Assembly: GCF_021653975.1 (NCBI RefSeq)
Contig: NZ_JAJKFK010000001.1
Location: forward strand, 620,001 to 684,000
DNA length: 64,000 nt
Direction of reading: 5' to 3'
Source: Amycolatopsis sp. GM8
GTDB taxonomy: Bacteria; Actinomycetota; Actinomycetes; Mycobacteriales; Pseudonocardiaceae
The notes beneath the pieces are model-generated. The model was not told the origin of the DNA. It did no database searches and saw only the letters and a list, made by a program, of their open reading frames with translations. The translations under genes and the position numbers were made by a program. Positions 1-64,000 of this stretch are shown here, one piece after another (within the stretch, counting starts at the first letter, position 1; the number at the start of each line of letters is the position of its first letter).

Positions 1-69
1 ACCTTGCGCGCGGAGGCCGTGGGCCGCTGCTGGTCGCGGGGCCGCTTGCTGGCGTGGCTGGCGGACTAG
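1..69 (+). CDS. 3' end of a plus-strand gene (partial, unknown)
   Basis: An open frame enters from the left edge and stops at a TAG at 67-69, giving 22 visible residues rich in Arg, Leu and Trp and ending in WLAD. It converges on the MBL-fold gene, and the two stop codons overlap, which is common for real convergent gene ends in this genome. Too little is visible to assign a family, and it could be a chance frame. Confidence 0.4.
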   Translation, partial: TLRAEAVGRCWSRGRLLAWLAD

Positions 70-773
70 CCGAAGAGCCTCTTCCATTCCTCAATGGACT
101 TCGGGCGGTAGACGAAGTTGTCGCGCCGCACGGAAGACAGCGCGGCCGAGGACTCGGGCGAGTACTGGTGCCCGGGAAAGACCACGGGATCGCCGGGAAG
201 ATCAGCCAGGGCGCGCAGGCTGTGGTACATCGCTTCCGCGTCACCGCCGGGGAAATCGGTACGGCCACAGCCTTCGAGGAACAGCGTGTCCCCGGCGACC
301 AGCCGGCCGTCGAGCAGGAAGCACTGGCTGCCCGGGGTGTGGCCGGGCGTGTGCAGCAGCCGGATCGGGATCTCGCCGACCTGCACGACGTCGTCGTGGT
401 CGTGGCTCGTCAGGTCGGTCGCGGACACACCGGTGACCTGCCGCACCCACTCGGCCTCGGCCCGGTTGACGTGCACCGGCACGGGCTCGCGGGCGAGCAG
501 CTCCGCGAGCCCGGCCAGGGTGAAGCCCATCATGCTGCCACCGACGTGGTCGGGGTGGTGGTGCGTGGCGAGCACCCCGGTCAGCCGCATGTCGTCGGCC
601 GCGAGCACGTCCAGCAGGTCACCCACCGCATACGCCGGGTCGACCACCACCGCCTCGCGCGTCTCCCGATCGCCGATCAGGTAAGCGAAGTTGACCATCT
701 GGGTGGCGATCGCGTCACCGACGGCGAAGTCACGACCGGACAGCAGCTGACGGAAGTACAGGCGGTCTTGCAT
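66..773 (-). CDS. MBL-fold metal-dependent hydrolase (glyoxalase II-like)
   Basis: A 235-residue protein of the metallo-beta-lactamase fold. The metal-binding motif HxHxDH is visible at residues 71-76 (THHHPDH). It is followed by the later ligands: a histidine in LLHTPGHTPG, an aspartate in VAGDTLF and a histidine in FPGHQY. This arrangement is typical of the glyoxalase II, persulfide dioxygenase and related thioester-hydrolase branch, so a soluble cytoplasmic thiol-ester or persulfide hydrolase is likely; the substrate cannot be told from sequence. I chose the ATG at 773 over a TTG two codons upstream. The gene follows the DUF427 gene with a 9-base gap on the same strand and may be co-transcribed with it. 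Confidence 0.85.
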   Translation of the reverse strand: MQDRLYFRQLLSGRDFAVGDAIATQMVNFAYLIGDRETREAVVVDPAYAVGDLLDVLAADDMRLTGVLATHHHPDHVGGSMMGFTLAGLAELLAREPVPVHVNRAEAEWVRQVTGVSATDLTSHDHDDVVQVGEIPIRLLHTPGHTPGSQCFLLDGRLVAGDTLFLEGCGRTDFPGGDAEAMYHSLRALADLPGDPVVFPGHQYSPESSAALSSVRRDNFVYRPKSIEEWKRLFG

Positions 774-782
774 ACCCAAACA

Positions 783-1538
783 TTAACTGAACGGGGTCTT
801 CGGCCGTTCCTGCTTCACGCCATCGACGAACACGTCCACCTTCTCGTCGTAGAAGCAGACCAGGCCCTGCACCTTCTGGCTCTCCGGCAGCGTCGTCCGG
901 TAGTACCAGACGACGTCGTTGTGCAGCTGGTCCCCGACGCGCAGCGAGTAGTACTCCGCCTCGCCCTTGTACGGGCAGCGGGTGATCGTGTCGCTCGGCT
1001 CGATCAGGTCCAGCCGCAGGTCGGTCTTGGGCAGGTAGTAGCGCGTCGGCAAGCCGGTCTCGAACAGCAGGCGCGGGTTGCGCGATTCGGCGACCGTCAC
1101 GCCGTCGATCTCGATGCGCACGTGCCGCGAGCTGGCCAGGATGTCGACCCGTTTGTGCGGGTCACGAGGGTGGACGAAGATCTCCTCGTCCTCCTCGAAC
1201 CAGTTGTCCATCGCGGCGAAGTCCAGCCGCACGTGGCCCTTCAGCTCGTCGATCGGCGAGTCCTCGTACTCGTAGGCCGCGTCCACGGCCTCGCGCTCGC
1301 CGACCCGGACGGTCGAGAGCTTCGCGTCGCCACGGCTCGGGGAATGGTAGGTGTTCGCGGACGGCTCGAGCACGCCCGCGACGAAGTCCGTACGCGGAAT
1401 ATAGTAGGCCGGGTAGTACGGGACCTCCCAGACCAGCAGTGGCCGGATGGTGTCGGCGATGACCTTGCCACCGAAGACCACCCGCACCCGCTTGGCACCG
1501 TGTTCGGTCCGCACGCGGCCGCGACTGTCATTGCCCAT
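783..1538 (-). CDS. DUF427 family protein, two tandem DUF427 domains
   Basis: A 251-residue soluble protein made of two copies of the DUF427 domain, roughly residues 18-115 and 130-230. Both copies carry the family signature of an ARNPRLLFETGLPTRYY-like segment (first copy IRPLLVWEVPYYPAYY) followed by a Y/C-P-x-KG-like turn; the second copy has TRCPYKGEAEYYS. The molecular function of DUF427 proteins is not established. The ATG at 1538 begins MGNDSRGRVR. It sits 47 bases after the stop of the asparagine-synthetase-like gene and just before the MBL hydrolase, all on the minus strand. Confidence 0.85.
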   Translation of the reverse strand: MGNDSRGRVRTEHGAKRVRVVFGGKVIADTIRPLLVWEVPYYPAYYIPRTDFVAGVLEPSANTYHSPSRGDAKLSTVRVGEREAVDAAYEYEDSPIDELKGHVRLDFAAMDNWFEEDEEIFVHPRDPHKRVDILASSRHVRIEIDGVTVAESRNPRLLFETGLPTRYYLPKTDLRLDLIEPSDTITRCPYKGEAEYYSLRVGDQLHNDVVWYYRTTLPESQKVQGLVCFYDEKVDVFVDGVKQERPKTPFS

Positions 1539-1585
1539 GGTGACTGCAACCACAGTGCCGGCGGGGTTATTTCGCCGACCGAGGC

Positions 1586-3298
1586 TCAAAGATCGTAAGA
1601 GCGCAGCCACAGTTCGAGGGTGAGTACGAGCCACAGCTTCCCGCCCTGGCGTGGCAGCACTGCGCCCTCGCCGCGCAGCCACGAGCGGATCGTGGCGGGA
1701 CGGAACAGGCCGCGGTCGCGGGCTTCGCGGCCGAGCAGGAGGTCGTGCCCCAGGTCGCGCAGGGGCCCGCGCAGCCATCGCTGGACGGGCACCCGCATGC
1801 CACTCTTCGGCCGGTCGACGATGGTCGCCGGGAGGAGGTCCCGCACCGCTTGCTTGAGCACCCACTTCTCCACCGTGCCGGTCAGCTTGTGGCGTGGCGG
1901 CACGCGGAACGCCTGGTCGATCACCTGCCGGTCGAACAGCGGCGCGCGGCCCTCGACGCCCGCCGACGCGGTCAGGCGCTCCACCTTGGTCAGGATGTGG
2001 TGCGCGCCCTTGGTACGCAGGTTGGTGTGCAGCAGCTGGTTGAGCAGCGTGCTCATCCGGTCCGGCCGCAGGTACGGCTCCAAAAGACGCTCCAGTGCCG
2101 GCGCGGATTCCAGCTCCGCCAAGGCTTTCGTGGTCAGCAGCCGGGGCAGGTCGGCGTAGCACTTGCGATAGGACTCGAGGTAGGCGGTCGCTCGGGCGGT
2201 GGGTGACGGATCGTCGCGAGCCAGCTCGAACACGAGCATCGGAAGGTTCTTCGGCCCGCCGAACACCGGGTCGCCGCCCTCGCCGTTGAGCACCACCCGA
2301 TGTCCGTCGGCGGCGACGGCCTCGGCGAGCAGCAGGTTCGGCACGGTCAGCGGGTCACCCACCGGCGAGTCCAGCAGCGCGACCGTGCCGGCGAGCCGAT
2401 TCGCGACCGCCTCGGGCGCCACCGTCAGCACCCGGTGCCGGGTGCCGCAGTGCGCCGCGACCAGACCGGAGTAGCCGAGCTCGTTGGGCGCGTCGTCGCC
2501 GAAGCTGATCGAATACGTCGAAACGGGATGGTCGCTGAACTTCGCCGCGAGCGCGGTGACCAGGCTGCTGTCGATCCCGCCGGACAGCAGGACGGCGACC
2601 GGTTCGGCGACCGGCAACCTCCGGACCGTCGCCGCCTCCAGGTGCTCACGCAGCGCTTGCGCATGCCCGTCGCCGTCGAGGCTCTCGTCGAGTTCTTCCG
2701 CGGGTTCCCAGAAGACCTCCTCCGCGACCGAGCCGTCGGCGCGCAGCCGCACACACCGCCCGGCGAGCACCTCGGATACCCCGCGCAGCAACGTTTCTTC
2801 GCCGGGCAGGTAGGCGAAGGTGAGGAAGGACCGGACGGCGGGAAGGTTCAGCCCGGTGCCGAGCGTGGGCCAGCGGCGCAACGCGCGCAGCGAACTCGAT
2901 GCGGCCCAACGGTTTCCGGCGCGCGCGTAGAACAGCGTGCGGCCACCGGCGTGGTCGCGGATCAGCAGCAGCTCGTCGCGTTCGGCGATGACGAGCGCGA
3001 ACATGCCCTCCGCGGCGGCGATCCCGGCCAGCCCGAACCTGGCGTAGGACCGCAGGAGCAGTTCGCCGTCGGTGCACTCGGGGGGCGCGCCGAGCCGCGC
3101 GCGCAGCTGGGCCGCGTTGTGCAGGGTGATCTCGCCGACGGCGGTCAGCCCGGCGAACCGGTACGGCCCGGCCGCTTTCCCCGGCATCGCGTCGAGGAGG
3201 CCGATCGACGTGCCCGCCGTCGTTTCGACCGGGCGGGCGCCCATCGCGACGAGCTGGTCGGCCGGGCCATCGCCGTGGCACACACAGAACCGTGGCAA
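1586..3298 (-). CDS. asparagine synthetase-like (AsnB family) amidotransferase
   Basis: A 570-residue two-domain protein with an N-terminal class II glutamine amidotransferase-like half (about 1-190) and a C-terminal asparagine synthase half. The ATP-binding PP-loop SGGIDSS is clear at residues 239-245. AsnB enzymes activate a carboxylate with ATP and transfer ammonia from glutamine. The catalytic N-terminal cysteine expected directly after the initiator Met is missing: the protein starts MPRFCVCHG, with Cys only at 5 and 7. The glutaminase half may therefore be inactive, as in beta-lactam synthetases and lasso cyclases of the same superfamily. The start is a TTG at 3298 with an AAGGGGAG ribosome-binding site a few bases upstream. 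It is the last gene of the operon 6213-1586, 12 bases after the preceding gene. The substrate is unknown; a role in amide or peptide bond formation is inferred. Confidence 0.8.
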   Translation of the reverse strand: MPRFCVCHGDGPADQLVAMGARPVETTAGTSIGLLDAMPGKAAGPYRFAGLTAVGEITLHNAAQLRARLGAPPECTDGELLLRSYARFGLAGIAAAEGMFALVIAERDELLLIRDHAGGRTLFYARAGNRWAASSSLRALRRWPTLGTGLNLPAVRSFLTFAYLPGEETLLRGVSEVLAGRCVRLRADGSVAEEVFWEPAEELDESLDGDGHAQALREHLEAATVRRLPVAEPVAVLLSGGIDSSLVTALAAKFSDHPVSTYSISFGDDAPNELGYSGLVAAHCGTRHRVLTVAPEAVANRLAGTVALLDSPVGDPLTVPNLLLAEAVAADGHRVVLNGEGGDPVFGGPKNLPMLVFELARDDPSPTARATAYLESYRKCYADLPRLLTTKALAELESAPALERLLEPYLRPDRMSTLLNQLLHTNLRTKGAHHILTKVERLTASAGVEGRAPLFDRQVIDQAFRVPPRHKLTGTVEKWVLKQAVRDLLPATIVDRPKSGMRVPVQRWLRGPLRDLGHDLLLGREARDRGLFRPATIRSWLRGEGAVLPRQGGKLWLVLTLELWLRSYDL

Positions 3299-3310
3299 AA
3301 CTGGCTCCCC

Positions 3311-3790
3311 TTAACCGAAGTGGTCGTCGTCGCTGTCGGTTTCCCAGGACACCCCGCTGCCGCCGTCACCCGAGGACTGCGAGGCACTCGCCTGTGCCTG
3401 CTGGCGCAGCTGCTCCTCCTCTTCCGGCGACATGAACGCGGGCGGCAGCTCGATCGCGGCGATCGTGGCGCCGATGCCCACCGCGGCGAGGATCGCGCCG
3501 ACCCGGCCGCCGAAGGAGGTGCGGTTGGTGGTGAGCACGTTGTCGCTCCACGCGGTGCGGCCGAAGCCGAGGTCCTTGCCGTAGCGGACCGAGCCGTCCG
3601 CGGTGGTGCGCTTGATCATTCGCCGCCCGAGCGGCTCGTCGGTGCCCGTGCCGCCCTGATCGTCGCGCCAGTGCACCCGGCCGGACGCGTCACGGGTGCG
3701 CCACTCGTGGCGCCCGTCGGAGTAGCGCCGGTGCACCGTGCCGTCGGCGAGCAGCTCGTCGGTGTAGGTGATCTCCTGGCGGGGTCGCAA
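3311..3790 (-). CDS. small membrane protein with charged beta-rich N-terminus and acidic tail
   Basis: A 159-residue protein I do not recognise. The first 75 residues are polar and alternate like beta strands, with repeated short motifs of the type DG-x-V/H-x-R-Y/W (DGTVHRRYSDGRHEWR, then DASGRVHWRD, then DGSVRYG), reminiscent of beta-hairpin repeats. A hydrophobic stretch at about 98-115 (VGAILAAVGIGATIAAI) probably spans the membrane. The last 40 residues are Glu/Gln/Ser rich and end in DSDDDHFG. I chose the TTG at 3790 because a GGAGG sits six bases upstream; an earlier in-frame start would overlap the previous gene. It lies 14 bases downstream of one TOPRIM-like gene and 12 bases upstream of the asparagine-synthetase-like gene, so it is part of that operon. 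Confidence 0.7.
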   Translation of the reverse strand: MRPRQEITYTDELLADGTVHRRYSDGRHEWRTRDASGRVHWRDDQGGTGTDEPLGRRMIKRTTADGSVRYGKDLGFGRTAWSDNVLTTNRTSFGGRVGAILAAVGIGATIAAIELPPAFMSPEEEEQLRQQAQASASQSSGDGGSGVSWETDSDDDHFG

Positions 3791-3804
3791 CGTGAAACCT
3801 CCGG

Positions 3805-4560
3805 CTATCTTCTGGGCCAGGTAAGGAAACCAAGGCTGCGCGCCCGCCGCAGGCCGTTCCACTGTGGACGGTCGGCGGGCACGTCGCGCACCAGCCGGTG
3901 GGTGAACCGCAGCAGCATCGCCGGGTTGACCGAGGCGACTTCGGCGAACCGGCCCTCCGGGCCGCGTCCGCGCACCAGGTGCATCGCCGCCGCCTGCCGG
4001 GGACGCAACCCGAGCGGCAGCACCCGCACCCGCGGTGGCGCGGTGATCGTCCGGCCGAGCGCGAGCGCCTCGGGACTCGCGTCGTGCAGGTAGTAGATCG
4101 TTCCGTCCACAGTGGACATCATCGCGGTCAGCCGCGGGTCAAGTGGCAGCTCGTCCAGGCCGAACACCGGGCAGGCCGACTCCATCGGCATCCCGTTCGC
4201 CCGGAGCATGCCCGCGATCTCCTGCCGCTGGCAGACCAGCACGCGCGGCAGGCCGTAGTGGAACAGGTCCGGCTCTGCCGTGTGCCGGCCCGCGGGCGCG
4301 CGACGCGGTGCCAACTCGGCCTCGCTGAGCAGGCCGGGGACGGCGCCGAACCGGTCCAGCGCGGCGCGGAACGCGGGATAGCCGACGGCCGGCGCCACCG
4401 TGAACCGCGGACGTTTCGGGATCCAGTCGGCGGGCCGCAGCACCCGGCACAGCTCGTAGTACAGCTGCCGCTCGGTGAACCGGATCCCGCCGGGCTCGCC
4501 GGCACGGGCGACCGCGACGGCGAGCGCGCGGTCGATCAACACCCTCCTGGTGCCGCTCAT
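3805..4560 (-). CDS. TOPRIM-like protein (topoisomerase VI-A-like), degenerate paralogue
   Basis: A 251-residue soluble protein, distantly similar along its length to its upstream neighbour (4619-5611) but without the zinc ribbon and membrane segments. Near the N-terminus, FTERQLYYELCR (29-40) resembles the winged-helix segment of Spo11/topoisomerase VI A proteins. A strand with Glu114 (VLVCQRQEIAGML) and a later YYLHDASPEAL (156-166) occupy the places of the TOPRIM Glu and DxDPxG motifs; here the second motif is DASPEA, so metal binding may be lost. It ends in LGFLTWPRR, a tail shared with the neighbour. It overlaps the upstream 21-codon frame by ATGA. The TOPRIM assignment is my inference from motif order and needs structure comparison. 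Function unknown. Confidence 0.75.
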   Translation of the reverse strand: MSGTRRVLIDRALAVAVARAGEPGGIRFTERQLYYELCRVLRPADWIPKRPRFTVAPAVGYPAFRAALDRFGAVPGLLSEAELAPRRAPAGRHTAEPDLFHYGLPRVLVCQRQEIAGMLRANGMPMESACPVFGLDELPLDPRLTAMMSTVDGTIYYLHDASPEALALGRTITAPPRVRVLPLGLRPRQAAAMHLVRGRGPEGRFAEVASVNPAMLLRFTHRLVRDVPADRPQWNGLRRARSLGFLTWPRR

Positions 4561-4644
4561 GCCGCCGGCCAAGTCAGGAAGCCGAGCGCGCGGTCGATCA
4601 ACGCCCTCCTGGTGCCGTTCATGCGGCCGGCCAGGTCAGGAAGC
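4521..4644. repeat. 62-bp tandem duplication across a gene junction
   Basis: Two head-to-tail copies, 4521-4582 and 4583-4644, differ at only about four of 62 positions. Each copy carries, on the minus strand, the last codons of one gene (LGFLTWP tail), the ATGA stop/start overlap and the first codons of the next (M-x-GTRR-x-LIDRAL). The duplication therefore creates an extra 21-codon reading frame between the two paralogous genes while preserving translational coupling on both sides. Confidence 0.9.
4557..4622 (-). CDS. 21-residue chimeric mini-ORF created by duplication
   Basis: A short frame that starts with the first codons of the downstream gene (MNGTRRALIDRAL) and ends with the last codons of the upstream one (GFLTWPAA). 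It overlaps its upstream neighbour by ATGA at 4619-4622 and its downstream neighbour by ATGA at 4557-4560. It is the direct product of the 62-bp duplication and keeps ribosomes moving from one gene to the next. Whether the peptide has any role is unknown; it may only be a translational bridge. Confidence 0.45.
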   Translation of the reverse strand: MNGTRRALIDRALGFLTWPAA

Positions 4645-5611
4645 CCAGCTGCTCCGCCTTGCGTTCGGCCCGGGTCAGCCGGTCCGCGGCGCGGTTCACC
4701 ATGGCGATGAGGCGGGCCGGCGGCACCGCGGCGACAGGTGCCCAGTAGCCGTCGCCGAGCCAAGTCTGTTCGGACTGGTGCAGGTCGTAGTGGGACAGGC
4801 CGGTGACCCGGCCGCGTTCCTTGGTCCGCAACTTGACGATTCCCTTGGCCCGCATGGCGTTCCGGGGCCGCAGCCCGGCGACGGCGACCGGTCGTCCACC
4901 CAGCTCCATCAGCGCGCGGTCGGCGAACCGGATGCCCGTGGGGTTCGCGTCGTGCACGATCACGACCGGGATGTCCGGCGGCAGCGCTTCGACCGAACCC
5001 GCGGTGATCATGTTCCGCGCTTCCAGCACCCCGTTGGCGGCGAGACAGGCCACCACGCTCTCGTCCGCGCACAGCAACGCCAGCTCGGCGCGCTGGGGCC
5101 GGGGTATCGCGACCCGTTGCTCGTGGACCAGCAGTCCCGGCGGCAGCCCGGCGTACACCCGCTGCCATTTCCGGCCGACCTCCTCGCGGAACGTCTCCTT
5201 GGACATCGGGATGACCGTCTCACCGCGATGCAGCAGCTGCCGCGCGATCACGTAGATCCCGAGCGCGACGAGGACGGCGAGCACGCCGTAGAGAATCCGC
5301 GGGTCGATATGTGCCACGACGGTCAGGATCACCGACGCCACGCCCGCGACCACGAGCAGGCAGCCGCACCCGCTGACACTGCTTTCCGGTGACTCCAGTG
5401 CCTTCCGGGACGCGGAGTACCAGAGCTGGGTGGTGGTGTAGCGCGCCTTGCCGCCGTCGCTGAGCTTGCCGGCGAGCTTGCGCAGGCGGATGTCGTGCAG
5501 GCGCAGCTTGTTCGTCTTCGGGTCGAAGACGAACTGCTTCCGGCAGTACTTGCAGTAGGACCCTCCGCGCTCGCGGCCGAGCAGGTTCTTGCCGCAGTGC
5601 GGGCAGATCAT
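4619..5611 (-). CDS. zinc-ribbon, two-TM protein with TOPRIM-like domain
   Basis: A 330-residue protein. Residues 3-23 form a zinc ribbon (CPHC then CKYC). Two membrane helices follow at about 84-101 and 106-124, after a segment YTTTQLWYSASRK that resembles a winged-helix motif. The C-terminal half looks like a TOPRIM fold: a strand with Glu184 (LLCADESVVACLAANG), then a strand ending in the metal-motif-like DANPTG (221-226), close to the DxDPxG motif of topoisomerase VI A/Spo11. It ends LGFLTWPAA, like its downstream paralogue. The start codon overlaps the stop of the cupin gene (ATGA, 5608-5611). If the TOPRIM call is right it would bind DNA or a nucleotide substrate at the membrane; that is inference. 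Confidence 0.75.
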   Translation of the reverse strand: MICPHCGKNLLGRERGGSYCKYCRKQFVFDPKTNKLRLHDIRLRKLAGKLSDGGKARYTTTQLWYSASRKALESPESSVSGCGCLLVVAGVASVILTVVAHIDPRILYGVLAVLVALGIYVIARQLLHRGETVIPMSKETFREEVGRKWQRVYAGLPPGLLVHEQRVAIPRPQRAELALLCADESVVACLAANGVLEARNMITAGSVEALPPDIPVVIVHDANPTGIRFADRALMELGGRPVAVAGLRPRNAMRAKGIVKLRTKERGRVTGLSHYDLHQSEQTWLGDGYWAPVAAVPPARLIAMVNRAADRLTRAERKAEQLGFLTWPAA

Positions 5612-6213
5612 CGCGTCTCCAACCGCATGGCCATCCGACGCAGCAGCGTCGCCGTCCGTTCCCGCCAGGTGGTGCCACCCGGCGCGGCGCCGAGCCGGCC
5701 CAGCCCTTCGGCGAGCGCCTCGTCACCGCGAGCCCGCGCGTCCTCGGCGGTGATCGCGTAGTCGTCGTGGTCGATGCCGAACCCGGTGTTCGCGGTGAGG
5801 ATCTGCAGCGGCCGGCCGGCCCGGTTGGCGAAGGAATGGGGCATCAGCTCGGGAATCCGGAGCATCTCGCCCGGGCCCAGCCGGAGCGTGACGGCCCTGT
5901 TGACCGAGGCGTCGTACAGCGCGCATTCAGCGTGGCCCAGGCTGAGCACGAAATGCTCGCCGCCGTGCGCGTGCGGGGTGAACGCGCTGTGCGGGGCGAC
6001 GATCCCCAGTTTGTAGGTGGCGTTGCTGGGCCGTTCCGGTGACGTCTTCGCGTCGCCGATGAAGTACCGAGCGAACTGGCCGTCGTCGATGAACCGCAGG
6101 AACTCCGCGTCCGGCCCCAGTTTTCGCGCGCCCGCCCGGTCGGTCAGCGTGACCTCGCCGTCCGGGGCGAACGAGTACAGCTCGACGCCGGCCGGCATGA
6201 GCCCGGACCGCAT
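5608..6213 (-). CDS. cupin-domain protein
   Basis: A 201-residue single cupin. Motif 1 is visible around residues 77-95 (HSAFTPHAHGGEHFVLSLG, giving the H-x-H-x3-E metal ligands). Motif 2 appears as PGEMLRIPELMPHSFANRAG with its histidine. Cupins bind a metal in a beta barrel and may be enzymes or sensors, so no substrate can be assigned. The start ATG at 6213 is preceded by a strong GAGGGGAGAAGG site. It is the first gene of a minus-strand operon that continues with overlapping stop/start codons into the zinc-ribbon TOPRIM-like gene. Confidence 0.8.
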   Translation of the reverse strand: MRSGLMPAGVELYSFAPDGEVTLTDRAGARKLGPDAEFLRFIDDGQFARYFIGDAKTSPERPSNATYKLGIVAPHSAFTPHAHGGEHFVLSLGHAECALYDASVNRAVTLRLGPGEMLRIPELMPHSFANRAGRPLQILTANTGFGIDHDDYAITAEDARARGDEALAEGLGRLGAAPGGTTWRERTATLLRRMAMRLETR

Positions 6214-6311
6214 GCCTTCTCCCCTCGACACCCGCGAATCGTAGATCAGGTTCGGGTTCTCGCGGGGCGCTTCCGGGCAACGGTTTCGCGCAGCTCACGT
6301 TGGTTTTTCCC

Positions 6312-7385
6312 TCACCCCGTGATGATCAGCCACGCCTCGCCGCGCGCGCCCGGCTCGTAGACCGAGTCGAGCCGTTTCGCCAGGATGCCGGTGAGTCCGT
6401 TGTCCAGCGCCGCTTCGAGCACGTCAGCGCCGCCGCCGGTGTAATGCTGCGGGACGCGCCAGCTGTCACCTTCGAGGCCGAGCTTGCGCAGCCGCTGCCG
6501 CCGGCGCGTGTACGGCTGGTCGAGCTGGGACTTGCCGTCCAGGTGCAGGAGGTCGAACGGCAGGTACAGCACGGGAACCGAGGCCAGCAGCCGCTTGGCC
6601 TGGCGGTGATCCGCCCCGGCCCGGCGGGCCAGCGCGGCGGCGCTCGGTTTGCCGCCCTCGAGCGCGATCAGGTTGCCGTCGAGCAGGACCTCGGTGGTGC
6701 CGAGCTGCTCGCCGAGTTCCTTCAGCTCGGGATACTTCGCGGTGATCTCGTCGCCTTCCGCGTCCCGGATCTCGACCCGGCCGCCTTCCACGCGCACCTG
6801 CGCGCGGGCGCCGTCCCAGAGGAACTCGTACGCCCAGCCGGCATCGTCCTCGGGGAGTTTTCCCTTGCGTGGCAGCATCGGCTGGACGAACTTGGGGAGT
6901 TCGGCGAACCCGCGCCGCTGCGGCGGGTCCAGTCGCCGCACGATCCAGTCGCGCTCGTCACGGCCGGAATGCCGGTTCACGAACAGGTATTTGCCGCGCA
7001 CGCGGGAGCCGTGCAGGACGACCTCGACCTTGTGGTCACCCCAGTGCAGCGTCTCGTAGTGGCCGCGGTCCCAGATCTTCATGACGCCGCCGCCGTACTC
7101 GCCCGCCGGGATCTCGCCTTCGAACGTCGCGTACTCCAGCGGATGGTCCTCGGTGTGCACGGCGAGCCGGTTGGTCTCCGGCAACGGCGGCAGGCCCTTG
7201 GGCACGGCCCACGACACGAGCACGCCGTCGCGCTCGAACCGCACGTCCCAGTGCAACTGGCGGGCGTGGTGCTCCTGGATGACGAACGTGTCGTCGTTCC
7301 CGCGCGGCAACGAGTCGTCGGCAGGCACCGGCTCCGGGGTCCGTTCCGGATCCCGTTTCCGCCGGTACTCGCCGAGATCGGGCAC
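6312..7385 (-). CDS. LigD-like protein: 3'-phosphoesterase domain plus degenerate ligase domain
   Basis: A 357-residue protein. Residues about 25-150 match the LigD 3'-phosphoesterase domain, with QEHHARQLHWDVRFE and the HPLEYATFEGEIPAGEYG signature. From about 165 it follows the ATP-dependent ligase adenylation domain. Motif I reads YEFLWDGAR (186-194), so the nucleotidyl-accepting lysine is replaced by Leu189. Motif III-like FDLLHLDG is retained. Motif IV reads TGILAKRLDSVYEPG with Thr for Glu. The protein ends at WLIITG, with no OB-fold. It can therefore hardly ligate DNA; the phosphoesterase half, which trims 3' ends in bacterial non-homologous end joining, looks intact. GTG start. No Ku gene is in the window. 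Confidence 0.85.
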   Translation of the reverse strand: MPDLGEYRRKRDPERTPEPVPADDSLPRGNDDTFVIQEHHARQLHWDVRFERDGVLVSWAVPKGLPPLPETNRLAVHTEDHPLEYATFEGEIPAGEYGGGVMKIWDRGHYETLHWGDHKVEVVLHGSRVRGKYLFVNRHSGRDERDWIVRRLDPPQRRGFAELPKFVQPMLPRKGKLPEDDAGWAYEFLWDGARAQVRVEGGRVEIRDAEGDEITAKYPELKELGEQLGTTEVLLDGNLIALEGGKPSAAALARRAGADHRQAKRLLASVPVLYLPFDLLHLDGKSQLDQPYTRRRQRLRKLGLEGDSWRVPQHYTGGGADVLEAALDNGLTGILAKRLDSVYEPGARGEAWLIITG

Positions 7386-7439
7386 GGACGCAGGGTACAG
7401 GCCGGGGCCGGCGCTACGTCGTAACCGAGTCGGTGGCGC

Positions 7440-7937
7440 TCAGTGTCCGGCGCGCTCCCGCACGACGAGTCCCTCGTCGGAACCGGAGTCGACGACACAG
7501 AGCGGCACCCCGGCGCGGGTCCGGAGGTAGAGCCGGTCGTTGAGGAACGCTTTCTTCTCCGACACCGCGATGTCCGTCCACCGGTGTGCGCGGGTGCCGT
7601 CGGGACCGGTGAACACGAGGCCGCCCTCGTACGCGTGCAGCCGCCGCAGCAGGTGCTCGCGGCTGTTGGCGCGCCGGAACATCACGGCGGGCAGGACCAC
7701 CGCCGCCACGACGAGGATCCCGCCGAGGACCTGGACGACCGGACTGCCACCGGCAATGGCCAGCCCGATGCCGGGCAGCACCAGGACGAGCCCGACGAGG
7801 GTGGCCAGGCAACCGGTGCGGTCGCTGGTGAACGTCCCGAAGGCGAGGAACCCGCCGAACCGGTACTGGGCTGCTACCCGGTCGGCTTCCACCCGGGCAG
7901 CCTGTTCGGCGTCCCGCCAACGCGCCCTCTCGGCCAC
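7440..7937 (-). CDS. two-TM membrane protein of unknown function
   Basis: A 165-residue protein: a charged amphipathic N-terminus (about 1-38), two adjacent hydrophobic helices (about 44-64 and 67-87), then a C-terminal domain of about 75 residues with YEGGLVFTGPDG and DIAVSEKKAFLNDRLYLRT. The latter is a strand-rich arrangement reminiscent of PH-like domains seen in small actinobacterial membrane proteins. GTG start at 7937. It is preceded by no close neighbour and lies 54 bases upstream of the LigD-like gene on the same strand. I do not recognise a specific family. Confidence 0.7.
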   Translation of the reverse strand: MAERARWRDAEQAARVEADRVAAQYRFGGFLAFGTFTSDRTGCLATLVGLVLVLPGIGLAIAGGSPVVQVLGGILVVAAVVLPAVMFRRANSREHLLRRLHAYEGGLVFTGPDGTRAHRWTDIAVSEKKAFLNDRLYLRTRAGVPLCVVDSGSDEGLVVRERAGH

Positions 7938-8113
7938 CGGCCCTCCCGTTCGTCCGGGCCAGTATCACGGAGCGAACGGAATCGATCAACGAGCGATTCG
8001 GCGCCGAGCCACGTTCGGCACCCGCCTCGGAACGCGACTTCGCGTCAGCCCGGCGGCTCCACTATTCCGGAGATCGCGCTCAGCGGCGGATTCTCCTTGC
8101 GCTGCCGCGAAAG

Positions 8114-8503
8114 CTACTCGTCGAGCCAGCCGTGCTGGTTGACCAAGTCGAGGACGGTCTTGCGTACGCGCACAACCTGTTCGGCGGTCAGGGTCGGCAC
8201 GCCGGTCAGCAGGGACTCGGTGAGCTCCTCGCGGAAGTCCAGCCCCATCGGCAGGTAATCGTCGTCGCCACCGGATCGGCCGGCGTTGCGCACGATCCGC
8301 ACATTGGACGCCTTGGGTCCGCGCTCACCATCCTCCATAGTGAACTCGACGATCGCGCCGGGCGCGACCAGTCTCTTGTCCACGTCGAGGTCATTGACAT
8401 GGACGAAGACATCTTCGCCACCATCGTCGGGAGCTACGAAACCGTACCCGCGCATTTCGTCGAAACGAACGACTTTACCCGTGACCACCAGTGAACCCCG
8501 CAT
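8114..8503 (-). CDS. cold-shock domain protein
   Basis: A 129-residue protein. The first 70 residues are a cold-shock (CSD) OB-fold carrying both nucleic-acid-binding motifs, RGYGFV (RNP1-like) and EDVFVHV (RNP2-like), followed by GPKASNV. It is longer than the classic 67-residue CspA type: the extra 55 C-terminal residues (LTAEQVVRVRKTVLDLVNQHGWLDE at the end, written here only as landmarks at about 105-129) are helical and resemble the extended actinobacterial type such as mycobacterial CspB. It probably binds single-stranded RNA or DNA. The ATG start at 8503 fits the domain boundary. Confidence 0.88.
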   Translation of the reverse strand: MRGSLVVTGKVVRFDEMRGYGFVAPDDGGEDVFVHVNDLDVDKRLVAPGAIVEFTMEDGERGPKASNVRIVRNAGRSGGDDDYLPMGLDFREELTESLLTGVPTLTAEQVVRVRKTVLDLVNQHGWLDE

Positions 8504-8586
8504 TACATGAAGAGCCGAGAGCCGGCCCACGCGATATCGCGTCAAGGTACCGCCTCCCCCGCTCCGGGCACAACGGCGGGTCCTGG

Positions 8587-9789
8587 CTACCGCACGGGTG
8601 GCAGGTACGCGGCGTCGGGGAACATCGTCAGCGCCCGCAACGCGGTGCCCAGCTCCGCGATGTCGGCCGGGTCGGTCAGCGAACGGCCCAGCTCGTCGGT
8701 GATGCGTTTCAGCCGGTGCCGCACCGTGTTCGGATGGCAGTACACCCGTTCCGCGATCGCCTTGGTCGAACCGCGGCAGTCGAACCACGCGCGCAACGTC
8801 ATCAGCAGCACCGCGCGTTCCTCCGCGGGCAGGTCCAGCACGGGCCGCAACACCTGGTGCGCCAGCTGAACCGAAGCCGCGGGATCGCTCGCGACGAGCC
8901 CCGCCAGCGGTGACTCGGTGAACTGCACGATGCCCGACGTGCCGGCCATCAGGCTCGACAGCGCGACCCGCGCCAGGTGCAGGGCGCGCGGGGTGTTGCC
9001 GAGGCCCGTGAACACCGGGCTCACCCCGACCCGTCCGGTCGCGTTCTCCTTGAGCAGCCCCAGAATCGGGTCCGCGGCAGGCGACTCGCGCAGGGACACC
9101 ACACCGACCCGCAGGTCGGGCGTGAGCCGCCACGCCGACGCGTGCCGGCGCTCGCGGAGGAGATTTTCCATACGGGGCAACGGTTCCTGGCCCAGGCCTG
9201 GGGTCTCCGCCGCCACCACGAGGTAGGTGCCGTCGAGGGACAGGTCGAGCATCCGGGCGATGTCCCACAACGTGCTCTCGGTGAACGTGCCGCCGGTGAA
9301 CAGCGCTTCCACCAGCGCGAGCCGCTTCTCGTGCCGGGTGCGGGTGATCTCGGCGAGGGTCTCCCGGTATGCCTCGGTGAGGGTCTCGGTGTAGTCGTCG
9401 ATCAGTGTCCACAGTGCACGGGTCGCCGCGATCAGATCGGCCGGATCGGACCTGGTCAGCTCGACGAACCGCTGCCACACCTCGCTGAACCCGATCCGGA
9501 ACGCGCGCAGCAGCTCCGGCAGCGGTGCGCCCTGCCTGGCCCGTTCCACCCCGGTCGCGGCCGCCTGCGAGAGATCCGGCGTGCCGGGTTCCTCGAGCGC
9601 CCGCAAAAGGAAACGCAGATTCGTGTCGCAGGAGGAGCGCAGCTTTTCGTGCGACACGAACCGGCCTTCGCGGTAGATCGGCATTTCCGCGACGATCTGG
9701 GTGAAGGTGTCCTCGACCAATTCCGGCAGCCGGGCCCGCGCGGCCACCGCGAGCCGCGCCACCGCCGGCTCCGCGCCCGTGTACCGCAT
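8587..9789 (-). CDS. PucR/CdaR-type helix-turn-helix regulator
   Basis: A 400-residue transcription regulator. The C-terminal 60 residues carry the PucR-type HTH: WFDCRGSTKAIAERVYCHPNTVRHRLKRI, in which the NTVRHRLKRI recognition helix is diagnostic. The N-terminal 170 residues resemble the RsbT-like/GGDEF-related sensing region common in actinobacterial PucR proteins, and the middle part resembles the CdaR GGDEF-like domain. No ligand can be assigned. It follows the molybdenum hydroxylase genes on the same strand, separated by a strong hairpin, and may or may not control them. Confidence 0.88.
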   Translation of the reverse strand: MRYTGAEPAVARLAVAARARLPELVEDTFTQIVAEMPIYREGRFVSHEKLRSSCDTNLRFLLRALEEPGTPDLSQAAATGVERARQGAPLPELLRAFRIGFSEVWQRFVELTRSDPADLIAATRALWTLIDDYTETLTEAYRETLAEITRTRHEKRLALVEALFTGGTFTESTLWDIARMLDLSLDGTYLVVAAETPGLGQEPLPRMENLLRERRHASAWRLTPDLRVGVVSLRESPAADPILGLLKENATGRVGVSPVFTGLGNTPRALHLARVALSSLMAGTSGIVQFTESPLAGLVASDPAASVQLAHQVLRPVLDLPAEERAVLLMTLRAWFDCRGSTKAIAERVYCHPNTVRHRLKRITDELGRSLTDPADIAELGTALRALTMFPDAAYLPPVR

Positions 9790-10101
9790 GCGTCATCACC
9801 GTCGCTTCCGGGGCTCTTCGTCGTGCCCCTCGGAGACGGAATCTAACCCGAAAGACCCCATGTTGGCGCGGTGACAACACGGGGCGCCGCAATCGCGGAG
9901 TGCGGGCGGTCCCTTCCGCCGCAGATGATGAACAACGGGTCAACAACCGGGCGGCGCGGCGGGCCCAACGGAGCACCCACCGGGCGCCTGGCAGCTCTCT
10001 CAGAGCGGTCTCGATCACGTCACGAGCGTAGCCGGATTCGCGCGCCTGTTCGAGTCGAAAAGTGCACGACTGGGCCAGTCGTGCACTTTTCGTCGGCTCG
10101 G
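9790..10101. other. intergenic region upstream of the pucR-type gene
   Basis: 312 bases without a gene. It holds the presumed promoter of the PucR-type regulator on its left side and, on its right side, a strong hairpin beyond the end of the isoquinoline oxidoreductase operon. A long plus-strand frame crosses it but is the antisense of the molybdenum hydroxylase genes. Nothing else recognisable. Confidence 0.6.
10056..10092 (-). terminator. 18-bp hairpin after the ior genes
   Basis: A perfect inverted repeat: arms 10056-10073 and 10075-10092 around a single base, with CGAAAAGTGCACGACTGG as the left arm. It starts 9 bases beyond the stop of the small ior subunit and separates that operon from the PucR-type gene. 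No long U-tract is present on the minus strand, so it would be a GC-rich actinobacterial terminator or a processing element. Confidence 0.75.
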
Positions 10102-10575
10102 CTACATCTTGGCCTCTGCGCTCTTGATCGCCTCGCGGATCCGGAAATACGTGCCGCACCGGCAGATGTTGCGGATGTCGTCGAAGTCCGCGTCGGTCAG
10201 CTCGCGCCCTTCGGCCTTGGCCGCCTTGACCTTCGCGACCGCAGCCATGATCTGGCCCGGCTGGCAGTAGCCGCACTGCGCGACGTCGTGTTCGAGCCAC
10301 GCCTCCTGCATCGGGTGCAGCTGCCCGGAGTCGTCGGCCAGCCCTTCGATCGTCGTGATCTCGTCACCGGCCTTGATGTCCGAGACCGGCACCGAGCACG
10401 GGTTGAACGCCTTGCCGTTGATATGGCTCGTGCACGCCTTGCAGACGTTGAGCCCGCAGCCGTACTTCGGGCCGGTCACGCCGAGCAGGTCGCGCAGCAC
10501 CCACAGCAGCCGCACGTTGTCCTCGGTGTCGACGCTGACCTGCTTGCCGTTCAAGGTGAAAGTGTGGTGAGGCAC
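10102..10575 (-). CDS. iorA: isoquinoline 1-oxidoreductase-type small subunit, [2Fe-2S]
   Basis: A 157-residue iron-sulfur subunit of the xanthine oxidase family. The N-terminal plant-type ferredoxin cluster is YGCGLNVCKAC with a fourth Cys in NPCSVP; the C-terminal helical cluster is CGYCQPGQ followed by CRCGTY. It shuttles electrons from the molybdenum site of its partner to an external acceptor. GTG start with an AAGGA site in the short gap after the large subunit gene (9 bases). The pair works like isoquinoline 1-oxidoreductase or related aldehyde/N-heterocycle hydroxylases that lack a separate FAD subunit; the real substrate is unknown. Confidence 0.88.
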   Translation of the reverse strand: MPHHTFTLNGKQVSVDTEDNVRLLWVLRDLLGVTGPKYGCGLNVCKACTSHINGKAFNPCSVPVSDIKAGDEITTIEGLADDSGQLHPMQEAWLEHDVAQCGYCQPGQIMAAVAKVKAAKAEGRELTDADFDDIRNICRCGTYFRIREAIKSAEAKM

Positions 10576-10584
10576 TGGACTTCC

Positions 10585-12885
10585 TTAGGAAACGTAAGAC
10601 AGGCCGTCGACGGGCGAGTCCGGAATGGACGGAACGCGCGGCAGGGGCTCGAAGCTCAGCGTGCCGTGGTTGATCGGGAAACTGGTCGGCATCTTCCCCG
10701 TCGCGCGGCCGTAGGCACACGCGACCGCGGCCAGCGAGCTGGACACGCCCAGCTCGCCCGCGCCGCCCGGCTCACCGGTGGCCGGCATGACGATGATCCG
10801 GGTGTCGGGCGGGGTGTTCCACTGTCGCGTGTAGAAGAAGTTGTCCCAGCTGCCTTCCAGCGGCAGGCCCTTGTCGATGTGCAGGCTCTCGGTGAGCGCC
10901 AGCCCGATGCCGTCGTTGATACAGCCGATCATCTGCGCCTCGAGCCCGCGCGGGTTGATCGGCAGCCCGGCGTCCACCGCCATCACGGCCTTGGTGATCC
11001 GCGGCCCGGTGACGCCGTCGCGCACCTTGCGGTTGACCGTCTGCGGCCGGCAGTCGATCTCCACCAGCACCGCGCTGCAGCTCTTGTACTCCGAGTGGAA
11101 CCCGATGCCCTGCGCCATCCCGGCCGGCATCTTGCGGCCCCACTGGCCGACCTCGGCGACCTTGTCCAGCACCGCGCGGAACCGGTCGTCCTTGAAGAAG
11201 GACCGGCGGAACGCCAGCGGATCCTGGCCCATCGTCCCGGCCAGCTGGTCGATCACCAGCTCCCGCGCGCACACCACGTTCGGCGAGTACACGTTGCGCA
11301 TGCTGCCGGTGTGGAACTTCAGCGGCACCTCGTTGAGCAGCTGGGTGGTGACGCCGAAGTTGTAGGGCATCGCCTGGGACAGCTCGAACACCGTCTGCGA
11401 GAACCCGATGTCGCCGACCGGGAGCTTCGCCGCGACCGCGGTCAGGATCTCGCCGAGGCCGTGCCCGAAGTCGGTGGTGACGCTGGTGTGCCGCTGCTCG
11501 TAGCTGATCACGTTGCCCAGCGCGTAGTTCACCCGCACCCGCGACAGCGACATCGGGTGCGCGCGACCGTGGCGGAAGTCGTCCGTGCGGTGCCACATCA
11601 GCTTGACCGGCTTGCCGATCTTCTTCGAGAACTCGGCGGCTTCGAGCGCGGCGTCGGCGAACAGCTTGCGGCCGAACGAGCCGCCGCCCTGCATCACGTG
11701 CACCTTCACCGCGGTCACGGGCAGCCCGAGCAGGGCCGCGATCTGCTCCTGCGCGGTGATCGGCGACTTGAGCCCGGCCCAGATCTCCGCGCTGCCGGGC
11801 CGCACGTCGGCGACCGCGCAGTTGGTCTCCAGCGCGCTGTTCGAGGCGAACGCGAAGCTGAACTCGGCGTCGATCGAAGCGGTCAGCACCGGCGGCACGG
11901 CCATCGGCAGTGTCGCGGCCTTCAGCTTCTTCAGCACGGTCGCGTCCGACTCGGCGTCGACACTGCCGCCGCCCCAGGTGACTTTCAGCGCGCGCACCGC
12001 GTCCATGCAGTGCGTGATCGTCCTGCCCCGCACGGCCACCCCGCTGGAGATCACCGCGACGTCGGTGATCCCCGGCATCGCCTTGACCTGCGCCAGGTTC
12101 TGCACGGACTTGACGGTGCCGTTGATCGTCGGCGGGCGGCACACCATGGCCGGCAACGCGTTCGGGACCTGCAGGTCCATCGTGAACTGCTTCTTGCCGG
12201 TGACGGCGTCGTGCGCGTCGACCCGGTTCTGCGGGGTGCCGACGATCGTGAAAGCGCTTTCCGCCTTGGGCTGGGCGGTGGCCTGCTCGGTGCGGCTGCT
12301 CGCGGCGGCCTCGGCGAGCGAGCCGTAGGACGCGCTGTGCCCGGACTTCGAGCTGATGACTCCATTGTGGACGGTCAAACCGGACGCGGGTACACCCCAC
12401 TGGCCGGCCGCCGTCGCCAGCAGCCGGGCGCGCGCGATCGCGGACGCGGCGCGCACCGGGTGGTACATCGAGCGCACCGAGTTCGACCCGCCGGTGAGCT
12501 GGTTGAAGATCAGTTCCGGGCGCGCGTCGGCGAGGGTCACGTGGACCTTGTTCAGCGGCAGGTCCATCTCGTCGGCGATGAGCATCGCGAACGTGGTGGT
12601 GATCCCTTGCCCCACCTCGGCGCGCGGCAACGCGAAGGACACCGAGCTGTCGCGGTTGAGCTGCATCGCGATCAGCCCCGACGTGGGGGCGGCGGCGAGC
12701 GAGAGCGCGTCGCCGAGGTCGAGCAGGTCGGCGGGCTCGGGTGGGGACGGGATGGCGGCGGACGCGGTCTCCGGGTCCGCCGCGTCGATCCCGATCCGCG
12801 CCGCCACGGCGAGCGTCGGGGCGGCGATGAGGTAACCGAGGAACTTGCGGCGTTCGAGACGTGGCGATCGACGTTGATCGTCCAT
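10585..12885 (-). CDS. iorB: isoquinoline 1-oxidoreductase-type large molybdopterin subunit
   Basis: A 766-residue molybdenum-hydroxylase large subunit of the IorB type. The N-terminus carries a twin-arginine signal, ERRKFLGYLIAAPTLAVAA at about 11-30, so the enzyme is probably exported folded. Visible cofactor segments include QGGGSFGRK (molybdopterin-proximal), RNVYSPNVVCARE and GEPGGAGELGVSSS near the end, the last containing the Glu that acts as base in xanthine oxidase family members. ATG at 12885 chosen because it places the Tat motif near the start. It is followed after 9 bases by the [2Fe-2S] subunit, which would be carried along by hitch-hiker export. Substrate unknown. Confidence 0.88.
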   Translation of the reverse strand: MDDQRRSPRLERRKFLGYLIAAPTLAVAARIGIDAADPETASAAIPSPPEPADLLDLGDALSLAAAPTSGLIAMQLNRDSSVSFALPRAEVGQGITTTFAMLIADEMDLPLNKVHVTLADARPELIFNQLTGGSNSVRSMYHPVRAASAIARARLLATAAGQWGVPASGLTVHNGVISSKSGHSASYGSLAEAAASSRTEQATAQPKAESAFTIVGTPQNRVDAHDAVTGKKQFTMDLQVPNALPAMVCRPPTINGTVKSVQNLAQVKAMPGITDVAVISSGVAVRGRTITHCMDAVRALKVTWGGGSVDAESDATVLKKLKAATLPMAVPPVLTASIDAEFSFAFASNSALETNCAVADVRPGSAEIWAGLKSPITAQEQIAALLGLPVTAVKVHVMQGGGSFGRKLFADAALEAAEFSKKIGKPVKLMWHRTDDFRHGRAHPMSLSRVRVNYALGNVISYEQRHTSVTTDFGHGLGEILTAVAAKLPVGDIGFSQTVFELSQAMPYNFGVTTQLLNEVPLKFHTGSMRNVYSPNVVCARELVIDQLAGTMGQDPLAFRRSFFKDDRFRAVLDKVAEVGQWGRKMPAGMAQGIGFHSEYKSCSAVLVEIDCRPQTVNRKVRDGVTGPRITKAVMAVDAGLPINPRGLEAQMIGCINDGIGLALTESLHIDKGLPLEGSWDNFFYTRQWNTPPDTRIIVMPATGEPGGAGELGVSSSLAAVACAYGRATGKMPTSFPINHGTLSFEPLPRVPSIPDSPVDGLSYVS

Positions 12886-13140
12886 CGAGAGTCCTCTCGA
12901 CAGTGGTGGGACCGGGACCGCGTCACGATAGGAAGCGCCCGCCCACAGGGTCAACGGTGCGTAGCCGCTCGGGTGAAGATCTGTGACGAGGTGACAGTAA
13001 TAGGCCACACAACTGTGACGCGGACACAGCCGAACGTCGGATAACGCTCGTCCGAACGGCGGCCGGCGGCGGTCGATTGCCGATCATGAGGACCATGGCA
13101 CGCACGCTTTGCCGTGGATCGAACGTACTGGGAGTGACCG

Positions 13141-14352
13141 ATGGACCAGCCGAAGAGAGCACCGTCAACCGAGCCCCTGTCGGCGCGAACGATCTGGGTC
13201 ACGGGAGTTTGTATCCTGACTGTCACCATCGCGGCGGTGGCGCTGCTGCTGTGGCCGCTGCAGCTCGTAGCCACACCTCCCGGTGGCGGGAAGATCGAAG
13301 CTCTCAAGGTGGCCTTGAGCATTGGAGCAGGAGCGGGCGCCTACGCGACTCTGGCGCTTGCGGCCCGGAGGCAGAGACATGACGAGCAAGTAGCGCGCAT
13401 CACCGAGTTCGATGCCTCGGAACGCCGGGTGACCGAACTGTATTCGAGATCCATCGAGCAGCTTGGCTCGGAGAGTGCGACAGTCCGTATCGGTGCCCTC
13501 CACGCGTTGAAACGGCTGGGCGACAACAACCCAACTCAACGACAGGCCATAGCCAACGTATTGTGCTCCTACCTGCGCATGCCCTATGAGGTCCCTGGCG
13601 TGGCGATAGACGACGAGGACCGGCGAGACCTGAATTCCGCCGGCGCCCAAGACGGCCGGAATCTCGTGCTGAACGGAATACGGGATGCTCGCGACGCCCA
13701 GGAATTGCAAGTGCGGATCACCGCCCAGGAGCTTCTCACCCAAAGTGTGTGCCGCACGAGCGATCTTGACCGTTCGGATCGATGGGAGGTCGATATCGAT
13801 CTGTCCCACGCAACCCTTGTCGACTTCCGGCTGGTCGACGCCTTCATGAAAAGGGTACGATTTGTGGGGTGCAATTTTCTGGGCGACACCGATTTCGGTG
13901 GAACGGTTTTCTCCGGCACGGCCGACTTCTCGGGTTCCGCGTGCACGGGAGCACTGGTCGCCACCGGCTGCACCTTCAAGGAAGGTGCGGTTTTTCTCGG
14001 CCTGCGAGTACGCGATCTGCTTAGCTTCAGCGGGAGCGTGTTCGACAGGAAATGCGATCTCCATGAAGTGTATGCCACTGAGATATCGCTAACCGAGGCG
14101 AATTTTCGTGACACTCTCAGCATACAACAAGGTGAAACCGAAACAATCGAAGCTATTGAAATCACCTGCGATAAGAGGGTGTACTTTTCGATGACGCGTA
14201 TCGGTCAACTGGATGCGCAAAGGAGCCTGTTCAAGGCCGACCTCCGCCTCGCGCCCTATCAGCTGGATCATCAGGCGAATTTCGAAGACGCCACGATCCG
14301 CGGACAACTGGACATCAGCGACCGAGTGGCACCTCAGCAGGTCAAGCTCTGA
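13141..14352 (+). CDS. pentapeptide-repeat-like membrane protein, AT-richer than its surroundings
   Basis: A 403-residue protein with two N-terminal hydrophobic helices (about 18-40 and 54-76), then a charged linker with a conserved bacterial segment (ERRVTELYSRSIEQLGSES followed by VRIGALHALKRL). This layout is typical of actinobacterial and cyanobacterial pentapeptide-repeat membrane proteins. From about 225, residues follow a loose A(D/N)Lxx/F-type five-residue periodicity (VRFVGCNFLGDTDFGGTVF, then TADFSGSACTG), consistent with a right-handed beta helix. ATG at 13141 has GGGAG seven bases upstream. Its third codon positions are visibly less GC-rich than in neighbouring genes, so recent acquisition is likely. 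Function unknown. Confidence 0.75.
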   Translation: MDQPKRAPSTEPLSARTIWVTGVCILTVTIAAVALLLWPLQLVATPPGGGKIEALKVALSIGAGAGAYATLALAARRQRHDEQVARITEFDASERRVTELYSRSIEQLGSESATVRIGALHALKRLGDNNPTQRQAIANVLCSYLRMPYEVPGVAIDDEDRRDLNSAGAQDGRNLVLNGIRDARDAQELQVRITAQELLTQSVCRTSDLDRSDRWEVDIDLSHATLVDFRLVDAFMKRVRFVGCNFLGDTDFGGTVFSGTADFSGSACTGALVATGCTFKEGAVFLGLRVRDLLSFSGSVFDRKCDLHEVYATEISLTEANFRDTLSIQQGETETIEAIEITCDKRVYFSMTRIGQLDAQRSLFKADLRLAPYQLDHQANFEDATIRGQLDISDRVAPQQVKL

Positions 14353-14358
14353 CCCGCG

Positions 14359-14396
14359 CCGGAATGGGGCCCGGCGCAGGCCGGGCCCCATTCCGG
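14359..14396. terminator. 17-bp perfect stem, bidirectional terminator
   Basis: Arms 14359-14375 and 14380-14396 pair perfectly (CCGGAATGGGGCCCGGC) around a four-base loop. It lies between the convergent pentapeptide-repeat gene and the alcohol dehydrogenase gene, 7 bases from each stop, so it can end transcription in both directions. Confidence 0.85.
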
Positions 14397-14403
14397 GAAG
14401 GAC

Positions 14404-15513
14404 TCAAGCGTGGATCAGTACGCCGCGGATGTTCTTGCCGTCGCGCAGGTCCTGGTAGCCCTCGTTGACCTGGTCCAGCGTGTAGCGGCGGGTGACCAGC
14501 TCGTCGAGCTTGATCACGCCGGCGTCGTAGAGCCGCAGCAGGCGGATGATGTCGTACTGCGGGTTGGCCGAGCCGAACAGTGTGCCCTTGATCGTCTTCT
14601 CGAACAGGGTCAGCACCCCGCCCGACACGTGCACGGTCAGCTTCTCCGGGTTGGCCAGCCCGGTGATGACGACGGTGCCACCCTTGCCGACCGCGTTGAA
14701 CGCCGCGCTGACGACGTCCTCGTCGACCGTGCCCACCGTGATCAGCGCCTGGTCGGCGAGCTGGCCCCAGGTCAGTTCGCTGATCTTGGCGAGTGCCTCC
14801 TCGGCGGTGGCGAACGCGTGCGTCGCGCCGAGCTTCAGCGCGGTGGTGCGCTTGAACTCCACCGGGTCGACCACCACCACGTGCTGCGCGCCCGCGTGCG
14901 CGGCGCCCTGGACGGCGTTGATGCCGATCCCGCCGACGCCGTAGACGACGACGGTGTCCCCGGCGCGAACACCGCCGGCGTAGTTGGCGGTGCCCCAGCC
15001 CGTGGGCACGCCGCAGCCGACGAGCACCGCGGTCTCCAGCGGCAGCCAGTCGTCGACCTTCACCACGGAGTGCTGCGAAATGGTGGCGCGCTCGGCGAAC
15101 GTGCCGAGCAGGCACATGGCGCCGTAGTCGGTCCCGCCGCGGTGGAACCGGAAACTGCCGTCGGGCATGTGGCCCTGCAGGATCGTGGCGCCCATATCGC
15201 ACAGGTTGGACCGGCCGGTCGCGCAGTAGCGGCAGGTGCCGCAGTTGGGGATGAAGCTGCACACCACGTGGTCACCGGGCTTGACCTTGGTGACCCCCGG
15301 GCCGATTTCCTCGATGATCCCGGCACCCTCGTGCCCGCCGATGATCGGGAACCTCGGCACCAGATCGTTGTCGATCAGATGCAGGTCCGAGTGGCAGAGC
15401 CCGGCGGCCGTGTACTTGATCAGCACCTCGCCGTCGCGCGGGCCGTCGAGCTCGAGTTCCTCGATCTCGAACGGCTTGTGCGCGTCGTGCAGAACGGCGG
15501 CTTTGGTCTTCAC
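14404..15513 (-). CDS. NDMA-dependent (mycofactocin-associated) zinc alcohol dehydrogenase
   Basis: A 369-residue zinc-dependent medium-chain dehydrogenase. The catalytic zinc ligands appear as CHSDLH and GHEGAG, the structural zinc loop as CGTCRYCATGRSNLC, and the nucleotide fold as YGVGGIGINAVQG. The sequence belongs to the nicotinoprotein group known as NDMA-dependent alcohol dehydrogenases, in which NADH stays bound and electrons leave through an external acceptor; mycofactocin is that acceptor in actinobacteria. It lies 37 bases downstream of mftE on the same strand, which supports the assignment. It probably oxidises a primary or secondary alcohol; the natural substrate is not evident. 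Confidence 0.85.
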   Translation of the reverse strand: MKTKAAVLHDAHKPFEIEELELDGPRDGEVLIKYTAAGLCHSDLHLIDNDLVPRFPIIGGHEGAGIIEEIGPGVTKVKPGDHVVCSFIPNCGTCRYCATGRSNLCDMGATILQGHMPDGSFRFHRGGTDYGAMCLLGTFAERATISQHSVVKVDDWLPLETAVLVGCGVPTGWGTANYAGGVRAGDTVVVYGVGGIGINAVQGAAHAGAQHVVVVDPVEFKRTTALKLGATHAFATAEEALAKISELTWGQLADQALITVGTVDEDVVSAAFNAVGKGGTVVITGLANPEKLTVHVSGGVLTLFEKTIKGTLFGSANPQYDIIRLLRLYDAGVIKLDELVTRRYTLDQVNEGYQDLRDGKNIRGVLIHA

Positions 15514-15550
15514 GCGCGATCACCTCTTTGTGACGTCGCAGGTTGGACCG

Positions 15551-16219
15551 TTACAGCATGACATCCGTAGCAAGCGCAGCGACAGCGTTAAGTAGACTTT
15601 TGCCCCACCCGTGGAGGATCTCCCGCCCCTCGTCCGCGGTCGCGCCGCGGGGATCGCCGAGCACACCGTTGCCGCTCACCGCCCGGACTCCGCCGTCTCG
15701 CAAGGGATTGATCAACTCCGGCAGTGGCCTGGTGTTGCCGGCTTCGAGCCGGTCGAGCCGCACGGATTCCGGGCGCAGCGCGAGCATCACCGACGTCTCG
15801 GTGCGGCCGGCGTGGCTGTCGTCGCTCGGCCCACTCGGCATCCAGGCCCGTACTTTCCTTCCCTCGTAACGAAGTTTGGCAACGGCGCGGTACAACGGCT
15901 CGCCGTTTCCGCCGTGCGCGCAGACGAGGATCACCCCGGCGAACACGTCCGCCGAACGGACCAGTTCCACCAGGACGGTCTCGGTCGCCTCCTGCCCGAT
16001 CGACAGCGTGCCGGGGAAACCCGCGTGCTCACCGCTCGACCCATACGGCAGCGGCGGCGCGACCGTGACGTCTTCCCGTTGCCGCGCAAGGCTTTCACAC
16101 AGTTCGACCGCGATCTCGGTGTCCACAGTGAACGGAAGGTGCGGGCCGTGCTGTTCGGTGGCGCCGAGTGGCACCGCGAGCAGGCGCGGCGTCAACTCGG
16201 TCCAGGTGTGGTCCTTCAC
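15551..16219 (-). CDS. mftE: mycofactocin precursor peptidase MftE (creatininase family)
   Basis: A 222-residue creatininase-fold metallopeptidase. The metal-binding signatures are visible as GATEQHGPHLPFTVDTE, GEHAGFPGT and AHGGNG. In mycofactocin biosynthesis MftE cleaves the MftC-modified MftA to release the cross-linked C-terminal Val-Tyr dipeptide. The GTG start at 16219 overlaps the stop of mftF (GTGA), showing translational coupling. It is the last biosynthetic gene of the operon. Confidence 0.9.
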   Translation of the reverse strand: MKDHTWTELTPRLLAVPLGATEQHGPHLPFTVDTEIAVELCESLARQREDVTVAPPLPYGSSGEHAGFPGTLSIGQEATETVLVELVRSADVFAGVILVCAHGGNGEPLYRAVAKLRYEGRKVRAWMPSGPSDDSHAGRTETSVMLALRPESVRLDRLEAGNTRPLPELINPLRDGGVRAVSGNGVLGDPRGATADEGREILHGWGKSLLNAVAALATDVML

Positions 16220-17478
16220 TTCTTGCGGGGCCAGTTGGAAAAGTCCGGCAGCAGCGGTATGACCGTGCGTTCCTTCCAGCAGCCGTACCAGACTCCGGCG
16301 CCGTAGCTGAGATCGTCGGCGATTCGGCGCGGATCCCTGAGGTGACGCGAAAGCGCGAGTGCGAGGATCAGGCGGCCACGCCTCGTGGTCGCCAGCAGCG
16401 GTATCGCGACCGGACCCCAGGTGCGGGTGAGCGCGTCGGCGAAGTAGCGGCCCGCACCGACATGCCCGCGCAGGGCGATGGCCAGCGCTTCCCGCGTGGG
16501 CACGCCGAGTGGTTCGAGCTTGCGGGGCAGCAGTGCGGCTGTGCCGAGCGCGACGGCCACGCCGAGGCCAGGCCGGCGAGCCGCCACCAATCCCCAGGCC
16601 AGGGCCGTCCAGCCGGAAACCCGCAGGGGCGCCATCGCCTGGTGGCCGTGCCGCTTCGCGAGCGGTGCGGCCGACGTGCCGTAGTCGAAACGCTGTTTCG
16701 CCCAGGCACGCCACGTCTTCCGGGGCGCGTGCCACACCTCGGACTCCGGTTCGTACCGGACGCGGCCGGGCAACCGCCAGACGAAGTCGACGTCCTCACC
16801 GAAGCGCAGCCCCTCGTCGAAACCCGCTTCCTTCGCCGCCGAGGTGCGCACGACGAGCGCGGCGGTGGGCACGTACGTCACTCGCCGCCCAGGCCCGACC
16901 ACCGCAGCTGCGTCGCCGAGATCGAGCGCGGACCGGGTCCGCTCGTACCGGTCGAGCGCGGATTTTCCCGGTGTGCTGCGGATTCGCGGGGCGACCGCGA
17001 CCACCGACGGGTCCTCGAAATGCGGCAGCACGGCGGTGAGCCAGCCCGGCTGGGGCTCGGTGTCGGCGTCGAGGAACGCGGTCAGCTCAGTGCTGACCTG
17101 CGCCAGCCCGGTGTTGCGCGCGGCGGCCGGGCCGCGGGCGACCGGATGTCGCACGGCGGCGCCGGGGATCGGCGTCCGGGACCCGTCGTCGATCACCACG
17201 TCGGCCGGCGGCAGCGATTCGGGGTCCCGGGCGGGGACGACGACGGTCACGTCCGCGGACGTCAGGCGTGCCTTGGGGTACCACGGGTTCGCGATGCCCG
17301 CGTCGACGAGCCGGTCCGCGAGCTTGCGCTGTTGTGGCGTGTCGGCGACTTCGGCGCCGTGGCGCCAGTCCTCGACCAGCCGGGCGCCGGTCTTCGACAG
17401 TCGCAGGACTCGCAGTGGTGCGCCGCCGATCAGCGTCTGGCCGAGGATCCGGGTGCCCGGATCGATGCGGAGCTTCAC
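16216..17478 (-). CDS. mftF: mycofactocin glycosyltransferase MftF
   Basis: A 420-residue family 2 glycosyltransferase. The GT-A segments are VTVVVPARD, then DVVIDDGS, FLDADTEP (the DxD metal motif) and GEDVDFVWRLP (the ED acceptor-base motif). Two or more hydrophobic helices follow in the C-terminal third (around WTALAWGLVAARRPGLGVAV and beyond), so it is membrane-associated. MftF adds oligo-beta-1,4-glucose to premycofactocin. The GTG start overlaps the SDR stop (GTGA) and the gene's end overlaps mftE. Confidence 0.92.
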   Translation of the reverse strand: MKLRIDPGTRILGQTLIGGAPLRVLRLSKTGARLVEDWRHGAEVADTPQQRKLADRLVDAGIANPWYPKARLTSADVTVVVPARDPESLPPADVVIDDGSRTPIPGAAVRHPVARGPAAARNTGLAQVSTELTAFLDADTEPQPGWLTAVLPHFEDPSVVAVAPRIRSTPGKSALDRYERTRSALDLGDAAAVVGPGRRVTYVPTAALVVRTSAAKEAGFDEGLRFGEDVDFVWRLPGRVRYEPESEVWHAPRKTWRAWAKQRFDYGTSAAPLAKRHGHQAMAPLRVSGWTALAWGLVAARRPGLGVAVALGTAALLPRKLEPLGVPTREALAIALRGHVGAGRYFADALTRTWGPVAIPLLATTRRGRLILALALSRHLRDPRRIADDLSYGAGVWYGCWKERTVIPLLPDFSNWPRKK

Positions 17479-18257
17479 GCCGTGAACCCCCCGTCGGCGT
17501 GCACCACCGTGCCGGTGATCGCCGAGGACTGCTCGCCGCACAGCCAGCACACCGCGGCCGCGACCTCCTCGGGTTCCAGCAACCGTTCGACGAGCTGGTG
17601 CTGCGAAAACTCCTCGACGTCGGCGAGGTCGTAGAGCGCGGCGCTGGCGTCGAGCATCGCCGTGCGCGTCGAACCCGGGGACACGGCCGTCGCGGTGACC
17701 CCCGTGCCGCGCAGGTCCGTGGCCAGGCCCTTGATCAGGCCCACGACCGCGTGTTTCGCCGCGTTGTAGCCCGCCAGGTGCCAGAGCCCCTTGTGCGCGG
17801 CCGCGGAGGCGAGCGCGACGAACCGGCCCGACCGCGGTTCTGGCCGCCTCAGCAACGCGGGCACGGCTGCCCTGGCGAGGTTGAAGACCCCGCGGACACC
17901 GGTGTCGAACAACGTGTCCCACTCGGTGTCCGTGGTCTCCCACAACGGTTTCCCGCCCGCCATGAGCGCGGCCGCGCCGACCGCCGCGTCCAGGCCGCCG
18001 AATTCCCGTTCCGCGAGCGCCACGGCTTCGGTCAGCTGGTCCTGCTCCCGGGCATCGGCGACGACGTCGAGCACCTGGCCCGGCCACCGCTTCGCGAGCG
18101 CTTCGAGATCTTCCTTGCGCCCCAAGGAATACGGCACACCCGGGAGATCCGCGGCGAGGTCCGCGGCGACGACCTGCCAGCCATCGGCGGCGAGCCGGTC
18201 GACCACCGCCGCGCCGATCCCGCGCGCGGCCCCGGTCACGAGCGCGACGCGAGTCAT
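17475..18257 (-). CDS. mycofactocin-coupled short-chain dehydrogenase
   Basis: A 260-residue SDR with the Rossmann signature TGAARGIG at the N-terminus, a catalytic serine in LASAAAHKG and the YNAAKHA (Y-x3-K) motif. The segment between the coenzyme and catalytic parts is shorter and more Ala-rich than in typical SDRs. Position inside the operon, with ATGA overlap to etfB upstream and GTGA overlap to mftF downstream, marks it as one of the mycofactocin-coupled SDR nicotinoproteins, whose NAD(H) is non-exchangeable and recycled by mycofactocin. Substrate unknown. Confidence 0.85.
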   Translation of the reverse strand: MTRVALVTGAARGIGAAVVDRLAADGWQVVAADLAADLPGVPYSLGRKEDLEALAKRWPGQVLDVVADAREQDQLTEAVALAEREFGGLDAAVGAAALMAGGKPLWETTDTEWDTLFDTGVRGVFNLARAAVPALLRRPEPRSGRFVALASAAAHKGLWHLAGYNAAKHAVVGLIKGLATDLRGTGVTATAVSPGSTRTAMLDASAALYDLADVEEFSQHQLVERLLEPEEVAAAVCWLCGEQSSAITGTVVHADGGFTA

Positions 18258-19081
18258 GGCGTGTATCCGTGCCGGCGTAGGTAGTCGAGCAGCTCGCGGG
18301 CGGCCTCTTCCACGGTCGCGGGCCGTAGGAGCGCCGGCGGGGTGCGTTCGATGAGCGCGCCGGTGAGCGCGAGCATTCGCTGGTGCGGCTCGGATCCCAC
18401 CGGCGCGGGCAGCGCGCGCGGCCGTGGCCGGAACGCCTTCGCGGTGCCCGCACGCAGGTAGCGGAGCGATCCCGCGTGCGCGACCGGGATCCGTGCCGTG
18501 CGGGCGGCGATCGTCGCCGGCAGCGGCGCGCGGCGCAGCGTGGTGCCGGCCGGTTCGACCGAGCACACCGCGGGCGCGCCGAAGACCAGCCGTTCCCGGC
18601 GGCCGCCGTCGAGCCGTCGGACCGCCCGCAGCCCGCCGTCGACCGCTTCGAGTTCGATGAGGCCGAGCGCCTGGCAGGCGCCGAGCCGCTGGGCCAGGAA
18701 TGCCGGGGTGGCACCGGTTCCGCGGTCGGCCGAATGGTCGCCGCAGACGATGACGTCGGGCCGGTCGGGCAGGCCGTCCAGCAGCAGCCGCGCGGTTTCG
18801 CTGCCGTCCTCGGTGACCGTGGCGGCCGGGCCTTCGACGCGGACCACCTCGTGCGCGCCGACGGAAAGCGCTTCCCGGAGCATCTCCTCGGCTTCGACCG
18901 GGCCGACGGTCATGGCCAGGCAGCGGCCGTCGAAAGCTTCGGCGATGCGCAACGCGTGTTCGAGCGCGGCACGGTCGGCGGCGCTCGCCCCGCTGGTCCG
19001 TGCGTCGGTCCGGACCTCTCCGGTGAGCGGGTCGACGGCGGCGCGCTGATCGCTCCAGCGCAGGGCGGCCACGATCAACAT
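18254..19081 (-). CDS. etfB: mycofactocin-associated electron transfer flavoprotein beta subunit
   Basis: A 275-residue ETF beta-like protein. It shows the ETF fold: the SADRAALEHALRIAE segment, VGAHEVVRV, a VIVCGDHSADRGTG segment corresponding to the adenosine-binding loop of the family, and LAQRLGACQALG. With the EtfA gene 1.6 kb upstream it would form a heterodimer that accepts electrons from flavin dehydrogenases. It is more diverged than housekeeping EtfB, as expected for the mycofactocin-linked type. Three bases after the fixX stop; ATGA overlap with the SDR. Confidence 0.8.
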   Translation of the reverse strand: MLIVAALRWSDQRAAVDPLTGEVRTDARTSGASAADRAALEHALRIAEAFDGRCLAMTVGPVEAEEMLREALSVGAHEVVRVEGPAATVTEDGSETARLLLDGLPDRPDVIVCGDHSADRGTGATPAFLAQRLGACQALGLIELEAVDGGLRAVRRLDGGRRERLVFGAPAVCSVEPAGTTLRRAPLPATIAARTARIPVAHAGSLRYLRAGTAKAFRPRPRALPAPVGSEPHQRMLALTGALIERTPPALLRPATVEEAARELLDYLRRHGYTP

Positions 19082-19084
19082 CGG

Positions 19085-19384
19085 CTATCCCCTCTTGAAG
19101 ACGACACCGTAGCCTCCGTCGGGATAGCTCCAGCTGATCGCGCCCTCGCCGTCGCAGACCTGGTAACAGGTACCGCATTCGAAGCACTGCTCGTAGTTGA
19201 AGAGAATACCGCCTTCGCTCGTCGGAACGAAGAGATCCGCGGGGCAGGCGTGCACGCACGCCTTGGTCGTGCACGAGCGGCAAACATCGGTATCCACGGT
19301 GATGTGCGGGCGTTCCGCCACCCGGAACTCCACTGTGGACATGACGTCCTCGAAGGCGGCTTCGGCATACCGCCGATCGGTCAT
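19085..19384 (-). CDS. fixX: FixX-like ferredoxin
   Basis: A 99-residue ferredoxin-like protein with CRSCTTKACVHACPADLF and CFECGTCYQVC, together the cysteine pattern of FixX and of the C-terminal [4Fe-4S] domain of ETF-quinone oxidoreductase. It supplies the iron-sulfur centre to the adjacent FixC protein. The start ATG at 19384 overlaps the fixC stop (ATGA); a second Met sixteen residues in is an alternative start. Confidence 0.88.
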   Translation of the reverse strand: MTDRRYAEAAFEDVMSTVEFRVAERPHITVDTDVCRSCTTKACVHACPADLFVPTSEGGILFNYEQCFECGTCYQVCDGEGAISWSYPDGGYGVVFKRG

Positions 19385-20733
19385 CGCAATCCTCGCATCC
19401 CGGTCCAGCCGTCGCGTAGCAGATCGCGCAGGCGTACCCCGTTGTCCCTCGTGGCGCGGCGCAACAGCTTGCGCAGGCCAGGTTTCGGCAGCGGATTGTC
19501 CACTTGGAACATTCCCTGCACCAGATCGCACACCAGCCCCGGATACCGCTGCTGCATCCGGTCCGAGAGCACCAGGCCCGGGAAATCGCGCAGTTTCCGG
19601 TGGTCGGTGAGCACGAACGACCGTTCCAGCATCGTGCGGTACCCGGCGAGGCCGGTCTTGCTCACGTCGCCGGACTTCACCGCCGCGGCCGCCGCGCGGC
19701 CGGCGTACATGCCCGCGCCGATCGCGAAGTTCACGCCCTCCAGCCAGATTCCGGCCGCGAGGCACATCGCCGCCGCGTCGCCCGCGACCAGCATCCCGTC
19801 GCCGATCAGCTCGGGCATCGCGTGGTAGCCGCCCTCGGGAATCAGGTGCGCGGAGTACTCGATCTGCTCGCCGCCCTTGATCAGCGGCGCGATCGCGGGA
19901 TGCCGCTTGAGCTCCGCGATCAGGTCCTCGGGCCGGGTTTTCGCCTTGCTGACCCCGGTGAGCGCGAGCACGACGCCGATGCTGACCGAATCCAGGTTGG
20001 TGTACAGGAAACCGCCGCCGGGGATACCGCCTGTGCAGCCCAGCATCTCGATGTCCACGCCGTCGCGGCCGCTGATGGCGAACCGGTCTTCGATGGTCTG
20101 GCGCGGCAGGGCGAGGGTCTGCTTCACGCCGAGCGTCAGGTGTTCCGCTTCGTGGCCGGTCTTGTACATCCCGGCTTCCTTGGCCAGGAACGAGTTCACG
20201 CCGTCACAGGCGATCACCACGCCTGCGGTGAGGTCGCCGTCGGGGCGGTCGGTACGCACGCCGACGACCGCGCCGGTCCGGTCGCGCAGCAGGCTGGTGA
20301 CCACAGTGGACGGTACGAGCACCGCGCCCGCTTCGACGGCCTGCTCGGCAAGCCACGAGTCCAGGTCCGCCCGGTGTGCGGTGGCCCCGTTGTACGGCGG
20401 CTTCCCCCAGTCCTGGGTGCGGAAGTCGACGGTGAGCGCCTGCGTCGGCGTCATGACCATGGTGGAGCGGCGGGTGACCCAGCGCTGCACCGGCATGTGC
20501 TCCCACCAGCGCGGCACCAGCTCGTCGAGGATGCGGCCGTAGACCACACCGCCGTAGACGTTCTTCGCACCGGGGAAAGGACCTCGCTCGACCAGCGCGA
20601 CCGAATGCCCGGCCCGCGCGACTTCCAGCGCGGCCGCCGACCCGGCCGGGCCGGCGCCCACCACGATGACGTCGAAGGTCTTCGTCGTCTCATCGACCAC
20701 AGTGGACAGTGATCCGGGTCCCGCGTAGGTCAT
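19381..20733 (-). CDS. fixC: FixC-like ETF-quinone oxidoreductase flavoprotein
   Basis: A 450-residue FAD protein of the FixC/ETF-QO family. The dinucleotide-binding motif VVGAGPAGSAAALEVARAG lies near residue 25, GPFPGAKNVYGG follows, and the second FAD segment LIGDGMLVAGDAAAMC lies near residue 315. Together with FixX it transfers electrons from the EtfAB pair to membrane quinone. It is sandwiched by ATGA overlaps between etfA and fixX, so all are made in step. Confidence 0.9.
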   Translation of the reverse strand: MTYAGPGSLSTVVDETTKTFDVIVVGAGPAGSAAALEVARAGHSVALVERGPFPGAKNVYGGVVYGRILDELVPRWWEHMPVQRWVTRRSTMVMTPTQALTVDFRTQDWGKPPYNGATAHRADLDSWLAEQAVEAGAVLVPSTVVTSLLRDRTGAVVGVRTDRPDGDLTAGVVIACDGVNSFLAKEAGMYKTGHEAEHLTLGVKQTLALPRQTIEDRFAISGRDGVDIEMLGCTGGIPGGGFLYTNLDSVSIGVVLALTGVSKAKTRPEDLIAELKRHPAIAPLIKGGEQIEYSAHLIPEGGYHAMPELIGDGMLVAGDAAAMCLAAGIWLEGVNFAIGAGMYAGRAAAAAVKSGDVSKTGLAGYRTMLERSFVLTDHRKLRDFPGLVLSDRMQQRYPGLVCDLVQGMFQVDNPLPKPGLRKLLRRATRDNGVRLRDLLRDGWTGMRGLR

Positions 20734-21620
20734 CGCACCTCCAGGATCCGGGCCAGCTCGGCGAGTACGGCGGGCGCGTCGGCGACGATGCCGAGATCGG
20801 CCATCGCGGTCATCGGGCAGGACGGGTCGGTGTTGACGCTGACGATGTGCGCCGGGTCGCCGAGCCCGCCGAGGTGTTGCGCGGCACCGGAAATACCGAA
20901 CGCGACATACAGTTCGGGATGCACGACGACCCCGGTGGTGCCGATCTGGCGCTGGTAGCCGGTCCAGCCCGCGTCGGTCACCACGCGGGTCGCGCCGAGG
21001 GAGGCACCCATCGCGTTCGCGACCTTGCCGAGCAGTTCCACGGCTGCCGCGTCACCGAGCCCGGCGCCGGCGCCGAAGATCCTGGGCGCTTCTGCCAGAT
21101 CCACCGTGCCGGCCTCCGGGTCGAGCACCTCGACCACGGTCACGTCCGGTGCTTCGACCTCGGGCAGCTCGATCTCCTGCAGGATGGTCTCCTGGGCGGG
21201 AGCGCTGCCGCGCACCCCGGGCTGCAGGGTCGCGACGAACGGCCCATCGGCGATGAGGTCGACGCACACCCGGCCGCCCCAGCGCGCGACTTCCGCACCC
21301 TGTTCGGTCACCCGGATCGCGCCCGCCAGCAGTGGCCTGCCGAGTTCGGCGGCCAGGCGCGGCGCGAGATCGCGGCCATCCGGCGAGGCGGGCAACAGAA
21401 TCCGAGCCGCGTCAAGGACTCTTGCCAGCTGGCGGGCCCAGCGCCCGGGCGCGAACGTGCCGTTCTCGGCAAGAGAGCCGGCGCTCAAGGAGGGCAGCTC
21501 GCCGGCCGCCTCCTTGACACCGGTGCCGACGAGCACCGCCGCACCGCCGGCTTCGGCGACGGTCTCGTCCGCGCCGAGCGGCAGTACCCCGTCGCGGACG
21601 ACGATCACCGCGAGCGTCAT
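20730..21620 (-). CDS. etfA: mycofactocin-associated electron transfer flavoprotein alpha subunit
   Basis: A 296-residue ETF alpha. The C-terminal FAD domain is well preserved: GAGAGLGDAAAVELLGKVA, then VVTDAGWTGYQRQIGTTG, LYVAFGISGAAQH and IVSVNTDPSCPMTAMAD. The N-terminal half is Ala-rich and less conserved. It pairs with the etfB product. ATGA overlaps on both sides tie it to the upstream FadH/OYE gene and to fixC. This placement suggests that electrons from the FadH/OYE flavoenzymes or from reduced mycofactocin pass to the ETF. Confidence 0.88.
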   Translation of the reverse strand: MTLAVIVVRDGVLPLGADETVAEAGGAAVLVGTGVKEAAGELPSLSAGSLAENGTFAPGRWARQLARVLDAARILLPASPDGRDLAPRLAAELGRPLLAGAIRVTEQGAEVARWGGRVCVDLIADGPFVATLQPGVRGSAPAQETILQEIELPEVEAPDVTVVEVLDPEAGTVDLAEAPRIFGAGAGLGDAAAVELLGKVANAMGASLGATRVVTDAGWTGYQRQIGTTGVVVHPELYVAFGISGAAQHLGGLGDPAHIVSVNTDPSCPMTAMADLGIVADAPAVLAELARILEVR

Positions 21621-23575
21621 AGGGCCACCCCCACCCGGTGGCCCTCGATGACCGCGGCGTGCGCGCGGCGCGGTGTGACGCAGTCGCCGGCGCGGTACAC
21701 CGGGAACGGCGCGCCTTTCAGCTCCTGCCACAGCTCGTCCTCGGGCGCCTGATGGGTCGCGCACACCACCCAGTCGCAGGTTCGCTCGGTGGTCACGCCG
21801 GTCGTGTGGGTCAGCACCTGCAACACGATACGACCATCCACTTCGGACGCGCCGAGGATGACTTCGTCCGTGTGCTGGCGGATTCCCTTGGCGTGCGCCC
21901 GGACATTGAAGGTCTCCATGTCCAGCGTCACACCGAGGTCCTGGCCGACGACCATGCCCGAGGTGGTGATGCGGACCGAGCAGCCGCGGTCGGCGAGCAG
22001 CTCGGCGACCGAAGTCGCCTGGTGGAACCCGAGATCGTCGAGCACGACGACCTCGCCGTCCGGGGTCGCGCGGCCCTCCAGCACGTCCCGCACGTCCACG
22101 ACACGCTCCAGATCGCCCGCCCAGTAAGGTTTCTTCGGCTTCGCGCCGGTCGCGAGCACGACGGCGTCCGGCGACTCGGACCGCAGCAGCTCGGCCGACG
22201 CCTCGGCGCCGGTCTTGATGTCGACGCCGTAGCGCTGGCATTCGGCGAGCAGATTCCGTACCACGTCGAGGAACTCGGCCCGGCTCGGCACGCTCGCGGC
22301 GAGCGTGACCTGACCGCCGGTGGTTTCGTTGCGCTCGAACAAGGTCACGTGATGCCCGCGCTGTGCCGCCGTGGACGCCGCCTGCAGGCCGGCGGGTCCG
22401 CCGCCGACCACGAGCACTCGCTGCGGTCTGGGTCCCGGCATCGGCAACGGCACGCTTTCCTTGCCGGTGCGCGGGTTTTCGATGCAGCCCAGCCAGCGGT
22501 TGAGGCCCATCCGGCCGACGCATTCCTGGTTGCACGACAGGCAGGTCCGGATCTCCGTCGCGTGCCCGGCGCGGGCCTTCGCGACGAAATCGGCGTCCGC
22601 GATCTGGCCGCGCACCACGCCGACGAGATCACAGTGCCCTTCGGCGAGGGCGCGTTCGGCCTGCACCGGGTCCTTGATCCGGCCTACGCCGATCACCGGC
22701 AGCCGCACCGCGTCACGGATCGCGTTCGCGATGAAGAGCGCGTAACCCGGCGGGATCGCCATCGACGCCTCGATCATGAACAGCGTCGAAGTGGCCACGC
22801 CGATCGAGGTGTTGATGTAGTCGACCTTGCCGGTCGCTTCGACCAGCTTCGCGACCTCGACCGCTTCGTCGATCGTGGTTCCGCCCTCGATCAGTTCGTC
22901 GCCGCACAACCGCACGCCGAGGGCGCGCTCCGGGCCGATGGCCTCGCGGACGGCGTCGATGATCTCCAGCAGGATCCGGGCCCGGTTATGCAGCGAGCCG
23001 CCGTACGCGTCGGTGCGTTTGTTCGTTGCGGGGGAAAGGAACCCGCGCACGATCGACGAGTGCGAGCACTGCAGTTCGACACCGTCGAACCCGCCTTCGG
23101 CGCAGTGCCCGGCGACCGTTCCGTAGCCCGCGACCACTTCCGCGATCTCGCGTGCGTCGATCGCCTTCGGGACTTCGCGGAACATCGGGTCGGGCACCGG
23201 AGAGGGCGCCCACACCGGCAGCCGTGAGTACATTGAGGACGCTTGGCCGCCGTTGTGGTTGAGCTGCGCCAGAATCGGGGTGCCGTGGGCGTGCACCGCC
23301 TCGGTGATGCGCCGGTAGCCGGGGATCACCTCGCGGTGGAAGCCGTGGATGAGCTTCTCGTACGGCCAGTCCGTGACGTGCGTCGAGTGTTCCTCGGTGA
23401 TGATCAGGCCCGCGCCGCCGGCCGCGCGCGCCGCGTAGTACTCGGCGTGCTGCTCGCTGGGCAGCCCGTCCTGCGCGTAGTTCGTCAGGTGCGCGGAGAA
23501 CACGATCCTGTTGCGCACCACCAACGGCCCGACCCGCAGGGGCGAGAACAGGTACCGGTAACGTCCGCCGCTCAT
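21617..23575 (-). CDS. mycofactocin-system FadH/OYE-family flavoenzyme 1
   Basis: A 652-residue protein of the 2,4-dienoyl-CoA reductase/old yellow enzyme family: an N-terminal FMN-binding TIM barrel (about 1-340), a [4Fe-4S] loop with four cysteines (CLSCNQECVG and a fourth Cys in WLGCIENP), and a C-terminal FAD/NAD(P) half with VVGGGPAGLQAASTAAQRGH. Enzymes of this build move hydride from NAD(P)H to FMN through FAD and the cluster. Its position between mftC and etfA, with ATGA overlaps, matches the FadH/OYE proteins often found in mycofactocin clusters; their exact step is not settled. Confidence 0.85.
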   Translation of the reverse strand: MSGGRYRYLFSPLRVGPLVVRNRIVFSAHLTNYAQDGLPSEQHAEYYAARAAGGAGLIITEEHSTHVTDWPYEKLIHGFHREVIPGYRRITEAVHAHGTPILAQLNHNGGQASSMYSRLPVWAPSPVPDPMFREVPKAIDAREIAEVVAGYGTVAGHCAEGGFDGVELQCSHSSIVRGFLSPATNKRTDAYGGSLHNRARILLEIIDAVREAIGPERALGVRLCGDELIEGGTTIDEAVEVAKLVEATGKVDYINTSIGVATSTLFMIEASMAIPPGYALFIANAIRDAVRLPVIGVGRIKDPVQAERALAEGHCDLVGVVRGQIADADFVAKARAGHATEIRTCLSCNQECVGRMGLNRWLGCIENPRTGKESVPLPMPGPRPQRVLVVGGGPAGLQAASTAAQRGHHVTLFERNETTGGQVTLAASVPSRAEFLDVVRNLLAECQRYGVDIKTGAEASAELLRSESPDAVVLATGAKPKKPYWAGDLERVVDVRDVLEGRATPDGEVVVLDDLGFHQATSVAELLADRGCSVRITTSGMVVGQDLGVTLDMETFNVRAHAKGIRQHTDEVILGASEVDGRIVLQVLTHTTGVTTERTCDWVVCATHQAPEDELWQELKGAPFPVYRAGDCVTPRRAHAAVIEGHRVGVAL

Positions 23576-25446
23576 ACCAGCGCTCCTGCCGAGATGGCCA
23601 TCGCCGCGCGACGGCCTTCGAGAATCGCCTCGTGCACCGTTCGCGGGGCGACGCAGTCACCGGCCCGGTGCGGGCCAGGCAGGGTGTCGGGCAGTCGATG
23701 TCCACAGTGGACGACAGCCGCACACTCCAGCTCGCGGCGCTCGGCGGTGAAGACGTCTTCCAGGACCACGTGCCCGGCATAGACTTCCCGGAGCAGTGAC
23801 CGTTTGGCGAGCGTGACGCCCGCCTGCTGCAGCCGGGTGTTCGCGTCGGCAAGGTCACCGGTCAGCGCGAGCTGGGTGCCGACCACCTGGTCCTGGCTGA
23901 CGATCGTGGTCGCTTTCCCTTGCGAGGCCAGGAGTTCCGCGATCCCGACGCCGACGAAGTCACCGACCGGGTCGGCTACCACGATCGGTCCGTCCGGCAG
24001 CTGCGCCCCGGCCAGCAGGTCGACGACGTCGACGACGGTTCCGCCGTGCACGGCGTAGTTGCGAGGCCCCGCAACGGATCCGGTCGCGACGATGGCGTCG
24101 TGCGGCACGTCGGTCACCTCGACGCCGGTCCGCACGGTCACACCCAGGCGGTGGACCTCGCTCTCCAGCCAATCGGCGAGCTTCCCGAGCCGCGCGCGGC
24201 CGCCGACGTTCGCCGCGAGCCGCAGCATGCCGCCGAGCCGGTCGGTGCGCTCGCGCAACTCGACCCGGTGCCCGCGCAGCGCGAGCACGCGCGCGGCCTC
24301 CAGCCCGGCCGGACCGCCGCCGATCACCAGCACGTCGCGCGGGGCGTCGTGGCCGTCCGCCACGTCCTCGGTTTCGTGGCCACTGTGCGGTTCGCCGATA
24401 CAGCTGACGATCGGGTTGCGGTTGTCACGCACGCGGCACTTCTGGTTGGACAGCACACAAGGACGCGGTTGCGCGCCCGCCCGCACCTTGGCCACCAGTT
24501 CGGGTTCGGCGATCTGCGCGCGGGTCATCTCGACCAGGTTCGCGACGCCGTCGTCCAACGCCTGCCGCGCCTGCGCGGGGTCGACGACGCTGCCCTGCAA
24601 CGCGGTCAGCGTGCGCCCCTCGACGGCTTCGGTGATGCGGCGGCACAGGTCGAGGTTGAAGCCGGGCTCGGTGTGCAGGTCCGGCCGGGTCGCCGACGCG
24701 CTCATCGCCGAGCCACGCACCGGCACGAGGTAGTCCACCAGCTCGGCCAGATCGCGGGCGAGGACCGCGGCCTGTTCCGGGGTCAGCCCGGCCCACGGCG
24801 CCAGCTCGTCGCAGGACAGCCGCAGGCCGACAATCCCGCCGGACTCCCGGACCGCGCCCAGCACCTCGCGGAGCAGCCGTGACTTGTCGGTGCCGTACTC
24901 GTCGCCCCGCTGGTTGGTCAGCCCGGAGGAGAACTGGCGCAGCAACGAATACTGACCGGCGTCGATCTCGACACCGTCCATTCCGGACTCCGCCGCCAGC
25001 GCCGCGGAATCACGGAAACCGGCGACAAGCGCGTTGATCTCGTCGTCTTCCATCTCCATCGGCAGTTCGCGGCTCGCCACGTCCGGTACCCGCGAGGGCG
25101 CCCACAGCGCGGACTGCCCGAAGGCCGACGATCCCTGCGAACCGGTGTGCCCGAGCCCGGCCAGGACCAGCGTGCCGTGCGGCCGGCAGGCGTCCACTGT
25201 GGACGACCAGCCGGGTCCGCACAGCGCGGCCAACGGTGCGCGCTCGTACGGCCAGTCGGAGTCGTGCACGCTCGCGGTCTCCGTCACTATGACGCCCGCC
25301 CCACCCGCGGCCCGCGCGGCGTAGTACGCGACGTGCCGGTCGGACAACACGCGCCCGCGGGCGAGGTTCGTCTCGTGCGGTCCGAAGAGCACGCGGCTCG
25401 GCGCGGTCCGGCCCGCGATCTCGATCGGGTCGGTGATCGGGCTCAT
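23572..25446 (-). CDS. mycofactocin-system FadH/OYE-family flavoenzyme 2, altered Fe-S loop
   Basis: A 624-residue relative of the previous protein with the same order of FMN barrel, iron-sulfur loop and FAD/NAD domain (VIGGGPAGLEAARVLALRGH). The cluster loop reads RPCVLSNQKC with a later Cys in VSCIGEP: compared with CLSCNQEC of its neighbour the second cysteine is a serine, so only three of four ligands remain. The barrel is shorter too. It may have lost or changed its cluster. ATG at 25446 overlaps the mftC stop (ATGA) and its own stop overlaps the next gene. It occupies the place next to mftC where mftD sits in mycobacteria. Confidence 0.85.
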   Translation of the reverse strand: MSPITDPIEIAGRTAPSRVLFGPHETNLARGRVLSDRHVAYYAARAAGGAGVIVTETASVHDSDWPYERAPLAALCGPGWSSTVDACRPHGTLVLAGLGHTGSQGSSAFGQSALWAPSRVPDVASRELPMEMEDDEINALVAGFRDSAALAAESGMDGVEIDAGQYSLLRQFSSGLTNQRGDEYGTDKSRLLREVLGAVRESGGIVGLRLSCDELAPWAGLTPEQAAVLARDLAELVDYLVPVRGSAMSASATRPDLHTEPGFNLDLCRRITEAVEGRTLTALQGSVVDPAQARQALDDGVANLVEMTRAQIAEPELVAKVRAGAQPRPCVLSNQKCRVRDNRNPIVSCIGEPHSGHETEDVADGHDAPRDVLVIGGGPAGLEAARVLALRGHRVELRERTDRLGGMLRLAANVGGRARLGKLADWLESEVHRLGVTVRTGVEVTDVPHDAIVATGSVAGPRNYAVHGGTVVDVVDLLAGAQLPDGPIVVADPVGDFVGVGIAELLASQGKATTIVSQDQVVGTQLALTGDLADANTRLQQAGVTLAKRSLLREVYAGHVVLEDVFTAERRELECAAVVHCGHRLPDTLPGPHRAGDCVAPRTVHEAILEGRRAAMAISAGALV

Positions 25447-26615
25447 CGCAGCCCGGCGAGTGGACTCGTGTCGCAGGCGCGGTCGGGACGACTGGGCGGG
25501 CCGAAGCCGATGCTCACCGGAACCTTGCGGCTCTTGCGATGCGAATGGTCCACATCGGACCGTGGTGCCGCGCCGACGGTCGCCAGGGCGCGTTCGCCAT
25601 TGCCCTTGACGCACTCCGGGTCCGGCCCGTCGAGCGGTAGCCCGGTGAAGAACTTCGCCGCCATGCACCCGCCCTGGCACGCGTCGTACGCGGAGCACGA
25701 CGTGCACGTGCCGCCGGTCTGCGGGCCGCGCAGCCGGGTGAACAGTTCGGAGTCCGTCCACACGGTGGCGAACCCGCCCTCGTCACGGACGTTGCCGGCG
25801 AGGAACTCCTGGTGGATCGCGAACGGGCAGGCGTAGACGTCGCCCACCGGATCGATCAGGCACACGACCCGCCCGGCGCCGCACAGGTTCAAGCCCGGCA
25901 AGGGATCCGAGCCGAGCGCGTTGAGGTGGAAGAACGAGTCTCCGGTCAGCACCTTCTCGCCACGCGCGACGAGCCAGTCGTACAGCTCCAGCTGCTGCTC
26001 CGCGGTGGGGTGCAGCTCGTCCCACACGTCGGCGCCGCGGCCGGACGGGCGCAGCCGGGTGATCCGCAGCTGGGCGCCGTACTCGTCGGCGATGCGCGCG
26101 AAGTCGTCGAGCTGCCCGACGTTCTGCCGGGTCATCACGACGCTGAGTTTGAAGTCGCGGAACCCGGCGTCGCGCAGGTTGGTCATGGCGCGGATCGCCG
26201 TGTCGTACGAACCCGGTCCGCGGACCACGTCGTTGACCTCGGCGGTCGCTCCGTCGAGGGAAATCTGCACGTCCACGTAGTCGGTCGCGGCGAGCCACCG
26301 CGCACGCTCAGGCGTCAGCTTCACGCCGTTCGTGGAGAACTTGACCCCCACCTGGTGCGCGACCGCGTACTCGACCAGTTCCCAGAAGTCGGACCGGACG
26401 GTCGGCTCGCCGCCGCCGATGTTCACGTAGAACACCTGCATGCGCTGCAGTTCGTCGATGACCGCCTTGCATTCGGCGGTGCTCAGCTCGCGCGGGTCAC
26501 GCCGCCCCGACGAGGAAAGGCAGTGCACGCACGAAAGGTTGCAGGCATAGGTCAGTTCCCAGGTCAGGCAGATGGGCGAGTTGAGCCCTTCCTTGAAATG
26601 CTCGACGAGCTTCAT
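25443..26615 (-). CDS. mftC: mycofactocin radical SAM maturase MftC
   Basis: A 390-residue radical SAM/SPASM enzyme. The SAM cluster cysteines are at 25, 29 and 32 in TYACNLSCVHC, GGGEP is the SAM-contact motif, and the SPASM cysteines follow as CGAGRVVC, YACPF and CTSCSAYDACQGGCM. MftC decarboxylates the terminal tyrosine of MftA and joins it to the preceding valine. The last 45 residues beyond the SPASM region are variable. It follows mftB by 18 bases and overlaps the FadH/OYE 2 gene. Confidence 0.95.
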   Translation of the reverse strand: MKLVEHFKEGLNSPICLTWELTYACNLSCVHCLSSSGRRDPRELSTAECKAVIDELQRMQVFYVNIGGGEPTVRSDFWELVEYAVAHQVGVKFSTNGVKLTPERARWLAATDYVDVQISLDGATAEVNDVVRGPGSYDTAIRAMTNLRDAGFRDFKLSVVMTRQNVGQLDDFARIADEYGAQLRITRLRPSGRGADVWDELHPTAEQQLELYDWLVARGEKVLTGDSFFHLNALGSDPLPGLNLCGAGRVVCLIDPVGDVYACPFAIHQEFLAGNVRDEGGFATVWTDSELFTRLRGPQTGGTCTSCSAYDACQGGCMAAKFFTGLPLDGPDPECVKGNGERALATVGAAPRSDVDHSHRKSRKVPVSIGFGPPSRPDRACDTSPLAGLR

Positions 26616-26633
26616 CGCACGCCTTTCAGTGTC

Positions 26634-26900
26634 TCAGTCGCGTCGCTCGATGGTTCCGGTGTTCGCCAGCCCTTCGAGGGCCTTGAGGTACGAGGGCCGC
26701 TCTCCGTCCGGCACCCCGGCGGCGTCGAGGGTGGTGTGCACGTCGGGCTGTGCCTCGAGCGCGCGCACCACCTCGACCAGCAGCTTCGTCTTGAGGAACG
26801 ACAGCCGGCGGGTGCTGAAGTCGTAGGCCAGCGCGCCGAAGGGTTCCGGCCGGAGCGAGACCCGTGGCGAGCACCGGTACGGCTGGTCGGGCTCGAACAT
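26634..26900 (-). CDS. mftB: mycofactocin precursor chaperone MftB (RiPP recognition element)
   Basis: An 88-residue PqqD-like peptide-binding protein (RRE fold) that presents MftA to MftC. The typical MftB segment YRCSPRVSLRPEPFGALAYD and the TRRLSFLKTKLLVEVV region are present. ATG at 26900, five bases after the mftA stop, in the order mftA-mftB-mftC that is standard for the pathway. Confidence 0.93.
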   Translation of the reverse strand: MFEPDQPYRCSPRVSLRPEPFGALAYDFSTRRLSFLKTKLLVEVVRALEAQPDVHTTLDAAGVPDGERPSYLKALEGLANTGTIERRD

Positions 26901-26905
26901 GACGG

Positions 26906-27004
26906 TCAGTAGACGCCGCACATACCGTCGATGGAGACCTCTTCGACGAGCAGCTCTTCTTCCACCAAAGCCTCGTCCTGCGCGACCTGCTGAGTCTCGG
27001 ACAT
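26906..27004 (-). CDS. mftA: mycofactocin precursor peptide MftA
   Basis: A 32-residue precursor, MSETQQVAQD at the start and IDGMCGVY at the end. The conserved C-terminus IDGMCGVY, with the final Val-Tyr pair that becomes the cofactor core, identifies it without doubt. The leader is very acidic. Because it is tiny it is easily missed by gene callers. It is the first gene of the long leftward operon and is divergent from mftR. Confidence 0.97.
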   Translation of the reverse strand: MSETQQVAQDEALVEEELLVEEVSIDGMCGVY

Positions 27005-27086
27005 GGGATGCTCCCTTCGTCGTGGCCGCCCCACTGCGACCCACTCCAGGGACAATAATGGCACCGAGTGCCGAATGGAAGAGCCG
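27005..27086. promoter_or_regulatory. divergent mftA/mftR control region
   Basis: An 82-base gap separates the divergent mftA and mftR starts, so promoters for both must lie here or inside the gene ends. The ribosome-binding sites are AAGGGAG before mftA and GGAAGAG before mftR. A TetR-type operator is expected, but I could not pick out a convincing palindrome by eye. Confidence 0.5.
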
Positions 27087-27677
27087 ATGACCGATCAGGG
27101 CAGTCCGCGCGCCGGGCGCAAGCCGATCACCTCGCGTTCGGAGGTGGAACACGCCGCGTTCGAACTGTTCGCGCGCCAGGGTTTCGAGCGCACCACGGTC
27201 GACGACATCGCGGCCGCGGCCGGGATCGGGCGCCGGACGTTCTTCCGGTACTTCCCGTCGAAGAACGACGTCGCGTGGGGCGATTTCGATGCCGAACTGC
27301 GGCGGATGCGTAAGCAGCTGGCCGAGTACCCGGCGGACGTGCCCTTGATCGATGCGATCCGCGAGGCGCTGGTCGACTTCAACCGGATCGACCCGGATGA
27401 GGCGCCGTGGCACCGTCGGCGGATGGAGCTGATCCTGACCACCCCGGCGCTGCAGGCACACTCGACGTTGCGCTACACCGCCTGGCGCCAGGTCTTGGCG
27501 GAGTTCGTCGCGACGCGACTCGGGGTGTCCGCGGATTCCCTTGCTCCGCAAGCGATTGCGTATGCGACGCTCGGTGTCGCACTGGCCGCCTACGAGCAGT
27601 GGCTGCGCAGCCCGGGCACCGAACTGCGGGAGTTGCTGAGCGCGGGTGTCCGGGAGTTGAGCGCCGCGGTCGGCTGA
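27087..27677 (+). CDS. mftR: mycofactocin TetR-type regulator MftR
   Basis: A 196-residue TetR-family repressor. The N-terminal HTH (about 20-65) contains FELFARQGFERTTVDDIAA and the recognition part GIGRRTFFRYFPSKNDV. The C-terminal ligand domain resembles MftR proteins, which respond to acyl-CoA. I chose the ATG at 27087 with GGAAGAG upstream; an ATG four codons earlier is possible. Divergent orientation to mftA implies control of the whole cluster. Confidence 0.88.
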   Translation: MTDQGSPRAGRKPITSRSEVEHAAFELFARQGFERTTVDDIAAAAGIGRRTFFRYFPSKNDVAWGDFDAELRRMRKQLAEYPADVPLIDAIREALVDFNRIDPDEAPWHRRRMELILTTPALQAHSTLRYTAWRQVLAEFVATRLGVSADSLAPQAIAYATLGVALAAYEQWLRSPGTELRELLSAGVRELSAAVG

Positions 27678-27708
27678 GGGCGGTTGCGCTCCTGCGTACG
27701 ATCCCGGT

Positions 27709-28521
27709 GTGTTGCTCCCGCGCGGTTCCGAGGCCATCAGCCCGACGGGCCACTACACCGGGTACGTCTGGGTCCGGAACGGGCTCGCACCGCAGGAGCT
27801 GGCGACGCCGGAGGGGCGGGTGCTGTTCCATGCCCTGGAACCGGCGATGCGCGTCAGCCGTCTGCTGGGCCGGCCCACGTTCGAGGGCCTGCTCGTCGCC
27901 CGGCACCGGATGCTGGACCAGCTGCTCAGCGGCGCGATCGAACGGGGCGAGGTCGGCCAGGTCATCGAGATCGCGGCCGGTTTGTCAGCCCGAGGCTGGC
28001 GTTTCACGAGGCGGTACGACGGCCTGACCTACGTCGAAGCAGACCTGCCGCGGATGGCCGAGCGTAAAGAGCGCCTGCTGGACCGGTTGACCGGACCGGC
28101 ACCCCGGGTCACCACAGTGGACGCCCTGGCCATCGACGGGCCGTCCAGCGTCGCCGCCCTCGCGGACACGCTGGACCCCGACGTCGGCACCGCGATCGTC
28201 ACGGAAGGGTTGCTGAACTACTTCGACCTGGACACGGTGACCGGCATGTGGCAGCGTTTCGCGGCTGTCCTGCGGCGCTTCCCCACCGGCGCCTATTTCG
28301 CGGACGTCGTCCTACGCACCCACAGTGATTCGCTGCCCCAGCGCCTAGGCGCCGGCCTACTGGCAGCCACCGTCCGCAGCCGGGTCCACGTACATTTCGA
28401 CGCCCCAGCAGACGCCGCGGAAACCCTGAGAAAAGCGGGATTCCCAGCAGCAGACCTAATACCACCAGAAACAACCGACCCCAGCGCAAGACTCATACGA
28501 ATCATCGACGCCTGGACATAA
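27709..28521 (+). CDS. leucine carboxyl methyltransferase-family SAM methyltransferase
   Basis: A 270-residue class I methyltransferase of the LCM/PPM type common in actinobacteria. The first SAM strand is VIEIAAGLSARGWRF, followed by YVEADLPRMAERK (acidic ribose contact) and TEGLLNYFD, the family's motif before strand four. GTG start at 27709, 31 bases after mftR on the same strand. The target is unknown. The last 50 codons favour A-ending codons, unlike the rest of the gene. Confidence 0.8.
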   Translation: MLLPRGSEAISPTGHYTGYVWVRNGLAPQELATPEGRVLFHALEPAMRVSRLLGRPTFEGLLVARHRMLDQLLSGAIERGEVGQVIEIAAGLSARGWRFTRRYDGLTYVEADLPRMAERKERLLDRLTGPAPRVTTVDALAIDGPSSVAALADTLDPDVGTAIVTEGLLNYFDLDTVTGMWQRFAAVLRRFPTGAYFADVVLRTHSDSLPQRLGAGLLAATVRSRVHVHFDAPADAAETLRKAGFPAADLIPPETTDPSARLIRIIDAWT

Positions 28522-28574
28522 AACCCAGAAACCGGCACCCAGCAACAAAACCGAACCCCCAACACCGCCCACCC

Positions 28575-28690
28575 CCTCCCCCACCCCGATCCCAAGCCGC
28601 CCTTGCGGATGGGGGAGTTCGTCAAGGTACTCTTTCCCGCCTTGACGAACTCCCCCATCCGCGAACACTCAAAAATCGGGGCGGGGGAGG
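28575..28690. repeat. nested inverted repeat with 23-bp perfect inner stem
   Basis: Inner arms 28605-28627 and 28640-28662 are perfectly complementary over 23 bases around a 12-base loop. Outer arms 28575-28590 and 28675-28690 pair over 16 bases with one mismatch. Together they can form a long cruciform or RNA hairpin 54 bases after the methyltransferase stop. It could act as a terminator between the convergent genes or be the remnant of a small mobile element. Confidence 0.85.
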
Positions 28691-28843
28691 GCCCGCGCTG
28701 GGCCGAGGGCGCCTTGCGCCCGGTTCCCGTGGTGGTGAGCCGAAAGATCAAAGGACCAAAGACAAAAGATCAAAAGAATGCCTCGCCGGCGGGCAGGCTC
28801 CAGGATGGCCGGGCCCAAAGGGATCTCACCTTGAGTGGGTGGT

Positions 28844-29001
28844 TGAGTTGGGTGGTCATCCCGTCGCCTGCGGTTTGCGAATATCACTTTTCCTCAGCGC
28901 CGCAAGCTTTGTGTTCTCGGCCGCGCGCCGGGCACGCAGGTTGCGGCCCTGACGAAAAGTGATCGTTCCTGTGTCAGGCGACGGGATGACCACCCAACTC
29001 A
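28844..29001. repeat. 158-bp hairpin element with 27-bp perfect terminal inverted repeats
   Basis: Terminal arms 28844-28870 and 28975-29001 are perfect inverted repeats of 27 bases starting TGAGTTGGGTGGTCATCCCG. Inside, 28883-28897 pairs with 28949-28963 (one mismatch) and 28899-28905 with 28941-28947, leaving a 35-base apex. The right end coincides exactly with the stop codon of the Nudix-NYN gene. It resembles a MITE (non-autonomous element) or a structured 3' RNA; no transposase is nearby and I see no clear target duplication. Confidence 0.85.
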
Positions 29002-29895
29002 GCCGTTGTTGTTGCTGCTGCCGCCTTGGTGCTGTTCCAGTGCGCCCAGCAGTGTGTTTGGGCCTAGATGTGTCGCGCCTTCGGCTGTCACTCGTTCTCG
29101 TAGTTCCCTGTCTGCGGTTACCACGGTTATCCGGTCTTGTGGGCGTTTTGTCCGCAGGCTCCGGACGGTGTCCACAATGGTCGAATCGCCGTCTCGGGTC
29201 GCTGATATCACTTCGACATCCGCGACCGGTTCGGTTTCCCGTGCCTGGCCTTCAACAACCAGAACTACCCGGGGCCACCACGACCATTCTCCGGTCAGCG
29301 CAAGACCTTGCCGTGGCAAACCGGCCAGCTGGTCCCGTAAGCGCCGTGCCGCACCGGGACGGTCACGCCACCAGCCGTCCGGGCGCGAGCCGACGACGTT
29401 CGCGCCGTCGACGACCAGGATCAGCTCGCGGCCCAATTCTGGCAGCAGTTCAGGCCACGCCAAGGCGAAATCCTGATGCAGTTTGTAGTCCGCGACCTCA
29501 TCGACCGGCACCCACCGTAGCTCGTCGCTTTCGGCGTTCATCACGGTTGCTTCCACCGGCCGCACGGTTTGGGCGAGCAGCGTCGTGTACGTCCAGCCAC
29601 CATGGTCAACGGTCCACGAAGACAAGGGTCGCACCGCGTCGCCGGGGATGTCCGCTTCCTCATCGGCTTCGCGGGTCGCGGCGGCCCAAGCGGTCTCGTC
29701 GCTGTTCACGGCACCACCCGGCAATGCCCACGTACCACCGTGGTGCGTCCACCAGGCCCGGTGCTGCAGCAACACGCCCCGCTCCGGGTCGGACAGCAGC
29801 AAACCTGCCGCCCCGAACCGTCCCCAGTGCCGATGCCCGTCCAGGCATTCGACGAACCCATCCCCGTCCGGCCTCAGCATGAGGCCCAGCTTCAC
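28999..29895 (-). CDS. Nudix hydrolase fused to a NYN/PIN-like nuclease domain
   Basis: A 298-residue fusion. Residues about 22-150 are a Nudix domain with the box GGAVNSDETAWAAATREADEEAD; the Glu and REx2EE residues are kept but the usual Gly after EE is Asp. Residues about 155-290 look like a NYN (PIN-like) RNase domain: ELILVVDGANVVGS, WWRDRPGAARRL and ITVVTADRELRERV supply the acidic residues expected at the active site. A nucleotide-cleaning enzyme linked to an RNA nuclease suggests RNA end processing, but this is inference. The GTG start overlaps the ROK kinase stop. It ends in GGSSNNNG at the edge of a large hairpin. Confidence 0.82.
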   Translation of the reverse strand: MKLGLMLRPDGDGFVECLDGHRHWGRFGAAGLLLSDPERGVLLQHRAWWTHHGGTWALPGGAVNSDETAWAAATREADEEADIPGDAVRPLSSWTVDHGGWTYTTLLAQTVRPVEATVMNAESDELRWVPVDEVADYKLHQDFALAWPELLPELGRELILVVDGANVVGSRPDGWWRDRPGAARRLRDQLAGLPRQGLALTGEWSWWPRVVLVVEGQARETEPVADVEVISATRDGDSTIVDTVRSLRTKRPQDRITVVTADRELRERVTAEGATHLGPNTLLGALEQHQGGSSNNNG

Positions 29896-30842
29896 ACAGA
29901 AGTGGCTTCGAGAGCGAGTGCCGCAGCCCCGACCACGGCCGCATCGTCGCCGAGATGCGCGGTCCGGATCCGGGCGAGCGGCCGGTGCCGGGCACCGGTG
30001 ATGGCGGCCGTGTAGTGCTCACGGGCCTCGTCCAGGAACAAAGTCGCCGAACCGGACACGCCGCCGGCGATCACCACGATCTCCGGATCGAACACGTCCG
30101 CGACCAGCGCGAGCCCCTCCCCGAGCCATTTCGCCAGCTCGGCGACCGCACGCTGGGCGATCGGATCACCATCGCGCGCCGCACCGGCGACCCGGCGGCC
30201 GGTGATCGAACCGGGATCCGCCGACATCTGGCCCGCCAGCACGGTCGACTGCCCGGGATACCGCGCGAGCAGTTCGATGGCCGTCGCCGCGAGCGCGGTG
30301 CCACTGCAGTACCGCTCCCAGCACCCGTACTTCCCGCACGGGCAGGCCCGCCCGCCCGGCACGACCGTCAAATGCCCCAGCTCCGGCGCCACCCCGTACG
30401 CGCCACGGTAGATCTCGCCGTCCAGCAACAAGCCCGCGCCGATCCCGGTGCCGATCGCGACCAGCGCGGCGACCCGCGCACCACGCGCCGCACCGAAGCG
30501 GTGCTCGCCGAGCGCGGCGGCGTTCGCATCGTGCTCCAGGGTCACCGGCAGGTCGACCCGCTTCGCGATCCGGTCCGCGACCGGCGCGGCCCGCCACGCC
30601 AGATGCGGCGCGAACATCACCGTGCGCCGGTCGTTCGCGACGAAACCCGCGACCGACAGGCCCACCGCCATCACGTCGTCATGCCGGTTGTGCAACTCGT
30701 CGATCACACCGGAAATGGCGTCCTCGAGCGCGCCCTCGTCACTCGGGGTACCGACCCTCGCGGTGTCCAAAATGGACCCCCGCGTGTCGATCACCGCCGC
30801 GCGGACGCTCGTGCCCCCGACGTCCAGGCCGATCGCACGCAC
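29892..30842 (-). CDS. glk: ROK-family glucokinase
   Basis: A 316-residue ROK sugar kinase. The N-terminal ATP loop is GLDVGGTSVRAAV, the catalytic region LEHDANAAALGEH, the GIGTGIGAGLL-type phosphate loop VAIGTGIGAGLLLDGE, and the ROK zinc motif CPCGKYGCWE. These are all intact, so it should phosphorylate glucose or a close hexose in the cytoplasm. GTG start. It sits in a minus-strand run with an ArsA-type ATPase and the CGWCPLC protein, without other sugar genes nearby. Confidence 0.85.
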   Translation of the reverse strand: MRAIGLDVGGTSVRAAVIDTRGSILDTARVGTPSDEGALEDAISGVIDELHNRHDDVMAVGLSVAGFVANDRRTVMFAPHLAWRAAPVADRIAKRVDLPVTLEHDANAAALGEHRFGAARGARVAALVAIGTGIGAGLLLDGEIYRGAYGVAPELGHLTVVPGGRACPCGKYGCWERYCSGTALAATAIELLARYPGQSTVLAGQMSADPGSITGRRVAGAARDGDPIAQRAVAELAKWLGEGLALVADVFDPEIVVIAGGVSGSATLFLDEAREHYTAAITGARHRPLARIRTAHLGDDAAVVGAAALALEATSV

Positions 30843-31226
30843 TCAGGACTCCTCGCCGCGCCACTGCACCGGAATGTGCTGCACCCGCGCCGACGACGGC
30901 TCCGGCTTGGGCTGCGGCTGGAAACCCGGCATGTGAAAACCGTGCTCGGGATCCCACCGGTCGGCCAGCACCGCGCGCAGCAGCGCGACGAGCTGCCCCA
31001 GCTGCTCGACCAGCCGCGCGGCGAACTCCGGCCGTTCCCCGCGCACCACGGAAACGACCGCACACAACGGACACCAGCCGCAGTCGGGCGCGGCACGATC
31101 GGCGGAACCGTGCCCGGCGGCGACGATCCCCTCCAGCCACGGCGCGGCACGCTCGACGACCATCTCCACCAGCAGCCGGATCTCCTCGGCCAGGCTCGTG
31201 GCAGCACCGTCCGCGGTTTCCGTCAT
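30843..31226 (-). CDS. small CGWCPLC-motif protein of unknown function
   Basis: A 127-residue protein, helical with a central CGWCPLC (C-x2-C-x2-C) motif at about residues 49-55, suited to binding zinc or a cluster, and a Pro-rich C-terminus (PGFQPQPKPEPSS). It shares its end and start codons closely with the ROK kinase (immediate) and the ArsA ATPase (TGATG), so it is co-translated. Such proteins occur next to ArsA-like ATPases in actinobacteria, but I know of no assigned function. Confidence 0.7.
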   Translation of the reverse strand: MTETADGAATSLAEEIRLLVEMVVERAAPWLEGIVAAGHGSADRAAPDCGWCPLCAVVSVVRGERPEFAARLVEQLGQLVALLRAVLADRWDPEHGFHMPGFQPQPKPEPSSARVQHIPVQWRGEES

Positions 31227-32368
31227 CAGGGCCTCCCGGCGTGGGTCAGGGACACGACCAGGCCGCGCGCGTCCGACGCGGCACCGGTGATGTGGTACGG
31301 CCGCAGCGCCTCCGGCAACGCGACGAGCCGGCGGAAACCGTCGACGGTGATCGCCAGGTCATCGTCCACTCTGGCCAGATCCACCGCGGCCTGCGGCCCC
31401 AGCGGCAACGCGACGCGCAGTTCGAACCCATCGTCCACTTCGGACACGGTCAGCAGCGGGGCGATGCTTTCTCCGTTGGCGGCCAACGGATCCCCCTCGC
31501 CGTACAGCTCGCGCGAGATCTCCAGCAACGCGGGCAGGCCGACCGGCTCGATGGCCCGGTGCTCCACCCGCGCGAAGTCCGCCAGACCCGAACCGGCGAG
31601 TTCCGTGAGCACCGCGTCCTGCTGGCGCCGCCGCGTCCGCAACCACGAAGCCGCCGCGCCGCGCCACACCCCGGGCGCCGGCATCAACCGGTTCACGATC
31701 ACGCGATCGACCCGGATCCCGCGCAACGCGAGGGAGCTCAGCGTGCGGCGGGCCTCCGCGACGACCACCCGTTCCGGCGTCAGCACCAGCCGGACCCCGG
31801 TCGCCGCCGGGTCCGTCAGCACGCCCCGCAACGAGTCCAGATGCGAGCCCAGCCGCCGCACCGCCTCCACGGTGCCGCGCCCGCCCGCGAGCTTCAGCTG
31901 CCACATCCTGTTCAGGTACCCCGAAACGGCCTCGGGAAGCGCGAGCAGCCGCAAAGTTTCCGCGGTCGGGCCACAGTCGACGACGACGACGTCCCAGCGG
32001 CCGGACTCGGCGAGCCGCTGCACCTCGGTCAGCGCGAGCAACTCGTCCACCCCCGGGAGCACGGTCAGCTCCTCGGCATCCAGCGCGTCGATACCCGCGC
32101 CGGCCAGCGCGGACTTGAGCTTGCCGCGCAACTCCTGCCACATGCTGTCGACCAGCCCGCGCGAGTCCACCTGAGCGCCGTGCAGGCAGTGGTCCACCTC
32201 GGCGGGCTCGGCGGCCAGCCGCTTCGCGAAGGCGTCGCCGAGGGAATGCGCGGGGTCCGTCGAGACCACCAGCGTCTTGTGCCCGCGCGCGGCGAGCCCG
32301 GCCGCGGTCGCCGCCGCGAGGGTCGTCTTCCCGACGCCACCCTTGCCGGTGAACAGCAGCAGCCGCAT
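31226..32368 (-). CDS. ArsA/Get3-type ATPase
   Basis: A 380-residue P-loop ATPase. The deviant Walker A GKGGVGKTTLAAATAAG is at residues 8-24, STDPAHSLGDAF (Switch I) follows, and VVVVDCGPTAETLRLL holds the Switch II aspartate. It has one ATPase unit, so it should act as a dimer like Get3. No arsenic genes are nearby; the position next to an SRPBCC protein and a FadD15-type ligase resembles Rv2184c-Rv2187 of M. tuberculosis, where its role is not known. Confidence 0.85.
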   Translation of the reverse strand: MRLLLFTGKGGVGKTTLAAATAAGLAARGHKTLVVSTDPAHSLGDAFAKRLAAEPAEVDHCLHGAQVDSRGLVDSMWQELRGKLKSALAGAGIDALDAEELTVLPGVDELLALTEVQRLAESGRWDVVVVDCGPTAETLRLLALPEAVSGYLNRMWQLKLAGGRGTVEAVRRLGSHLDSLRGVLTDPAATGVRLVLTPERVVVAEARRTLSSLALRGIRVDRVIVNRLMPAPGVWRGAAASWLRTRRRQQDAVLTELAGSGLADFARVEHRAIEPVGLPALLEISRELYGEGDPLAANGESIAPLLTVSEVDDGFELRVALPLGPQAAVDLARVDDDLAITVDGFRRLVALPEALRPYHITGAASDARGLVVSLTHAGRP

Positions 32369-32369
32369 G

Positions 32370-32825
32370 TCAGGCCGTGCTCTCTCCGGAGCTTTCGACC
32401 CTGCGCTTGAGCTCCTTGAGCGCCGTGTCCATCACCATCTTCTCCGCCTTGCGCCGCAGCAGGCCGATCATCGGGAGCACCAGCTCGACCGAAAGGGTGT
32501 ACGTCACCTTCGTACCGCCCGACGGCGTGTCGGCCAGCGTGTAGCGGCCGTCCTGGGCCTTCTGCATCTGGCCCTTGACCAGGTGCCAGCTGACCGCGCG
32601 GCCGTCGGCGGCCCAGTCGTACTCCAGGGTGTAGACGTCCTTGATCGGGCCGGCGTCCAGGGTCAGCCGGACCTGCTTGGGGTTGCCCGCGTCGTCGCTG
32701 GCGAGCACCTCGGTCGCCTGCACCTGCTTCGCCCACTCCGGATACGACTCGAAGTCCGCGATCACCGCCATCACCCGCTCCGGCGGCGCGTCGACCTCAA
32801 TGGACTGTGTGGACTCCTCGGCCAT
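32370..32825 (-). CDS. SRPBCC-family (polyketide cyclase/START-like) protein
   Basis: A 151-residue helix-grip protein. The typical start IEVDAPPERVMAVIADFESYPEWAK and the final helix with MDTALKELKRRVE are clear. It should bind a lipid-like or polyketide ligand in its cavity. The gene lies one base before the ArsA start on the same strand; the neighbours match the Rv2185c/Rv2184c pair of mycobacteria, supporting a conserved two-protein unit. Confidence 0.83.
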   Translation of the reverse strand: MAEESTQSIEVDAPPERVMAVIADFESYPEWAKQVQATEVLASDDAGNPKQVRLTLDAGPIKDVYTLEYDWAADGRAVSWHLVKGQMQKAQDGRYTLADTPSGGTKVTYTLSVELVLPMIGLLRRKAEKMVMDTALKELKRRVESSGESTA

Positions 32826-32912
32826 GGCGCAGAGATTACAGGGCCATCCAGGTTCTGCTCATAAGCGGCGGAGCCGCTTGCTGTGGGCCGTCCACTGGCG
32901 CCGCTGGGGGTT

Positions 32913-32997
32913 CTGAGGTGGCTCCTCGCGAGGACAGCGCCGACGTGGTGACTTGGCAGTCATGAGGAGGCGATCCCGGAGCGAGGGGCCGCCTCAG
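32913..32997. repeat. inverted repeat between SRPBCC and phosphoesterase genes
   Basis: Arms 32913-32929 (CTGAGGTGGCTCCTCGC) and 32981-32997 pair over 17 bases with two mismatches, enclosing 51 bases. It lies just beyond the phosphoesterase stop (33039) and may end transcription from that gene. It may also be a dispersed genomic repeat. Confidence 0.55.
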
Positions 32998-33038
32998 GTT
33001 CCGCCACCTGCACCGCCACGCAAGCCGCTCGGCACGCT

Positions 33039-33830
33039 TCACCAGCGCAGGATGTACGGACGCTCGGTGACCTTGAAGTGTCCCACGTTGCGGCATTCGG
33101 TCCGCCCGGCCCGCAACCGTGCCGAGAGCGGCTGGTGCACGTGGCCGAACAGCGACCACCGCGGCTGCTGGGCGGCGATCAGCCCGGCCAGCGCCGACGA
33201 GCCCATCTCGTGCCGGCGCGCGATCACGTCGTAGGTCAGCTCCGGGAACGCCGGGGGCATGTGCGAGCACAGCACCTCGACATCGGTGAGCTTGCCGACC
33301 GCTTCGTCGAACTCGTCGCGCAGGCGCAGATAAGGCCGCCACACGGGGTTCGTGCGGCGGAGTGTCGCGCCCTCCGGGAGGGTGACGCCGCCGATGAAGC
33401 CGAACCGCAGGCCACCGATCTCGACGACGTCGCCGTCCACCATCGTCACCCCGTCACCGGCGAAGGACTTCCACAGGTGCGGGGAGTCGACGTTGCCCGG
33501 CGTCGCGTAGGTCGGGGCGCTCATCGCGCCGAACAGCTTGGCGTACTGCTCGCGGATCGCCTCCTCCACCGCCGCGCCCGGGTCGTCGAGGCTGGCCCAC
33601 AGGGAACGGGAGAAGGCGATGGTCTCGTCGCGGGTTCCTTCGCGGCGCAGCCGGGCGAAGGCCGAAACCTTCTCCGGGCCGAACAGCATGCCGAGGATGC
33701 CCTTGTCGTGTTCCTGGTAGTCGACGAAGTCGAGGAGGTCCCCCAGCACGACCAGCGCATCGGCACCATCCCCAGCCCGGGCCAGCGCGTCGGCGTTGCC
33801 ATGCACGTCGGAGACGACATGAACCCGCAT
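33039..33830 (-). CDS. metallophosphoesterase
   Basis: A 263-residue calcineurin-like phosphoesterase. The metal-site motifs are present in order: SDVHGNADAL, VVLGDLLDF, a GN-type motif GNVDSPHLW, CSHMPPAF, and FGHVHQPL. It hydrolyses a phosphomonoester or diester; the substrate is unknown. ATG at 33830. It stands alone between the SRPBCC genes with a hairpin behind it. Confidence 0.85.
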   Translation of the reverse strand: MRVHVVSDVHGNADALARAGDGADALVVLGDLLDFVDYQEHDKGILGMLFGPEKVSAFARLRREGTRDETIAFSRSLWASLDDPGAAVEEAIREQYAKLFGAMSAPTYATPGNVDSPHLWKSFAGDGVTMVDGDVVEIGGLRFGFIGGVTLPEGATLRRTNPVWRPYLRLRDEFDEAVGKLTDVEVLCSHMPPAFPELTYDVIARRHEMGSSALAGLIAAQQPRWSLFGHVHQPLSARLRAGRTECRNVGHFKVTERPYILRW

Positions 33831-33895
33831 ATTCCCGAGCTTATCGGCGAGTCCGGCACTGAAGACGCCGAGTTCGACACACCCGAGGCCGAGTG

Positions 33896-34294
33896 CTACG
33901 TCCGGGGCGGGATCCCCGGTTCGCGGCCGTCTTCCAGGATCTCCTTGAGCTCCAGCGCGATCACCTTCGCCGCGCGGGCCCGCCGGTCGAGCTCCCGGCG
34001 CAGGTCCCGGGGCCGGACCGGGCCGGCCGGAGCAGCCCGCAGGAAGTAGTGGAGCAGGGTGCCGTCGAGCATCGGCTCGAGCCACACCTCCATGGTGCCG
34101 ACCAACGCGCCCTTGACCGTCCACCGGAGACCCTCGTCCCCCCGGTCGGTGTAGAGGTCGAGCCGCAGGTCAGGCCAGTATCGCCGCCACGCGGCCGGGT
34201 CGGCGAAGGCCGCCTTGACCGTGCCCGCCGGTACCGCGAGGAACGTTTCGTCGACCAGGTCGATCGCGGGCGGGGCGCCGTTCAGCGTGCTCAC
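33896..34294 (-). CDS. SRPBCC-family protein (polyketide cyclase-like)
   Basis: A 132-residue START-like protein: DLVDETFLAVPAGTVKAAFADPAAWRRYWPDL at about 12-43 is the usual first strand-helix-helix segment, and ALELKEILEDG is the last helix. I chose the GTG at 34294; longer in-frame starts reach further back but would run into the promoter of the divergent fadD15-type gene. M. tuberculosis has a comparable small gene (Rv2186c) between Rv2185c and fadD15. Confidence 0.75.
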   Translation of the reverse strand: MSTLNGAPPAIDLVDETFLAVPAGTVKAAFADPAAWRRYWPDLRLDLYTDRGDEGLRWTVKGALVGTMEVWLEPMLDGTLLHYFLRAAPAGPVRPRDLRRELDRRARAAKVIALELKEILEDGREPGIPPRT

Positions 34295-34389
34295 GGGGTC
34301 CAGAATGTCATGGTGGGACGGCCTTGGTCGTAAGGTGGTAGTGCCGCTAGGTTGACTGGCGAGTAACACGCAGACCGCGGAGGTTCACC

Positions 34390-36198
34390 GTGCGCGAGTA
34401 CAGCGCCCCGGCCGTCAAGCCGGTAGCCGATGACGAGAACCTGAGCGACATCATGTGGGCGAACGCCGAGCGCTTCCCCGAGTCGGTCAGCTTCCGCCGC
34501 CAGTCCGGCGGGTCATGGCTCGACGTCACCGCGCGCGAGTTCGCCGGCCAGGTGCTCGCCGTGGCGAAGGGCCTGGTCGAGGCCGGTGTCGAGCGCGGCG
34601 ACCGGATCGGGCTGATGTCCAAGACCCGCTACGAGTGGACGCTGATCGACTTCGCGATCTGGGCGGCCGGCGCGGTCACGGTGCCCGTCTACGAGACGTC
34701 CTCGCCGGAGCAGGTGCAGTGGATCCTGTCGGACTCCGAAGCCAAGGGCGTCTTCGTCGAGACCGACGAGCACCTGGCATCGGTGGACCAGGTCCGGAAC
34801 CGGCTGGGCGCGTTGCAGTACGTCTGGCAGATCGAGGGCACACACGCGGGCGGCGCCGTCGCCGAACTGGTCGCGCTCGGGCAGCTCGTCTCGGACGACG
34901 TGGTGCACCAGCGGCGCCGCGAGGTGTCCGCCGGTGACCTGGCGTCCATCGTGTACACCTCGGGCACCACCGGCCGGCCCAAGGGTGTCGAGCTGACCCA
35001 CCGCAACCTGCTGGCCGAGATCCGGTCCAACATCAACGCGTTCCCGCAGCTGATGGACTCCGGCAACTCGCTGCTGTGCTTCCTGCCGCTCGCGCACGTG
35101 TTCGCGCGCGCCATCGCCGTCACCGCCATCGCCGCGCGAGTCACCCTCGGCCACACGCCGGACGTCAAGAACCTGGTCCCCGACCTCGGCACGTTCCGGC
35201 CGACGTTCGTGGTGGCCGTGCCGCGCGTGTTCGAGAAGGTCTACAACTCGGCGAAGCAGAGGGCGCACAGCGAGGGCAAGGGCAAGATCTTCGACCTCGC
35301 CGAGTCGGTCGCTGTGCAGTACAGCGAGGCCACGGACACCGGCGGCGCGGGGCTCTTGCTCAAGGCACAGCACTTCGTGTTCGACAAGCTCGTGTACTCG
35401 AAGCTGCGCGCCGCACTGGGCGGCCGGTGTATCGCCGCGGTGTCCGGCGGCGCGCCGCTCGGGCCGCGGCTGGCGCATTTCTTCCGCGGCATCGGGGTTC
35501 CGGTGTTCGAGGGCTACGGGCTGACCGAGACCACCGCCGCGTCGAACGTGAACACGCAGACGGCGTTCCGGGTGGGCACGGTCGGGCGGCCCATCGCGGG
35601 CACGTCGGTGCGCATCGCGGACGACGGCGAGGTCCTACTCAAGGGCGACGTGGTGTTCCGCCAGTACTTCAACAACGAGCAGGCGACGAAGGAGGCGCTG
35701 GACGAGGGCTGGTTCCACACCGGCGACGTCGGCCAGCTCGACGCGGACGGGTTCCTCAAGATCACCGGGCGCAAGAAGGAAATCATCGTGACGGCGGGCG
35801 GCAAGAACGTCGCCCCGTCCGGCCTCGAAGACACGATCCGGGCGAACCCGCTGGTCAGCCAGGCGATGGTGGTCGGCGACCGGCGGCCGTTCATCGGTGC
35901 GCTGGTCACGATCGACGAGGAGTTCTTCCCGGCGTGGAAGGCCCAGCACGGCAAGCCCGAATCGGCGACGGTGGCCGACCTGCGGGCCGACGCGGACCTG
36001 CAGGCCGAGATCCAGGCGGCGGTCGACGAGGCGAACAAGCAGGTCTCACACGCGGAGTCGATCAAGAAGTTCGTGGTGCTGACAAAGGACTTCACCGAGG
36101 CAACAGGCGAGATCACCCCGAGCCTGAAGCTGAAGCGCAACGTGGTGACCAAGAACTACGCGGACACCATCGAATCCCTGTACCAAACCCAACGCTGA
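34390..36198 (+). CDS. fadD15: long-chain fatty-acid-CoA ligase, FadD15 type
   Basis: A 602-residue AMP-forming acyl-CoA synthetase. Motifs: IVYTSGTTGRPKGVEL (P-loop, about 190-205), YGLTETTAASN, WFHTGDVGQLDADGFLKITGRKKEIIVT and a C-terminal lysine region GEITPSLKLKRNVV. The length and the insertion pattern fit the bacterial long-chain FadD15/AMP-forming type. GTG start with GGAGG seven bases upstream. It is divergent from the SRPBCC gene, and its stop is four bases from a convergent small gene. Confidence 0.9.
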   Translation: MREYSAPAVKPVADDENLSDIMWANAERFPESVSFRRQSGGSWLDVTAREFAGQVLAVAKGLVEAGVERGDRIGLMSKTRYEWTLIDFAIWAAGAVTVPVYETSSPEQVQWILSDSEAKGVFVETDEHLASVDQVRNRLGALQYVWQIEGTHAGGAVAELVALGQLVSDDVVHQRRREVSAGDLASIVYTSGTTGRPKGVELTHRNLLAEIRSNINAFPQLMDSGNSLLCFLPLAHVFARAIAVTAIAARVTLGHTPDVKNLVPDLGTFRPTFVVAVPRVFEKVYNSAKQRAHSEGKGKIFDLAESVAVQYSEATDTGGAGLLLKAQHFVFDKLVYSKLRAALGGRCIAAVSGGAPLGPRLAHFFRGIGVPVFEGYGLTETTAASNVNTQTAFRVGTVGRPIAGTSVRIADDGEVLLKGDVVFRQYFNNEQATKEALDEGWFHTGDVGQLDADGFLKITGRKKEIIVTAGGKNVAPSGLEDTIRANPLVSQAMVVGDRRPFIGALVTIDEEFFPAWKAQHGKPESATVADLRADADLQAEIQAAVDEANKQVSHAESIKKFVVLTKDFTEATGEITPSLKLKRNVVTKNYADTIESLYQTQR

Positions 36199-36201
36199 GC
36201 C

Positions 36202-36465
36202 TCACTCGGCGTCGGCGCGCTTCCGCACGGCGATCGGTGCGCGCCCGCGCGCCGACGCCGAGAACCGCCGGACCTGCAGGATGCTGAGGCGCTCGAGTTC
36301 GTCGCGCAGCCCGGCGAGCAACTCGTCGGCGTCCTCCTGACTGAGCGTCCCGGCGAGCACCAGTTCGCGGGCGTGCAGGCGCACTTCGTGCAGGCTGAAC
36401 GGCCGCTCGTCCCGCTGCGCGAGCCGCTCGGCAATGGCCTGCCGCAGGTGGGTTCTCCCGTCCAT
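36202..36465 (-). CDS. small hypothetical protein
   Basis: An 87-residue mostly helical, charged protein (DERPFSLHEVRLHARELVLAGTLSQEDADELLAGLRDELERL in the middle part, cited only as residues about 19-60). It ends four bases from the convergent fadD15 stop. No family recognised; it is a plausible small cytoplasmic protein given codon use. Confidence 0.6.
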   Translation of the reverse strand: MDGRTHLRQAIAERLAQRDERPFSLHEVRLHARELVLAGTLSQEDADELLAGLRDELERLSILQVRRFSASARGRAPIAVRKRADAE

Positions 36466-36483
36466 GACGCCTAGTGTGGCGCC

Positions 36484-37068
36484 TCAGAGCGCGGTCATGC
36501 TCGCGATTTTCCAGGTCCCGTCGACCTTTCGCGCCGTCACTGACAGCGCGGCCGAGGCGGATGACTGCTGGTTCGACGTCGTGGTCAGGGTTTGCTGGTC
36601 GACGAACACGAGGAGCTTCGCGGAGTCGCCGTCGAGGTTCGCTACCGCGATCGAGTTGATCGTCGTGGTGCGGACGAGTTTCTGGTCCACCGCCTGCTGT
36701 TTCGCTGAAGCGTAGCCCGCCTCGTACTGGCCGACCGCTTCATCCACCAGCATGCTCGCCGCGGCGCGCTCGGTGCGGGCCAGGTTGTCGTAGTCGTACG
36801 AAAAGATCGCCTTCAGGTCCCCGCCGACCTGGTCCGCGACCTGCGTGGTCGCCGCGGTGTCGGCGACCGCCCGGTTCCCGCCGTGCACAGCGCCCGCCCG
36901 CAGGCCCGCGAACACCGCGAAACCCGCCATCAGCACGACCACCGCCATCAACGCCGCCATCACCGTCGCGCGCCGGTCGAGCCGGGAAGCAGCGGGCTCC
37001 TCCACACGCGGCCGTGGCGAAGGACGCGGCGAGGGCGAAGGACGGACGATGCCGTGCCGCCCGGTCAC
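36484..37068 (-). CDS. Mce-associated membrane protein (Rv3492c-like)
   Basis: A 194-residue protein: a Pro/Arg-rich cytoplasmic N-terminus (1-32), a single membrane helix at about 36-58 (MAALMAVVVLMAGFAVFAGL), then a periplasm-facing domain with FSYDYDNLARTERAAASML and a final strand KVDGTWKIASM. This layout is that of Mce-associated (Mas) proteins, which stabilise Mce transporters. GTG start overlapping the previous gene (GTGA). Last gene of the mce4-type operon. Confidence 0.85.
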   Translation of the reverse strand: MTGRHGIVRPSPSPRPSPRPRVEEPAASRLDRRATVMAALMAVVVLMAGFAVFAGLRAGAVHGGNRAVADTAATTQVADQVGGDLKAIFSYDYDNLARTERAAASMLVDEAVGQYEAGYASAKQQAVDQKLVRTTTINSIAVANLDGDSAKLLVFVDQQTLTTTSNQQSSASAALSVTARKVDGTWKIASMTAL

Positions 37069-37559
37069 GACGCCGCCTGCACGGAGTCGACCTTCCAGCC
37101 GCCATCGGTCCGCGTCAGCGAGGCGTTGAGCCGCGTCCGTGACGGCACCGACGGCGCGCCGTTCGTGCTCAGCTGCACATCCAGCACCGCGAGCACCCGC
37201 GCCGTCCCGGCGGCCGGGTCCAGCTCGGCCACCGCGGCCTGGTTCACCTCCGCCGCCGCGACCGTCTTGCTGGCCGTCGTGCGGTCGAGCTGCAACTGCC
37301 GGTCACCGCTGAGCGTCTTGCCCAGCTCCCCGGTCGTCACCTGGATCCACCGGTCCACCGCCGGCCCGGGATCGTGGTAGTCGACCGTGTTCAACGTCGT
37401 CAGCGCGTCATCGGCGGCCGACAGCACGGCATCCCGGTCGTGCGCGCGCATCGCGGCCTCGTCGTGCGCGGCACTCCACCACGACCAGCCGGACCACGCC
37501 GCGACCAGCACAGACACGGCGGCCAAGGCACCCAGGGCCACCATTCCCGGAGACTTCAT
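37065..37559 (-). CDS. Mce-associated membrane protein (Rv3493c-like)
   Basis: A 164-residue Mas protein: a membrane helix at about 7-29 (VALGALAAVSVLVAAWSGW), then an extracytoplasmic domain with ADDALTTLNTVDYHDPGPAVD and RTDGGWKVDSVQAAS at the end. The start overlaps the mceF stop by one base (TGATG) and the stop overlaps the following Mas gene, so both are co-translated with the transporter subunits. Confidence 0.85.
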   Translation of the reverse strand: MKSPGMVALGALAAVSVLVAAWSGWSWWSAAHDEAAMRAHDRDAVLSAADDALTTLNTVDYHDPGPAVDRWIQVTTGELGKTLSGDRQLQLDRTTASKTVAAAEVNQAAVAELDPAAGTARVLAVLDVQLSTNGAPSVPSRTRLNASLTRTDGGWKVDSVQAAS

Positions 37560-38800
37560 CACGGCAATCCCAGCAGCTGCCCGATTCCCGTCGCATCCGG
37601 CCCCCGCACAAAGCCGAGCAGACCGGGCAACTGCGACTGCTGTGGTTGCTGCGACGACGACGGTGCGGGCTGGGACTGCGCGGGCGTGACGGGCTTGCCG
37701 CCGTAGGGCGAGTTCTGCGCGCCACGCACGTCGGTCGGGCTGCCGGGCGGTTCGGCGCAGTACGCCTGCGTGTTCGCGGGCTGGTCGCTCGTGTCGTTCG
37801 CCGGGCGCTGCTTGGTCGTCTCGTAGCCCTTGGTGCACGAGTGCGGGTCGAAGAAGTTGAGCACCAGCCCCAGATGCCCCTCACCGTTCGACGTGACCGA
37901 CCGCGTGAACGCCGAAACCACCGGCAGCGCGACCAACTCCTCCTCGATCGCGTCGGTGCGCACCGCGGTGATCTGCACCGTCGTCAGCAGGTTCGCGATC
38001 AGCACCCCGAGATCGGTACCCGACACCGCCAGGATGTTGTCCACGTCGTTCGCCAGCTGCGGGGTTTCGTCGATCACCTTGCGCAGATCCGGGTCCGAGG
38101 TCTTGAGCTGGTCCGCGATCCGGCGCAGCCCCGTCGCGAGCGACGTGATGTTCTGCGCCTGGCGTTCCTGCGTGGCCAGCACGGTGTGCCCGTCGGAGAG
38201 CAGTTTCGTCGTCTGCGGCAGGTTTTCGGTCGCGGTCGAGGTGAACGAGCCCGCCGTGTCGAGCAGCTGTTGAAGGTCTGGACCAGTACCGGCGAACGCG
38301 TTGTACGTCTCGTCGACGACCGTCCGCAGCGACGAAGGGTCCACACTGGACGCGAACTTGTCCAGGTTCGCCAGCACGGTGTCCGGCGAGATCGGCAGCG
38401 CGGTCTTGTCCCGCTGGATGACCGACCCGTTGTGCAGGTACGGCCCGGAATCGTGGCTGGGCCGCAGGTCCACGTACTGCTCGCCGACGGCGGACCGGTC
38501 CGCGACGACGGCCTGCGTGTCGGCCGGAATGTCCGGCGAGCCCGAGTCGATGTCCAGGTCCACCGCGACGCCCTGCGCGTCGACCCGCATCCCGGTGACC
38601 CGGCCGACCGCCACGCCGCGGTAGGTGACCTCGGCGCCCGAGAAGATGCCACCCGAGTCGGCCAGTTCGGCCGTCACGACGTACCCGCGTGGTCCGAACA
38701 ACCGGTCGAGCCCCGCGTACTTCACGCCCGCGTAGCCGACCGAAAGTACCGCGATGAGGCCGAAAGCCAGCAGTTTGACCCAGTGCCGCCGGGTGAACAT
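37559..38800 (-). CDS. mce4F: Mce4F-type MlaD-domain protein
   Basis: A 413-residue Mce-family protein: membrane anchor at about 9-28 (KLLAFGLIAVLSVGYAGVKY), MlaD domain at about 37-115 (VTAELADSGGIFSGAEVTYRG at its start), then a long helical region and a Gln/Pro/Ser-rich C-terminus ending LLGFVRGPDATGIGQLLGLP. In the assembled complex it forms, with Mce4A-E, the hexameric tunnel that carries sterols across the envelope. Coupled to mceE and to the Mas genes by TGATG overlaps. Confidence 0.92.
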   Translation of the reverse strand: MFTRRHWVKLLAFGLIAVLSVGYAGVKYAGLDRLFGPRGYVVTAELADSGGIFSGAEVTYRGVAVGRVTGMRVDAQGVAVDLDIDSGSPDIPADTQAVVADRSAVGEQYVDLRPSHDSGPYLHNGSVIQRDKTALPISPDTVLANLDKFASSVDPSSLRTVVDETYNAFAGTGPDLQQLLDTAGSFTSTATENLPQTTKLLSDGHTVLATQERQAQNITSLATGLRRIADQLKTSDPDLRKVIDETPQLANDVDNILAVSGTDLGVLIANLLTTVQITAVRTDAIEEELVALPVVSAFTRSVTSNGEGHLGLVLNFFDPHSCTKGYETTKQRPANDTSDQPANTQAYCAEPPGSPTDVRGAQNSPYGGKPVTPAQSQPAPSSSQQPQQSQLPGLLGFVRGPDATGIGQLLGLP

Positions 38801-39954
38801 CAGTGCCCACCTCCCAGCAACGTGCCCAGCAAATCGCCCAAGACGCCGCCGTTCGGCTGCGGGGGCGCCGCGGGCTGCTGTGGCAACGGAAGCGGCGGCG
38901 CGGACCCACCGCCCAGCTGGATGGTCCCGGCCGGCGTGGAAACCTGTACCCGGCCGGCATTGGTGACGTTCTGGAAGATCTCGCTGAGGTCCAGGTCGAG
39001 CCGCGCCCGCACGTTCGCGTAGTCGCCCTTGACCACGTCACCGGCGACGTCCGGCAGCGGATAGGTGGGCAGGATCTTCAGTGCGGTGGGCAGGTTGTTG
39101 CCTGCCTCGGCAAGCTTCTGCAAGGTGGGAGTAAGCGCTTTCAGGTTGTCGATCAGCTGGTCCCTGCTCTTGTTCACGGTGTCGACCGCGACCCCCGACA
39201 GCCTGTCGAGCGACTGCAGCATGCCGACCAGCTCGTCCCGCTGCTCGTTGACGACCTGCAGCCCGGGCGCCAGGTTGTCGAGCGCGTTGGTCAGGTTCGC
39301 GGTCTGGTCGTTCAGCGTGCTGGACAACCGGTTCAGCCCGTCGATGGCGCGGATGATGTCGCTCTTCTGGCCGTCCAGTTCGGTCGCCAGCTGGTCCACT
39401 CTGGACAGTAGCGCGCGGATCTCCGCCTCGTTGCCGGTCAGCGCCTTGTTCAGCTCACGCGTGATGTCGGCGAGCTGGTTGATGCCACCACCGTTGAGCA
39501 GCAGCGAAAGCGCGCCCAGGACCTCTTCGACCTCCGGGTTGCGGTTGGTGCGGGACAACGGGATCGTCGCGCCGTTGGTGAGCGTGCCGGTGGCGCCCTC
39601 GTTCGGCTGACGCAGCTCGACGAACTTCTCCCCCAGCAGGCTCGACTGCCGCAGATCCGCGTAGGAATTAGCGGGCAGATGCACGTCTCCGTTGACCCGC
39701 ATGGTCACCAGCGCCGAACGCGTGTCCGGCGCCAGTTCGATCTTGTCCACCCGGCCGACCGCCACGTCATTGACCTTCACACTCGCCTGCGGCACCAGGT
39801 CGAGCACGTCCGAGAACTGCCCGACGACCTGGTACGGATGATCGCCGAGGTCCGCACCACCGGGCAGCGGCGTGCTGTAGAGGCCCGAAAATCCCCCGGT
39901 GCCACAGCCACTGAGCAGCAACAGCACGACCAGGACAGGCAGAAAACGCTTCAC
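38800..39954 (-). CDS. mce4E: Mce4E-type lipoprotein (LprN-like)
   Basis: A 384-residue MlaD-domain lipoprotein. The signal peptide ends in the lipobox LSGC with the lipidated Cys at 17, as expected because the E subunit of every actinobacterial Mce operon is a lipoprotein. MlaD domain at about 43-120, helical domain to about 300, and a Pro/Gly-rich tail (GGGSAPPLPLPQQPAAPPQP). GTG start overlapping mceD (GTGA). Confidence 0.92.
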   Translation of the reverse strand: MKRFLPVLVVLLLLSGCGTGGFSGLYSTPLPGGADLGDHPYQVVGQFSDVLDLVPQASVKVNDVAVGRVDKIELAPDTRSALVTMRVNGDVHLPANSYADLRQSSLLGEKFVELRQPNEGATGTLTNGATIPLSRTNRNPEVEEVLGALSLLLNGGGINQLADITRELNKALTGNEAEIRALLSRVDQLATELDGQKSDIIRAIDGLNRLSSTLNDQTANLTNALDNLAPGLQVVNEQRDELVGMLQSLDRLSGVAVDTVNKSRDQLIDNLKALTPTLQKLAEAGNNLPTALKILPTYPLPDVAGDVVKGDYANVRARLDLDLSEIFQNVTNAGRVQVSTPAGTIQLGGGSAPPLPLPQQPAAPPQPNGGVLGDLLGTLLGGGH

Positions 39955-41138
39955 GAGCCACCGTCCGGGACCGAGACGAGCGGCAGCAACGGCAGTGGCG
40001 GGATCTTGCCCGCGTTCATCTCCTCCATCAGCTGCGGGATCGACGGCAGCTTCGCGATGCCGTCGACCACCGGCTGGAGCACGTTGCAGAGATTTCCGAC
40101 CACGTCGGGCAGCCTGACCGGGGTCGACGCCTTGAGCACCCGGCACAGCGTGACCACCAGCGGGTTGGTGAACTCGTTGGCGTTGTAGCGGATCGCGATG
40201 CTGCCGGACGCAGCGTCGTAGGAGTTGATGAAGTTCGTCAAGCCCGTCGGTCCGACGTCGAGCACCTCGGCGAGCGCCGACCGCTGGTCCACCAGGACCT
40301 TGCTCACACTGGCCAGCTTGTCCACATTGGACGTCAGCAGATCGCGGTTCTCCTCGACGAACTGCTGCACTTCGCCGAGCGACGTGGCGAGCGAAGAAAG
40401 CGCTTTCCCGACGTCATCGGAGTCGTCGGCGAGGAAGCCGGTCACGTCCGCCACGCGCGTGTAGAACTGGTTGAGCTCGTTGTCGCTGTCGGCCAGTGCC
40501 GTGGTGAACGACTGGAGATTCCGCACCGTGGCGAACAGATCGCCTTTCGAATTGTCGAGCGTGCGGGAAAGGTCGGCCAGCTGCGTGACGGTGTCGTTGA
40601 TGTTCTTGCCGTTGCCGTCGAGATTCTTTGCGGCGGTATCGAGCAGATCGGACAGTGCGCCGTTGGCGTTGGCGCCGTTCGGGCCGAGGCTCGTGGACAA
40701 CTTGTCGAGGCTGCCGTACAGGTCGTCGATCTCCATCGGCGTCGCCGTGTGGTCCTTCGGGATCACCGTGCCCGAGGCGAGCACCGGCCCGCTGTCATAC
40801 GCCGGGGTCAGCTGCACGTACCGGTCGCTGACCAGCGACGGTGCGACCACGACGGCACCGGCGTCGGCGGGGATCTGGACGCCCGGATCGACCCGCATGT
40901 CCACGCGGACCGCGTCGCCCTGCGGCGTCACGTCGGTGATCTCGCCGACCTGGATGCCCAGCACCCGCACCGAGGATCCCGCATACAGCCCGACGGTCTT
41001 GTCGAACATCGCGGAAACCCTGGTGCCGCCGGTGTCGCGGAACACCAGCCACACCCCGGCGACCAGCAGGAGCGCGACGACGCAGCCGGTCGCGATGTAC
41101 CGATACGCCGACCGGCCCGCCTGCGTGTCAACCGTCAT
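39951..41138 (-). CDS. mce4D: Mce4D-type MlaD-domain protein
   Basis: A 395-residue Mce protein with a membrane anchor at about 17-34 (GCVVALLLVAGVWLVF), an MlaD domain at about 38-115 (AMFDKTVGLYAGSSVRVLG) and a long alpha-helical tail with two cysteines in VTLCRVLK and GNLCNVLQ. It ends in a Pro/Leu-rich stretch. It is one of six non-identical tunnel subunits. ATGA overlap with mceC. Confidence 0.92.
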   Translation of the reverse strand: MTVDTQAGRSAYRYIATGCVVALLLVAGVWLVFRDTGGTRVSAMFDKTVGLYAGSSVRVLGIQVGEITDVTPQGDAVRVDMRVDPGVQIPADAGAVVVAPSLVSDRYVQLTPAYDSGPVLASGTVIPKDHTATPMEIDDLYGSLDKLSTSLGPNGANANGALSDLLDTAAKNLDGNGKNINDTVTQLADLSRTLDNSKGDLFATVRNLQSFTTALADSDNELNQFYTRVADVTGFLADDSDDVGKALSSLATSLGEVQQFVEENRDLLTSNVDKLASVSKVLVDQRSALAEVLDVGPTGLTNFINSYDAASGSIAIRYNANEFTNPLVVTLCRVLKASTPVRLPDVVGNLCNVLQPVVDGIAKLPSIPQLMEEMNAGKIPPLPLLPLVSVPDGGS

Positions 41139-42178
41139 CGTCCGCTCACCCCCTGATCCGGCGCGGAAATCGGCGGGGTGCAGCCCTCCGGGTTGACCGA
41201 CAGCCCGCCGGCCTTGATCACCGGCGGGAACAGGCCGCAGATATAGCCCTCGAACCAGCGCCCGTTACCGGTCGCGTTGGCGCCGATCCGGGAGAACGGT
41301 GCGAGCAGCGCGAGGCTCCGGCCGAGGTTGTCCTGATTACGCTGCAGGATGTCCGTGACGTCGCCGAGCTTCTGCAGCGTCGGCCGCAGCTGGGCCCGGT
41401 TGTCCGCGACCAATCCGCTGAGCTGAGCCGAAAGATCCTGGGTTCCCTTGAGCAGCGCGCTGATCGCGTCCCGGCGTTGCTGCAGTTCGGTCAGCAGCAG
41501 GTTCCCGTCGTTGATCACGGCCTGCAGCTGGGCGTTGCGGTCGGAAAGCGTTTTCGACACCTGACTCGTGTTGCTCAGCAGGTTCGCCAGTTCCTGGTCC
41601 CGTGAGGACACCGTTTTCGACAGCGCGGACAACCCGTTCAGCGTGTCCTGCAAGGGTTTCGGGGTGTCCTTCAGCGCTTGTGACACCGAGTCGAAGCTCT
41701 GTGCCAGTTGCTGGGTGTTGATGTCGCCCACCGTCTGCGACAGCTGCTGGAACGCGTCCTGCAGCTGGAACGGCGTCGTGGTGCGCTCGACGGGGATCGG
41801 CTCGTCCGGGTCCTGCGCCCGGCCGCCTTTCGGTTGCAGCGCAAGGTACTTGTCGCCGAGCAGGGTCTTGATCTCGATGGACGCGGTGGTGGCGTCGCCG
41901 ACCTTCGTGTCCGAGATCTTGAACTTCACCAGCACCTTCTTGCCGGCCAGCGACACCGAGCTGACCTGCCCGACCTTGACGCCCGCGACCTGCACCTCGT
42001 TGTCCGGCACCAGCCCGCCGGACTCCGCGAAGTACGCCTCGTACGTGGTTCCCGTGCTGAGTAAGGGAAGTTCGTCGGAGAAATAGGAGACGACGGTGAC
42101 CAGCACGATGAGCACGAGCGCGACCGCGCCGACGGCGGCCTGGTTGCGATCGCGGAGACGTTTCCCGGTGCCGTTCAC
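41135..42178 (-). CDS. mce4C: Mce4C-type MlaD-domain protein
   Basis: A 347-residue Mce protein: anchor at about 14-34 (AVGAVALVLIVLVTVVSYF), MlaD domain at about 40-120 (YFAESGGLVPDNEVQVAGVKVG), then a heptad-like helical region (QQLSQTVGDINTQQLAQSF onward) and a C-terminus with ICGLFPP and EGCTPP. I chose the GTG at 42178, which overlaps the mceB stop (GTGA), over an ATG four codons upstream inside mceB. Confidence 0.92.
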   Translation of the reverse strand: MNGTGKRLRDRNQAAVGAVALVLIVLVTVVSYFSDELPLLSTGTTYEAYFAESGGLVPDNEVQVAGVKVGQVSSVSLAGKKVLVKFKISDTKVGDATTASIEIKTLLGDKYLALQPKGGRAQDPDEPIPVERTTTPFQLQDAFQQLSQTVGDINTQQLAQSFDSVSQALKDTPKPLQDTLNGLSALSKTVSSRDQELANLLSNTSQVSKTLSDRNAQLQAVINDGNLLLTELQQRRDAISALLKGTQDLSAQLSGLVADNRAQLRPTLQKLGDVTDILQRNQDNLGRSLALLAPFSRIGANATGNGRWFEGYICGLFPPVIKAGGLSVNPEGCTPPISAPDQGVSGR

Positions 42179-43218
42179 GATGGCTTGCACCTCTCCGGCG
42201 TCTCGGTGCCCGGAATGGGCAGCAGCGGCAGGGTGATGTTGAGCTGGGAGATGCCGATCGTGCCGGACAGGCCGCAGAGGTAGTAGTTGTACCAGCCGCC
42301 GTAGCTCAGTGTCCGGGTGAACTTGTCGAGGTTGCCCGGCAGCTTCTTCAGCAGTTCGTCCAGTAGCGACCCGGAATCCGACAGGGTGTTCGACAGCACG
42401 CCCAGGTTCGCGATGTCGTCCTTGAGCGGCGGCCGCGCGTCCTGCAGCAGGCCCGCGGTGACATCCGTGAGGCTCGCCAGCGCGGACACCGCGTCACCGA
42501 TCGGTTTTCGTTGCTGGGCAAGGCCGGTGACGAGCTGCTGGGTCTGGTCGATGAGGTTCCCGAGCGCGGGCCCGCGCTGGTTGACCGTCGCCAGCACGGT
42601 GTTGAGGTTGTCGATGACCTGGCCGATCACCTTGTCCTTGTCGGCGATCGCCGAGGTGACCGACGCGGTGTGGGTCAGCAGGCTCTCGATCGTGCCGCCC
42701 TCGCCCTGGAACACCTGGATGATCTCGTAGGACAGCTGGTTGACCTGCTGCGGGTCCAGCGCCTGGAACAGTGGCTTGAACCCGTTGAACAGCACGGTCA
42801 GGTTCAGCGCGGGCTGGGTCCGGTCCGGCGGGATGAGGCCGCCGGACGGCAGTTCGCCACCACCGTCCACTGTGGTCCCGAGCGACAGGTAGCGCTGGCC
42901 GACCAGGTTGCGGTACTTGACTATCGCGGTCACGGCGGCGGGCAGCTTGTACGCGGAAGAGATCGAGAAGTGCACGTCGGCGAGATTGCGGCCGTCTTCC
43001 TCGACCACGTTGATCTTGTCGACCTGACCGACCTTGACGCCGACGATGCGCACATCGTCGCCCTCGTGCAGGCCGGACGCGTCGGTGAACCGGGCGGTGT
43101 AGCCGGACGTGACACCGAAGTTGGTGTTGGCGATGGTGGCGCCCAAGATCCCGGTGAGCAGCACGGTGACCACGGCGAAGATCACGATCTTGATCAGAGG
43201 TGCGACGAAATTCCTCAC
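42175..43218 (-). CDS. mce4B: Mce4B-type MlaD-domain protein
   Basis: A 347-residue Mce protein: anchor at about 7-30 (PLIKIVIFAVVTVLLTGIL), MlaD domain at about 40-120 (ARFTDASGLHEGDDVRIVG), a helical domain, and a C-terminus with YNYYLCGLSG. GTG start at 43218 overlapping the mceA stop (GTGA). Part of the hexameric sterol-transport tunnel. Confidence 0.92.
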   Translation of the reverse strand: MRNFVAPLIKIVIFAVVTVLLTGILGATIANTNFGVTSGYTARFTDASGLHEGDDVRIVGVKVGQVDKINVVEEDGRNLADVHFSISSAYKLPAAVTAIVKYRNLVGQRYLSLGTTVDGGGELPSGGLIPPDRTQPALNLTVLFNGFKPLFQALDPQQVNQLSYEIIQVFQGEGGTIESLLTHTASVTSAIADKDKVIGQVIDNLNTVLATVNQRGPALGNLIDQTQQLVTGLAQQRKPIGDAVSALASLTDVTAGLLQDARPPLKDDIANLGVLSNTLSDSGSLLDELLKKLPGNLDKFTRTLSYGGWYNYYLCGLSGTIGISQLNITLPLLPIPGTETPERCKPS

Positions 43219-44549
43219 TGGACATCCACCTCCGCCCCACGGTAGAGCGGACCGACGAGCAGGCTCGCCCAGTCCGGTACCTGGTCGGGCGTGGTGTCGA
43301 GTTCCTGCGAGACAAGCGCCCCGATCAGACTCTGCTCGGCGGGCGAGTTCGCGACCGAACCGGCTGTGGTGCCGGAGCCGCCGGCGATGATCCCGTTGCT
43401 GGGCAACGGAGTGTTCTCTCCGGGCGGCACCGCCGGATGAGACGAGCCGTCCTGGACCGGACCGCCCGGCGGGTATTGCGGCCACCGGCCCGGCGGCACG
43501 ACCTGCGGGTAGCAGCGCGGACCGCGCTTGTCGGTGTACTTCGGCTCGTCCACACCGGGCAGGTACTTGGTGCGGTCGGCGATGAACCGGATCGTCACGT
43601 GGTTCATCTGGTCCGTGCCGTAGCCGAAAGCTTCGTACGCGCGCGGTACCGAGTCGGCGAACTGCTGCAGCATGCACGGGTACTCGGGCGCGTACTTCGC
43701 GAGCACATCCAAAGTGGACTGAGAGGTCGCGGTCAGCCGGATGATGTTATTTTCGTTGACCTTCAGGAAGCTCGTCAGGTCGGTCGACACGTTCGTCACC
43801 GACGAGAACACCTGCGCGAGCTGCTGTTGCTTGTCCACCAGCGTCTTGCTCGTGGTGGTCAGGTCGGAAAGCGCTTGCAGGAAGTCCGGCGCGGCCCGGT
43901 TGTAGACGTCGGTGACATTGGCGAAGCTCGTGATGTCCGCCTTGATGTCGGGCAACGAAGGATTGAGCCGCGCGAGGTAATCCGAAAGCTGATCGAGCGT
44001 CTGGCCGAGCTGCTGCCCCCGGCCGTCCAGTGCGGTCGAAACAGCACTCAGCGTCGCCGAAAGCTTCTGTGGCTGGACGGCCTGCAGCAACGGCATCACG
44101 TCGTCGAGCACCCGCTCCAGCTCGATCGCGGAGCTCGACCGGTCCTGCGGGATCACGTCACCGGCCGCGATATGCCGCGGCGACGGGCTGGCAGGTATCT
44201 GCAGCGCGACATACCGTTCGCCGAACAGGGTTTTCGGCAGCAGCCGCGCGGAGACGTTGGCCGGGATCTGGCCAATCTTCGACGGGTCCAGCGCCAGCTC
44301 GATCGCCGCGTGGTCGCCGAGCGCGCTGACCGACCGGACCTCGCCGACCGGCACCCCGCGGATCTTGACGTCCGACCCGGTGCCGAGCTGGTTGCCGACA
44401 TGGTCGGTTTCCAGCCGTACCAGGGAAACCGGGGTGAACTCCTTCTTGTAGATCGCGACCGTGGTGACGAAGAACAGCGCGCACACCACGATGAAGATCA
44501 GGCCCAGCACCTGATGCCACAACCGGCGGCGCAGGATCGAGGAGTTCAT
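43215..44549 (-). CDS. mce4A: Mce4A-type MlaD-domain protein
   Basis: A 444-residue Mce protein, the first of the six. Anchor at about 14-34 (VLGLIFIVVCALFFVTTVAIY), MlaD domain at about 42-120 (GNQLGTGSDVKIRGVPVGEV), a long helical domain and a low-complexity Pro/Gly segment (PPGRWPQYPPGGPVQDG) before a conserved end. In mycobacterial mce4 this subunit is needed for cholesterol import. ATGA overlap with yrbE4B. Confidence 0.92.
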   Translation of the reverse strand: MNSSILRRRLWHQVLGLIFIVVCALFFVTTVAIYKKEFTPVSLVRLETDHVGNQLGTGSDVKIRGVPVGEVRSVSALGDHAAIELALDPSKIGQIPANVSARLLPKTLFGERYVALQIPASPSPRHIAAGDVIPQDRSSSAIELERVLDDVMPLLQAVQPQKLSATLSAVSTALDGRGQQLGQTLDQLSDYLARLNPSLPDIKADITSFANVTDVYNRAAPDFLQALSDLTTTSKTLVDKQQQLAQVFSSVTNVSTDLTSFLKVNENNIIRLTATSQSTLDVLAKYAPEYPCMLQQFADSVPRAYEAFGYGTDQMNHVTIRFIADRTKYLPGVDEPKYTDKRGPRCYPQVVPPGRWPQYPPGGPVQDGSSHPAVPPGENTPLPSNGIIAGGSGTTAGSVANSPAEQSLIGALVSQELDTTPDQVPDWASLLVGPLYRGAEVDVQ

Positions 44550-45403
44550 CCCGAGATCCTGACCGTCGTGGTGGCGCCCCAGATCGCGAGGCTCAGGAAG
44601 AAGTCGAGCAGCGAGATCAGCACGATCGACGTGCGCACCGCCCGGCCCACCGCGACACCGACCCCGGCCGGCCCGCCTTTCGCCGTATAGCCGTAATAAC
44701 AATGGGAGAGGATCACGATCACACTGAAGAAGATCACCTTCATGAACGACCAGAGCACGTCTTCCGGTGGCAGGAACAGATTGAAGTAATGGTCGTACGT
44801 GCCCGCGGACTGCCCGTACAGCCACACCGTGATCTGCCGGGCCGCCAAATAGGACGAAAGCAATCCCACCGCGTACAACGGGATCACCGCGGCGATCCCC
44901 GCGAGCACCCGGGTCGTCACGAGATACGGCATGCTCGGCACGGCCATCACCTCGAGCGCGTCGATCTCCTCCGAGATCCGCATCGCGCCCAGCTGCGCGG
45001 TGAAACCGCAGCCGACCGTCGCCGAGAGCGCGAGCCCCGCCGCGAGCGGCGCCACCTCGCGAGTGTTGAAGTAGGCGGAGATGAACCCGGTCAGCGCGGC
45101 GGTACCCAGCTGGTTCAGCGCGGCGTAGCCCTGCATACCGACGATCAGGCCGGTGAACATCGTCATGCCGATCATCACACCGAGGGTCCCGCCGATCACC
45201 GCGAGACCGCCGGTGCCGAAGCACACCTCGGTCAGCAGCCGCAGCGTTTCCTTGGTGTAGCGGCGAAGCGTGCGCGGCGACCAGGCCAGCGCCCGGGCAT
45301 AGAAGGAAAGCTGCTCACCGAAGCCCTCGAAGATCGCGCCGGGCCGGGCGATCAGCTCCAGCCGCCGCTCCGACCGGTCGTCGACCTCGATCTGGACCGC
45401 CAT
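44546..45403 (-). CDS. yrbE4B: YrbE4B-type MlaE permease
   Basis: A 285-residue ABC permease of the MlaE/YrbE family with about five to six membrane helices. The conserved stretch GCGFTAQLGAMRISEEIDALEVM is the cytoplasmic elbow that contacts the ATPase (EQ-like loop with EEIDAL). It pairs with YrbE4A; the partner ATPase (Mkl type) is not in the window, as usual in actinobacteria. TGATG overlap with yrbE4A. Confidence 0.93.
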   Translation of the reverse strand: MAVQIEVDDRSERRLELIARPGAIFEGFGEQLSFYARALAWSPRTLRRYTKETLRLLTEVCFGTGGLAVIGGTLGVMIGMTMFTGLIVGMQGYAALNQLGTAALTGFISAYFNTREVAPLAAGLALSATVGCGFTAQLGAMRISEEIDALEVMAVPSMPYLVTTRVLAGIAAVIPLYAVGLLSSYLAARQITVWLYGQSAGTYDHYFNLFLPPEDVLWSFMKVIFFSVIVILSHCYYGYTAKGGPAGVGVAVGRAVRTSIVLISLLDFFLSLAIWGATTTVRISG

Positions 45404-46197
45404 CACAGCGCCTTCGGCGGGATGACCCGCAGGTAGATCGCGGTCAGCACCACGTTGATCAGGAACAGCAGCAGGAAGGTGATCACGACGGCCTGGTTCA
45501 CCGCGTCGCCGACGCCTTTCGGCCCGCCGGCCGGGTTCAGCCCGCGGTACGCGGCGACCACGCCGGCGACGAACCCGTACAGCACCGCCTTGATCTCGCT
45601 GATGTAGAGGTCCGGCAGTTGCGCGAGCGCGTTGAAGCTCGCCAGGTACGCGCCCGGGGTGCCGCCCTGCATGATGACGTTGAAGAAGTACCCGCCGAGC
45701 ACGCCGACCACGCTGACCAGGCCGTTGAGCAGCACCGACACAACCATCGCGGCAAGCACCCGCGGCACGATCAACCGCTGGATCGGGTTGACGCCGAGCA
45801 CCTCCATGGCGTCGATCTCTTCGCGGATCTTGCGCGCCCCGATGTCCGCGCAGACCGCGCTGCCGCCCGCGCCGGCCACGAGCAGCGCGGTGATCAGCGG
45901 GGAGGCCTGCTGCACGATCGCGAGCGCGCTCGCCGCCCCGGTGAACGACTGGGCGCCGATCTGCTCGGTGAGCGAGCCGAGCTGCAACGCGATCACCGCG
46001 CCGAACGGGATCGCGACGAGCGCGGTCGGCAGGATCGTGACGCTGGCGAAGAACCAGCACTGCTGGATCCACTCGCGGAACTGGAACGGCCGGCGCGGGA
46101 TCGCGAGGAGGACCTCCCAGGCGAGCGTGGACAGCTTGCCGACCTGCGCGAGCGCGGCGGTTCCCGGAACGTTCACCGTGCCACTGCGCGAACCCAT
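45403..46197 (-). CDS. yrbE4A: YrbE4A-type MlaE permease
   Basis: A 264-residue MlaE-family permease with several membrane helices. The ATPase-coupling segment is ADIGARKIREEIDAMEVLGVNP. I took the ATG at 46197; a GTG one codon upstream is possible. It begins the yrbE4A-mce4F run. A 114-base gap separates it from the SDR gene upstream, so it may share the hsd4A transcript or have its own promoter. Confidence 0.93.
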   Translation of the reverse strand: MGSRSGTVNVPGTAALAQVGKLSTLAWEVLLAIPRRPFQFREWIQQCWFFASVTILPTALVAIPFGAVIALQLGSLTEQIGAQSFTGAASALAIVQQASPLITALLVAGAGGSAVCADIGARKIREEIDAMEVLGVNPIQRLIVPRVLAAMVVSVLLNGLVSVVGVLGGYFFNVIMQGGTPGAYLASFNALAQLPDLYISEIKAVLYGFVAGVVAAYRGLNPAGGPKGVGDAVNQAVVITFLLLFLINVVLTAIYLRVIPPKAL

Positions 46198-46311
46198 CAC
46201 ACCTCCGCCGACCCGTGCCTCGTTGCCTGAGTCTTGCTCACCATGTGTGCCCGCTGTTTGTTAGCGGTGTTCACATGATCCTGTCGACGGCCTCCCGGTG
46301 TGCTTGATCAC

Positions 46312-47067
46312 TCAGACCTTCAGCGCGTGTGTAGCCGTCGCGCCACCGTCCGCCACGAACTCGGCGCCCGTACTGTACGAGCTTTCGTCACTGGCGAGGA
46401 AAACGGCGAGGTTCGCGATTTCCGACGGTTGCCCGGCACGGCCCAGCGCCACTTTTTTCGCCACCCACGACGTGTCGATTTCGACGCCCCCGGCGGCTTC
46501 GGAGACCATCTTCGTGTCGATCATGCCCGGATGGATGGAATTGACCCGGATCCCTTTCGGCCCCAGCTCGAGCGCGGCCACCTTGGTCATCCCGCGAATG
46601 GCGAACTTGCTCGCGGTGTAGGCGACCAGGAAAGGCATTCCGGCCAGTCCTTCCACTGAGGACACGTTGATGATCGAACCGTTCTGCGCATTCGACATCG
46701 GTTCAACGACCGAGCGCATGCCGAGAAACGCACCGATCTGGTTCACCCTGATCACGCGCTCGTAGTCGGCCAGCTTCGTCTTGCCCAGCTCGGAGAAGTG
46801 CAGGATGCCGGCGTTGTTGAGCAGCACCGTGAGCCCACCGAACTCGGTCACCGCGCGGTCCACCGCCGCGGTCCAGTCCTCCTCCGACGACACGTCGAGA
46901 TGCTGGTAGAGCGCGCCCAGTTCGTCGGCGAGTGCCTTGCCCTCGTCATCGAGGATGTCCGCGATCAGCACCTTCGCGCCTTCTTCGGCGAACCGCCGGG
47001 CGGCCGCCGCGCCCTGCCCGCGTGCCGCGCCGGTGATCAGCGCGGTCTTCCCGTCCAGCCGGCCCAT
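46312..47067 (-). CDS. steroid dehydrogenase-like SDR
   Basis: A 251-residue classical SDR. TGAARGQG is the coenzyme motif, NNAG follows, and the catalytic residues are in NVSSVEG and YTASKFA. It closely resembles 3-alpha/20-beta-hydroxysteroid dehydrogenases such as FabG3 (Rv2002). Its place between an aldehyde dehydrogenase and the sterol importer suggests a role in steroid metabolism. It abuts the aldehyde dehydrogenase stop directly. Mycobacterial mce4 lacks this gene at the equivalent site. Confidence 0.85.
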   Translation of the reverse strand: MGRLDGKTALITGAARGQGAAAARRFAEEGAKVLIADILDDEGKALADELGALYQHLDVSSEEDWTAAVDRAVTEFGGLTVLLNNAGILHFSELGKTKLADYERVIRVNQIGAFLGMRSVVEPMSNAQNGSIINVSSVEGLAGMPFLVAYTASKFAIRGMTKVAALELGPKGIRVNSIHPGMIDTKMVSEAAGGVEIDTSWVAKKVALGRAGQPSEIANLAVFLASDESSYSTGAEFVADGGATATHALKV

Positions 47068-48582
47068 CTACATCAGCTCGTCGGTCAGCGGCAGGTACAC
47101 GGACTTGAGCTCGGTGAACGCCTCGATCGACGACAACCCGCCCTCGCGGCCGAGCCCGGACTGCTTGAACCCGCCGAACGGCAGGTGCGGTTCGATCTGG
47201 AAGCCGTTCACGCCGATCGTGCCCGCGCGCAGTTTCCGCGAGACCCGGAACGCGCGCTGGGCGTCGGCGCTGAACACGCTCGCGCCGAGGCCGTACTCGG
47301 TGTCGTTCGCGAGCCGCACCGCTTCTTCTTCCTCGGTGAACGGGACGACCGCGAGCACCGGCCCGAAGATCTCCTCCTGCGCCACGGTCGCGTCGTTGGA
47401 GACGTCGGCGAAGATCGTCGGGGCGACGAAGTTGCCCGCCGCGAGGTCGCCGCCGAGCCGTTCGCCGCCGGTGACCAGCCGCGCGCCCTCCTCCTTGCCC
47501 TTCTCGATGTACCCGAGCACGCGGCCCAGCTGCCGCTCGTTGATCAACGGGGCGGAGATCACGCCGGGGTCGAACGGGTCGCCGTAGGTGATCGCGGCGG
47601 CCATGCCGTGCGCGGCGGCGATGAACTCGTCGTACACGTCGCGGTGCACGAGCGCCCGCGTGTTCGCGACACAGGCCTGACCGGACAGACCCATCGTGAC
47701 CGCACCGATCGTTGTCGCGGCGGCGAGGCCGACGTTCGGCGCATCCGCGAAAACGAGGGCCGGGCTCTTGCCGCCGAGTTCCAGCGACACGCGCTTGAGC
47801 GTGCCCGCCGAAGCTTCGACGATGCGCTTGCCGACCGCGCGGCTGCCGGTGAAGCTGATCTTGTCGATGTCCTGGTGCGTGATCAGCGCCTCGCCGACCG
47901 GATCGCCCGGCCCGGTCACGACGTTGAGCGTGCCCGGCGGCAGCCCGGCGTCGGCCAGCAGCTCGACCATCCGCAGCACGGTGAACGTGCAGTACTCGGA
48001 CGGTTTGAGCACGACCGTGCACCCCGCGGCGAGCGCCGGCGCGACCTTCTGCGCGAACAGCAGGAACGGTGCGTTCCACGGCAGGATCGCGGCCACCACA
48101 CCGATCGGCTCGCGGAACGTCATCGCGAGATGGTCGCCGCCCTGGTACGGCGGCAGTGTCTGGCCGCCGAGCTTGTCGACCCAGCCGGCGTGGTGGTCGA
48201 ACACGTCCGCGGCGGCTTCGACCGACGTCGCGTAGATGGTGCTGCTGAACGAGAGCGGCACCGAATTGTCCAGCGCCTGCAGGGCACGCAGCTGTTCGGC
48301 GTTCTCGCGCAGTAGTTCGCCGTAGCGGTGCAGGACCTTGATCCGCTTGCCGGCCCGCGCGTTCGACCAGGCGCCCGACTCGAAGGCACCGCGCGCGGCG
48401 GTGACGGCCGCGTCCACGTCGCCGGCGGTGGCGATCGCGAACTCGCCGACCGCCTCGCCCGTCGCGGGATGGTGGTGGGTCCAGGTCGCACCGCCCGTCC
48501 CCGGTCCCCACTGCCCATCGATGAGCAGCTGACCCGCCTTGAGACCGACGGATTCGCGGTGCGGTTGCACGGTGAGCGTCAT
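47068..48582 (-). CDS. NAD-dependent aldehyde dehydrogenase
   Basis: A 504-residue ALDH-superfamily enzyme. Catalytic parts: PWNAPFLL, FTGSRAVGKRI, ELGGKSP (general-base Glu) and GQACVANTR (nucleophilic Cys), with EEIFGPVLAVV near the end. In this operon, between hsd4A (ATGA overlap) and the SDR, a likely job is oxidising the aldehyde formed on the sterol side chain before CoA activation; this is inferred from context. Confidence 0.88.
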   Translation of the reverse strand: MTLTVQPHRESVGLKAGQLLIDGQWGPGTGGATWTHHHPATGEAVGEFAIATAGDVDAAVTAARGAFESGAWSNARAGKRIKVLHRYGELLRENAEQLRALQALDNSVPLSFSSTIYATSVEAAADVFDHHAGWVDKLGGQTLPPYQGGDHLAMTFREPIGVVAAILPWNAPFLLFAQKVAPALAAGCTVVLKPSEYCTFTVLRMVELLADAGLPPGTLNVVTGPGDPVGEALITHQDIDKISFTGSRAVGKRIVEASAGTLKRVSLELGGKSPALVFADAPNVGLAAATTIGAVTMGLSGQACVANTRALVHRDVYDEFIAAAHGMAAAITYGDPFDPGVISAPLINERQLGRVLGYIEKGKEEGARLVTGGERLGGDLAAGNFVAPTIFADVSNDATVAQEEIFGPVLAVVPFTEEEEAVRLANDTEYGLGASVFSADAQRAFRVSRKLRAGTIGVNGFQIEPHLPFGGFKQSGLGREGGLSSIEAFTELKSVYLPLTDELM

Positions 48583-49406
48583 AGCAACTCCTGACTGGCG
48601 AACATCTGGTCGCGGCCGGTGAAGTAGCCGGGCAGGCCGGAAAGCTCGGTGAGGTCCCAGGTCCGTTCGAGCGCGGGCGCCCGCACGAGCGCGACTTTTC
48701 CGCCGTGCACCACGAAGACCTGGCCGGTGATGTCCGCGGCCTCGGGCGAAGCGAGGAACTCGACGAACGGGGCCACGTGGTCGACCGACAACGGGTCGTC
48801 CCCCACGGGTGCTTCGCCGAAGGTGTCCTTGGTCATCGCGGTCCGCGCCCGGGGGCAGATCGCGTTGGCGCGCACGCCGTAGCGGGCGCAGCCGCGGGCG
48901 ATTGAGACGGTGAGCGCCGCGATCCCGGCCTTCGCGGCGGCGTAGTTGGGCTGGCCCGGCGAGCCCATCAGGAACGCCTCGGACGCGGTGTTCACGATCC
49001 GCGCGTACACCGGCCGACCGTCCGCTTTGGACTGTTGCCGCCAGTGCGCGGTGGCGTTGCGGGACAGCAGGAAATGCCCGCGCAGGTGCACGCGGAGCAC
49101 GAGGTCCCACTCGTCGTCGGACATCGAGAAGATCATCCGGTCGCGCAGCACACCGGCGTTGTTGACCACCACGTGCAGCCCGCCGAAGTGCTCCAGCGCG
49201 GCCTCGATCAGCGCGTCAGCCGTGTCCCGCTCGCCGACATCGCCCTTGACCAGCAGCGCCTTGCCGCCCGCGGCCTCGATCTCGTCGACGACGTCCGTCT
49301 CGGCGACGTCGTTGACCACGACCGAGGCGCCGCCGCGGGCCAGCGCCAGTGCCTCCGCGCGCCCCAGTCCCGCACCGGCACCTGTGACGATGGCAACTCT
49401 GTTCAC
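48579..49406 (-). CDS. hsd4A: 17-beta-hydroxysteroid dehydrogenase / hydroxyacyl-CoA dehydrogenase-like SDR
   Basis: A 275-residue SDR with TGAGAGLG, NNAGVLRDRM and the catalytic NTASEAF and YAAAKAG motifs. The NNAGVLRDRM and PRARTAM features are shared with the SDR part of peroxisomal multifunctional enzyme type 2 and with Rv3502c (hsd4A) of M. tuberculosis, which lies at the same position between fdxD and yrbE4A. It likely handles 3-hydroxyacyl-CoA or 17-hydroxysteroids. GTG start; a KstR-like site is 12 bases upstream. Confidence 0.88.
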   Translation of the reverse strand: MNRVAIVTGAGAGLGRAEALALARGGASVVVNDVAETDVVDEIEAAGGKALLVKGDVGERDTADALIEAALEHFGGLHVVVNNAGVLRDRMIFSMSDDEWDLVLRVHLRGHFLLSRNATAHWRQQSKADGRPVYARIVNTASEAFLMGSPGQPNYAAAKAGIAALTVSIARGCARYGVRANAICPRARTAMTKDTFGEAPVGDDPLSVDHVAPFVEFLASPEAADITGQVFVVHGGKVALVRAPALERTWDLTELSGLPGYFTGRDQMFASQELL

Positions 49407-49417
49407 AGGGCACAGAC

Positions 49418-49431
49418 TAGAATCTGTTCTC
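49418..49431. promoter_or_regulatory. probable second KstR operator (one half imperfect)
   Basis: The 14-mer TAGAATCTGTTCTC matches the KstR consensus TNNAACNNGTTNNA except at two positions (AAT for AAC, final C for A). It lies 12 bases upstream of the hsd4A start and in the gap after fdxD, so it could repress hsd4A and the downstream genes together with the stronger site at 49674. Confidence 0.55.
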
Positions 49432-49449
49432 GCTTAGAGCAAGCTCCCG

Positions 49450-49641
49450 TCAGTCGCGGATGAGCAGTGCATTCCTGGGGCACGACGCGACGGCTTGAGT
49501 AACACGTTCTACTTCGTCTTCGGGAACCTCGGGATGCTTGACGACCAGTTCGTCCTCGTCGTCCAACTCGAAGACCGCGGGCGCGAACCCGGCGCACACC
49601 TCGTTCGCCTCGCACAGGTCGCGGTCGACGTCGACGCGCAT
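49450..49641 (-). CDS. fdxD: 3Fe-4S-type ferredoxin FdxD
   Basis: A 63-residue ferredoxin with the cysteine pattern CEANEVC and CPRNAL, that is C-x5-C and a final CP, as in actinobacterial [3Fe-4S] ferredoxins that feed cytochromes P450. Its place next to fadE26 matches Rv3503c (fdxD) of the KstR regulon. ATG at 49641, 32 bases from the operator. Confidence 0.9.
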   Translation of the reverse strand: MRVDVDRDLCEANEVCAGFAPAVFELDDEDELVVKHPEVPEDEVERVTQAVASCPRNALLIRD

Positions 49642-49673
49642 GACTTCCTCCCGTCCGGCACAGCTGGTAGAAC

Positions 49674-49687
49674 TAGAACCTGTTCTA
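49674..49687. promoter_or_regulatory. KstR operator between fdxD and fadE26
   Basis: The 14-mer TAGAACCTGTTCTA is a perfect match to the KstR (sterol-responsive TetR) consensus TNNAACNNGTTNNA and a near-perfect palindrome. It lies 32 bases upstream of fdxD and 57 bases upstream of fadE26, so it can control both divergent transcripts, as at the equivalent mycobacterial locus. Confidence 0.88.
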
Positions 49688-49744
49688 GACTAGCGCCGCG
49701 CCCGGTTCGCCACCAAGAACGAGCGGGGCAGGTGGAGGTGACGC

Positions 49745-50917
49745 ATGCGGATCGACTACACGGCGGAACAGCGGGCGGTGCGCGACGAGCTGCGCGCGTA
49801 CTTCGCCGAGCTGATGACGCCCGAACGGCGCGAATCCCTCGCAGCCGGTGGCGGAGAATACGGCGACGGCTTGGCGTACCAGGAAATCGTGCGCGACCTC
49901 GGCCGGGACGGCTGGCTCGCGATCGGCTGGCCGGCGGAGTACGGCGGTCAGGCCCGGCCGATGATGGACCAGCTCATCTTCACCGACGAGGCCGCCGTCG
50001 CCGGGGTGCCGGTGCCGTTCCTGACGGTCAACACCATCGGCCCGACGATCATGCGGTTCGGCACCGAAGACCAGAAGGCGTTCTACCTGCCGAAGATCGC
50101 CGCGGGCGAGCTGCACTTCTCGATCGGCTACTCCGAGCCCGAGGCCGGCACCGACCTCGCCTCCCTGAAGACACGGGCCGTGCGCGACGGCGACGACTAC
50201 GTCATCAACGGCCAGAAGATGTGGACGAGCCTGATCGAGTACGCCGACTACGTGTGGCTCGCCGTGCGCACGGATCCGGAGGCCCGCAAGCACAAGGGCG
50301 TGAGCATCGTGATCGTGCCGACCAGCGCGGCGGGCTTCTCGTGGACGAAGGTTCGCACCGTCGCCGGGCCGGGCACCAGCGCCACCTACTACGACGACGT
50401 GCGGGTGCCGGTCGGCGCCCGGGTCGCCGACGAGAACGCCGGCTGGCCGCTGATCACCAACCAGCTCAACCACGAACGCGTCGCGTTGACGTCCGCCGCG
50501 CCCGTCCAGTCCGCGCTGGCCGAGGTCCGGCGGTGGGCGCAGGAGACCAAACAGCCCGACGGCAGCCGCGTGATCGACGCCGAGTGGGTGCGCCTGCACC
50601 TCGCCCGCGTGCACGCCCACGCGGAGTACCTGAAGCTGCGGAACTGGCGGATCGCCACGACGTCCGGGCTGAGCCCCGCGGAGGCGTCGGCCACCAAGGT
50701 GTTCGGCACGGAACTGGCGATCGAGGCCTACCGGTTGCTCATGGAGATCCTCGGCGCCGGTGCGGTCGTCCGCGAAGGCTCGCCCGGGGCCATGCTGCGC
50801 GGGCGGATCGAGCGCGCGCACCGCTCCGCGCTGATCCTGACCTTCGGCGGCGGCACCAACGAGATTCAGCGCGATCTCGTCGCCGCGACCGCACTCGGCC
50901 TGCCCGTCACGCGCTAG
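49745..50917 (+). CDS. fadE26: acyl-CoA dehydrogenase FadE26 (ChsE4-like)
   Basis: A 390-residue acyl-CoA dehydrogenase. Visible are the flavin/substrate segment FSIGYSEPEAGTDLASLKTRA, NGQKMWTS, and the C-terminal FAD segment FGGGTNEIQRDLVAATALGLP. Homologues in M. tuberculosis (Rv3504 with Rv3505) form an alpha2-beta2 enzyme that dehydrogenates the cholesterol side-chain CoA ester. Starts with an ATG behind GGAGGTGACGC and is followed after 9 bases by fadE27. Confidence 0.92.
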   Translation: MRIDYTAEQRAVRDELRAYFAELMTPERRESLAAGGGEYGDGLAYQEIVRDLGRDGWLAIGWPAEYGGQARPMMDQLIFTDEAAVAGVPVPFLTVNTIGPTIMRFGTEDQKAFYLPKIAAGELHFSIGYSEPEAGTDLASLKTRAVRDGDDYVINGQKMWTSLIEYADYVWLAVRTDPEARKHKGVSIVIVPTSAAGFSWTKVRTVAGPGTSATYYDDVRVPVGARVADENAGWPLITNQLNHERVALTSAAPVQSALAEVRRWAQETKQPDGSRVIDAEWVRLHLARVHAHAEYLKLRNWRIATTSGLSPAEASATKVFGTELAIEAYRLLMEILGAGAVVREGSPGAMLRGRIERAHRSALILTFGGGTNEIQRDLVAATALGLPVTR

Positions 50918-50926
50918 GAGGTCACG

Positions 50927-51934
50927 ATGGATTTCACGCTGAGTGAGGCGCAGGAGGAGCTCGCCGGGCTGACCCGCCGCATCCTGGCCGACCGCCTTCA
51001 GCCGGGGACACACGGCGAGGGCGGGTTCGATGCCGCGCTGTGGAAGGAACTCGTCGCGGCGGGCGTCGCCGACGCGGACTTCGGGCTGCTCGAACAGTGC
51101 ACGGTGCTGACCGAGATCGGCCGCGCGGTCGCCCCGGTGCCGTACCTGCCGACGCGCACCATGGCCGCGGCCGCGATCCTCACGTTCGGCACGCCCGAAC
51201 AGATCGAGCGGTGGGCCATGCCCGCGGTCCGGGGTTCGCTGGTGCTCGCGGTCGCGCTGCCCGACGTCGGTGCGCCCAGCGGGTTCACGGCGGAGAACGG
51301 GCGCCTCACCGGCGTCCAGACCGCGGTGCCGTTCGGTGCGTTCGCGGACGCGTTCCTCATCCCGGCCGGCGACGGGGTTTACGTCGTCGAACAGGCGGAA
51401 GTCGAGGCGCAGAGCGTGATCGACACCGCCGACGCCGCGCTGGTGCGGCTGAACGACGCGCCGGGTGAGCTGCTGGGCAGCGGGATCGAGGAATGGCTGC
51501 GGCAGCACGGGACAGTCGGACTGTGCGCGCTGCAGCTGGGGGTGCTGGAGAGCGCCCTGCACCGGACGGCCGAGTATGCCAAGGAACGCAAGCAGTTCGA
51601 CCATCCGCTGGCCGGGTTCCAGGCGGTGCGCCAACGGCTCGCCGACGCGTACATCGACGTCGAGGCCGTGCGCCTGTCGATGTGGCAGGCGGCGTGGCGG
51701 CTGTCCGAAGGCCTGCCCGCGGCGGAGGAGGTCGCGACGGCGAAGTACTGGGCCGCGGAGGCCGGGCATCGCGTCGCGCACACCGCCGTGCACCTGCACG
51801 GCGGGGTCGGGATCGACGTCGAGCATCCGGTGCACCGCTACTTCGCCGCGGCCAAACGGAACGAGTTCGCGCTCGGCGGCGCGACCGCGCAGCTGCGCGC
51901 GCTGGGTGAGCTGCTGGCCGCCGAACCGGCATGA
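50927..51934 (+). CDS. fadE27: acyl-CoA dehydrogenase FadE27 (ChsE5-like)
   Basis: A 335-residue acyl-CoA dehydrogenase paralogue, shorter than its partner and with a weaker central domain (LAVALPDVGAPSG in place of the usual YSEPEAGSD). The C-terminal half keeps QLGVLESALHRTAEYAKERKQFD and HLHGGVGIDVEHP. Together with FadE26 it forms the heterotetrameric side-chain dehydrogenase. AGGAGGTCACG precedes the ATG; its stop overlaps the fadD17 start (ATGA). Confidence 0.9.
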   Translation: MDFTLSEAQEELAGLTRRILADRLQPGTHGEGGFDAALWKELVAAGVADADFGLLEQCTVLTEIGRAVAPVPYLPTRTMAAAAILTFGTPEQIERWAMPAVRGSLVLAVALPDVGAPSGFTAENGRLTGVQTAVPFGAFADAFLIPAGDGVYVVEQAEVEAQSVIDTADAALVRLNDAPGELLGSGIEEWLRQHGTVGLCALQLGVLESALHRTAEYAKERKQFDHPLAGFQAVRQRLADAYIDVEAVRLSMWQAAWRLSEGLPAAEEVATAKYWAAEAGHRVAHTAVHLHGGVGIDVEHPVHRYFAAAKRNEFALGGATAQLRALGELLAAEPA

Positions 51935-53421
51935 CCGTCACCGACCTGCTGCTCGCGCGCGCTCACGATCCACGACCGGGTCTGCGGTTCTCCGGCGAGT
52001 GCTACACCTGGGCCGAGCACGTGCGGGAGGCGGGCGCGTATGCCGCGCTGCTGCGGCGGATGCTGCGGCCGGACGCGCCGCCGCATGTCGGGATCCTCGC
52101 GGACAACGTGCCCGCGTTTTCGTTCCTGCTCGGCGGTTGCGCGCTGTCTGGGTCGGTGCTGGCCGGGTTGAACCCGGCGCGCCGAGGGGAGGCGCTGGCC
52201 CGCGACGTGCGGCTGGCGGACTGCCAGTTCGTGTTCGCCGAGCGACGGTATTTTCCGTTGCTCGAGGGGCTCGACGTGCCGGTCCACGAGCTCGCGCCTG
52301 CCGAACCCGCTCCGCTGGAAGCGGTTTCCGCCAGGCCGGACGATCTGCTGATGCTGATCTTCACGTCCGGTACGAGCGGCGAGCCGAAGGCGGTTCGCTG
52401 TACCCAGGACAAGATCGCGTTTCCCGGCCGGATGCTGGCCGAGCGGTTCGGACTGTCCTCTTCGGACACCGTGTACGTGTCGATGCCGATGTTCCACTCC
52501 AACGCGATCATGGCGGGCTGGGCCGTCGGGCTCGCGGCGGGCGCGACCATCGCGCTGCGACGCCGGTTCTCGGCATCCGGGTTCCTGCCCGAGGTCCGCG
52601 AGTTCGGTGCCACGTATGCGAACTACGTGGGCAAGCCACTGTCCTATGTGGTGAGTACGCCGGAGAAGCCGGACGACGCGGACAATCCACTGCGGCTCGT
52701 GTACGGAAACGAAGGCGCCGAAGCGGATCTCGCCGAGTTCGGCCGCCGCTTCGGCTGCCGTGTGGTCGATGCGTTCGGCTCGACGGAGGGCGGGATCGGG
52801 TTCTCGCGAACCCCGGACTCGCCGCCCGGTTCGCTCGGCCGCCCCACGGACGGGGTGCTGATCGTCGACCCGGAGACCGGAAAACCCTGTCCACCCCACG
52901 TCGTCGGGGAGCTGGTCAACACGGCGGGCGCGGGCGCGTTCGCGGGCTACTACCGCAACCCGGAGGCGGACGCAGAACGCCTGCGCGGCGGCTGGTACCA
53001 CACCGGTGACCTGGCTTATGCCGACGAGAACGGGTTCTGCTACTTCGCCGGGCGGCTCGGCGACTGGCTGCGCGTCGACGGCGAAAACCTTGGTACGGCA
53101 CCGATCGAGCGCATCCTGCTCCGTCACCCGAGCATCGCCGAGGCGGCCGTGTACGCGGTGCCTGATCCCGTGACCGGTGATCAGGTGATGGCGGCGCTGG
53201 TGCTGCGTGGTCCGCTCTCCGCGCCGGAGTTCGGTGATTTCCTTTCCGTGCAAGAAGATCTCGGCCCCAAGCAATGGCCGCGGTACGTACGCGTCGTCAA
53301 GGAACTGCCGCGGACGGCCACCTACAAGGTGATCAAACGGCATCTGGCAGGCGAGGGTACGCAACACGCGGACTGGTCACGCGCAGGATCCGGCTACCGG
53401 CCCGCTAGTCCACTGCGTTGA
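51931..53421 (+). CDS. fadD17: acyl-CoA synthetase FadD17-type
   Basis: A 496-residue AMP-forming acyl-CoA ligase. Motifs: IFTSGTSGEPKAV (P-loop), DAFGSTEGGIGFS, WYHTGDLAYADENGFCYFAGR and the adenylation lysine region ATYKVIKRH. The gene order fadE26-fadE27-fadD17 equals Rv3504-Rv3506, where the ligase activates a steroid side-chain acid. ATGA overlap with fadE27; its 3' end overlaps the convergent Pat-like gene by 17 bases. Confidence 0.9.
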   Translation: MTVTDLLLARAHDPRPGLRFSGECYTWAEHVREAGAYAALLRRMLRPDAPPHVGILADNVPAFSFLLGGCALSGSVLAGLNPARRGEALARDVRLADCQFVFAERRYFPLLEGLDVPVHELAPAEPAPLEAVSARPDDLLMLIFTSGTSGEPKAVRCTQDKIAFPGRMLAERFGLSSSDTVYVSMPMFHSNAIMAGWAVGLAAGATIALRRRFSASGFLPEVREFGATYANYVGKPLSYVVSTPEKPDDADNPLRLVYGNEGAEADLAEFGRRFGCRVVDAFGSTEGGIGFSRTPDSPPGSLGRPTDGVLIVDPETGKPCPPHVVGELVNTAGAGAFAGYYRNPEADAERLRGGWYHTGDLAYADENGFCYFAGRLGDWLRVDGENLGTAPIERILLRHPSIAEAAVYAVPDPVTGDQVMAALVLRGPLSAPEFGDFLSVQEDLGPKQWPRYVRVVKELPRTATYKVIKRHLAGEGTQHADWSRAGSGYRPASPLR

Positions 53422-56113
53422 TCGGCCGCAACCGCCGCGGCCCGGTGTCCGGCCGCGCCGGCGGCGGGCCGAGCACGATCCGCGCGTTGGCCACGAACGC
53501 GCCCTCGGGCGAGGCCATCACCGGGTCGAGGGTCAGCGCGCGCACCTCCGGGTTGTCCTCGGCGAGCGCCGCGACCCGCAGCACCATGTCCTGCAGCGCG
53601 GCCAGATCCGCGGGCTCGTCACCGCGATAGCCGGTCAGCAGCGGCGCGCTCTTCGGCTCGCGGATCAGCGTCGCGGCGTCGACGTCGGTCAGCGGCACCG
53701 CCCGGTACGCCCGGTCCCCCAGCAGAGTGCTGACCAGCCCGGACAGCCCGAACGACACGAGCGTGCCGAACGACGGATCGTCCTGCAGGCCGATCGAGCA
53801 CGAAACCCCCTTCGGGGCCATCTTCTGCACGTACATCTCGTCCTCGTGGGACACCGTGCGCAGGTCCTCGTACCCACGCCGGACCGCGTCGGCGTAACCG
53901 AGATCCAGCCGCACCCCGGCGAGATCCGGGCGGCCGCGCAGCCGCTCGTCGACCGCCTTCACGGTGACCGGGTACCCGATCTCCTCGGCGGCCGCGACCG
54001 CGCCGTCGGCGCTGTCCACGACCCGGAACCGCACCACATCGATGCCGTAGCAGCCCACCAGCCGCACGACCTCGTCGTCTTCGAGCACGATGTTCTTGTC
54101 ACCACCGGCCAGCAGCTCGCGCACGATCTCCTGGGCCGCTTCGGCGTGCACACCGGACGGACGCACGAGATTCCCTTGTGGACGCTGGCGCCACGCGGCA
54201 TAGCGGATGACCTTCGCCAGCGCGGCGACGGCCCGTTCCGGGCTCGCGAACGACGGGATCGAACCGTGGCCGGGCGACCCGTCCGGGCCGATGACGGCCA
54301 GTTCCGCCGGGACACCCTCGGCCGCCAGGAACGTGGACACGATGGGCTTGCGCTGGTCCAGACCATGCACGACTTCGCGCAGCGCCCTGGCGTAGGCGGT
54401 CCCGGGCACCGCGAGCGGCGGCACGAACACGACGACGAGCGCGTCGGTGTCCGGCGAGACGAGGGCCTCGCGCACGGCGGCGGCGAACTCCTCCGGACCG
54501 GCCTGCGCCCCGACGTCCACTGGTTCGAACGCCACCCGCAGTCCCTGCGCCCGCGCGGTGTCCGCGGCCAGCAGCCCGATCGCGCTGGAGTTGCCGACGA
54601 TGCCGACCCGGGAGCCGGCGGGCAGCGGCTGGTGCGCGAACACGAGCGCGGTGTCGAACAGCTGCGCCAGGTTCTCCACCCGCACCACACCGGCCTGCTC
54701 GAACAGTGCCTGCACGCTCGCCTCGTCGACCTCCGTGGAGTTCGCGGCCAGCTGCGGGCGCACCGCGTGGCGACCGGACTTCACCGCGACGATCGGCTTG
54801 GTGCGGCCGAGCCTCCTCGCGAGCCGCGCGAACTTGCGCGGGTTGCCGAACGACTCCAGATACAGCAGCACGAGATCGGTGGCCGGGTCGGTTTCCCAGT
54901 ACTGCAGCAGATCGTTGCCGGACACGTCGGCCCGGTTCCCGGCCGACACGAACGTCGACAGGCCGAGCCCGCGCTGCCCGGCGTCGGCGAGGATCGCGCT
55001 GCCCAGCGCACCGGACTGGCAGAAGAACCCGGCGCGGCCGCGGGCGGGCAGGCGCGGCGCGAGGGTCGCGTTGAGCCGGACCGCGGGATCGGTGTTGAGC
55101 ACGCCGAGCGCGTTCGGCCCGACGACGCGCATCCCGTGCGCGCGGGCCTCGCCGACGAGCCGCAGCTCGGCATGCAGGCCGTGCGGCCCGGCCTCGGCGA
55201 ACCCGGCGCTGACGATGAGCAGTGTCTTGACACCTTTGACCAGCGCACCGTCCAAAACGGACTCGACCTGGTCGGCGGGCACCGCGACGACGGCGAGGTC
55301 CACCGGGTCGGGGATCTCCAGCACGGACTTGTAGGCACGCACGCCGCGCACCGAATGGTGTTCGGGATTGACCGGGTAGATGGTGCCGGCGAAGTCGGCG
55401 GCCAGCAGGTTCGACAGCACCGCGTAGCCGACCTTGGTGGGATCCTTGCTGGCCCCGATGACCGCGACCGAGCTGGGATGCAGCAGGTTGTGCACGCTGC
55501 GCGCCTCGGCGGCCTGCTCGCGGGCGCGCGCGACAGCGAGGGACTCCTCGGTGGACTCGATGTCGAACTCCAGGTGCAGCACGCCTTCCTCGATGGCGCG
55601 GCTCACCTGGTAGCCGGCGTCGCGGAAGACGCGCACCATGGCGGAGTTCTCGGCGAGCACCTCGGCGACGAAACGGCGCAACCCGCATTCGGACGCGGCG
55701 GCGGCCAAGTGCTCCAAAAGGATCGAGCCGAGTCCGCGGCCCTGGTGGGCGTCGTCCACGACGAACGCCACCTCGGCGGACGGCCCGTGGTTGAGCCGCT
55801 CGTACCGCCCGACGGCGACGATGTCGTCACCCAGCAACGCGATGAACGCGACCCGGTCGTGGTGATCGACGGTGGTGAACCGTTCGAGGTCTCGCTGCGG
55901 GATGCGCGGGTACGCCCCGAAGTAGCGCAGGTAGCGGGTGCGTTCGGAGAGCCTGCCGTGGAAGGCGACGAGCCGTTCGGCGTCGCTGGGCACGATCGGT
56001 CGCAAGTGGACCACGCCGCCGTCGGAGAGCACGACGTCGGCCTCCCACTTGCGCGGGTAGTCGTAGGGATCGCGCGGGCCGTGCCCGGTTGTGCCGTCGT
56101 CGCCGGTGCTCAT
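53405..56113 (-). CDS. GNAT / NDP-forming acyl-CoA synthetase fusion, Pat-like protein acyltransferase
   Basis: A 902-residue fusion. Residues about 25-180 are a GNAT acetyltransferase with the acetyl-CoA loop VVDDAHQGRGLGSILLEHL. From about 200 comes the acyl-CoA synthetase (NDP-forming) part: CoA-binding HPSSVAVIGASKDPTKVG, FCQSGALGSAILADAGQ, and an ATP-grasp-like region VVRLVGCYGIDVVRFRVV onward. The place of the catalytic histidine in true synthetases (SHTGA region) reads LAANSTEVDEA, so ligase activity is unlikely and the unit fits a lysine acetyltransferase of the Pat class with the GNAT at the N-terminus. The neighbouring AcuC deacetylase supports this. Confidence 0.88.
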   Translation of the reverse strand: MSTGDDGTTGHGPRDPYDYPRKWEADVVLSDGGVVHLRPIVPSDAERLVAFHGRLSERTRYLRYFGAYPRIPQRDLERFTTVDHHDRVAFIALLGDDIVAVGRYERLNHGPSAEVAFVVDDAHQGRGLGSILLEHLAAAASECGLRRFVAEVLAENSAMVRVFRDAGYQVSRAIEEGVLHLEFDIESTEESLAVARAREQAAEARSVHNLLHPSSVAVIGASKDPTKVGYAVLSNLLAADFAGTIYPVNPEHHSVRGVRAYKSVLEIPDPVDLAVVAVPADQVESVLDGALVKGVKTLLIVSAGFAEAGPHGLHAELRLVGEARAHGMRVVGPNALGVLNTDPAVRLNATLAPRLPARGRAGFFCQSGALGSAILADAGQRGLGLSTFVSAGNRADVSGNDLLQYWETDPATDLVLLYLESFGNPRKFARLARRLGRTKPIVAVKSGRHAVRPQLAANSTEVDEASVQALFEQAGVVRVENLAQLFDTALVFAHQPLPAGSRVGIVGNSSAIGLLAADTARAQGLRVAFEPVDVGAQAGPEEFAAAVREALVSPDTDALVVVFVPPLAVPGTAYARALREVVHGLDQRKPIVSTFLAAEGVPAELAVIGPDGSPGHGSIPSFASPERAVAALAKVIRYAAWRQRPQGNLVRPSGVHAEAAQEIVRELLAGGDKNIVLEDDEVVRLVGCYGIDVVRFRVVDSADGAVAAAEEIGYPVTVKAVDERLRGRPDLAGVRLDLGYADAVRRGYEDLRTVSHEDEMYVQKMAPKGVSCSIGLQDDPSFGTLVSFGLSGLVSTLLGDRAYRAVPLTDVDAATLIREPKSAPLLTGYRGDEPADLAALQDMVLRVAALAEDNPEVRALTLDPVMASPEGAFVANARIVLGPPPARPDTGPRRLRPINAVD

Positions 56114-56118
56114 GTCGT

Positions 56119-57291
56119 TCAGTCTCTCGGATCGTCCGGGTCCAGGCCGTGCAGCGGGAAGACGGCTCGCCGGGTGTCGCGGATCGCGATGTCCACCGGG
56201 TCGTCGTCCCCGTCGCCCCAGGGCCGGTACGTGGTGTCGGCGCCGTCGGACATCACCGTGGGCAGCTCGGCCCTCGGCGCGGCCTGGCGCACCATGTCCA
56301 TCCAGCCCGGCGGGATCGGGGTCGACGGCTCGACGTCGCGGTTGAGCACCGTCGCCAGCAGATGTGTCCACGACCGCGGCACGACCCGGATCAGCTGGTA
56401 CCCGCCGCCACCGATCGCGAGCCACTTCCCGCCCGCGTAGCGCTCGGCGAGCTCACGCAGGGTCGCGTAGATCGTGCGGTGCCCGTCGACCGAGAGGGAC
56501 AGGTCGGCGAGCGGGTCCTCCTCGTGCGAGTCGACCCCGCACTGGGTGACCAGCAGCTGCGGCTGGAACTCCTGCAGGAGGGAGGGCACCACCGCGTGGA
56601 AGGCGCGCAGCCAGCCCGGGTCGTGGGTGCGCGGGGGCAGCGGGATGTTCACCGCCGTGCCGTCTGCCTTGCCCTTTCCGGTCTCCGCGGAGTAGCCGGT
56701 ACCGGGCCAGAGTGTGAAGGGATGCTGGTGCAGGGAGACGGTGAGCACCCGCGGGTCCTCGTAGAACGCGGCCTGCACCCCGTCGCCGTGGTGGACGTCG
56801 GTGTCGATGTACGCGATCCGGTCGAAGCCGTGGTCGAGCAGCCAGGAGATGGCGATGGCGCAGTCGTTGTAGACGCAGAACCCGGCGGCGTGGTCGCGCA
56901 TGGCGTGGTGCAGGCCGCCGGCGACGTTCACCGCGCGGCGCGCCTCGCCCTCGGCGATCTTGCGGGCGGCGAGCAACGTCGAGCCCACCACCAGCGCGGT
57001 CGAGTCGTGCATGCCGCTGAACACCGGGTTGTCCGCGGTGCCCAGCCCGTGGCCGACGTCCCAGCCGGCCATCGGTGCCTGCTTGACCGCCTCGAGGTAC
57101 TCGGCCGAGTGGACCCGCAGGAGTTCGGTGTCGCTCGCGGCCTCGGGGACGAGCAGCGGGACGTCGTCGAGTACACCCAGCTCGGTGGCGAGCCGGATGG
57201 TCAGCTGGAGCCGCACGGGATTGAACGGATGCTCGCCGCCGAGGTCGTAGCCGAGCAACGCGGGGTCCCAGACGACGGCGGGCGGCTCCAT
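56119..57291 (-). CDS. acuC: AcuC-type acetoin utilisation / histone-deacetylase-like protein
   Basis: A 390-residue class I/II histone-deacetylase-fold enzyme. The zinc and catalytic motifs are clear: VAGGLHHAMRDHAAGFCVYND (His-His pair) and YIDTDVHHGDGVQ, with LVTQCGVDSHEEDPL and a C-terminal GGGGYQ. AcuC removes acyl groups from acetyl-CoA synthetase and other proteins. The gene ends five bases from the start of the Pat-like acetyltransferase on the same strand, so writer and eraser of lysine acetylation are probably co-expressed. Confidence 0.9.
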   Translation of the reverse strand: MEPPAVVWDPALLGYDLGGEHPFNPVRLQLTIRLATELGVLDDVPLLVPEAASDTELLRVHSAEYLEAVKQAPMAGWDVGHGLGTADNPVFSGMHDSTALVVGSTLLAARKIAEGEARRAVNVAGGLHHAMRDHAAGFCVYNDCAIAISWLLDHGFDRIAYIDTDVHHGDGVQAAFYEDPRVLTVSLHQHPFTLWPGTGYSAETGKGKADGTAVNIPLPPRTHDPGWLRAFHAVVPSLLQEFQPQLLVTQCGVDSHEEDPLADLSLSVDGHRTIYATLRELAERYAGGKWLAIGGGGYQLIRVVPRSWTHLLATVLNRDVEPSTPIPPGWMDMVRQAAPRAELPTVMSDGADTTYRPWGDGDDDPVDIAIRDTRRAVFPLHGLDPDDPRD

Positions 57292-57395
57292 GCGGTCCGA
57301 TGGTACCGGGGTGAGGCGGGTTTTCCGGCCCGGTCACCCCGGCTCTGTGTCGGTGCCAGCGACTACGATGAATACCTGCGGACGAAGGGGACATC

Positions 57396-58091
57396 GTGAA
57401 CGATCTCATCGACACCACAGAGATGTACTTGAAAACCATCTTCGAGCTCGAAGAGGAGGGTGTCGTGCCGCTCCGCGCCCGCATCGCCGAGCGGCTGGAG
57501 CAGAGTGGTCCCACGGTGAGCCAGACCGTGGCGCGGATGGAGCGGGACGGCCTGGTGCGCGTCGCCGACGACAGGCATCTGCAGCTGACCGACCACGGGC
57601 GGGAGCTGGCCACCGCCGTCATGCGCAAGCACCGGCTCGCCGAGCGGCTGCTGCTGGACGTCATCGGGCTGGAGTGGGAGCAGGTGCACGCCGAGGCGTG
57701 CCACTGGGAGCACGTGATGAGCGAGGCGGTGGAGCGGAAGCTGATCAGCCTGCTCGACCACCCGACCACGTCGCCCTACGGCAACCCGATCCCAGGTTTG
57801 GACAAGCTGGACCGCGCGGCCCGGCCCGCGCCGCCCGCGGAGGCGGACCTGATCCGGCTGGACGAGTTCGCCCGGGCCGGGGGTGGCTCGGCGGAGATCC
57901 GCCGGATCGCGGAGCACGTGCAGCTGGACGAGAAGCTGATGGTCGACCTCAAGCAGGTCGGCGTCGTGCCGGGCACCACGGTCAAGGTCGGCCGCGCCAC
58001 CGGCGGCGGCACGGTCGAGGTCACCGGCCACACCGCCTCGGTGCAGGTACCCATGGCGGTGCTGCACGCGGTACTGGCCCAGGCCCGCTGA
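57396..58091 (+). CDS. ideR: DtxR/IdeR-family metal-dependent regulator
   Basis: A 231-residue iron-dependent repressor. N-terminal winged helix (about 1-70: [12 protein letters not shown], then [17 protein letters not shown]), metal-binding and dimer domain ([31 protein letters not shown], cited as residues about 79-109, with the ligand positions C/H/E conserved) and a C-terminal SH3-like domain. This full three-domain form is the IdeR/DtxR type that represses iron uptake when Fe2+ is bound. GTG start; divergent from acuC across a 104-base gap. Confidence 0.9.
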
Positions 58092-58107
58092 CCGGCGCCG
58101 GCCCGGA

Positions 58108-58230
58108 GGTCCGCGCACAAGGCGCCGCCTCGGCGGTCCGCGTACAAGGCGTCGCCCTGGGCGCTCGGCGTACAAGGCGTCGCTGCGGGCGCTCGGCGTA
58201 CGAGGCGTTCCCCGGAAGCTCCGCGCACGA
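58108..58230. repeat. degenerate 27-28-bp tandem array
   Basis: About four and a half units start at 58108, 58135, 58163, 58191 and 58218 with spacing 27-28. Each has the core (C/G)CGCGYACAAGGCGTCG or a close variant. It begins 17 bases after the ideR stop. The sequence between the two arrays (58231-58332) shows nothing recognisable. Not protein-coding, since the period shifts by one base. Confidence 0.8.
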
Positions 58231-58332
58231 GTGGGCGTGACCGTGCGCGGTCCGGTGTGGCTGGCATCGGCGCCGTGAGCCGTAGGTCCGCGCGGCTGTT
58301 TCCGCGGCGTCGCCGGGCACACGATGGCGGCG

Positions 58333-58640
58333 CCCTGAGCGAGCTCTCGCCTATGCCTGCCCCCTGAGCCCCCGCTCTGCAGAACCCTGAGCTCCCGCTT
58401 ATCCCAGCACCCTGAGTTCGCACCTATGCCGACCCCCTGAGCGCCCGCGATGCCAGCGCCTTGAGCTCTCGCTGTGCCGACACCCTGAGTTCTCGCTGCG
58501 CTGGCACCTTGCGCTCCCGCTATGCCAGCACCTGCGCTCGCGCTTATCCCAGCACCTGCGCTCCCGTTGTGCCGGGCACCCTGAGCCCCGCTATGCCGAA
58601 CCCTGCGCTCCTGACACGCCGGCACCCTGAGCTGAGGGGC
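58333..58640. repeat. degenerate ~24-bp tandem array, about 13 copies
   Basis: The word CCCTGAG or a close variant (CCTTGAG, CCTGCG) recurs at 58333, 58362, 58385, 58410, 58435, 58459, 58483, 58507, 58530, 58554, 58579, 58601 and 58625, mostly 23-25 bases apart, each followed by a CTCCCGCTATGCCAGCA-like spacer. The whole 58092-58872 gap (780 bases) before galK holds only the two arrays and about 230 bases of ordinary-looking upstream DNA. It is not CRISPR, because repeats directly abut. Confidence 0.85.
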
Positions 58641-58872
58641 GTTCGGCTGGTCGTCCCAGCGGTCGCACGGCCTCGGGCGGGCGGCATGGTCACGTCCTGG
58701 GGTTTCGTTCTGTCCGCACTCGTCCCGGTGTGCACCGCCTGGCGCCGGACCGGGGATCTTCCGGCACACTGGGACGACGGTCCCGGCAGGACGGGACCGC
58801 GGAGCCCCGGGTCACGAGCCCGGATTCCGGTCGCGGTGGTGGGGACGGGTCCCCGGGCGAAATGAGTGAGGG

Positions 58873-60069
58873 TTGAACGAGAACCAGAGCCGGTTCCAGG
58901 CGCACGAAGCAGCCACGGAGGCGTTCCGCTCGGTACACGGCACGGCACCCCAGGGGGTGTGGTCCGCACCAGGGCGGGTCAACCTGATCGGCGAGCACAC
59001 CGATTACAACGACGGCTTCGTCCTGCCTTTCGCCCTGCCCCACCGGATCGCCGCTGCCGCGTCGCCGCGCGAGGACCAGGTGCTGAGGGTCGCGACGCTC
59101 GGCTCCGACGGGCGGATCCAGCAAGCCGACCCGATCGACATCACCTCCCTGCGGCCCGGCACCGTCGACGGGTGGGCCGCCTACCCCGCCGGGGTCGCCT
59201 GGGTGCTACGTGACCATGGTCTCGACCGCGGCGCCGACCTCGTGCTGGCCGGTGACGTGCCCACGGGCGCTGGTCTGTCCTCCTCTCATGCGCTCGAATG
59301 CGCGGTTTCGCTCGCTTTGCTCGGTCTCGACGGGCAGGAGCTTGACCAGCCCGGTACACCGGAACGGATGAAGATCGCCCGCTGGGTGCAGCGCGCGGAG
59401 AACGACTTCGTCGGCGCGCCGACCGGCCTACTCGATCAGACCGCGTCCCTGTGCTGCACCGCGTCGAACGTGTTGTTCCTCGACGTGCGCTCCGGCGAGA
59501 CCGAGCAGGTGCCGTTCGACACCGCGGCCGTCGGGCTGCGGATCGTCGTGATCGACACGCGCACGAAACACTCGCACAGCGAGTCCGGCTACGGCGAGCG
59601 CCGCCGCGGCACTGAGCGCGCCGCCGACCTGCTCGGTATCAAGGCGCTGCGCGACGTCGCGATGGCCGACCTGGACGCCACGCTCGGTCGCCTGCCCGCC
59701 GAGCTGGTGCCACTGGTCCGGCACGTCGTGACCGAGAACCAGCGGGTGCTCGACGTGGTCGGCCTGCTGCACGCCGGGCGGCTCGAGGACATCGGCCCGT
59801 TCCTGGACGCCTCGCACGTGAGCATGCGGGACGACTACCGGATCTCCACCGTCGAGCTGGACACCGCGGTCGAGGCCGCCAAGGCAGCGGGTGCCCTGGG
59901 CGCACGCATGACGGGTGGCGGTTTCGGCGGTTCGGCGATCGCGCTGGTGCCCGAGTCGAAGATCGGCGACGTCGAGGCGGGTGTCACGGCGGCTTACGAG
60001 GCCGAGGGCTGGCGTCCCCCGCGCACGTTCGTCGCGGTGCCGTCCGCCGGGGCGGGACGCGACGCGTGA
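58873..60069 (+). CDS. galK: galactokinase
   Basis: A 398-residue GHMP kinase. Family motifs: [16 protein letters not shown] (substrate), [13 protein letters not shown] (phosphate loop) and [12 protein letters not shown] near the end. It phosphorylates galactose to galactose-1-phosphate. The only start compatible with the conserved N-terminus is a TTG at 58873, since an in-frame stop lies two codons earlier, and the GAGGG just upstream is unusually close, so expression may be weak. galE follows after 106 bases; galT is not in the window. Confidence 0.92.
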
Positions 60070-60175
60070 CGGACTGTCCTCGGGCGAGCGCGTCCTGTGC
60101 GGGGCTCACAGCGGGATGGTCCACACTGGGCGCCACCAGCTCTATCCAGTCTCCGAGAAAGGCTCCCGAGCACTC

Positions 60176-61144
60176 ATGGCCCTCAAACTGATCGTCACCG
60201 GCGGCGCCGGGTACGTCGGCAGCGTCTGCGCGGCCAAGCTCCTCGAAGCCGGGCACCAGGTCGTCGTGGTGGACGACCTGTCGACCGGGCACGCCGACGC
60301 CGTGCCTGAGGGCGCCCGGTTCGTCGAGGGCGACGCCGCCGACACGACCGCTTCGCTGCTGGGCGAAGGCTTCGACGGCGTGCTGCATTTCGCCGCCAAG
60401 TCGCTGGTCGGCGAGTCCATGAGCGACCCGGGGAAGTACTGGCGCGGCAACGTGTTCACCGCGATCCGGCTGCTCGACGCGATGCGTGAGCACGGCACCC
60501 CCCGGCTGGTGTTCTCCTCGACCGCCGCGACCTATGGCGAGCCGGAAAGCTCGCCGATCCCCGAGACGGCGCCCACCCGGCCGACCAACACCTACGGCGC
60601 GACCAAGCTGGCGATCGACCACGCCATCACCAGTTACGCCCGCGCGCACGGGCTCGCCGCGGTGAGCCTGCGGTATTTCAATGTCGCGGGCGCATACGGC
60701 CGGTTCGGCGAGCGGCACGCCACCGAGACCCACCTGATCCCGCTCGTGCTGCAGGTCGCCACCGGGGACCGGGAGCGGGTGCAGATCTTCGGCGAGGACT
60801 ACCCCACCGACGACGGCACTGCGGTCCGCGACTACATCCACGTCGCCGACCTGGCCGACGCGCACCTGCTGGCGGTGCAGCACGCCGCCGCCGGTGAGCA
60901 CCGCATCTACAACCTGGGCAACGGCACCGGGTTCTCGGTGCGGCAGGTGATCGAGACCTGCCGGACGGTCACCGGGCACGAGATCCCCGCCGCCGCCGCG
61001 CCGCGCCGCGCCGGTGACCCGGCCGTCCTCGTCGCCGCCAGCGACCGGGCCCGCGAGGAGCTCGGCTGGAAGCCCGAGCGCGCCGATCTGCACGGCATCG
61101 TCAGTGACGCCTGGCGCTTCACCCAGGAACGACGCGAAGCCTGA
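60176..61144 (+). CDS. galE: UDP-glucose 4-epimerase
   Basis: A 322-residue extended SDR. The NAD motif TGGAGYVGS is at residues 8-16, the active site is in SSTAATYG and [11 protein letters not shown] (Y-x3-K), and ARTP-like C-terminal parts are conserved. It interconverts UDP-galactose and UDP-glucose and completes the Leloir step after galK. The ATG at 60176 is the clear start; longer frames upstream overlap galK antisense. Its 3' end ([12 protein letters not shown]) is copied several times just downstream. Confidence 0.93.
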
Positions 61145-61910
61145 CGCGGCGCTCCGGCGCGCGAGCAGGGCGATATCGGGTGTAGTGGTGTGGGCTAGGC
61201 CATGCTCGCCGTCGGGAACTGCGCCTACGAGGGGTTTGGGCGGAAGCCTGAACTCGCGCATCTGCAGGACACCGTGACTGACGCCTGGTGGTTCACGCAG
61301 GAACGGCGCATAGCCTGAGGCGGCACTCCGACGCGCGAGCCGGGCGGTAACCGGGTCCGCAGCGCGGGCAAGGCCGTGCTCGCCACCGCCAACTGGGTCC
61401 GCCAGAGGTCCGGGTGGAACCGCGAACGCACGGATCTTTGCCCAAGAACCGCACGAAGCCGAGGCAGCACTCCATTGCACGAGCCGGGCGATGACGGGGT
61501 CCGCCAGGGGCTCGGGTGGAAGCGCGAACGCGCGCCTCGGCGCGACATCGTGAGTGGCGCCTCGTGCTTCACCCGGGAACGGCGCGAAGTGTGAGGCGAC
61601 GGTTCGGCGCGCGAGCCGGGCGGGAGCGGGCTTCACGGCGTGGGCCATGGCGGTGGCCCTGGCCCGCTCGCCGCCAGTGGGCGGGTCCGCGGAGAGCCTC
61701 GGTGGGTGGCCGAGGGTGTGGATCTGCGGGGCAACGTCAGCGACGCCTCGCGATTTGGGCAAGAAGCGTGCCGCGCGGAGGAGTCGGCGAGCGCGCGTCG
61801 CGGCGCGGGCTCCGTTGGTGTCCCGGTGGCAGCCAGCGGCCGCAAGGAGCTTGGCGCGGAGCCGGAGCACGCGGACCTGGACACCACTGTGAGCGGCACC
61901 TGGGATCGGC
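61145..61910. repeat. about five decayed tandem copies of the galE 3' end
   Basis: The last 110-130 bases of galE plus about 50 bases of downstream DNA are repeated rightward. Copy 2 ends at a TGA at 61316-61318 and still reads GRKPELAHLQDTVTDAWWF then TQERRIA. Copy 3 (to about 61460) has an internal deletion. Copy 4 ends at TGA 61592-61594 and reads LGWKRERAPRRDIVSGASCF then TRERREV. Copy 5 (to about 61768) reads VDLRGNVSDASRFGQEA. Copy 6 (about 61826-61910) reads VAASGRKELGAEPEHADL. The spacer GGCGCGCGAGCCGGGCG recurs between them. No start codons or full genes remain. Confidence 0.88.
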
Positions 61911-61959
61911 GCCCGGTTGGAGGCTGGGCGGCGGCGCACAAAACGCACTATCGCCAGCT

Positions 61960-63027
61960 TCACGGCGCAGGCACCCACAACGCGTCCAGGTGGTCGGTCT
62001 TGCCGAGACCGCGGATCCGGTCGGGATGGACGCCTCGGCTCAGGCAGGTGGAGAGCAGCGCGGCCAGGGTGTGACCCGGGTTGGCTTCCCGGGCGTTGTC
62101 CACGGCAAGCCCGGCCAGAGCGCCTTCGCCGCGCTGGTACGCCGAGTAGCACAGCAGCGCCGCCGGTTCCGCCCGTTCCGGCGCCGGGGTGCGGCGGACC
62201 AGTTCCAGCCACAACCGTTCCGCGTCGAGGCAGGTGTGCTCGACGAGCGGCAGCGCGAGGCAGGTGTCACGGATCGGCGTCTGGGAAAGCGCCAGCGCGA
62301 GACCGACCACCTGATTGTCCGAAAAGGACAATTCTCGCCGGCGCATCCTGTTCAGCGCGACGCGGACGACCTCGAACCCTTCCCTCACCAGAAGTTCGTC
62401 GTCGGTAAAGGAACTCAGCACGTCCGTCGCCGCGGTGAGCAGCTTGGCACGCCGGGCGAGCGCCGGAGCATCGTCCGGGACCAGCAGGCGTGCGAGTTCC
62501 TCGCGGCTGCCGAACGTGACCTGGCCGGCCGCCGTGAAGGCGGTGGCGGTCACCGTGCTGGTGTCGTCGGGCAGCACGCCGCACTGGCCGTCGTCATAGG
62601 CGGCCCACCGCGCGCCCTTGCGGATTTCCTGCGCCCACAAGGGATACGGCACCTGCCACCCCACCCCGGCCAACGCCTCGCGCAGCCGATCGACCAGCTG
62701 CCGGTGTGGCGGGCCCGACGAGGGCGGCGGATGCGCCGGGTTCCGTCCGATGAGGACGATGACGACCGTCCCGACATGATGATCCAGGAGGAGGGGTAGC
62801 AGCGTCTGCACGGCCTCGTTCTCGTGCTCTGCCGTCGGCAGGCCGCCACGCACGACGGGTCCGACCCGGCTGCCGCCGGGACCGCCGAGCCCGAGCAGAA
62901 CTATCGAGTCCGCGGGCCGGAACCCCAAGAGGGGCGGCACAGCCGCGATGAGCTGGGCGGGATCGCTGAGACTGACGCCGACCCCGCCGCCAGGGAGGAT
63001 CTTCGTGGTGGTGGTCACGGACTCCAC
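61960..63027 (-). CDS. DUF4192 domain protein
   Basis: A 355-residue protein of the actinobacterial DUF4192 family. Its N-terminus SLSDPAQLIAAVPPLLGFRPADSIVLLGL is the family hallmark (about 20-48). WAAYDDGQCGVLPDD lies in the middle, and the C-terminal third holds RTPAPERAEPAALLCYSAYQRGEGALAG, typical of the family. Function unknown. It converges on the decayed galE copies and is divergent from the next gene. Confidence 0.88.
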   Translation of the reverse strand: MESVTTTTKILPGGGVGVSLSDPAQLIAAVPPLLGFRPADSIVLLGLGGPGGSRVGPVVRGGLPTAEHENEAVQTLLPLLLDHHVGTVVIVLIGRNPAHPPPSSGPPHRQLVDRLREALAGVGWQVPYPLWAQEIRKGARWAAYDDGQCGVLPDDTSTVTATAFTAAGQVTFGSREELARLLVPDDAPALARRAKLLTAATDVLSSFTDDELLVREGFEVVRVALNRMRRRELSFSDNQVVGLALALSQTPIRDTCLALPLVEHTCLDAERLWLELVRRTPAPERAEPAALLCYSAYQRGEGALAGLAVDNAREANPGHTLAALLSTCLSRGVHPDRIRGLGKTDHLDALWVPAP

Positions 63028-63071
63028 GATGACGGATCAGGGCACCGCGGCGGGAGGAAAGGTTCGCGGGC

Positions 63072-63114
63072 TGTGGACAACCGGGGTGTTGTGGACAACT
63101 CGGGCAGGTCCACA
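63072..63114. promoter_or_regulatory. cluster of DnaA-box-like 9-mers
   Basis: TGTGGACAA, the complement of the actinobacterial DnaA box TTGTCCACA, occurs exactly at 63072-63080 and 63090-63098, with a 7-of-9 match (AGGTCCACA) at 63106-63114 in the opposite orientation. They lie in the divergent gap between the DUF4192 gene and the next gene. No dnaA, gyrB or AT-rich unwinding region is seen, so this is unlikely to be the chromosome origin. Confidence 0.4.
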
Positions 63115-63212
63115 AAGGACAGGTTGCCTCCACCCCTGGGTTGAGGCAGGGTCAACCCGGAAGCCACCCGCCTGCCGATGCGCCGACCCCGCCGGGCGAA
63201 GAGACTGAATCC

Positions 63213-63710
63213 ATGGAGATCTTGCTCTACATCGTGATCGCCGCCTTTGTCGTCTGGCGGGTCGTGTACCGGCAACTGCGCGGCAGCATGATCACCGTGC
63301 GCGGACTGGTGCTGTTCCCCGGCATCCTGCTGGTGCTGGGCGTCGTCAACAGCGCCCGCGCGCTGCCCGGCGCGTCCGGCGGCGAGCTCGGACTGCTCGC
63401 GATCGACCTGGTAATCCTGGTCGTGCTCGGCATCGCCCGCGCCTCGAGCACCCGGTTGAGCACCCGCGACGGATACGCCTTCCAGAAGGGCACCACGGTG
63501 ACCCTGGTGCTCTGGCTGGTGACGATCGCGGTCCGGATCGGGTTCGGCGTCGCCGGCACGAAGATGGGACTCGCGGGCCCGCTCACGTCGTCGTCGATCC
63601 TGCTCTCGCTGGGCTTGAGCATCGGCGTCCAGAACGCGCTCGTCTACAGCCGGGCACGCCGCCGCCAGCTCCCGATCGCCGCGAACAGGACAGAGATCGC
63701 CCGGGACTGA
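63213..63710 (+). CDS. CcdC-like (DUF1453) membrane protein
   Basis: A 165-residue integral membrane protein with about four helices (about 3-20, 29-48, 60-76, 92-112 and possibly 122-142). The family feature is an N-terminal helix followed by WRVVYRQLRGSMITVRGL, and RASSTRLSTRDGYAFQKGT in the middle. DUF1453 proteins are related to CcdC; function not known. ATG at 63213. It is followed closely by the next membrane-protein gene. Confidence 0.75.
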   Translation: MEILLYIVIAAFVVWRVVYRQLRGSMITVRGLVLFPGILLVLGVVNSARALPGASGGELGLLAIDLVILVVLGIARASSTRLSTRDGYAFQKGTTVTLVLWLVTIAVRIGFGVAGTKMGLAGPLTSSSILLSLGLSIGVQNALVYSRARRRQLPIAANRTEIARD

Positions 63711-63725
63711 GGCATCCTGAACGGC

Positions 63726-64000
63726 ATGACCTTCGGCATCAGGCGGGAACGGTTCTCGCTGGGGCTGGACTCGCTGCGCTGGCTGCTCGTGTTCATCCCG
63801 CTGGTGAGCATGATCCCCCGGTACACGGTGTGGACCTGGCCGATCGCCGTCGTGGCGCTGGTCGCGTCGGTGCCGATACTGTGGCTGCCGCTCCGGCCCG
63901 CCTGGCTCTTGCCCACCGGCCTGTTCGTCCTGGCGGCCGCCAGCGGCGCACTGTGGGTGCTGCGCCCGGAAAGCCTCATCTCGGTGATCGTGTTCTCGAC
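63726..64000 (+). CDS. membrane protein, N-terminal part (cut by window end)
   Basis: An ATG at 63726, 15 bases after the preceding stop, opens a frame that runs off the window (91 residues seen). It shows a short charged N-terminus then at least three hydrophobic helices (LRWLLVFIPLVSMIPR, WPIAVVALVASVPILWLPL, LLPTGLFVLAAASGALWVL). Such an N-terminus often precedes a sensor histidine kinase in actinobacteria, but nothing here proves it. Confidence 0.65.
   Translation, partial: MTFGIRRERFSLGLDSLRWLLVFIPLVSMIPRYTVWTWPIAVVALVASVPILWLPLRPAWLLPTGLFVLAAASGALWVLRPESLISVIVFS

Follow-up and report, generated by a model that had tools for sequence, protein, structure and literature searches.

The window analysed here is a 64,000-nt stretch of Amycolatopsis sp. 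GM8 (NZ_JAJKFK010000001.1, forward strand, 620,001-684,000). Positions 1586-6213 of this window hold five genes, all on the minus strand, of which a cupin-type gene comes first and is followed by topA, topB, mem and asnB. A first-pass annotation had proposed this set, and all five genes were found where it had placed them. The features of the locus are:

Cupin-type gene: 5608..6213, minus strand; 201 aa; Cupin_2 match below cut-off; homologues in other loci
topA: 4619..5611, minus strand; 330 aa; Zn ribbon, T-x-x-Q-L-W-Y stretch, hydrophobic block, TOPRIM-like half, C-terminal GFLTWP motif
topB: 3805..4560, minus strand; 251 aa; soluble topA paralogue; T-x-R-Q-L-Y-Y stretch, TOPRIM-like half, GFLTWP motif
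mem: 3311..3790, minus strand; 159 aa; DG-rich beta-hairpin-like N-terminal domain, one hydrophobic segment, acidic Gly/Ser-rich tail ending ...DDHFG
asnB: 1586..3298, minus strand; 570 aa; asparagine-synthetase-family amide ligase; PP loop SGGIDSS, GEGGDPVFGG, position 2 not Cys
Tandem duplication with 62-bp unit, topA/topB junction: 4521..4649, no strand; holds a 21-codon mini-ORF, 4557-4622, minus strand
DUF427 gene: 783..1538, minus strand; downstream border of the site, outside the system
LigD-like ligase gene: 6312..7385, minus strand; upstream border of the site, outside the system

The tight packing described in the first pass holds at the cupin/topA overlap (4 bases, ATGA) and at the topB/mem and mem/asnB gaps (14 and 12 bases), but not between topA and topB, which are 58 bases apart. 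A -4 overlap and one copy of the 62-bp tandem unit (2.1 copies, 92% matches) add up to this distance; the same junction measures -1, -4, -1, 43, -4 and -1 in the other measured loci (starts assigned by us). The extra copy gives rise to the mini-ORF between the two genes, which has an ATGA overlap with both neighbours.

Conservation and distribution of the gene set

The core topA-topB-mem-asnB is identical in order and strand in all 11 complete loci, and three further carrier loci are interrupted by contig ends (n=14 carriers in total). This order, with topA in one or two copies, extends across several genera of actinobacteria. Protein identity across four compared loci is 36-71%, and asnB is the best conserved of the proteins (68-71%, versus 36-42% for topA). 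The operon is real, and its recurrence in 11/11 complete loci makes it more than chance. The earlier claim of an unrecognised gene set kept together beyond this strain survives the genome comparison: the set is rare, and several actinobacterial groups keep it in one order. Searches of open-licence PMC papers with combinations of the conserved parts brought up no publication recognisable as dealing with it.

Within the genus, one of 19 genomes has the cassette, and seven sister genomes that we read have other genes at the same site; the DUF427 border gene is present in 18/19 and the LigD-like border gene in 14/19. In samples of 394 genomes of the class, the six genomes with a cassette-type AsnB are also the six with strong topB matches; weak matches to topB in G518, G751 and G837 (E 0.003-0.009) and to mem in G213 (6.6e-4) were not counted as cassettes. 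Two copies are on plasmid records. It is scarcely credible that these genes form a chance or degenerate neighbourhood without joint function: their rarity, a decayed remnant copy in locus L077 and a degenerate extra topA-like frame in L073 would be in keeping with this, but the idea is already contradicted by the conserved gene order, and also has to contend with the co-occurrence of the topB and asnB types.

Our data do not prove a recent transfer of the cassette. In the asnB tree, seven other rows cluster with the window (support 89/92, not a starred fork); we took them as belonging to the window's own order, so that an ancient cassette lost in some lineages is also a possibility. The decayed L077 copy fits such losses. 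In five other loci, the ten flanking genes that we scanned belong to metabolic or housekeeping types.

An asparagine-synthetase-type enzyme without the glutaminase nucleophile

The asnB product matches Pfam Asn_synthase (PF00733; 4.5e-75, 254 bits) and GATase_7 (6.1e-11), and reaches the cut-off in none of the NCBIfam models that it matched, including TIGR01536 (234.1 bits, cut-off 267.1) and the lasso peptide cyclase model NF033535 (108.2 bits, cut-off 525). Alignments to PDB entries place the PP loop SGGIDSS, the Glu of GEGGD on that of GEGSD in AsnB, and the Lys of RPKSGM on Lys stretches of beta-lactam synthetase and AsnB; we take this Glu and Lys to be catalytic. The missing glutaminase Cys, already pointed out in the first pass, is a general feature, with no Cys at position 2 in 14/14 starts read (starts assigned by us; that of G987 was not set). 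Judged from its sequence, asnB keeps the synthetase-site motifs and is without the glutaminase nucleophile.

Beta-lactam synthetase, CarA and the lasso cyclases form an amide or lactam with a dead glutaminase, and the glutaminase half of cassette asnB is dead like that of beta-lactam synthetase. With these enzymes and the AsnB family, cassette asnB shares the Asn_synthase domain, the PP loop and the Lys region of the synthetase site, but it has partners unlike theirs, and beta-lactam synthetase has GYGAD where cassette asnB keeps the AsnB-type Glu (GEGGD). The closest PDB relatives have biosynthetic roles: hydroxyamidotransferase 7ylz (3.8e-31) and beta-lactam synthetase (7.7e-29) both score better than AsnB (1e-24). 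They argue for a specialised-metabolite or cofactor pathway, in which asnB would make a small-molecule amide or lactam, the cupin would tailor it, and mem, topA and topB would serve export, immunity or sensing. A cyanobacterial plasmid, in which a topA-type protein is paired with an AsnB of the cassette type, points the same way, as its topA-type gene has in the vicinity an LCM methyltransferase, a second AsnB and a PLP decarboxylase resembling LysA (1.2e-72); so do the patchy distribution and the plasmid-borne copies. Against such a pathway, the conserved core has no carrier, peptide-synthetase or transport gene, and what accompanies asnB there is a membrane protein together with TOPRIM-like proteins that belong to no Pfam family.

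topA and topB are paralogues whose TOPRIM-like half has lost most metal residues

Profile-profile comparison shows that topA and topB are paralogues (99.1%, E 4e-19; 99.6%, E 6.7e-24 with larger alignments), in line with the earlier view of topB as a soluble paralogue. The zinc ribbon proposed for topA is likewise upheld, its cysteines 3, 6, 20 and 23 being invariant in 10/10 topA rows; a hydrophobic block spans approximately residues 82-127. Both proteins, like mem, stay under the curated family cut-offs of Pfam and NCBIfam, and a Pfam scan of every member of the three alignments gave the same result. In PHROGs, 18 topA/topB members matched no family at the curated cut-off (one member matched at 7e-4). 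The GFLTWP motif is no free C-terminal tag, a reading that we dropped because Streptomyces topA1 and topA2 continue beyond it.

The TOPRIM-like half is the C-terminal one, and we built a TOPRIM-half profile from 28 of the 31 topA/topB-type sequences, leaving aside L032 topB (long insertion), L034 topB and L043 topA1. Three of the five PDB sequences that it matched at E<=10 are TOPRIM proteins (E 0.097, 0.35 and 0.36, none significant alone), and one of these is TopoVI-A, aligned in register; the TOPRIM resemblance suggested in the first pass is supported, if by individually weak matches. An 18-row topA/topB profile matched TopoVI-A at E 1.4, and the match was gone from a full-length 29-row profile. 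As in TopoVI-A/Spo11, TOPRIM strand 1 is followed by a D-A-x motif (HDANPTG in window topA, TDADPYG in TopoVI-A 2zbk), and a T-x-x-Q-L-x-Y stretch lies upstream of the TOPRIM part. Unlike TopoVI-A/Spo11, the core has no B subunit, topA has the added Zn ribbon and hydrophobic block, and the metal site is altered: the metal-binding Glu position is Cys in 27/28 rows and Val in one (Cys, by eye, also in the three sequences left aside), and the first Asp of the DxD pair is kept in 26/28 rows, the second in four, which have the full DxD. Given that the Glu and the second Asp are mostly lost, we read topA and topB as probable binding proteins that would not cut.

Active nucleic-acid enzymes that use a conserved Tyr like TopoVI-A/Spo11, with a changed metal site, are a very improbable alternative. 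The Tyr of the T-x-x-Q-L-x-Y stretch, which we take to be equivalent to that of the TopoVI-A winged-helix motif, is conserved in 27 of the 28 rows that have a residue at this position, and L043 topA1, outside the 28-row alignment, adds by eye a further full DxD (HDAD) to the four above. These features are set against the Cys at the Glu position and the loss of the second Asp in 24/28 rows. Moreover, the core proteins had no topoisomerase or GHKL-type match in Pfam, and PF21180 matched 0/100 genomes, including the topA/topB carriers G000 and G079.

We also considered a relation to JetD (Wadjet/MksG), which is not significantly supported. A TOPRIM-like DxD-x-x-G motif is shared, but the core is without an SMC-type partner and there is no significant profile similarity (probabilities of only 0.2-2% against five JetD proteins); unrelated ORFs of the window (n=43) score up to 19.8, a range that takes in four of the five JetD scores and that L037, at 20.9, narrowly exceeds.

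The first pass had offered a membrane-bound nucleic-acid defence unit or a small-molecule pathway. The abstract of PMC13040014 describes TopoVI-A homologues as the nuclease part of MksBEFG, Wadjet and Gabija, and anti-phage or anti-plasmid defence, with TopoVI-A-like proteins as putative membrane sensors of foreign DNA and a ligase that would make or attach an effector, would suit the Zn ribbon and hydrophobic block of topA, the rare and patchy occurrence (1/19 in the genus), the plasmid-record copies and the decayed L077 copy. We nevertheless hold it to be unlikely. PADLOC, run on the five operon proteins and the DUF427 protein, gave two matches at E<=1, of which the best (0.012) is marginal and on the Zn-ribbon stretch; the TOPRIM catalytic residues are mostly lost; the ten flanking genes scanned in other loci are not of defence types; a pattern scan of viral contigs found no topA relative; and asnB is, in our judgement, unusually conserved for a defence protein. 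The small-molecule option is helped by the cyanobacterial decarboxylase and second AsnB.

mem and the variable partner slot

In mem, one hydrophobic segment (residues 97-115) precedes the acidic tail that had been proposed. The tail is variable and its end is fixed, FG in 14/14 and DFG in 13/14. The beta-hairpin-like character ascribed to the protein finds an echo in weak matches of 6/9 mem members to Tcp10_C and a weak resemblance to the CPAP G-box (E 0.24-0.34). mem is not universal, since its profile found no homologue at E<=1 in a 19.5-kb cyanobacterial stretch. The SFG end of the cyanobacterial protein aligns with the SLGF region of topB, and for this reason we do not claim a match to the DFG of mem.

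The window cupin gene approaches Pfam Cupin_2 (E 5.6e-5, 23.2 bits, cut-off 27.2), and its HxHxxE and later His resemble the cupin metal site; homologues lie upstream of topA in L009, L031, L025 and L043. A partner gene is present in 12/14 carriers: five of the window cupin type, six of a type that we call cupL (L006, L007, L008, L074-L076) and one of a third type. By eye, cupL shows only an HxH motif and the stretch PRGxSHQFN. Its reading as a true cupin is not supported: the two of six scanned had no Pfam match, hhalign against the window cupin gave 0.3%, and none of five PDB matches at E<=10 is a cupin. In L007, cupL lies upstream on the opposite strand. Partner slot proteins without detectable similarity fit poorly to the fixed product of a metabolite pathway.

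A possible membrane amide ligase

As the best mechanism we tentatively propose that the cassette may encode an amide ligase that is anchored to the membrane, depends on ATP and might have the acidic tail of mem as its target; a metabolite pathway is about as likely. In the proposed ligase, asnB would adenylate a carboxylate and join it to an amine not supplied by its own glutaminase. The putative carboxylate would most likely be on the mem tail, as no other conserved partner combines a carboxylate-rich tail with an invariant end. topA, a putative membrane protein with a Zn ribbon, and topB, both TOPRIM-like with a decayed metal site, would position or bind the ligase, a ligand or a trigger and would not cut DNA, and the cupin-type or alternative partner, whose family differs between loci, would supply or process a small-molecule partner. 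Passages of PMC11237479 describe ATP-grasp ligases related to glutathionylspermidine synthetase that adjoin membrane proteins, e.g. DUF350 and DUF1190. The likeness, an amide ligase beside small membrane proteins, is an analogy only, as those ligases are ATP-grasp rather than AsnB enzymes and the passages name no TOPRIM proteins.

Several points count against parts of this ligase. If mem were oriented N-in/C-out, the membrane would separate its tail from a cytosolic ligase, and the cyanobacterial stretch without mem also speaks against ligation to the tail. The TOPRIM part has to reckon with individually non-significant matches, the TopoVI-A match lost in the 29-row profile and the unsupported JetD relation; the cupin role, with a cupL that is not a proven cupin and in L007 sits on the opposite strand. 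A more specific version, a new system of protein conjugation or protein amidation in which a trans-acting AsnB-fold ligase would attach an amine to the acidic (D)FG tail of mem and TopoVI-A-derived TOPRIM proteins would provide non-cutting recognition in a membrane-stress or anti-invader response, seems to us distinctly unlikely.

The cassette is compact and patchily distributed, and three of its five proteins fall below every family cut-off searched, yet they accompany an AsnB-type enzyme that is strongly conserved. A ligase that acts on mem would make the cassette a protein-modification system based on the asparagine-synthetase fold; should the TOPRIM reading be right, topoisomerase VI-A-type domains would have been recruited to the membrane without a DNA-cutting role.

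Conservation of the core gene order

The window spans positions 620001–684000 of contig C1 in an 8.16-Mb genome. The relevant features are:

1586–6213, minus strand: five-gene operon (cupin, topA, topB, mem, asnB) flanked by genes for a LigD-like ligase and a DUF427 protein
4521–4649: tandem duplication of a 62-bp unit where topA meets topB

In gene order, the operon's junctions measure -4, 58, 14 and 12 bases. A -4 overlap and one copy of the 62-bp tandem unit add up to the 58-base topA/topB gap, which is absent from all six other loci measured; the duplication also created a 21-codon mini-ORF (4557–4622) that has an ATGA overlap with both neighbours.

In tblastn and HMM searches of fetched genomic stretches, the genes topA, topB, mem (a small membrane protein) and asnB (an amide ligase of the asparagine synthetase family) are adjacent, in the same order and on a single strand. 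This core is complete at 11 loci (the window, L006, L007, L008, L009, L031, L043, L073, L074, L075 and L076); contig ends interrupt it in genome G783 (L025 and L033), L032 and L034, and no complete or contig-end-cut locus has a differing order. Two topA genes are present in L031, L043 and L025, and L073 carries a further, degenerate topA-like frame (5243–6373) between topA and topB. A topA pattern scan of the GTDB species contigs, a method that catches close relatives only, matched Nocardia aurantia and Dactylosporangium aurantiacum; a search of 100 relatives was positive in three genomes, the window's own counted.

Our overlapping genome samples are not independent, and the profiles scored only 3–9 candidates per genome, so the following frequencies are lower bounds: mem in 3/396 phylum genomes (one weakly), topB in 9/394 class genomes (strongly in six), asnB in those same six of the 394 and in 8/397 order genomes, including the L077 remnant, and, within the genus, the cassette in 1/19 genomes. 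In a distant actinobacterium (L035), the mem profile matches weakly (6.6e-4) inside a frame of 549 residues. L077 (6017–7163), from a genome of the same family, is a decayed cassette: cupin fragments in two reading frames run directly into roughly the last 220 residues of asnB, and its 12-kb stretch has no match to topA, topB or mem.

The DUF427 and LigD-like border genes share a contig, with 5.7–9.0 kb between them, in 10 of the 18 other genus genomes. Seven of these 10 intervals (L055–L061) were read and carry other genes, among them, with families assigned from representatives, topoisomerase IB (7/7), a methyltransferase homologue (7/7) and a haem-oxygenase-like gene (6/7). The cassette's site is thus occupied by other genes in sister species. 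A search of the window's genome, run without a positive control, did not find topoisomerase IB. With the asnB tree taken into account, the site may reflect either recent transfer of the cassette or differential loss.

The partner gene differs between loci. The window cupin type lies 5' of topA in five carriers (window, L009, L031, L025 and L043); six others (L006, L007, L008, L074, L075 and L076) have a second partner-slot protein, cupL, whose rows are 74–95% identical to the first cupL row and whose gene in L007 is upstream on the opposite strand. L032 has a third cupin protein at asnB's end, and no partner gene was found in L073 (tblastn) or L034 (blastp of called genes). Similarity between the window cupin type and cupL is undetectable, so the slot may reflect replacement within one fold or two different functions.

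A decayed TOPRIM-like site

TopA and TopB are paralogues. With a 28-row profile of their TOPRIM-like half, just five PDB sequences reach E<=10. Three are TOPRIM proteins, namely TopoVI-A (0.097) and two small ones (0.35 and 0.36); the others are a designed repeat protein (0.091) and a pyrazinamidase (0.36). The full-length 29-row TopA/TopB profile does not recover TopoVI-A. The first-pass annotation had named the TopoVI-A likeness before any search. The TOPRIM fold is common to three of the five matches; no single E value is significant.

In the alignment, the TopoVI-A Glu falls on a Cys and its TDADPYG on HDAS. Cys replaces the TOPRIM Glu in 27/28 TopA/TopB rows; the first Asp of DxD is kept in 26/28 and the second in 4/28, and the Tyr of T-x-x-Q-L-x-Y is present in 27/28 rows with letters. 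A full D-A-D (HDAD) occurs in TopA copies of L031 (two), L025 (725–2029) and L043 (two), four being counted in the 28-row alignment and L043 topA1 by eye; judging from these residues, their metal site may be less decayed. A defence module is the less likely function, because the TOPRIM site is decayed, the flanks are ordinary (10 genes, five other loci) and PADLOC gives no credible match.

A candidate ligase substrate

AsnB matches Pfam Asn_synthase at 254 bits, and its best matches among solved structures are 7ylz, beta-lactam synthetase and AsnB, whose GEGSDEVFGG aligns with GEGGDPVFGG here. The match to the GATase half begins only at profile position 31. Given a dead glutaminase and an intact synthetase site, the amine would derive from a source other than the ligase's own glutaminase. 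The C-terminus of Mem is FG in 14/14 members and DFG in 13/14; six of nine resemble Tcp10_C (best 0.0039), and the CPAP G-box matches at 0.24–0.34.

We hypothesise that the acidic tail of Mem may be the ligase substrate, since no other conserved partner combines a tail rich in carboxylates with an invariant C-terminus. Against this, an N-in/C-out Mem would hold its tail outside, beyond the reach of a cytosolic ligase, and mem is absent beside a cyanobacterial topA-type/asnB pair. This pair is carried by a Gloeothece verrucosa PCC 7822 plasmid. In the plasmid row (L042:10614–14878), the topA-type gene (profile E 1.5e-29 and 7.4e-27) is convergent with a cassette-type asnB (42% identity), and upstream on the topA-type strand lie genes for a second AsnB and a LysA-like decarboxylase; no mem homologue was detected in the plasmid stretch. 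We estimate a specialised-metabolite pathway to be just as probable as tail modification. Direct evidence extends to gene order, families and residues; mechanism beyond them is inferred.

The set draws on known superfamilies: AsnB, cupin and, probably, TOPRIM. In a limited search of open-licence PMC literature, we recognised no description of this set, and no published system known to us would accommodate all of it.
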